IMG/VR virus record: IMGVR_UViG_3300013093_000351
Location: 1-20,143 of that record
From: a virus
Reading direction: 5' to 3' (one strand)
Length of the DNA stretch: 20,143 nt
Shown here: piece after piece, positions 1 to 20,143 of the stretch
Layout: every line of letters begins with the position of its first letter
Numbering within the stretch: the first letter of the stretch is position 1
Program-made: the position numbers and the translations under genes
The notes under the pieces: generated by a model
Told to the model about the DNA's origin: nothing
The model's database searches: none
Seen by the model: only the letters and a program-made list of their open reading frames with translations

Positions 1-1
1 C

Positions 2-427
2 TTTCCAGATAACGCAGTTGGCTTCGTCTACAAAGTCACTAACACCACAAATGGCAAATTCTACGTCGGTAAAAAAATCCTAAGGAACGTACTAACAAAA
101 AAACTCACAAAGAAAGAGATCAACGAGTGGGACAAACCGGGTCGCATTCCAAAGAAAAGAAAGGAAGTAAAAGAAAGCAATTGGGTGGACTATTATGGTT
201 CGAGTAAGTTAATCACCGAAGACATTAAATTATTGGGCAAGGAAGCATTCACCAGGGAAATATTAAGGATCTGTACCACCAAAAAACAAATGAGTTACTG
301 GGAGACCTATTATCAAATGATATTGAGAGTATTAGAGGTGGATTCTTATAATGAGAATGTATTAGGGAAGTTTTACCGCAGGGACGTTAATCCAATCACA
401 CCCGAGCTCCAGGACGAAGAGGAATAG
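2..427 (+). CDS. GIY-YIG-like phage endonuclease-family protein, 5' truncated
   Basis: This is the only plus-strand gene. Its frame is open from base 2 and runs into the window edge, so the true start lies outside; a GTG at 185 is internal. The visible N-terminal part reads GFVYKVTNTTNGKFYVGKK, the VYK-TN--NGK-YVGK strand pair typical of GIY-YIG folds. A DYYGSS segment and a QMSYWETYYQ helix follow, an arrangement common in T4-like phage GIY-YIG proteins. Roughly 141 codons are visible. Such proteins may nick or cut DNA or may have lost activity; the window does not show the full catalytic set. It converges with the gene ending at 484 and shares a bidirectional terminator with it. The family call is moderately sure and the function is not. 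Confidence 0.65.
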   Translation, partial: FPDNAVGFVYKVTNTTNGKFYVGKKILRNVLTKKLTKKEINEWDKPGRIPKKRKEVKESNWVDYYGSSKLITEDIKLLGKEAFTREILRICTTKKQMSYWETYYQMILRVLEVDSYNENVLGKFYRRDVNPITPELQDEEE

Positions 428-456
428 AATTTACGATATAATATTAAGGAAAAATA

Positions 457-482
457 AAAAGGAGCCCAAATGAGCTCCTTTT
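457..482. terminator. Bidirectional rho-independent terminator
   Basis: AAAAGGAGC pairs perfectly with GCTCCTTTT across an 8-base loop. A-rich sequence lies on the left and T-rich on the right, so it can end transcription from both sides. It sits between the convergent genes ending at 427 and 484. Confidence 0.85.
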
Positions 483-483
483 C

Positions 484-1131
484 TTATAAGTATAAAGACT
501 CTAATATGTCTCTTCTAATTTGTGTCTTTATGTTATTCCAATGCTCTATTCTGCTCAAAGTTTTTTCGTCTCCATATTTCCAATATTTTAGTGCTTGATC
601 GTAGGACTCATTCATAGTCATCATTCGGCTTTCTATATTTTTTCTGTGAGATATCTCCTTCTTAGTCATGACAATAGAAAAGTCTTCATAAGTAACAAAA
701 TATTCTTGACCAAACAAATCTTGTAGTTTTTGAGCAAAAGATTGCGACTTATATACATTTGTCTTGTTTTGAGTATCTCCAGAGATTGTTAGCCTATTTG
801 GACTCTTTTGATCCAAAAAAGATTTGATAACTTTAAAACTAGCTCCAGTAACTTTTATCCACGCAGATACAGATGCATCTGTGTTATTGTCAGTAAACTT
901 CCAATGCACTGTCCAACTATCGTCCTCGTCCTTTCTAAACCTGTATTCTGCTTCTATATCTTTATCTGAAATCAAATAGGTAATAGGGCTTGTTTGCGTT
1001 ACCGTTTTTGCTGGTTTATCGAATAGTTCGTCTAACGACTGTTTACGAAATGCATTATAGTACTCTCTTATTGTCTTTTCGCTTATTTTTTTAGTGTGTC
1101 GATACTCTATTAGGTCTTTAAGCTTTATCAT
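484..1131 (-). CDS. Hypothetical phage protein, 215 aa
   Basis: I do not recognise this protein. It begins MIKLKDLIEYR, a short amphipathic stretch containing L-I-E. That resembles the N-termini of the 5467-7365 cluster, so it may be a related head-targeted protein, but this is weak. The middle (about residues 60-150) looks like a beta-rich domain, with WTVHWKF and a later YEDFSIVMTKK strand. The C-terminal 60 residues are helical and charged, with YDQALKYWKYGDEKTLSRIE. There is no signal peptide or membrane segment. It is last in its transcription direction and ends at the bidirectional terminator. The GIY-YIG homing endonuclease gene lies directly upstream. Confidence 0.75.
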   Translation of the reverse strand: MIKLKDLIEYRHTKKISEKTIREYYNAFRKQSLDELFDKPAKTVTQTSPITYLISDKDIEAEYRFRKDEDDSWTVHWKFTDNNTDASVSAWIKVTGASFKVIKSFLDQKSPNRLTISGDTQNKTNVYKSQSFAQKLQDLFGQEYFVTYEDFSIVMTKKEISHRKNIESRMMTMNESYDQALKYWKYGDEKTLSRIEHWNNIKTQIRRDILESLYL

Positions 1132-1144
1132 GAGATAATAAGTA

Positions 1145-1795
1145 TTATTTTTGTAAAATCCATGTTTTTCCTAAAATCTTTGTTTTTTCATTAATTAATC
1201 CTTTTATATTGTGGTTAGCTATATTAAATGTTTTAGAAAACTCATGTCTAGCGCCAACAAATATTTCTTTAGTATTAATATTAAAAAATTCGTAGATTTT
1301 ATTATCTCTAGTACGTTCTCTAACCAATTGCCTAAATTCTTCAGAATTCTTTTTTCCTTTATTTTGATTAGGTTTTTTAAGATTTTTTAAATGCTCTTGA
1401 CTGAATAATCTATTTTTGTGCATTTTAGATATTTTACCTTTAGTCTCATCAGAATGTTTTTTTCCTTTCATTCCGCTAGATCCGCCTAAATGATGATTTC
1501 TTATTTTGTTTCTAACCTCGTCAGTAAATATTATTTCTGATCCTCTTGCATTATTGTACCATTCATCGCTTCTTAAATCTATGCTCTTTAAGTAATCTTG
1601 TTCATATTTTAAACAATCATTCATTGATCCTTCAAATAATACTTCTCTTACCAAGACTTGATTATTATAATCTTCCCAAAATGATTCACTAGCTGCAGAA
1701 GATACATAACCATCATCTTGTGATCCTTTATGATAACCTATATATTTTCTTCCGCTAATTTTGTTTTTCCAAATATATACAAATGAATCTTTCAT
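1145..1795 (-). CDS. GIY-YIG homing endonuclease with NUMOD3 motifs
   Basis: The GIY-YIG domain starts at residue 6 with VYIWKNKISGRKYIGYHKG. A conserved Glu (about residue 65) lies in LKYEQDYLK. Two NUMOD3-type DNA-binding motifs follow at about 108-125 (GMKGKKHSDETKGKIS) and 146-161 (NKGKKNSEEFRQ). The C-terminal region (about 168-213) looks like a NUMOD1-like helix-turn-helix segment. The order is that of free-standing phage homing endonucleases (Seg/I-TevI relatives), which cut a cognate site and spread by copying themselves. Its base composition is visibly more AT-rich than the genes from 1851 onward, which fits recent arrival. It lies between two unrelated minus-strand genes and interrupts neither. 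Cleavage activity and target are unknown. Confidence 0.92.
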   Translation of the reverse strand: MKDSFVYIWKNKISGRKYIGYHKGSQDDGYVSSAASESFWEDYNNQVLVREVLFEGSMNDCLKYEQDYLKSIDLRSDEWYNNARGSEIIFTDEVRNKIRNHHLGGSSGMKGKKHSDETKGKISKMHKNRLFSQEHLKNLKKPNQNKGKKNSEEFRQLVRERTRDNKIYEFFNINTKEIFVGARHEFSKTFNIANHNIKGLINEKTKILGKTWILQK

Positions 1796-1801
1796 CTTTT
1801 A

Positions 1802-1837
1802 TATAAATATTATGTTTTTTCTGTAAATTAAATTTAC
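1802..1837. repeat. Late-promoter-like motif plus perfect 15-base inverted repeat
   Basis: Upstream of the homing endonuclease start, bases 1802-1810 read TATAAATAT on the plus strand (ATATTTATA in the coding direction). Bases 1823-1837 form GTAAATT-A-AATTTAC, a perfect 7+1+7 palindrome. The first matches the motif seen before several other genes. The palindrome could be an operator or a small hairpin. Confidence 0.5.
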
Positions 1838-1850
1838 TATAGAAACAATA

Positions 1851-2849
1851 TTAATACATTAGTCCTCTGAATCTAGTTTCTTCAAGAAATTCCGGTCGAT
1901 CAGACAAATTAAAATTGTCTGGGAAGATCCAAGTATATGGAATGTTTTTTGTAGGTTTTTTAGATCCATGATGAATAGCTATCGCCTTAAAAAAAAAGCA
2001 TGTTTTATCTTCAACGTTTAGATACTTCTGGGAAGTCATGGGATTCAGTCTGTGATTGACCAATAAGTCCATCTGATACAACCATTGGTCTGCGTATTTG
2101 TTCTGAGGGATGAACTCCCCATATTCACTGATAAGATATTTAACTTTCCCGTTTAAATTCTGTCCACCAAAGATTTGATGTAGTCCATCAAAATGACCTG
2201 TACCACCGAAAAGAATTGATTCTGGATTCACTAAATGCGGATAGCTCATTGCAATGTATCTGGCTGTATTTTTACAAGGATATAAAGGACTTCTAAATCC
2301 TTGGTGCTTTTTAAAATAAGCTTCAAGTATTTTAGCGAATCCCATCATTGTCCACGGCGTTGAATTATTTCCATTTTCTACGTCTTGTAACAGGTAAGCA
2401 AGATCTTTTGCGGCTTTTGCGGGGCCATCCAAAATCCAATCTTTTACGTTAGTTCCCTTTGGATAATAGATTTGAAATAGATCGTTTCTTGCATGTCTAT
2501 TCTGCTTGAAATGTTGTTTTGTTGCTTCGATTCCCCCGTTCTTCAATTTCATAAAAGTTCCCCAGTGCTCGTTGGTAAAACTGAACACTAAAGTGTAAAA
2601 CAGTCTTAACTCGTTGTCGGTAACTTCTTGCATCACTTCGCAATAGGGATGCTCGTGCCAGTGCAAACGATGAGAGAATATCTGATACTCGTCTCTTAAT
2701 AAAGGATCTTGTCGTTGATCGAATTTTTGGCAGAACTCAAAGAACTTCTCGATGCGTTGCTCTAAAGGCCACTCTTTCATCCATGAGTCCTTTGGTTTTT
2801 TGCCTTTAAACTCTACTTCGCATGTGTTTGGAAATAAAATCTCTTTCAT
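1851..2849 (-). CDS. Helical protein, distant relative of the 3406 gene product; possible aGPT-PPlase/amino acid:DNA transferase-like
   Basis: This 332-residue protein is mostly helical and has no membrane segment. Its C-terminal half contains PHLVNPESILFGGTGHFDGL followed by HQIFGG. The layout, a helix, P-x-(L/F)-V-N-x-E-S, then a glycine turn and another helix, matches the product of 3406-4578 (PEFVNRESPFYYGTNAKECV). The pattern of a helix, a G-x-G-x-x-x-G-L turn and -F-G also recalls the helical DNA-modifying families once called alpha-glutamyl/putrescinyl thymine pyrophosphorylases, which are HhH-glycosylase-like. That link is my inference from motif shape. It is the last gene of the four-gene operon and its ATG overlaps the upstream stop by one base (TAATG). 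It probably acts on phage or host DNA with the glycosylase. A wholly new family is equally possible. Confidence 0.7.
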   Translation of the reverse strand: MKEILFPNTCEVEFKGKKPKDSWMKEWPLEQRIEKFFEFCQKFDQRQDPLLRDEYQIFSHRLHWHEHPYCEVMQEVTDNELRLFYTLVFSFTNEHWGTFMKLKNGGIEATKQHFKQNRHARNDLFQIYYPKGTNVKDWILDGPAKAAKDLAYLLQDVENGNNSTPWTMMGFAKILEAYFKKHQGFRSPLYPCKNTARYIAMSYPHLVNPESILFGGTGHFDGLHQIFGGQNLNGKVKYLISEYGEFIPQNKYADQWLYQMDLLVNHRLNPMTSQKYLNVEDKTCFFFKAIAIHHGSKKPTKNIPYTWIFPDNFNLSDRPEFLEETRFRGLMY

Positions 2850-3406
2850 TATGCTGCTATTTTTTTTGTAGGTTTTTTCTTAACATAAGTAGAAGGTTTC
2901 TTTGCGTAAAGAGACACCGCGTACTTTAAAATAAGGTCTTCTTCAACTTGATTTAACTTATACACCTTTCTAACGTATCTCTCCGATCTTGGAATGATCA
3001 AAGAATTCTGTGTGCTGTTGGGTAAAGGTCTAATTGAATTCGGTTCGGTCTTTAAAATGTTAAGATCGACTTCTAACAACCAACTGTCGTATTCGTTAGG
3101 CCAAATTAAAGGAATAGATATGATATAAAGTTTTTCGCACTTTAAGGCGTGCTCTACCTGTTTACCTGCGTCGGCGTTTAACGCCCAACAATCGTAACTG
3201 TTATACGCAGAGATAGTTTTTAATTGTGTGATAGTAGGAGTCTTCTTGTCGAAGAATACTTTGTGATCGTTGTATCCAAACGGATCGGGATTGAAGTGAA
3301 CTTTGTATCCCATGTCCTGCATAGCGTTATTGAATATTTTTTCTCCCGCTAATCCTAAGATGTGGATGTTTTTTGTCTGCTTAACAGACTTTGATGTGTG
3401 AGCCAT
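2849..3406 (-). CDS. Putative PD-(D/E)XK-like nuclease
   Basis: The protein has 185 residues. Near the N-terminus, GLAGEKIFNNAMQDMGYKV places a Glu in a helix before a strand. NPDPFGYNDHKVFFD supplies Asp candidates, and TITQLKT supplies Q-x-K. The order E ... D ... (E/Q)-x-K with these spacings (about residues 22, 41-53 and 61-63) fits the PD-(D/E)XK nuclease core of restriction enzymes and resolvases. The C-terminus is lysine-rich (KKKPTKKIAA), as expected for nucleic-acid binding. One-base TAATG overlaps join it to both neighbours, so it is translated with the glycosylase and the two helical proteins. Glycosylase plus nuclease suggests base removal followed by strand cutting. The fold call is tentative because the Glu of the motif is replaced by Gln. 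Confidence 0.6.
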   Translation of the reverse strand: MAHTSKSVKQTKNIHILGLAGEKIFNNAMQDMGYKVHFNPDPFGYNDHKVFFDKKTPTITQLKTISAYNSYDCWALNADAGKQVEHALKCEKLYIISIPLIWPNEYDSWLLEVDLNILKTEPNSIRPLPNSTQNSLIIPRSERYVRKVYKLNQVEEDLILKYAVSLYAKKPSTYVKKKPTKKIAA

Positions 3407-4578
3407 TATTTGTTGTAAAATTGTTGTACCCTGTCCTTGTATTGTTCTTCTGTGATAAGAAGTGATTTAAGTACCTTGTCATCGGAAGGGTGTTCTGTAA
3501 TACCGTTAAAACTTGGGACAAGGCCAAGATCCAACATTGCTTTCTGTCTACCGTATGGGTGATCTTTAATACTGCAGCTGTTCCATACGTGATCGAAGTC
3601 CAAGTGATCGTAATCAGCACCAGGTTTAACGTAGTTCTCAATCCATCTAATTGAGTCACACGCTACGTCCTCGGCGTTGTAAGGAAAACTACCAGTGTCT
3701 TCGTATATCTTCATCATAACCGAATCCAAAAATACTTCTTCTGGCATTTTCGTAGACTTCGTAGCCAAATAGCTAACGCATTCCTTTGCATTCGTACCGT
3801 AATAGAATGGACTTTCACGATTAACGAATTCAGGGAACCAATCTGCTATATCTGCTATGAACGCTGCGTATTGGAATCTGAAAGCTCTAAGTCCTCTGTC
3901 TGCATTCCATTTAAACATAAAGTCTCCTACTTCTCTCAAATCTTTCTTTCCTCCTTGCTCTAGAAAATTAGCTACGTCTTCTGCAAGTTGTGGAACGAAT
4001 TCGCAAAGGAAGTAATCTCCTCCACGTTTGTAATCTCCTTGAGGTTTAGGGAAACTTGGGAACTGATAACCTATTGATGTGTAAAATGGTTTTTTTGCTC
4101 CTTTTATGATGTCTATCAACTGAGGTATATTGTCAGCTTGATGCATCTCGAACAGAAGCGTATTGTGATAGCCTGAAGGTTTCATCGAATAGTTAATAGC
4201 AGATCCTGTTAACCTGTGAAATAGAAACAAATAGATCCACTCTTTTAAACCGAACACGTTGCGCTTACCTGTCCAATTGTGAGAAATGATATCTCTTTGT
4301 TTTGTCATTAGACCGTCTTTCATTTTGTCCCAATAAGGATGCTCTTCTGTAAAACCGTAAAATACGTCGTTAACGATCTGTGAGAATCCTGCGTACTTTC
4401 TTTCAACTACGTCGTACAATTCTACGTGTTTCATTAATTCGTCGGGCACAGAACTGTCTGCATGTTTTATTCTACCTAAGTTGCACTCTTCTTGTTGTGT
4501 TTTCGCCATTTGATAATAGCGTAAAAATTCTTCGTAATAAGGTGTGGTCTTAATCCACTTTGGGTTTGCTGTAATCAT
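3406..4578 (-). CDS. Helical protein of unknown function, possible aGPT-PPlase/AADT-like DNA-modifying enzyme
   Basis: This is a 390-residue helical protein without a signal peptide. Notable stretches are YEEFLRYYQMAKTQQE near the start, a WIYLFLFHRLTGSAINYSM helix around residue 115 and GLRAFRFQYAAFIADIADWF around 240. PEFVNRESPFYYGTNAKECV follows, then PYNAEDVACDSIRWIENY. The RFQYAAFIADIADWFPEFVNRES block lines up with YPHLVNPES in the 1851-2849 product, so the two look like distant relatives. The alternation of long helices with one glycine turn recalls HhH-glycosylase-like DNA hypermodification families (aGPT-PPlase, amino acid:DNA transferase); this is inference. It follows the glycosylase gene by 4 bases and overlaps the next gene by one base. 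Function is unknown beyond a likely role in the DNA module. Confidence 0.75.
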   Translation of the reverse strand: MITANPKWIKTTPYYEEFLRYYQMAKTQQEECNLGRIKHADSSVPDELMKHVELYDVVERKYAGFSQIVNDVFYGFTEEHPYWDKMKDGLMTKQRDIISHNWTGKRNVFGLKEWIYLFLFHRLTGSAINYSMKPSGYHNTLLFEMHQADNIPQLIDIIKGAKKPFYTSIGYQFPSFPKPQGDYKRGGDYFLCEFVPQLAEDVANFLEQGGKKDLREVGDFMFKWNADRGLRAFRFQYAAFIADIADWFPEFVNRESPFYYGTNAKECVSYLATKSTKMPEEVFLDSVMMKIYEDTGSFPYNAEDVACDSIRWIENYVKPGADYDHLDFDHVWNSCSIKDHPYGRQKAMLDLGLVPSFNGITEHPSDDKVLKSLLITEEQYKDRVQQFYNK

Positions 4579-4582
4579 ATCG

Positions 4583-5359
4583 TTATTGTTTTTCTAACAT
4601 TCGTCTTGTTTCCATTCTTCTCCACATAAGATCTGTTTGATCTATGTAATACTGCGGATCTGTGTCCAACCATTTGTCTTCGTCTACCCACTCTTCTTTA
4701 GCGTGACCGATACCTGCAATTTTGATGTGTTTAGAACCCTCTCGCTTAAGTGCTATCTTCTTAGTTTTCTCTATGGCCTCTTCTTGAGTTCTGGCCATAA
4801 CACAACACACATAATCTTTTAACACGTTCCAATTAGGCTCGGCCTCTCTTGAATCTTTGTAGTGCGCATAGTAAACTGTCATGGGTCTTGGTTCGCCTTG
4901 CTCTCTTAGAACTCGTTTCTTTTCTTCTCTTGCCCACTCAACGTAAAAGTTTAATACATGATCGTCAGGGTCAACTTCGTCGTATTCGTTACATTGAAAT
5001 ATTCTCCAAGAGTCTATAGCGTACTTACCTACGCCTTTGAGACCTAATAATCTGTGAGTTGGGATATAAATAGGATTGCCGTATTCTTGTACTAACTCCA
5101 ACCACTCGTAAGCGAACTGTTTCCAAGCTTTTACTCGTTTGTTGTAGAATCCCAAAGGTTTGATAATCTCTATGATCTCTTCGTCAGGACAGTCGATTAA
5201 ACGCTCTGCTGTACCGCACTTGTTAAAGAAGTGTTCTCTAACTTCGTCTACTTGTCTGTGATGTGTTTGATTTAGCATGAAACAGACCATTAGCATTTTC
5301 CATGGGTCGTCTCTGTATTCCTCCTGTCTTGTAAAATAGGGTGACGTTTGTAATTTCAT
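4583..5359 (-). CDS. MBD4-like HhH-GPD DNA glycosylase
   Basis: Residues 15-90 (DDPWKMLMVCFMLNQTHHRQ ... IKPLGFYNKRVK) match the MBD4 catalytic domain (DPWKLLIATIFLNRT ... LKPLGLYDLRAK). The helix-hairpin-helix is LLGLKGVGKYAIDSWRIF at about 104-121. VDPDDHVLNFYVEW follows, where Asp133 corresponds to the catalytic Asp of MBD4 (HPEDHKL). MBD4 removes T or U opposite G and also 5-hydroxymethyluracil. There is no iron-sulfur cysteine cluster as in EndoIII or MutY. The C-terminal ~110 residues (VCCVMARTQEEAIEKTKKIA onward) are extra and may be a small beta-alpha domain. It is the first gene of the 1851-5359 operon. Its leader holds a tandem 11-base repeat and AAAGTTATG at the start. The family is confident; the exact base removed is not known. 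Confidence 0.88.
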   Translation of the reverse strand: MKLQTSPYFTRQEEYRDDPWKMLMVCFMLNQTHHRQVDEVREHFFNKCGTAERLIDCPDEEIIEIIKPLGFYNKRVKAWKQFAYEWLELVQEYGNPIYIPTHRLLGLKGVGKYAIDSWRIFQCNEYDEVDPDDHVLNFYVEWAREEKKRVLREQGEPRPMTVYYAHYKDSREAEPNWNVLKDYVCCVMARTQEEAIEKTKKIALKREGSKHIKIAGIGHAKEEWVDEDKWLDTDPQYYIDQTDLMWRRMETRRMLEKQ

Positions 5360-5376
5360 AACTTTTATTTAATAAT

Positions 5377-5398
5377 CAAATATACCACAAATATACCA
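5377..5398 (-). promoter_or_regulatory. Tandem TGGTATATTTG repeat, probable promoter or operator
   Basis: The 11-mer caaatatacca occurs twice head to tail (5377-5387, 5388-5398). In the coding direction each copy contains TATATTTG, an exact fit to the Bacteroidetes -7 element TAnnTTTG. It lies 18-39 bases upstream of the glycosylase start, so it probably drives the four-gene operon. Two copies could give two start points or a repressor site. Confidence 0.55.
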
Positions 5399-5424
5399 CA
5401 TAAGACAATTTAAGTTCCTAGTGA

Positions 5425-5449
5425 CATAGAAAGAGGGGCTGGGCCCCTC
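5425..5449 (-). terminator. Rho-independent terminator after the 5467 gene
   Basis: GAGGGGC and GCCCCTC pair over a 3-base loop (5433-5449). In the minus direction TTTCTATG follows. It ends the 7365-5467 gene cluster before the promoter of the glycosylase operon. Confidence 0.75.
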
Positions 5450-5466
5450 CTTACAATAATTCGTAT

Positions 5467-5652
5467 TTAATACCGAGCTCCTTTAACTGTATTTTTCTCG
5501 TGCTCTCTAGAAGATTGTTTATCCAAGATATCGCTAGATCTGTGTCTGCCTAAGTTAGTGCGAGTGTTGGCGTGTTGCATTTTACCAGTTCCCAAACTCT
5601 TAACGTTGGTACCGGATTCTTTAATAAGGTCTGTTAATTTAATCTTTGCCAT
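5467..5652 (-). CDS. Small basic protein with capsid-targeting-like N-terminus
   Basis: This 61-residue protein begins MAKIKLTDLIKESG. The first 12 residues form a short amphipathic stretch ending in I-K-E, which fits the (L/I)-x-E cleavage rule of T4 prohead protease gp21. The remainder is polar and basic (NTRTNLGRHRSSDIL, REHEKNTVKGARY), with little hydrophobic core. That would suit a small DNA-associated internal head protein. It starts one base after the stop of the upstream gene (5654) and is the last gene of the 7365-5467 cluster, followed by a terminator. The head-protein role is inference; no family is recognised. Confidence 0.75.
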   Translation of the reverse strand: MAKIKLTDLIKESGTNVKSLGTGKMQHANTRTNLGRHRSSDILDKQSSREHEKNTVKGARY

Positions 5653-5653
5653 C

Positions 5654-6064
5654 TTATTTGTGATGTCTTTGTTTTGCGTTGTTTATGTACATGTCCAATA
5701 GAGCATCGATGCCTCCTTGTAGGTTACCGTCCGCCTTTGGATCTTTTACTTTTTTCTCTATCGCTCTGGCCGCTTTTAAAGTCTTGCTCTTAATCACCCG
5801 GTCTCTCTGGCCAGCGTCAACCATTTTGGAGATAATATCATATAGTCTTGCTCCACCCTCAGCCCAAAACTCACCTCTGATCATTATGTCCGCCTTATCG
5901 TAATCTACTCTGTCCCATTCTGGGTCTGCCTCTTTTATAAAATACTTTTCGGCGTAATCGTTATCGTAAGTGTTACCACCTTTGTCGTCGTACTTGAAAG
6001 TTTTACCCCAAAATTCGTGGTTATTCTCTCTTACGTGTTTTACGATATCGAAATTGTCCTTCAT
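5654..6064 (-). CDS. Hypothetical protein with FW-GG domain
   Basis: The protein has 136 residues and starts MKDNFDIVKHVRENNHEFWG, which is like its neighbours' N-termini but lacks a clear (L/I)-x-E site. Residues about 61-92 read MIRGEFWAEGGARLYDIISK followed by MVDAGQRDRVI. The same layout occurs in the next gene upstream (GDKFWDLGGQKIYNAIGEL), so the two share a small domain. The C-terminal part is helical and basic (AARAIEKKVKDPKAD). It overlaps the upstream stop by one base (TAATG), indicating coupled translation. I do not recognise the family. It may be a virion or head-associated protein by context. Confidence 0.8.
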   Translation of the reverse strand: MKDNFDIVKHVRENNHEFWGKTFKYDDKGGNTYDNDYAEKYFIKEADPEWDRVDYDKADIMIRGEFWAEGGARLYDIISKMVDAGQRDRVIKSKTLKAARAIEKKVKDPKADGNLQGGIDALLDMYINNAKQRHHK

Positions 6065-6348
6065 TATGATTGTTGTTCGTAAGAATCGTTGTCTTGGGAT
6101 CTGATATTAGTTTGAGCGTTGGTGTAATTACTACACTGTCTTGCTATATCGTCCGTTGAGTAACCGTTCTTTATAAGTTCACCGATAGCGTTGTATATCT
6201 TTTGACCTCCCAAATCCCAAAACTTGTCCCCTTTGTAGTCTATAGAATTGTCTACGTTGTGCACGTTAGATATATCCAAGGTGTCCAAAGCGTCCTCTTT
6301 TAACAGAGGATTGGACTTGATGTATTTGGTGAAGTTGAATTCTTTCAT
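6064..6348 (-). CDS. Hypothetical protein with capsid-targeting-like N-terminus and FW-GG domain
   Basis: This is a 94-residue protein. Its N-terminus MKEFNFTKYIKSNPLLKEDA is a short amphipathic helix followed by L-K-E, matching the T4 prohead protease rule. The second part, about 37-70, is YKGDKFWDLGGQKIYNAIGE and then LIKNGYSTDDI. This parallels the FW-GG segment of the downstream gene 5654-6064. The C-terminal 25 residues are polar and rich in Gln, Asn and Ser and are likely disordered. It lies 2 bases after the 6351 gene and overlaps the next start by one base. Function is unknown; an internal head protein is the working idea. Confidence 0.8.
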   Translation of the reverse strand: MKEFNFTKYIKSNPLLKEDALDTLDISNVHNVDNSIDYKGDKFWDLGGQKIYNAIGELIKNGYSTDDIARQCSNYTNAQTNIRSQDNDSYEQQS

Positions 6349-6350
6349 TA

Positions 6351-7118
6351 TTAGCTTATGATACTGCGAATTTCTTTAATTAAAAATTCTTCGATATCTT
6401 CTGGTTCGAATCCGTCGTCTAATAAATCTTTAAAAATTCTACTAGCGAAGTGGATAAAATTTTTCATATCTTCACGAGAAATTATGCCTTGCATTCTTTC
6501 CGTGCCTTCTATATCGTCGTCTTCGAACTCTTCCAATTTGTCGTTGCCAACTGGACCGTTATTGATATCTTCGTCTACTTCGCCTCTCTTTTTAGCCTGC
6601 AAGTATTTCTCTAAGATTGGTTCGATAGTCTCAGCGTACTCTTCGAAAGAAACGAACTCGTCTTGTTTCTCTGTGTACAACATGTGAACGTCGTCGCCAA
6701 TGTAACCGTCCTCTTCTACTTTAACGATTTCGATAGGAGTTCCAGGTTGATTGTCCCATTTTGGAGTGGCAACAGCGTAGAAAGAACTATCGTTGTAGCA
6801 AGTCCAAATTAAAACTCCAGGATCGCCGTCGTAATCAACTTGCCAGTCGCCTACGATTTCGTTGTGTACGTCTTCCATCCAAGCATTGTCTTCGTCTCCG
6901 TACTCATCGTCTTGAGCGTATATTTGATGAGGTTCAGGTTTTTTTGGACCCAAGTAAGTATCGTCCTCTTCTAAGTCTTCTCTTAAAGCTTGAGTGTAGC
7001 CACCGAATATGTTACCGGCGCCAACTGGACGCAAATCTGTGTAGTTTTCTTTGATTAATCCGTAAGGACCTACTTTGTTTTTTTGTAAAAAGTCTTTTAC
7101 GTTAAATTCTTTTGCCAT
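6351..7118 (-). CDS. Acidic protein with capsid-targeting-like N-terminus, 255 aa
   Basis: The N-terminus MAKEFNVKDFLQKNKVGPYG is followed by LIKE (I-K-E at 22-24), fitting the pattern of a targeting peptide removed by a prohead protease. The body is strongly acidic (REDLEEDDTY, EEFEDDDIEGTE). Residues about 85-140 look like a beta domain (GDWQVDYDGDPGVLIWTCY). The C-terminal helix reads MKNFIHFASRIFKDLLDDGF and EEFLIKEIRSI. A late-promoter-like CATATTTATA lies only 6 bases upstream of the ATG. It is first of the 6351-5467 run and follows the 7138 gene by 19 bases. Acidic packaged proteins and scaffold-like proteins are both possible; I recognise no family. Confidence 0.8.
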   Translation of the reverse strand: MAKEFNVKDFLQKNKVGPYGLIKENYTDLRPVGAGNIFGGYTQALREDLEEDDTYLGPKKPEPHQIYAQDDEYGDEDNAWMEDVHNEIVGDWQVDYDGDPGVLIWTCYNDSSFYAVATPKWDNQPGTPIEIVKVEEDGYIGDDVHMLYTEKQDEFVSFEEYAETIEPILEKYLQAKKRGEVDEDINNGPVGNDKLEEFEDDDIEGTERMQGIISREDMKNFIHFASRIFKDLLDDGFEPEDIEEFLIKEIRSIIS

Positions 7119-7124
7119 AGTGTT

Positions 7125-7134
7125 TATAAATATG
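7125..7134 (-). promoter_or_regulatory. CATATTTATA motif before the 6351 gene
   Basis: The coding direction reads CATATTTATA, ending 6 bases before the ATG at 7118. The plus strand reads TATAAATATG, identical to the T4 late consensus TATAAATA but pointing away from the gene. The same word precedes several other starts, so it is a phage-specific signal, either a promoter or an initiation site. Confidence 0.45.
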
Positions 7135-7137
7135 ATA

Positions 7138-7365
7138 TTAGTTTCCGAGTTCTTGAACTAGCTCGTTTAGTTTTTTTCTTAATGATTCTAGATTGGTGTG
7201 CAATTCGCCTTTTAATTCTTGATCGATGTCCATTTCTGCGATATTGTTCTCCATATCTTCAACGAATTCTATGCACTGATTCGCCAATCCTTGTGGAGAA
7301 TAGTCCAAGCTGTCGTTAGAGTACTCCATCAACCATTTTTGTATATCGTAGGAACCCTGGGCCAT
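7138..7365 (-). CDS. Small helical protein, possible internal head protein
   Basis: The protein has 75 residues. It starts MAQGSYDIQKWLMEYSNDS, where W-L-M-E gives an L-x-E site similar to the neighbouring genes, though less hydrophobic. The rest is a long amphipathic, probably coiled-coil region (CIEFVEDMENNIAEMD, LHTNLESLRKKLNELVQEL). A CATATTTATAAG motif followed by ACAAACG lies upstream at 7382-7391. Nearly the same combination precedes the gene at 18772. It lies 19 bases upstream of the 6351 gene and shares its transcription direction. No family is recognised. Confidence 0.75.
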   Translation of the reverse strand: MAQGSYDIQKWLMEYSNDSLDYSPQGLANQCIEFVEDMENNIAEMDIDQELKGELHTNLESLRKKLNELVQELGN

Positions 7366-7381
7366 GTAATTCGTTTGTACT

Positions 7382-7391
7382 TATAAATATG
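7382..7391 (-). promoter_or_regulatory. CATATTTATA motif before the 7138 gene
   Basis: The coding direction reads CATATTTATAAGTACAAACG, with the motif 16 bases before the ATG. The copy before the gene starting at 18772 reads CATATTTATAGATACAAACG. Such close agreement over 20 bases supports a shared regulatory role. Confidence 0.5.
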
Positions 7392-7400
7392 CACTAAGTA

Positions 7401-7874
7401 CTAAGATAGTTCAAAGTGGCTGGCGATCTCTTTTATAACCGAAATTGCCAATTCTGTGGTACATTCGAAGCCTTCTCGTTTGCCATTGACTCTACAGCCA
7501 AGAGCGTCCAATTTTTCGTGGACTCTGCGTTCTATTTCCCTTGAGTTTATGCACTTGTGTTTGTATACAGAGAACCATGGTGTAATTACTCCGGTTGCAG
7601 CGTTAATCTCTTTTGTTCTTTGAGAAACCGACGTAGTAGTCATACCTATCTTGCAAATTCCTGGCATGCCCTTGTTGACCAAAACGTATACCCATTCAGG
7701 TTTGAATACGGTACCGGTTGGATCTATAACCGCTTCGCTGTAGTAAGTAACGTCTTCCCAACCTTCTTCTGCAGAAGGCGTAAGCGTATAAGCGTCGGAT
7801 CTAATTAGTCCGTTGATGTCGTCGAAGTCTATTTTTAGCCTGTATTTGGCCTGATCTTGTGTGATTCTTTTCAT
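7401..7874 (-). CDS. T5orf172/MUG113-type GIY-YIG domain protein
   Basis: Residues 61-140 form the T5orf172/MUG113 version of the GIY-YIG fold. WVYVLVNKGMPGICKIGMTT supplies the two strands, SQRTKEINAATGV the following Arg-bearing helix, and REIERRVHEKLDAL with REGFE the Glu/His-bearing end. The N-terminal 60 residues (MKRITQDQAKYRLKIDFDDI) are a separate unknown segment. The family is common in phages and usually annotated as a nuclease, but proven functions are few. It starts with AAAGTTATG and follows a strong terminator, so it is probably the first gene of its own transcript. It ends 35 bases before the 7138 start. Confidence 0.88.
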   Translation of the reverse strand: MKRITQDQAKYRLKIDFDDINGLIRSDAYTLTPSAEEGWEDVTYYSEAVIDPTGTVFKPEWVYVLVNKGMPGICKIGMTTTSVSQRTKEINAATGVITPWFSVYKHKCINSREIERRVHEKLDALGCRVNGKREGFECTTELAISVIKEIASHFELS

Positions 7875-7891
7875 AACTTTAATTTTAAAAC

Positions 7892-7923
7892 AAAAAAATG
7901 GCCGGTAAAATCAATTACCGACC
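7892..7923 (-). terminator. Strong rho-independent terminator
   Basis: In the minus direction GGTCGGTAA pairs with TTACCGGCC (9 bp, one G-T) over a 6-base loop. A run of seven T follows the stem after one A. It ends transcription after the DUF1737-like gene. Confidence 0.9.
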
Positions 7924-7934
7924 AAATTAATTTA

Positions 7935-8141
7935 CTAAACCACAGCCGGTGCAACTAATTGCTTAGGAGCTTCGGGTAAGTACTGTACGATCGGTTGAGA
8001 GTAAACAGTACCGGCCTTGTCCGTGTTAACTGCGATAGAACCGAAAGGTTGCCAGTCTGCTTGAATTGCGCCTTGAACCGCTGCGGCCAAAGCATCGCTA
8101 GTTGCGGCTTGTAAAACGTGATAGGTCAAAATTTGCGCCAT
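7935..8141 (-). CDS. DUF1737-like small protein
   Basis: The gene encodes 68 residues. The start is set at 8141 (MAQILTYHVLQAATSDALAA), although the frame stays open to 8327. The upstream extension has no gene-like character and a CATTTATA motif sits just before 8141. The order YHVLQAATSDALAAAVQGAI, then DWQPFGSIAVN and YSQPIVQY, matches DUF1737 (Y-V--A-S---L---V-----GWQP-G------Y-QAMV). This is a beta-alpha-beta fold of unknown role, common in phages and bacteria. It is followed by a strong terminator. Confidence 0.82.
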   Translation of the reverse strand: MAQILTYHVLQAATSDALAAAVQGAIQADWQPFGSIAVNTDKAGTVYSQPIVQYLPEAPKQLVAPAVV

Positions 8142-8155
8142 AGTGTTTGTTTTTT

Positions 8156-8163
8156 TATAAATG
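8156..8163 (-). promoter_or_regulatory. CATTTATA motif before the DUF1737-like gene
   Basis: The coding direction reads CATTTATAAAAAAACAAACA, ending just ahead of the ATG at 8141. It resembles the motifs before 7365, 14867 and 18772 and supports choosing 8141 as the start. Confidence 0.45.
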
Positions 8164-8250
8164 TAACGAATGAAAGCCAAAGATAACAATTTAATTCCCA
8201 CGTGGGGCCCAAACCCTGTATATACGAATTCGAGTGTATCAAACAGGTAT

Positions 8251-8463
8251 TTATGCGTGTACCAACCAATCCATGCGCCATATACCAATGCAGCAAAACA
8301 CGACCAATTCCACAAGCAAGCACACAAAACAAAACGCAGCGTAGAACATATAACGGTCCTTGTAACTTTGGCGCCAAGTGGTTGCGCTCATGGTTGTGAA
8401 TACGGTTATTCCCATCGCGCACAGGAGTATCAGGGTCAGCAAAACTTTTAATATTAAGGTCAT
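8251..8463 (-). CDS. Small membrane protein, two TM segments
   Basis: This 70-residue protein has two hydrophobic segments: residues 3-24 (LILKVLLTLILLCAMGITVF) and about 41-62 (AAFCFVCLLVELVVFCCIGI). The short polar link between them is TTWRQSYKDRY. The topology suggests an inner-membrane hairpin. Small phage membrane proteins can act in superinfection exclusion or host takeover, but nothing here shows which. It begins 12 bases after the 8476 gene stop. Overlapping ORFs in the other frames lack such structure. Confidence 0.65.
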   Translation of the reverse strand: MTLILKVLLTLILLCAMGITVFTTMSATTWRQSYKDRYMFYAAFCFVCLLVELVVFCCIGIWRMDWLVHA

Positions 8464-8475
8464 TGTATTGTATTT

Positions 8476-8637
8476 TTATTTTATCCAATCCTCGTACGCC
8501 CAGACGTAGGCCTCGACAGGGTCCGATACCGAACCCTCTTCGATGTACTTTTTGGCATCGGTTATAACTTCGTACCTAAGGCCCCAGTTGTCTGCGTCCT
8601 GTAGGATCGTTTCTATTAGTTGTTGTTCTTCGGGCAT
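8476..8637 (-). CDS. Hypothetical 53-residue protein
   Basis: This short ORF fills the space between two small membrane-protein genes. ATG is at 8637, 3 bases after the upstream stop, and TAA is at 8476. The translation begins MPEEQQLIETILQDADNWGL. It continues RYEVITDAKKYIEEGSVSDP and ends YVWAYEDWIK. It is acidic, probably two or three helices, with no membrane segment. Tight spacing and protein-like composition support a real gene. Function is unknown. Confidence 0.75.
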   Translation of the reverse strand: MPEEQQLIETILQDADNWGLRYEVITDAKKYIEEGSVSDPVEAYVWAYEDWIK

Positions 8638-8640
8638 ATT

Positions 8641-8823
8641 TTAATCGTTTTGGTCGTCCTTTAGAATGTCGTGCACTTCAACTATCCATATTAGCGCGAA
8701 CATTAGGGCCACGGACAAAATATTAAAGGCCTGGAAATAGTGCTTTTGAACGATCGACATTCCTGCGGCCAAAACATTTAGCAGTACTGCTGCTATGGCC
8801 AAAGCTTTTGCGAAATTTTTCAT
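8641..8823 (-). CDS. Small membrane protein, two TM segments
   Basis: The protein has 60 residues. Hydrophobic segments lie at about 6-25 (KALAIAAVLLNVLAAGMSIV) and 31-51 (QAFNILSVALMFALIWIVE), with a charged C-terminal tail DILKDDQND. A membrane hairpin with both ends on the same side is likely. It is unrelated by eye to the other two-TM protein at 8251. It starts 13 bases after the 8837 stop and precedes the 8476 gene by 3 bases. Role unknown. Confidence 0.7.
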   Translation of the reverse strand: MKNFAKALAIAAVLLNVLAAGMSIVQKHYFQAFNILSVALMFALIWIVEVHDILKDDQND

Positions 8824-8836
8824 TTATTTGGGTAGT

Positions 8837-9022
8837 TTAGGGTAATTGAACGTTCGAGTGATCCTCGGACTCGATCTGCTTTTTGATCGCTTGTAGTCTG
8901 CGTTGGATTGCGTGAATTGTGTCCTCGGTGTTTTTAACTTGTCTTAGAGCGTCGGCCTTGTTAGGCAGCGCCTTTCCTATGGCGTTATAGCCGGCCATCA
9001 AATCGATCAGTAGGTCTAACAT
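8837..9022 (-). CDS. Small coiled-coil protein
   Basis: The 61 residues are almost entirely helical: MLDLLIDLMAGYNAIGKAL, then a heptad-like NTEDTIHAIQRRLQAIKKQI. It could be a small coiled-coil adaptor, inhibitor or chaperone, but no family is recognised. It starts 3 bases after the 9026 stop, in line with operon translation. Confidence 0.7.
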   Translation of the reverse strand: MLDLLIDLMAGYNAIGKALPNKADALRQVKNTEDTIHAIQRRLQAIKKQIESEDHSNVQLP

Positions 9023-9025
9023 ATA

Positions 9026-9790
9026 CTAGTTTTTTATTTTTTTGAATGGATAAATTTCTCCGTCCTTTCTGTACGCGATCTTTCTGTACTCGCTAGTGGT
9101 AATTTGTAGTGGGTTGTCTACAGTAACAGGGTTGTTCAATCTGTTTCCGTCCTCTATGTTAATCAAACACACTTCCCTTGGCAACACTTGCGCCAATACG
9201 TAATCTCCACCTATGCAATCCTCGTCCAAAACAAAGCGATTACCGATACTGTAGGTCTTTTCTTGCTCGAACAACTTGGGAAACTTCTTCTCTATCTTGT
9301 CCTTCCACTCGCTGCACGCTGCCTTGTAGGCGTCCAACACGAACTGCTTGTCGACTGTCAATTCTTGAGTAGCATCTTTTTTCTGGGCAATCTCAACCAA
9401 ATCCAAAGTATCGTCCTCGTAGCTGTTTTCTGCACCATTTGAAAACTTTACTCTGTACTTAAAGCCTTCGTCGTCTATTAACTCGGTAACAACTCCGTTA
9501 ATTCCCTTGGGGTTGCCCGACCCTTCGCCGTACTCTTGGCGCCCTTTTTCGTTAATAACCACAATATCTTGAACTGCGAACTTGTAAAACGGCTCTTGCA
9601 ACTTCAAATCGTCTACGTGCGCCCAATTGCCTATACCGCTGCGTCCTTCTACCTTTACTCTGGCGTGTTCGTTATTTGATTCAAATTCAACAATAACTCC
9701 AACGTCTCCGATCTTGTTTGCTGCGTGCAAAATCTTAGTTTCTTTAACGATCTTTACTGTGTCTCCTAGTTTAAATTGCTTCTTTTTCAT
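9026..9790 (-). CDS. Multi-domain SH3/KOW-like protein
   Basis: The 254 residues appear to hold three small beta barrels of SH3/KOW type. The first (6-52) is FKLGDTVKIVKETKILHAAN with IGDVGVIVEF and RVKVEG. The second (70-120) is YKFAVQDIVVINEKGRQ with INGVVTEL and YRVKFSNG. The third (about 180-215) is YSIGNRFVLDEDCIGGDYVL with VCLINIEDG. Each starts with (F/Y)-x-(L/V/I)-x-(D/N)-x-(V/F), as in KOW-like domains that bind nucleic acid or protein. A helix (QFVLDAYKAACSEWKDKIE) separates the second and third. The pattern is seen directly; the function is not known. The start ATG follows AAACT and the stop of the 9794 gene by 3 bases. Confidence 0.8.
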   Translation of the reverse strand: MKKKQFKLGDTVKIVKETKILHAANKIGDVGVIVEFESNNEHARVKVEGRSGIGNWAHVDDLKLQEPFYKFAVQDIVVINEKGRQEYGEGSGNPKGINGVVTELIDDEGFKYRVKFSNGAENSYEDDTLDLVEIAQKKDATQELTVDKQFVLDAYKAACSEWKDKIEKKFPKLFEQEKTYSIGNRFVLDEDCIGGDYVLAQVLPREVCLINIEDGNRLNNPVTVDNPLQITTSEYRKIAYRKDGEIYPFKKIKN

Positions 9791-9793
9791 AGT

Positions 9794-10012
9794 TTATTTG
9801 TTTTGGTTATAGGTTTGGTTGTAGTATTGTTCTGCTCCAATATATGGGCCTTCTAATCCATCGGTATAAGCATTACATATCTGCTCTTTTTCTTTTTCAA
9901 GATATAAACTATCAATATAATGTAATACTCTATTACCAGAATGTTCACCAATGATACCTAGTTGCATTTCAATTAGAATATCATTTCTTAATTCTTGCAT
10001 TGCTGTTTTCAT
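9794..10012 (-). CDS. Small protein, paralogue of the 19874 gene
   Basis: The gene encodes 72 residues beginning MKTAMQELRNDILIEMQLG. The frame is open further upstream, but that part lies inside the GC-rich structured region and I reject it. The second half, EKEKEQICNAYTDGLEG and then EQYYNQTYNQNK, matches the end of the 19874-20104 product (MEKEQIITAFEDGYES, YYNKTYNQNK). A helix with E-K-E-Q-I-x-x-A-(Y/F)-x-D-G and a YYNxTY tail recurs in small proteins of phages, with unknown function. It is located just downstream of the GC-rich RNA candidate. Confidence 0.75.
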   Translation of the reverse strand: MKTAMQELRNDILIEMQLGIIGEHSGNRVLHYIDSLYLEKEKEQICNAYTDGLEGPYIGAEQYYNQTYNQNK

Positions 10013-10202
10013 AATGTATATTTGGATATATTTTTTTGACTGTGTTAAAACCGGGGAATTCCTCGGGGACTGACCAAGCAGGGCCCCCGGCCCCTGGCCC
10101 CTTGCTAGCTCCGACAACCTTTGCTTTGCTGGGCGCTTGCGATCCGCTATCGACTAGGTAGCGGACCACTTGCACTCAGCTAGCTCGAAAGCTAGAGCCA
10201 GT
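10013..10202 (-). ncRNA. Candidate structured noncoding RNA, GC-rich
   Basis: By my count 94 of the 150 bases in 10051-10200 are G or C, far above the neighbours. In the minus direction the order is as follows. First comes CTAGCT-TTCG-AGCTAG, a perfect hairpin with a UUCG tetraloop. Next is TCCGCTA/TAGCGGA with a 9-base loop, then a G/C-block region (AGGGGCCGGGGGCC). Last is CCGAGG-AATT-CCCCGG followed by TTTTAACAC, a possible terminator. The word GAGCTAGC occurs twice and could form an alternative pairing. It lies between the DUF932 gene and the 9794 gene. I find no tRNA features. It could be a 3' UTR, an independent RNA or a DNA-level site. Confidence 0.5.
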
Positions 10203-11012
10203 TTAGACCGTGGCGTACTGATCCGCTAGAGACCATAGGCCTTGGTTCAGTACCATGTCTTGTATAGGGTTGGTGATTGGTCTAGCGGTTCTGTTGTTCA
10301 TCTGGTAACCTCCCTTGATTATGTTCTCCTGTACTCGGTTGAAGGTGTGCCATAGAGTGTTAGGAGCGTCAGCGTCTCTGCGCGGGTTCAATATCTCCAT
10401 GATCTCGTAGTCCTCTGCAATCTTCTCCTCTCCCAATCTTAAAGCTAAGGCGTCTATGGCAAAGGCTCTTCTGTCCTTGGCACTCATCTCTATGCCCGAC
10501 CATCTATTGATCTTCTCTACGGTAGTGTTTAGACCCAGCATCTTCTGCTCTATCATGTTCTGTACCTCTTGTAGCGTGTACTTGGTGTGTCTCTCTTTGA
10601 ATCCTCCGAAGTCTCTGTCCTTTACCATTAGACCGTTCGAACATACTAGTCTGAACAGTCCCATCTCAAAGTTGATTGGTCTGGAACCGTCGTGGCTATT
10701 CAACAGTACTACCGTAGGTCTCGCCTCGATACCACCGTCGGCGTTCTTGATGTAAAGCTCTGGGTGTTGGAACTCTGTGATGTGTACTCCGAAGTTTTGT
10801 CTTAATGGCACCTTTGTCTTGGACTGTTTGGCGTTTGTTAACTTCCAGCCCATTGTGTCCATGTGCTCTATGATGTCCGTTGTTGGTGTGAAATTGTAAC
10901 GGTTCAGGTTGATGTAGTCCGCAGGCTTTGTAGCGAATATTGCGGGTGCTTTTTCTCTTGCTTGGTCCAAGGATAATACTTTGATCTCCGTTGGCATTGA
11001 TAATGTACTCAT
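10203..11012 (-). CDS. DUF932 family phage protein
   Basis: The protein has 269 residues. Diagnostic stretches are RQNFGVHITEFQHPELYI, VVLLNSHDGSRPINFEMGLF, RLVCSNGLMVKDRDFGGFKE and TLWHTFNRVQENIIKGGYQ. All are hallmarks of the DUF932 family found in plasmids and phages. The molecular role of DUF932 is not settled; the family is often near replication or defence genes. Length fits the family. The start at 11012 follows AAAAGTTATG. The leader contains CCAACCAAAAA, also present before the HTH gene at 11377. A long-stem hairpin (11057-11129) lies upstream and the structured RNA candidate downstream. Confidence 0.93.
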   Translation of the reverse strand: MSTLSMPTEIKVLSLDQAREKAPAIFATKPADYINLNRYNFTPTTDIIEHMDTMGWKLTNAKQSKTKVPLRQNFGVHITEFQHPELYIKNADGGIEARPTVVLLNSHDGSRPINFEMGLFRLVCSNGLMVKDRDFGGFKERHTKYTLQEVQNMIEQKMLGLNTTVEKINRWSGIEMSAKDRRAFAIDALALRLGEEKIAEDYEIMEILNPRRDADAPNTLWHTFNRVQENIIKGGYQMNNRTARPITNPIQDMVLNQGLWSLADQYATV

Positions 11013-11051
11013 AACTTTTATTTAATTTTTTGGTTGGTTTAATCAATCGGA

Positions 11052-11129
11052 AAGAAAAAGAAGGGCTCAGTTTCACTACGGCTTGTCTCGTAAGAGGGTA
11101 ATACCGACTCGTCTGCCGAGCCCTTCTTT
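11052..11129 (-). terminator. Long-stem hairpin with 49-base insert, terminator or structured RNA
   Basis: AAAGAAGGGCTC (11057-11068) and GAGCCCTTCTTT (11118-11129) are perfect 12-base complements. In the minus direction the second arm runs into a TTCTTTTTCTTTCC tail, so it can act as a terminator after the HTH gene. The 49-base interior is unusually long and may itself pair (GGC with GCC). Confidence 0.65.
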
Positions 11130-11137
11130 GTAGTTTA

Positions 11138-11377
11138 CTAAGCTAAGCTAGACAACTTAACCGCATTTGAGATACGACCGCGTGTTACGTCGTACGCCTC
11201 GTTAACGATACGCTCGTTGAAGTACTTACCAGTGATCACGTCTGACACGTGAGTGGTAGAGAAGCCTGTAGTGGATGCTACGTTTGTAATGTCACCGTTG
11301 CGTAATTTACGGTTGATACGGCTTACTTTTTGGATGTAGCTTAATTTGTTGTAGCTACTTGGTCTGTTACTGTTCAT
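11138..11377 (-). CDS. Small helix-turn-helix DNA-binding protein
   Basis: This 79-residue basic protein has a likely HTH at about 29-55: GDITNVASTTGFSTTHVSDV and then ITGKYFNER. It has the A-x-x-(T/S)-G-(F/V)-S-x-x-x-V-S-x-(V/I) pattern of a turn plus recognition helix. The C-terminal part (ERIVNEAYDVTRGRISNA) may dimerise. It resembles small phage regulators; the exact family is unclear. Its leader holds the 34-base promoter-like repeat shared with the phosphoesterase gene and an interrupted inverted repeat GGTTGG/CCAACC (11397-11419), a natural place for autoregulation. That last point is inference. Confidence 0.8.
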   Translation of the reverse strand: MNSNRPSSYNKLSYIQKVSRINRKLRNGDITNVASTTGFSTTHVSDVITGKYFNERIVNEAYDVTRGRISNAVKLSSLA

Positions 11378-11396
11378 AACTTGAGTTTAAATTTTT

Positions 11397-11419
11397 GGTT
11401 GGTCCGATATTGGCCAACC
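11397..11419. repeat. Inverted repeat GGTTGG...CCAACC in the HTH gene leader
   Basis: GGTTGGTCC and GGCCAACC form an 8-bp stem with one bulged T around GATATT. In the coding direction it lies between the putative promoter and the ATG. It could be an operator for the adjacent HTH protein or an RNA hairpin in its leader. Confidence 0.5.
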
Positions 11420-11436
11420 TTGTTGATTGATTATAG

Positions 11437-11470
11437 GTAAATATACGTGATCCTGGTATACTGGTAAAAC
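11437..11470 (-). promoter_or_regulatory. Promoter-like 34-base element (copy 1)
   Basis: In the coding direction it reads GTTTTACCAGTATACC, a variable 8-base stretch, then GTATATTTAC. It matches 18071-18104 at 26 of 34 positions with identical spacing. TATATTTA fits the Bacteroidetes -7 element, and the TTT of GTTTTACC lies 20 bases upstream as a -33 candidate. Confidence 0.6.
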
Positions 11471-11827
11471 TTAACTTTCGAGTGATTCTTCCTCCTCTTC
11501 ATGTATCGGTAACTCGGCTTCTGCTCGTTTAAGTTCTTGGTACAAAGCCTCTTGAATCTTGTTGCTAGATACAGGGTACCAATACTCGTGATACTCTTCA
11601 AAGGACATGTCGTCGTTTGCCATTCTGTCCTCGTCTCGCTTCATTAACTTGGGACACAACGAATACATTTCGTCGCTGTGCTTATCAGATGGAGTAAGAC
11701 TGATCCAACACTCAGGGAACATGTCCGAGAACTTGTGCGCCGCCCTTTCTAGATTGGCCGGCATTACTACAGTGTTTTTGACGGTCTTACCGAACCTGTC
11801 CACTACTACTAAATGTGCTACTGGCAT
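11471..11827 (-). CDS. Hypothetical phage protein, 118 aa
   Basis: I do not recognise this protein. The N-terminal half is beta-like (VAHLVVVDRFGKTVKNTVVM), followed by a helix (NLERAAHKFSDMF). The middle is polar, and the C-terminal helix is long and acidic (KIQEALYQELKRAEAELP, then EEEEESLES). There is no signal peptide or membrane segment. It starts 7 bases after the 11835 gene stop, and its 3' end abuts the promoter-like element for the HTH gene, so a transcription boundary probably falls there. Confidence 0.75.
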   Translation of the reverse strand: MPVAHLVVVDRFGKTVKNTVVMPANLERAAHKFSDMFPECWISLTPSDKHSDEMYSLCPKLMKRDEDRMANDDMSFEEYHEYWYPVSSNKIQEALYQELKRAEAELPIHEEEEESLES

Positions 11828-11834
11828 AAGCTTA

Positions 11835-12212
11835 CTATTTTAAATTGTTTAACTTGTTTGTGTACTCTTGGATCTTCTCCTTGTGTCTACCGTACATGTA
11901 CTCGGTCTCTTCGTAGCCCTGCATATTTAACCAACGCTCTGTGTACTCCAACATTGTCTTAAGGATATCTTTACGCATGTCTCTCATGTACTCCTTTGCG
12001 GACTCAACGTTCTTTACATACTCTATGGTACTGTCCAACTGTATGTCCAACATTTCCAATCTACCTTGCAACATACCTATCATACCGGCCATGTCGTGAG
12101 ATCTTCTGTGCATGAATTCCTCGTGGGACTCTGTTGTTTCTACTTTTGTTTCTACTTTTGTTTCTACTTTTGTTTCTTCTACTGGGGTTGCGAATTGAAT
12201 CCATTTACTCAT
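11835..12212 (-). CDS. Coiled-coil protein with VETK tandem repeats
   Basis: The protein has 125 residues. After MSKWIQFATPVEE come tandem T-K-V-E units (three KVET copies), encoded by a 12-base repeat at 12136-12171, which are likely disordered. From residue 30 on it is helical and charged (HDMAGMIGMLQGRLEMLDIQ, KEYMRDMRKDILKTMLEYTE), consistent with a coiled coil. It is the first gene after the gene-poor region 12213-13012. The repeat number could vary between relatives by slippage. Function unknown. Confidence 0.75.
   Translation of the reverse strand: MSKWIQFATPVEETKVETKVETKVETTESHEEFMHRRSHDMAGMIGMLQGRLEMLDIQLDSTIEYVKNVESAKEYMRDMRKDILKTMLEYTERWLNMQGYEETEYMYGRHKEKIQEYTNKLNNLK
12136..12171 (-). 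repeat. Three exact 12-base tandem repeats inside the 11835 gene
   Basis: The unit gtttctactttt is repeated at 12136-12147, 12148-12159 and 12160-12171, with a partial fourth copy. It encodes K-V-E-T units and keeps the frame. Confidence 0.9.
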
Positions 12213-12729
12213 ATATTATAATTTTTAATGTCTGTTAAGGGTCGGCCGGTTGAGCAGCTAACAGAGTAAAAGTACCCCAATTCTGCATGCCAAAAAAATA
12301 TTTTAGCAAGTATTTTCTGGCCAATAGTACTGGTAATCAATCAGTTATCACCAAATCCAAGCAGGTCGTGCGCACAACTGGTTGGTTTCCAAGGGAGAAC
12401 TTTTTTGGACTCGGGTACCCTGGACGCCCACGGGCAGGCTTGGATTGTACACGATCGCGATTGGGTCAACGCAGGCTTAGGTTTCGTCGCGATTTCATTT
12501 AGCGACTGGCCCTGTGTCGCGCGTGGGTTTGTCTAATCGATCTTAGGGGGAGAATTTGATATTATTTAGCGGAGTCCAACCTTTCGTTAGATGGAATCGC
12601 GACCTGGCTTAGGTTTGGTATCGTACGGAGTAATTTCGTCCTTTTGTTTAATCCGATACAGGGCCTTCGGTAGAAAAACGTTAAACAAAACTACTATTGT
12701 CGGAAAAAAGCTCCCGTGCAACTAACGTT
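12213..12729. other. Gene-poor region with repeats, function unknown
   Basis: I see no convincing gene in these 517 bases; a 71-codon plus-strand ORF at 12287 lacks protein character. The region holds three TCGCGA words (12455, 12487, 12597), two GGCTTAGGTTT words (12474, 12606) and a 30-base sequence at 12375-12404 shared with 18124-18153. An origin, a regulatory region or a noncoding RNA are all possible. No tRNA was seen. Confidence 0.5.
12375..12404. repeat. 30-base dispersed noncoding repeat (copy 1)
   Basis: It matches 18124-18153 at 26 of 30 positions. The core in the minus direction is TTGGAAACCAA, itself an inverted repeat. Both copies are in intergenic DNA upstream of a minus-strand gene. 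Confidence 0.7.
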
Positions 12730-12861
12730 TTATTCTTTACCGTCATCCGTGCCATACAGGCCCGAATCAGGAGCTGATGGTCTCTGTCTATTGGTGGGCT
12801 TAAGTTGTACACGTATTTCTGGAGATGTTCTGGTGGTTAGATTCTGTGATGTTCGGGACAT
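12730..12861 (-). CDS. Possible 43-residue protein in the gene-poor region
   Basis: ATG at 12861 follows GGGAGG by 4 bases, one of the few good Shine-Dalgarno-like sites in this window. The frame stays open for 43 codons to TAA. The translation begins MSRTSQNLTTRTSPEIRVQL, continues KPTNRQRPSAPDSGLYG and ends TDDGKE. It is basic, Ser/Thr/Pro-rich and probably unstructured. Downstream, GGGAGCTTTTTT could end a transcript. Small size and unusual composition leave real doubt. Confidence 0.45.
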   Translation of the reverse strand: MSRTSQNLTTRTSPEIRVQLKPTNRQRPSAPDSGLYGTDDGKE

Positions 12862-12985
12862 GGTTCCTCCCTTGGGCATCGTCTTTCTCGGTTAATTCGA
12901 CTCTTTACTTGGGCGGGAATTTGCAATTGACACATTTAAACACACTTACGTTGGACTATCTTTCTAGTGATAGGGTTTACGCGTT

Positions 12986-13010
12986 AAAAAAGCCCATTTG
13001 ATTGTGGGCT
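12986..13010 (-). terminator. Rho-independent terminator after the Acb2/Tad1-like gene
   Basis: AGCCCA pairs with TGGGCT over an 8-base loop, followed in the minus direction by six T. It ends the operon that starts upstream and passes through 13433-13035. Confidence 0.88.
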
Positions 13011-13034
13011 TTCTCTATTCTGTCTTGCGGCTTT

Positions 13035-13433
13035 CTACATTTGATTCGTACCCTCTACGTTTCTTTTGATCCTGTCTTGGGTGTGTTTGTTCAGCCACAT
13101 TAGTGCTTCCTGTAGTTTTGTTATAGCCATTGCGTTTTCTGTGCATGGGAACTTGTACTGTAGATAGTCCATTCTGTCCAACAATACTGCTATTACTTCT
13201 TCGTTTGTTGTCCCATCGTTGATCGTTATTAGGGTTTTGTCCTCTGTAGAAATTGGACCTTTCTCGATGAACTGTAGTGTCTGTCTCTGTTTGGTTGGTT
13301 GGTCGAAGTTGTCCACCCACGGGTTGTGCACTATCGTGAATGGCAATACGTCATCGGTGTCCTTGGTCCTCCACTGGATCTGAAATTCGCTACGATACTT
13401 GTACTTCTTTTCTAGTATTCTGTATTCTTTCAT
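13035..13433 (-). CDS. Acb2/Tad1 hairpin-domain-like protein, possible anti-defence sponge
   Basis: The protein has 132 residues. Its C-terminal part (about 54-130) reads FIEKGPISTEDKT, then TNEEVIAVLLDRMDYLQ, FPCTENAMAITKLQEALMWL and NVEGTNQ. The pattern C-x-E-N-A-x-A-(I/L)-T-K-L-x-E-A-(L/V)-M-W is the signature helix of the Acb2/Tad1 family. Its characterised members sequester cyclic nucleotides (CBASS signals) or glycocyclic ADP-ribose (Thoeris signal). The first 53 residues (MKEYRILEKKYKYRSEFQIQ) are an extra, beta-like segment. It is the last gene of a tight operon (TAAGTTATG junctions) before a terminator. The domain call is fairly confident. Ligand and anti-defence activity are inference, since many phage relatives are untested. 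Confidence 0.78.
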   Translation of the reverse strand: MKEYRILEKKYKYRSEFQIQWRTKDTDDVLPFTIVHNPWVDNFDQPTKQRQTLQFIEKGPISTEDKTLITINDGTTNEEVIAVLLDRMDYLQYKFPCTENAMAITKLQEALMWLNKHTQDRIKRNVEGTNQM

Positions 13434-13436
13434 AAC

Positions 13437-13664
13437 TTATAATATTATTCCTTTTACTATCGTGTAATCCTTTGGGTCCAAATCGTAGTAGTCTTTTACT
13501 TCGTGACTTCCGTAGTACCACGTGCCCTTGTGATAGTCCAATGCAATTTCTACGGTGTCGCTGATTGGGCCTGCGTCGTTGTACCCGCCCTCGTAACCGT
13601 GAACGAACACTCTCAACTCTGGATCCAATTGCTGTAGTTGCTCTATTAGTTCTCTTACTGTCAT
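13437..13664 (-). CDS. Small conserved phage protein
   Basis: This 75-residue protein starts MTVRELIEQLQQLDPELRVF and continues VHGYEGGYNDAGPISDTVEI. This MTV-ELIE-L--LDP---V----- pattern is very common in small phage proteins of unknown role. An N-terminal helix packs against strands, and the later part (YDLDPKDYTIVKGIIL) is beta-like. Start TAAGTTATG places the upstream stop 3 bases before the ATG. The stop lies 3 bases before the Acb2/Tad1-like start, so the two are probably co-translated. Confidence 0.82.
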   Translation of the reverse strand: MTVRELIEQLQQLDPELRVFVHGYEGGYNDAGPISDTVEIALDYHKGTWYYGSHEVKDYYDLDPKDYTIVKGIIL

Positions 13665-13667
13665 AAC

Positions 13668-14032
13668 TTATCTTCCTTGTATTTTATGATATAGTATGCC
13701 TATGGCGTCCTTTACGAACAAAGTATCGTCGTTGAACATTGTGATCCTTGTTGCGTCTACAGTATCCCCGGTTTCCTTGAACGTACTCATGTCTATTAGG
13801 TGGTACTTGCTGGCCTCCATGTACTTTATGTACGACGCGTTGATTGATTTGAACTCCGTCGATCCGTCTAATTGTAATTCGCTTACTCTTCTATAAACAT
13901 AACTTTATTGTTTGGTGTTAATTCGTATTTACTGTCCGTTTGGTCCTGTGCTGTGTTATTGGTACTCGTGCACGATGGACTACTGGAGTTCAATATCATT
14001 TGTTGCATTAAGAATATGTCTGTGGCTATCAT
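13668..14032 (-). pseudogene. Frameshifted small gene, about 121 codons if repaired
   Basis: ATG at 14032 overlaps the upstream stop (ATGA). The frame reads MIATDIFLMQQMILNSSSPS ... KYELTPNNKVMFIEE and stops at 13883. A second frame, open across that point, continues RVSELQLDGSTEFKSINASY, IKYMEASKYHLIDMSTFK and DTLFVKDAIGILYHKIQGR to TAA at 13668, 3 bases before the next ATG. It has no ATG, GTG or TTG before mid-frame. The total of 365 bases is one short of a whole number of codons, so a one-base loss in GAAGAG would explain the break. I see no slippery heptamer for programmed -1 shifting. An ATG at 13900 with the common AAAGTTATG context is an alternative start. A sequencing error cannot be excluded. 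Product unknown. Confidence 0.6.
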
Positions 14033-14502
14033 ATTGCTACTCCTTCATTTTGGTTATTGTTCCATACCCACACTAGATAATTGTATCTCTTATCGTCTAT
14101 GGTTCCCTTCAGTGGTATGTAAGATCCTACTGCAGAACTCCAATACTCTCCTCTACCTCCCTTTGGAGATTGGTATACATAGTAATTATCTTCTTCGTCC
14201 GCTTCTACTCCAACTAATAGTACCACATCGAAGAAGTCTAGCACTAACGTTCCTATGTGTGGTTTGGCATTTTCGTAGATAGATCTGTACACGTCGTTGT
14301 CCTTGTACGGAGCACTGTCGAACGGTGGGTACATCTCGTTTATCTTGTCTATTTGCTTGTCTATCTCCTCTTTTGGCGTGTTAAGGAAGTAGTCGTGCAG
14401 TTCTCTTATACAGCATTCTGGATATCCGTAATACTCGCCCGATTGTCTCCATTGTTTTATATCTTCTGCTAAATAATCGTGTATCTTGGTGGGTTGTTTC
14501 AT
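14029..14502 (-). CDS. Hypothetical phage protein with YGYPECC motif
   Basis: The protein has 157 residues. Near the start, SGEYYGYPECCIREL carries a G-Y-P-x-C-C motif in a helix. Similar motifs appear in several phage and archaeal proteins of unclear function and could bind metal. The middle is helical and acidic (TPKEEIDKQIDKINEMY). The second half is a beta domain (IGTLVLDFFDVVLLVGV, NYYVYQSPKGGRGEYW, YNYLVWVWNNN). It overlaps the next gene by ATGA and follows a possible 20-residue ORF by 3 bases. The family is not firmly recognised. Confidence 0.8.
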   Translation of the reverse strand: MKQPTKIHDYLAEDIKQWRQSGEYYGYPECCIRELHDYFLNTPKEEIDKQIDKINEMYPPFDSAPYKDNDVYRSIYENAKPHIGTLVLDFFDVVLLVGVEADEEDNYYVYQSPKGGRGEYWSSAVGSYIPLKGTIDDKRYNYLVWVWNNNQNEGVAI

Positions 14503-14505
14503 AAC

Positions 14506-14568
14506 CTATTTCTTTTTGTTTGCTTTAATTTGTTTGACTATTGCTTGTACGTACCAGAATCCTCTCAT
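14506..14568 (-). CDS. Possible 20-residue micro-ORF
   Basis: ATG at 14568 sits 2 bases before the upstream stop codon, and TAG lies 3 bases before the next ATG (TAGGTTATG), the same junction seen between real genes here. The product would be MRGFWYVQAIVKQIKANKKK, a basic amphipathic peptide. It could be a real micro-protein or only a translational coupler. Length alone gives little support. Confidence 0.35.
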   Translation of the reverse strand: MRGFWYVQAIVKQIKANKKK

Positions 14569-14570
14569 GT

Positions 14571-14867
14571 TTAAATGTCTTTTTTCCAGAATTGGTACCA
14601 CTTCTTCTTCGGCGTTGGTAGACACATGCTGAATGGGTTGTCTCCAAAAGATGTCGTCTTTAGGTACTTTGCCGATACCATGTTCAAGAACACTTCTTGG
14701 TACTTTTCGGGTATCTGATCGAAGTCCGCCTCTATCTTAACGTTTAATTGGATGGCACCATCGTTTGGAGTCATCAACGTCAAAATCTCTTGACACTTTA
14801 CTAACTGCGATTTGGCCATCATGATGTTCTTGCCACCGCCTAAATATATCTCGTTTTCGTTGCTCAT
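14571..14867 (-). CDS. Hypothetical phage protein, 98 aa
   Basis: I do not recognise this protein. It contains YLGGGKNIMMAKSQLVKCQE, a beta-like QLNVKIEADFDQIPEKYQEV, and a C-terminal lysine/tryptophan-rich tail (KKKWYQFWKKDI) that might contact membrane or nucleic acid. There is no clear membrane segment. A CATTTATA motif (14883-14890) precedes the gene and the start context is ACAGTTATG. The gene therefore probably begins a transcript that runs toward the Acb2/Tad1-like gene. Confidence 0.75.
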   Translation of the reverse strand: MSNENEIYLGGGKNIMMAKSQLVKCQEILTLMTPNDGAIQLNVKIEADFDQIPEKYQEVFLNMVSAKYLKTTSFGDNPFSMCLPTPKKKWYQFWKKDI

Positions 14868-14882
14868 AACTGTGTTAATTTT

Positions 14883-14890
14883 TATAAATG
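14883..14890 (-). promoter_or_regulatory. CATTTATA motif before the 14571 gene
   Basis: The coding direction reads ATACATTTATAAAAATTAAC, with the motif 15 bases upstream of the ATG. It is one of six similar motifs in front of minus-strand genes. Confidence 0.45.
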
Positions 14891-14925
14891 TATAACAATC
14901 CTACAATACTGTACAGAATAAGTCT

Positions 14926-15342
14926 CTAGTCGTACAGCATTTTTCTGTACTCTTCAGCGCTAATAAGTTTGCCGTGATACCTAATACTCTTCATCGAATA
15001 AGCCCTGTCCATGAGTCTCTGTTTAATCATGGCGTCTGCCTCCTCGGTCCCTGACCAATCGTTATACAACTGCATCTTGGATTCGAGTACGGTGCTATCG
15101 AACTCCATCTTCGGTGTAAAGCCTCGGTCCAATATTTCGTATCTTAAGGACTCGAATCTTTTGTGAGCGTACTCTAACTTATCGTAAAAGAATAGTACGT
15201 GTCCGGTACCGAGTGTGAATTCTTTAGGAGCTTTATCGGTACGTTTGGCCAGTTTGAATACGCGTAAGATCTCTCTGTACTCTGCCACTAGATGCGAATC
15301 GCAGAGCTTTTTTGCTGGAATTGTACCGTTAATTCTCGTCAT
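14926..15342 (-). CDS. denV: Pyrimidine-dimer DNA glycosylase/AP lyase (T4 endonuclease V type)
   Basis: The 138 residues align along their length with T4 DenV. MTRIN at the start leaves Thr as the N-terminal nucleophile after Met removal. HLVAEYREILRVFKLAKR matches T4 HLMAEYRELPRVFGAVRK, keeping His16, Arg22 and the catalytic Glu23. LGTGHVLFFYDKLEYAHKR matches LGAGHVTFFYDKLEFLRKR, and IRYHGKLISAEEY matches the end. The enzyme flips and cleaves cyclobutane pyrimidine dimers and then cuts the backbone, protecting injected DNA from UV. Length equals T4 (138). Its ATG directly abuts the upstream stop. Presence fits a phage of sunlit or exposed habitats. This is the most secure enzyme call in the window. 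Confidence 0.96.
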   Translation of the reverse strand: MTRINGTIPAKKLCDSHLVAEYREILRVFKLAKRTDKAPKEFTLGTGHVLFFYDKLEYAHKRFESLRYEILDRGFTPKMEFDSTVLESKMQLYNDWSGTEEADAMIKQRLMDRAYSMKSIRYHGKLISAEEYRKMLYD

Positions 15343-15810
15343 TTACTTCGTTTGTTTTGCCTTCTTGCCGCTCTCAATGAATCGTTGGAATAGCTTCATC
15401 TCTTCTTCGGCAGAAATCTCAGGCGTGGGCTCGGACCTGTACTTTTCTAACTTATCTTTGGCGTCTTCGCCCAATTCCCATAGGGACTTTGTTTCGGCCG
15501 TTTTGGCCGTCGCTGCAATATTAGCGCCGTGATGTTTTGCGTCTGCCAAAATCTTGAGAAATACTTGCTTGTCGGTGTCCTCTTTTTTAACGGGTTTTTC
15601 TTTGTAAAGCTTTACGTACTTTACTGCGGCGTCGTACCTTTTGTACAAGTCTGGGTTGTCCTGATCCGCTTCCGATATTCCGGCTATGACTTGCATCCTT
15701 GTTATTTCCAAAGAGTCGCTGAATATGGAGTGGATATTGTCGTAATAGAACACGATCAATTTACTCTTGATGTATTTGAAGAATCTCTTCTTCGGTTTCT
15801 GTGGTGCCAT
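15343..15810 (-). CDS. Hypothetical helical protein, 155 aa
   Basis: No family is recognised. The basic N-terminus with a short hydrophobic stretch (KRFFKYIKSKLIVFYYDNIH) could touch membrane or nucleic acid. The remainder is helical and charged (YKRYDAAVKYVKLYKEKP, FLKILADAKHHGANIAATAK, EEEMKLFQRFIESGKKAKQ). The stop codon directly abuts the denV start, so the two are translationally coupled and may share a transcript. Nothing in the sequence ties it to repair. Confidence 0.75.
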   Translation of the reverse strand: MAPQKPKKRFFKYIKSKLIVFYYDNIHSIFSDSLEITRMQVIAGISEADQDNPDLYKRYDAAVKYVKLYKEKPVKKEDTDKQVFLKILADAKHHGANIAATAKTAETKSLWELGEDAKDKLEKYRSEPTPEISAEEEMKLFQRFIESGKKAKQTK

Positions 15811-15815
15811 ATAGT

Positions 15816-16001
15816 TTATTTTATTACTGAATAGTACTTAAATTTTCCGACAGTATTGCACTCTTTAATTAGGGTGTTGATGGCATCTTTCCAACGCTTG
15901 AACTCTTCCTTCTTCCTAGCGTCGGGTTTCTTGTCGAACATGTCCTCGACCTCTAATATAATGTGCCCTATCGGTCTATCGCTATTCTTTTGTTTTGCCA
16001 C
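15816..16001 (-). CDS. Hypothetical 61-residue basic protein
   Basis: The sequence reads MAKQKNSDRPIGHIILEVED and then MFDKKPDARKKEEFKRWKDA, ending INTLIKECNTVGKFKYYSVI. A short strand is followed by charged helices. Its start overlaps the end of the 15982 gene by 20 bases in another frame, and it lies 5 bases before the 15343 gene. The overlap supports translational coupling. Function unknown. Confidence 0.65.
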   Translation of the reverse strand: MAKQKNSDRPIGHIILEVEDMFDKKPDARKKEEFKRWKDAINTLIKECNTVGKFKYYSVIK

Positions 16002-16233
16002 GTTTTTTAGACTTTAACTGTTTCTCCGACGCTGTCTCCTCTTGTACGGGTTGCTCTACTACTGGCGTTGGCTCGGGTTTTACTAACTTTCTGACTGCTT
16101 CCTTCCACTCCGATTTTGGGATGTAGGTCCAATTGCCGCTCTTTACTTTTTGCTCAGCGTCTATATCGTCAGTACGTCTGATTTCGTTTAAATCGTAGCC
16201 TTTACTTGCTTTGATGTTCTTGATACACTTCAT
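15982..16233 (-). CDS. Hypothetical 83-residue protein, next to the homing endonuclease insertion
   Basis: The N-terminal 50 residues look folded (MKCIKNIKASKGYDLNEIRR, GNWTYIPKSEWKEAVRKLV). The C-terminal 33 are Pro/Glu/Lys-rich and probably disordered (PEPTPVVEQPVQEETASE). The ATG at 16233 lies just after one copy of the 31-base repeat that flanks the HNH gene. The second repeat copy is followed by CCTATGAAGCTTCTGC, a start-like ATGAAG that resembles this gene's start and may be a remnant of the original leader. Function unknown. Confidence 0.7.
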   Translation of the reverse strand: MKCIKNIKASKGYDLNEIRRTDDIDAEQKVKSGNWTYIPKSEWKEAVRKLVKPEPTPVVEQPVQEETASEKQLKSKKRGKTKE

Positions 16234-16236
16234 GGT

Positions 16237-16267
16237 TCCATGTATGGTTTTATGTGATTAATTATTT
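16237..16267. repeat. 31-base direct repeat flanking the HNH gene (copy 1)
   Basis: It matches 16951-16981 at 28 of 31 positions, with the last 20 bases (16248-16267) identical. It lies across the stop codon of the HNH gene and the leader of the 15982 gene. Confidence 0.85.
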
Positions 16268-16897
16268 TTTTCTATATGGTCTCTTATGATGTTCATTATC
16301 TGGCTTTAATAAACAATTATCAAAATGCCATCTCAACATTGCATTTCTTCCCGTTTTATTACAATGAGGACATGTAAAAAGTTTAAATAAATTATTTATT
16401 GTGTTTACTTTAGGTTTACTACAATCTTTGTTCCTTGATACGCCTGAGCACGATTTCTCATGTTGAATTAAGTTACCTTTTCCGCCTATTTCATCATTGC
16501 AATATTTACATTTATACTTTTTTTGAATGTATTTATTTTTGTTTAAAATAAAACAATTATCAAAGTGCCAACGTTTCATAGCAGGTTCACCACCTACTTT
16601 AAAACAGTGAGGACACTGTATTTGTTTTTTAGATAACCCACTTAATCTTAAATGATCTAATTCTTTTTTGGATAAGTTCAATCTATCTGCTATTATTATA
16701 GCCGCTTCAAAATCTCCTTGACTATAGTGTATATCAAAATGGTCTTTTATTGATACACATTTTAAATTAGATATATCATTGTTAGTGGTATCTCCATCTA
16801 TATGATGAATTTCGTATGATCTTCCAAATTCATCTAATGGTATTTTTCCATAATTTTTAATCCATATACTTCTATAGCCTTGAACTCTTTTACGCAT
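16262..16897 (-). CDS. HNH homing endonuclease with three zinc fingers
   Basis: The HNH core is at residues 29-57: EIHHIDGDTTNNDISNLKCV and DHFDIH, giving the paired His, Asn and later His. Three zinc fingers follow: C95/C98/H111/C115 (CPHCFKVGGEPAMKRWHFDN), C130/C133/H146/C150 and C176/C179/H191/C195 (CPHCNKTGRNAMLRWHFDNC). Fingers 1 and 3 are near copies. This architecture is typical of free-standing phage HNH homing endonucleases. The gene is clearly more AT-rich than its neighbours and is bracketed by 31-base direct repeats, marking it as a recent insertion between the 17026 and 15982 genes. Activity is likely but target unknown. Confidence 0.94.
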   Translation of the reverse strand: MRKRVQGYRSIWIKNYGKIPLDEFGRSYEIHHIDGDTTNNDISNLKCVSIKDHFDIHYSQGDFEAAIIIADRLNLSKKELDHLRLSGLSKKQIQCPHCFKVGGEPAMKRWHFDNCFILNKNKYIQKKYKCKYCNDEIGGKGNLIQHEKSCSGVSRNKDCSKPKVNTINNLFKLFTCPHCNKTGRNAMLRWHFDNCLLKPDNEHHKRPYRKK

Positions 16898-16950
16898 ATA
16901 TTATTAGTTTAATCTATAATAAATATGCAGAAGCTTCATAGGTTGTTTCC

Positions 16951-16981
16951 TCCATGTTTTATTTTATGTGATTAATTATTT
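16951..16981. repeat. 31-base direct repeat flanking the HNH gene (copy 2)
   Basis: It is 28 of 31 identical to 16237-16267 and in the same orientation. In the coding direction it is followed by ACCTATGAAGC, a vestigial start that resembles the downstream gene's ATGAAG. Confidence 0.85.
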
Positions 16982-17008
16982 GTTCTTTAACTCTTTTACG
17001 AATTTCAT
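16976..17008 (-). CDS. Ten-codon micro-ORF MKFVKELKNK, possible remnant
   Basis: The start context ACAGTTATG matches that of real genes, and the stop falls at the same place in the direct repeat as the stop of the HNH gene. It may be a short leader peptide, or the 5' remnant of a gene whose end was displaced by the insertion. Confidence 0.25.
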   Translation of the reverse strand: MKFVKELKNK

Positions 17009-17025
17009 AACTGTTTTGTTTTTGT

Positions 17026-17292
17026 TTAAAATCTTTTTGATATATTAATAATAAAATCCGTTTCTTCTTTAGACAATACATTCCACTTACTATAAATTTT
17101 GTCTAATGCTTCTATAAACTCTGACTCTGCTACCGATACTTGAGTAGTCATCGCTGAATCTTTTACGTAATCGTTGTTTTTAAGCCACTGTATGACTTCT
17201 TGTATTTCGTGTTCGGCGCATTCGTATAGAAAATCTCCAACTTCTATGTCTGTGTCGATTTCTGTGTCTACTTGTACTAAAATGTTTGGCAT
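17026..17292 (-). CDS. Hypothetical small phage protein, 88 aa
   Basis: It starts MPNILVQVDTEIDTDIEVGD, continues FLYECAEHEIQEVIQWLKNN and ends with a helix (FIEALDKIYSKWNVLSKEE). An acidic strand followed by a D-F-(L/I)-Y-E-C helix is common in small phage proteins, but the role is unknown. It starts with ACAGTTATG 6 bases after the phosphoesterase stop, so both are on one transcript. The HNH cassette follows directly downstream. Confidence 0.75.
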   Translation of the reverse strand: MPNILVQVDTEIDTDIEVGDFLYECAEHEIQEVIQWLKNNDYVKDSAMTTQVSVAESEFIEALDKIYSKWNVLSKEETDFIINISKRF

Positions 17293-17298
17293 AACTGT

Positions 17299-18051
17299 TT
17301 ATTTTATTTTATTAAATGATATTTGTCCGTCAGTAATAATCGTGTACTCTTTACTCGTCTCTTGTACGTCTGTAAAGTAATATCTACCACCGGTTGCTTT
17401 ACCTTTGGTATCTATTTGATCTTGGTGCGTGTGACCAACTACTTGAATAATTTGCTTGCGTAAAGTGTCCTTGTTTGCAGCCATTAAAGAACGCGGTCTG
17501 ATCCACAATGGTCCTTGATATGTCTCGTCTCCGTACCCTTGAGAACCAAAAACCTCACCAGTATCGCTAACTATTCTGTAAGATCGGTATCCAATGGTGT
17601 GAGGTGCGTAGGTGAGTAACTCGTTTACTTTATCGACCATATTGTCTACGGTCCAGCCAACAACCATATCGTCCAACCAAGTCGAGCTCAAACCTGCGTG
17701 TGAGAATACGAACTCATGTTCTCTGTGCGCTACTTGTAAATGTTGCTTGTTCTCTTGCACTAACTGTTTGATCACTACTGCCATCCTAGTCTGGTATCCT
17801 GATGTGGAAGTTTCGTTGATACCTGGGTAATAGTGATAGTCGTGGTTGCCCAATAGCATGATCACTTCTTTGCCGCTTGTCTCCTTAAACTCTACGATCT
17901 CCTTGAAGTTGTGCATCTGCTCTACAGCAGAAATGTTGAAAGAGTCGAAGTAATCGCCCAAGAATATCACCTTATCGGAGTCATTCTCTTGCGCTACGAT
18001 CTGTTTCCATTGGTCTCTACCATGGACATCTGCAATTACACACGTTTTCAT
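17299..18051 (-). CDS. Calcineurin-like metallophosphoesterase
   Basis: The start is placed at 18051 (MKTCVIADVHGRDQW); the frame is open to 18255, but that part overlaps a terminator and regulatory DNA. All five motifs are present in the 250 residues: DVH at 8-10, GDYFDS at 32-37, GNHD at 68-71, SHAG around His118 and GHTH at 206-209. These bind two metals and hydrolyse phosphoesters. Related phage enzymes are polynucleotide, protein or nucleotide phosphatases; the substrate cannot be told here. The leader carries the 34-base promoter-like element and the 30-base repeat, so it probably begins a transcript. Confidence 0.94.
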   Translation of the reverse strand: MKTCVIADVHGRDQWKQIVAQENDSDKVIFLGDYFDSFNISAVEQMHNFKEIVEFKETSGKEVIMLLGNHDYHYYPGINETSTSGYQTRMAVVIKQLVQENKQHLQVAHREHEFVFSHAGLSSTWLDDMVVGWTVDNMVDKVNELLTYAPHTIGYRSYRIVSDTGEVFGSQGYGDETYQGPLWIRPRSLMAANKDTLRKQIIQVVGHTHQDQIDTKGKATGGRYYFTDVQETSKEYTIITDGQISFNKIK

Positions 18052-18070
18052 AGTTTGTTTGATTGTCTTA

Positions 18071-18104
18071 GTAAATATACTAAGCCTTGGTATGCCGGTA
18101 AAAC
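18071..18104 (-). promoter_or_regulatory. Promoter-like 34-base element (copy 2)
   Basis: It reads GTTTTACCGGCATACC, a variable 8-base stretch, then GTATATTTAC in the coding direction. It matches 11437-11470 at 26 of 34 positions with no gaps. The TATATTTA end is 20 bases from the phosphoesterase ATG, a sensible distance for a -7 element. Confidence 0.62.
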
Positions 18105-18123
18105 GTATTTTTTCGGTCTCGGG

Positions 18124-18153
18124 CAACTGATTGGTTTCCAATAGAGAATTTTT
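18124..18153. repeat. 30-base dispersed noncoding repeat (copy 2)
   Basis: It matches 12375-12404 at 26 of 30 positions. The core ATTGG-AAA-CCAAT (minus direction) is a perfect inverted repeat. It lies about 20 bases upstream of the promoter-like element. Confidence 0.7.
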
Positions 18154-18254
18154 GCTGATTTGGAGCTCATGGGCACGCTCTGTCCATTGGGGTAGTTTAC
18201 CATAAATTAGGGTCCATGGGAGCTCACAAATGTGCCCTTTTTCACCATTGGGCA

Positions 18255-18280
18255 TAAAAAAGGCCTCTGACTAGGAGACC
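18255..18280 (-). terminator. Rho-independent terminator after the 18290 gene
   Basis: In the minus direction GGTCTC pairs with GAGGCC (one G-T) over a 7-base loop, followed by six T. It separates the 18290 gene from the phosphoesterase promoter region. Confidence 0.85.
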
Positions 18281-18289
18281 GATCTTATC

Positions 18290-18772
18290 TTAGTATATGT
18301 CTATTCTATTTGCGTTTCTTTTTGTTTCGTGCATCCACTTGTGCATTTGATCTCCGGCAGTTTCTTCCATTTCGTGAGAGTCAGAGTGTTGTCTTGATCC
18401 TTTTAATAATAACTCTTTGATTGTTTTCTTTATTTCAACAATAGAATCTAAGTACTCTTGTAATTGCTCTTGATCTTCAGGAGAAAGTCCTTGCTTTAAT
18501 CTTTCTAACTTCATTTGACTTTCGCTCATTCTACCTTCTTTCATTTTGTTCTTCTCACCGTATACGAAAGACTTTTGCGGTTCGTAACCGTAAGCGATGG
18601 TCTTAACCATACCGCAGTGTTTACATTTGGCCTTTTCAGCGCCTATTTTCTTCCACTCATGAGTGCCAGCATCAGGACATAGGTCCTCTGCCTCTGTTTC
18701 GTGTAGATTGGTATAGTTGCCCTTAAGGGTGTTCAATGTCTCTGCGTATGCCACTGGACTGATATAATTCAT
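18290..18772 (-). CDS. Hypothetical protein with zinc-knuckle, 160 aa
   Basis: Residues about 32-56 contain DLCPDAGTHEWKKIGAEKAK followed by CKHCGMVKTI. A Cys near CPDAGTHEW plus C-x-x-C could form a zinc site, as in small treble-clef or ribbon domains. The rest is helical: SQMKLERLKQGLSPEDQEQL, SIVEIKKTIKELLLK, and a polar C-terminus with DQMHKWMHETKRN. It is the last gene before a terminator. The CATATTTATA motif with ACAAACG lies just upstream (18790-18799). Function is unknown; nucleic-acid binding is a guess. Confidence 0.8.
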   Translation of the reverse strand: MNYISPVAYAETLNTLKGNYTNLHETEAEDLCPDAGTHEWKKIGAEKAKCKHCGMVKTIAYGYEPQKSFVYGEKNKMKEGRMSESQMKLERLKQGLSPEDQEQLQEYLDSIVEIKKTIKELLLKGSRQHSDSHEMEETAGDQMHKWMHETKRNANRIDIY

Positions 18773-18789
18773 GTTGTTTCGTTTGTATC

Positions 18790-18799
18790 TATAAATATG
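18790..18799 (-). promoter_or_regulatory. CATATTTATA motif before the 18290 gene
   Basis: The coding direction reads CATATTTATAGATACAAACG, nearly identical over 20 bases to the copy before the 7138 gene, 17 bases before the ATG. Confidence 0.5.
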
Positions 18800-19003
18800 T
18801 TACTCGTAGACTGGAGATAAAGCTTTTAAGTGTTTGGCCAATTGCGGATCCTTTACTATGTTCAATTCGTAGTCCGTTTTTCCTGTAGCCGATATGATGC
18901 CTGAATATCTCTCTGCAGTGGAGTGCTTAACACAGGTATCGTAACCAAGTTTAACTCTAACTGGATGCACGTCTTCTTTACATACTTTACATTGTTTTGC
19001 CAT
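18800..19003 (-). CDS. Small zinc-finger protein, 67 aa
   Basis: It starts MAKQCKVCKEDVHPVRVKLG and continues YDTCVKHSTAERYSGIISA. C5, C8, C24 and H27 form a plausible zinc site. The rest (GKTDYELNIVKDPQLAKHLK) is like small phage proteins that pair a metal-binding head with a short alpha-beta tail. Its start overlaps the upstream gene end by 17 bases, suggesting coupled translation. No function is known. Confidence 0.78.
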   Translation of the reverse strand: MAKQCKVCKEDVHPVRVKLGYDTCVKHSTAERYSGIISATGKTDYELNIVKDPQLAKHLKALSPVYE

Positions 19004-19220
19004 TGTTTTCTTGTTTTTTAGTGTTAAATAATTCTGGTCTTCTTTCTTTTAGTTTATACATTTCATCGTCTTGCCATACGGGTTTCTGATACTTAGGCTC
19101 GATTATCTTCCATATCATGTGCTCGTATTCTCTACCGTCCCACATTGCAAACAGTATGGACTTGTATTGTGTATCACTAGTGAAGTAAAGGCGCTGCCCT
19201 TTTTCTAATACTATTTTCAT
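18987..19220 (-). CDS. Hypothetical protein, 77 aa
   Basis: The sequence begins MKIVLEKGQRLYFTSDTQYK, then SILFAMWDGREYEHMIWKII, and ends in a polar helix (YKLKERRPELFNTKKQENNG). The first half appears to be a small beta barrel-like unit. Its end overlaps the zinc-finger gene by 17 bases. It follows a 51-base AT-rich intergenic gap after the 19272 gene. Not recognised. Confidence 0.72.
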   Translation of the reverse strand: MKIVLEKGQRLYFTSDTQYKSILFAMWDGREYEHMIWKIIEPKYQKPVWQDDEMYKLKERRPELFNTKKQENNGKTM

Positions 19221-19271
19221 CTTTGTTTTAATTATAATGTAATATAAACAATTTCTACGATTCGGTAAAAT

Positions 19272-19871
19272 TTATTTTGTAATGTTCCAAACTTCTATTG
19301 GTAAATACTTTCTACAAATGTCTGCTGTTAATTGTTGATTTTCTTTTTTAGCAGTATCAGCAGCATTAGCAGCAGCAGCAGCAGCAGCATAAGCAGCAGC
19401 AGCAGCATCATAAGGAGCACGAGCAGCAGCATAAGCAGCAGCAGCAGCAGCAACATAAGCAGCAGAAGCAGCATAAGCAGCAGCAGCATCATCATCAGCA
19501 GCAGCAGCAGCATTAGCATAAGCAGCAGCAGCAGCATCATAAGGAGCACGAGCAGCAGCATAAGCAGCATCAGCAGCATCAGCAGAAGCAGCCGCATCTA
19601 ACTCCTCTTTACTTATTTTACCCTCACCAAAAGCAATGGCTGCATCAACAGCTTTAAGGCTTCTCTCATCCTTCATTAAATGACGAACTGTGTTTGCACA
19701 ATGCCCTTTTGCTAAGGTTAGTAGTTGTAAGTCATCTGGGTTAGTTCTTTTAAATAGCCAAAGAAGCCAATCTCCTCTATGGCAAGTGTTGTAAATTTCT
19801 TGCCATGATTTATCTCCTGCCCATTCTCTTGCATCTTTACAAGCATTTAATTTCATTAGTAGTTCTTTCAT
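19272..19871 (-). CDS. Alanine-repeat protein, Imm5-like
   Basis: The 199 residues fall into three parts. The N-terminal 85 are helical: SWQEIYNTCHRGDWLLWLFK, RTNPDDLQLLTLAKGHCANT and VRHLMKDERSLKAVDAAIAF. The centre (about 90-175) is almost all Ala with Tyr and Asp (DAAYAAARAPYDAAAAAYA occurs twice). The end is LTADICRKYLPIEVW. A W-L-L-W-L helix, a central Ala-rich superhelix and a D-I-x-R-K-x-(I/L)-P end resemble the Imm5-like proteins found in bacteria and phages. Imm5 members are predicted immunity proteins; the function here is unproven. The coding repeats are GCT-rich and may vary in length. It lies 3 bases before the 19874 gene stop. Confidence 0.82.
   Translation of the reverse strand: MKELLMKLNACKDAREWAGDKSWQEIYNTCHRGDWLLWLFKRTNPDDLQLLTLAKGHCANTVRHLMKDERSLKAVDAAIAFGEGKISKEELDAAASADAADAAYAAARAPYDAAAAAYANAAAAADDDAAAAYAASAAYVAAAAAAYAAARAPYDAAAAAYAAAAAAANAADTAKKENQQLTADICRKYLPIEVWNITK
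19345..19600 (-). repeat. Imperfect GCT-triplet and longer tandem repeats coding for alanine
   Basis: The plus strand is dominated by gca/gcagca units. A longer block with catcataaggagcacgagc occurs at about 19405-19424 and again at about 19534-19553, encoding the same Arg-Ala-Pro-Tyr-Asp segment. This points to internal duplication within the gene. Long ORFs in other frames (poly-Leu, poly-Ser) are by-products of the repeat. Confidence 0.85.
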
Positions 19872-19873
19872 GA

Positions 19874-20104
19874 TTATTTGTTTTGGTTATAGGTTTTATT
19901 ATAATATAACTCTCCACTTGCTAATTTCCTGTTTATTTCAAAAGCCTCGTCTAAATCACAAGATTCGTAACCATCTTCAAAAGCGGTAATTATCTGCTCT
20001 TTTTCCATTGCCTTGGCTTTATTTATTTCTTCTTGGCAAGTATTAAGTATAGCATTCTTATATCTTAGGGGTAGGTTTTCTAATAACCAATCTACTGCTG
20101 TCAT
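19874..20104 (-). CDS. Small protein, paralogue of the 9794 gene
   Basis: The protein has 76 residues. MTAVDWLLENLPLRYKNAIL and CQEEINKAKAMEKEQIITAF lead into EDGYESCDLDEAF and YYNKTYNQNK. It shares the E-K-E-Q-I helix and the YYNxTYNQNK tail with the 9794-10012 product, and the DNA around both stop codons is similar (tttgttttggttatagg). Such small helical proteins are common in phages, often several per genome, with unknown function. The start context is TAAGTTATG. The gene upstream lies outside the window. Confidence 0.78.
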   Translation of the reverse strand: MTAVDWLLENLPLRYKNAILNTCQEEINKAKAMEKEQIITAFEDGYESCDLDEAFEINRKLASGELYYNKTYNQNK

Positions 20105-20143
20105 AACTTATTATTTTAAATATTTTGGTTTAAGTATTCGTTC

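Follow-up and report, generated by a model that had tools for sequence, protein, structure and literature searches.

Gene content of the island and its N-terminal peptides

The window, i.e., the whole stretch of DNA analyzed here, is a virus record of 20,143 bases, a fragment in which nearly all genes lie on the minus strand. It was assigned to a T4-like myovirus whose relatives include Flavobacterium phage Immuto. Positions 5467–7365 are occupied by an island of five adjacent small genes, all on the minus strand. An earlier sequence-only reading had listed (L/I)xE starts for four of these genes and an LIE for the gene at 484–1131, and all of them are present as described. The features are given below according to our own gene calls; genes are hereafter named by their first coordinate.

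7383–7390, minus strand: ATATTTAT, candidate late-promoter box 25 nt before the start of 7138–7365
7138–7365, minus strand: tagged gene of 75 aa with an acidic body; tag of the long-type pattern at 7324–7365 (SYDIQKWLME, then Y)
7126–7133, minus strand: ATATTTAT, candidate late-promoter box 15 nt before the start of 6351–7118
6351–7118, minus strand: tagged gene of 255 aa with a strongly acidic body; tag at 7047–7118 (FNVKDFL...GLIKE, then N)
6064–6348, minus strand: tagged gene of 94 aa; tag of the long-type pattern at 6295–6348 (FNFTKYIKSNPLLKE, then D)
5654–6064, minus strand: tagged gene of 136 aa with a basic helical body; long tag at 5930–6064 (FIKE, then AD, at residue 45)
5467–5652, minus strand: truncated short-tag gene of 61 aa; tag at 5617–5652 (IKLTDLIKE, then S)
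484–1131, minus strand: cargo-slot gene of 215 aa with a basic body; short tag at 1105–1131 (IKLKDLIE, then Y)
15343–15810, minus strand: possible LAGI-type tag, tentatively read from the sequence (TRMQVIAGISE-47, then AD)

Short N-terminal peptides ending in (L/I)xE open 5467–5652 (MAKIKLTDLIKE, followed by S), 6064–6348 (MKEFNFTKYIKSNPLLKE, followed by D), 6351–7118 (MAKEFNVKDFLQKNKVGPYGLIKE, followed by N), 7138–7365 (MAQGSYDIQKWLME, followed by Y) and gene 484 (MIKLKDLIE, followed by Y); the fifth island gene, 5654, has a similar kind of start (MKDNFDIVKHV), with its site at residue 45. The long form of the tag, defined as F/Y-D/N-hydrophobic-x-x-aromatic-hydrophobic, a variable spacer and then LxE, is present on four island genes, all but 5467; the short form (IKLxDLLxE) is found on 5467 and gene 484.

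Comparison of window positions 5467–5660 and the surroundings of 6570 with L001, a sibling contig, at positions 3880–4095 and 5185–5917 revealed two rearrangements. The 5467 protein is 61 aa long versus 254 aa in L001, where its C-terminus is RMAQLAGIKKTK; a deletion of roughly 0.7 kb at a short repeat truncates the gene. A second deletion at a short repeat, around position 6570, fuses 6351 with a LAGI-tagged neighbor's C-terminal domain. Both the truncation and the fusion could reflect either real recombination in a recombination-prone island or an assembly error.

None of the island bodies received a function from searches of Pfam, PHROGs and NCBIfam; among the PHROG matches, the best, that of 6064, was weak and pointed to a family of unknown function. 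A fold search with the 5654 model against PDB and BFVD returned nothing below E 0.001, and tblastn of the island proteins against cultured phages gave no matches.

Elsewhere in the window, a cassette at 1851–5359, conserved in at least 80 viral contigs, encodes proteins of 332, 185 and 390 aa, which have no Pfam or NCBIfam name, and an HhH-GPD glycosylase; we presume that it resembles DNA-hypermodification clusters. The gene at 14926–15342 is a homologue of T4 endonuclease V (denV; phrog_1183, E 4.6e-32), a gene that adjoins ipII and ipIII in T4.

Frequency of the motifs compared with chance

A key question is how often such starts would be encountered by chance. Under shuffling, about 20% of proteins have a bare [LI]xE in residues 3–25. 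In the window, it was found in 13 of 33 proteins, compared with 6.8 after shuffling and 10–12 in offset windows, and the genome-wide excess was mild (52 versus about 40 in genome G001 and 74 versus about 49 in genome G002). Bare (L/I)xE near the N-terminus is thus weakly above chance; bare LxE amounted to 1.3 to 1.5 times the background in whole genomes and, being so near to it, was dropped as evidence.

The full motifs behave differently from their controls. The long-type pattern was present in 4/42 window proteins versus 0/70 internal-Met windows and in 30/783 non-redundant proteins versus 2/2374 internal-Met windows from that set; 3 of the 119 Immuto proteins also match it. For the short form, a profile trained on the tags of two other genomes only was applied to the window. 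Gene 5467 scored 18.6 bits, a value that 0/1742 internal-Met windows and about 4e-5 of shuffled N-termini attained. For gene 484, the score was 13 bits when one gap was permitted (p=0.0024). Across the relatives' loci (n=80), 14 distinct N-termini, one of them from the training set, reached at least 12 bits, versus 0 to 0.5 expected. That the peptides are merely the short hydrophobic-x-Glu motifs commonplace at N-termini, as the low excess of bare LxE would allow, is hardly credible: the full motifs lie well beyond the internal-Met, shuffled and permuted-pattern controls, which refute a chance origin.

Constraint on the site

Orthologue alignments showed which residues are kept. For gene 6351, invariance among nine relatives is limited, over 330 columns, to M1, F5, the P1 Glu and the Tyr just after the Glu, and the spacer ahead of LxE differs in length. 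Six orthologues of 7138 keep the E followed by Y(S/A)(N/D)D, with a one-residue indel before the E; they read LMQE, LMRE or LMNE, so that P3 is Met there, which counts against our preferred reading. In the six orthologues of 5654, E45-A-D is invariant and the site takes the form (I/V)xE followed by AD; the possible V at P3 likewise counts against it. In the AlphaFold model of 5654, confidence is low through residue 54 and a helical domain follows, which places the proposed cut at residue 45 in the flexible part. The orthologues of 6064 in L001 and L035 retain the tag.

For a single peptide pattern, the short tag uses 82 distinct DNA words; codons vary freely, and therefore the constraint acts on the protein. 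This bears on the possibility that what the genes share at the 5' end is a module at the level of DNA, serving recombination or the start of translation and not acting as a protein tag. The swapping of tags among bodies would fit such a module, but the peptide is kept despite the variety of DNA words and the Glu is preserved across spacer indels, and we rejected this explanation as very improbable.

Portability of the tags and the cargo slot

The sequence-only reading had proposed searching the full genome for more proteins with this N-terminus. A DNA pattern scan of IMG/VR for MIKLxD[ILVMF]L[KN]E yielded at least 120 stretches for the short tag, whereas a permuted-codon control pattern gave 5 hits, every one with an upstream in-frame ATG. 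Among the listed matches, 90 ORFs were read, and in 86 of them no in-frame ATG precedes the tag; the bodies fall into 46 unrelated clusters. Some tagged bodies match ART, P-loop kinase, exonuclease and nucleotidase families.

Tags and bodies are also exchanged within the lineage. The body of 5467 is joined to other tags in three loci (L011, L022 and L030), and in L032 the peptide IKLTNLLE is fused to a different part of the same protein. The position of gene 484 (484–1131) is a slot that holds at least eight unrelated tagged proteins of 71 to 215 aa in relatives, many relatives having none. A slot protein of 182 aa in L001 and L004 shows an Alt-family match that begins just after the tag; in L001 the tag ends at residue 11, and residues 17–170 match the RNA polymerase ADP-ribosylase family phrog_832 (E 2.5e-12). 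The profile of gene 484 itself matches other tagged proteins over residues 1–9 only, and its structure model is of poor quality.

Linkage to head genes and a prohead protease

The sequence-only reading had called for a search of the full genome for a gp21-like protease. No gp21 is encoded in the 20 kb window fragment. In relatives of up to 256 kb, found through the neighboring gene 3406–4578, Peptidase_S77 (the gp21 family) was present in 5/5 of those of 94 kb or more; of 16 other long records with a tag, 10 encode gp21, among them every one of the five longer than 130 kb, and 0/3 controls do. The protease is thus established in relatives and not in the window itself. Among the matches listed, T4-like head genes occur in 31 of the 80 tag loci, which span a few kb each, and in 0/5 controls. 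In G001 and G002, a block of small short-tag genes adjoins the head module, and the capsid protein starts with MANLVQSLLNE or MANLVQSLLSE, followed by S.

By its capsid protein, Immuto (MW353175; host Flavobacterium sp. LMO8) is the closest cultured phage (53% identity). There, a 75-aa long-tag gene is flanked by gp21 and gp22, and another three tagged genes are found just upstream of the terminase. Mature N-termini are predicted at S18 of QQO91881 (following FLKE-17), N25 of QQO91874 (following ILKE-24), G26 of QQO91873 (following LLKE-25) and S23 of QQO91867 (following ITE-22). Immuto carries both long-type and LAGI-type tagged genes as well as a LAGI scaffold tail; the tagged genes are annotated as hypothetical or are misnamed. 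In the literature searched, we found no paper describing the tags of Immuto and none on capsid-targeting sequences (CTS) in uncultured or Bacteroidota phages.

A peptide common to small proteins and the scaffold tail

A further peptide, of the form RMQKLAGIxxE, opens several small proteins and is mostly followed by LxE or IxE. Scaffold C-termini of this lineage read RMQKLAGIK in G001, RWQVLAGIK in G002, RWQKLAGIIK in Immuto and RMKKLAGIVK in Mel-JY01; the tail is not present in the scaffolds of cyanophage S-RIM2 or T4. Among 1522 ORFs from loci picked by the short tag, the LAGI motif had nine occurrences within the first 45 residues, eight within the last ten and none in the region separating them; six of the eight C-terminal cases were scaffolds. 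This distribution suggests that cargo may reach the core by mimicking the scaffold tail.

Two large proteins, in L147 (735 aa) and L171 (744 aa), end in the scaffold-tail-like RFKKLAGLL, and the former begins with the short-tag-like MIKLINILHE.

A candidate late promoter

In G001 and G002, ATATTTAT is the sole conserved box upstream of late genes, where it is enriched (21/88 versus 10/126 and 24/96 versus 14/158, respectively), and no -35 element is visible beside it in these genomes. The window has five copies on the minus strand, each located 15–29 nt upstream of a called start; two of these starts are those of the first two island genes. This compares with a background in which all-AT 8-mers occupy such positions 27% of the time. 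We regard the box as a candidate late promoter, unlike TATAAATA of T4; a T4-type late promoter was rejected here, TATAAATA being rare upstream.

In gene 18290–18772, ATATTTAT stands 26 nt ahead of the start, and LHE followed by T at residue 25 is possibly a further tag; the likely G001 counterpart of this gene starts with MSYIKPQDYSKQIASLLSEG.

Interpretation

The peptides, the conservation of their site, their portability and their linkage to head genes and the protease were established computationally. Taken together, they make it very probable that the N-terminal peptides are prohead-targeting propeptides, predicted to be cut by a gp21-type protease after (L/I)xE. The lack of gp21 in the window fragment, the truncated state of 5467, the P3 residues noted above and the low scores of T4 internal-protein tags on the short-tag profile weigh against this reading. 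During head assembly, the tags would dock each protein on the scaffold core, and the protease would then cut after (L/I)xE, freeing the protein within the head; docking, cleavage, packaging and ejection are inferences, the first two by analogy with T4. Three tag forms are used in the lineage: a short one (IKLxDLLxE), a long one whose spacer varies (F/Y-D/N-hydrophobic...LxE) and LAGI (RMQKLAGIxxE), which copies the C-terminal tail of the scaffold itself. These portable tags would be placed on changing cargo, part of which (Alt-like ART, kinases and nucleases) probably enters the host along with the DNA.

Another important question is whether the island proteins themselves leave the head. They may be prohead core parts similar to T4 gp67/gp68, in which case the tag would bring them to the core; there they would give the head its shape and be broken down or retained, not injected. 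The mature parts of 6351, 6064 and 7138 have a pI of 4.05–4.2, as in T4 gp67 and gp22, six further (L/I)xE sites are found in 6351, and the tagged 75-aa gene of Immuto is located between gp21 and gp22, in the stretch from portal to scaffold where a small acidic protein of the gp67/gp68 type would be expected, all of which agree with such a role. Against it, the mature parts of 5654 and 5467 are basic and have no further sites, as in T4 internal proteins (the mature part of 484 is also basic and resembles them); the bodies change and recombine fast; and the genes adjoin a cargo slot open to exchange and are remote from the head module, as is the case for the three acidic island proteins in G001. 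We regard a core role for the island proteins as a serious possibility, albeit a somewhat doubtful one. The earlier suggestion of injected takeover or anti-defence factors is supported mainly for the cargo-slot proteins, and the acidic 6351, 6064 and 7138 could equally be core parts.

Returning to targeting propeptides, a broader proposal is that they constitute a head entry code: cargo would enter the prohead core via any of three peptides, one of them a mimic of the scaffold tail (RMQKLAGI), many unrelated effectors would use the code and be injected, and the slot beside the tail-fibre genes would be a site of effector exchange. We put this forward tentatively, with belief and doubt nearly in balance. 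If the reading as targeting propeptides is right, a ten-residue peptide would flag, by sequence alone, packaged and perhaps injected proteins of a large, mostly uncultured group of T4-like phages. This class, which includes takeover enzymes and anti-defence proteins, is otherwise hard to spot because the bodies have no known relatives. Moreover, the LAGI peptide, being common to cargo and the scaffold tail, makes core recognition directly testable in a cultured phage.

Comparison with known systems

The closest parallel is the CTS of T4 (IPI, IPII, IPIII and Alt) with gp21, which is alike in its short N-terminal peptide ending in (L/I)xE, in the gp21-family protease, found here in relatives, and in portability among bodies and Alt-family cargo. 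In IPIII, the first ten residues suffice for packaging, residues 4 and 7 serving targeting and residues 8 and 10 processing (PMC9026906). Hydrophobic residues stand at E-6, E-3 and E-2 in both IPIII and the short tag, and the long-spacer form resembles IPI. The T4 internal-protein tags nevertheless differ in sequence (ipII, -4.5 bits; ipIII, -8.4 bits on the short-tag profile). The T4 peptide nearest to the short tag is that of gp24, which starts with MAKINELLRE followed by S (8.5 bits, p=0.015); the gp24 and gp23 propeptides are carried by shell proteins, unlike the cargo tags described here. The view that these are capsid-targeting peptides with an (L/I)xE site gained strong support from the protease in relatives, the linkage to head genes, the conserved Glu, the portability and the tagged Alt-like ART, and its equation with the T4 internal-protein CTS did not hold at the sequence level. 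By analogy, the short tag would work like a CTS but is a different peptide, matching it in site type and hydrophobic spacing only.

In the giant phages SPN3US and phiKZ, the head protease also strips propeptides from internal proteins (PMC5694885); these differ in their A/S-x-E cleavage motif and longer propeptides and have no common short tag of this kind. Compared with the T4 CTS, the lineage studied here, in which cleavage is predicted from sequence, has three peptide forms, many more cargo bodies and one form that copies the scaffold tail.
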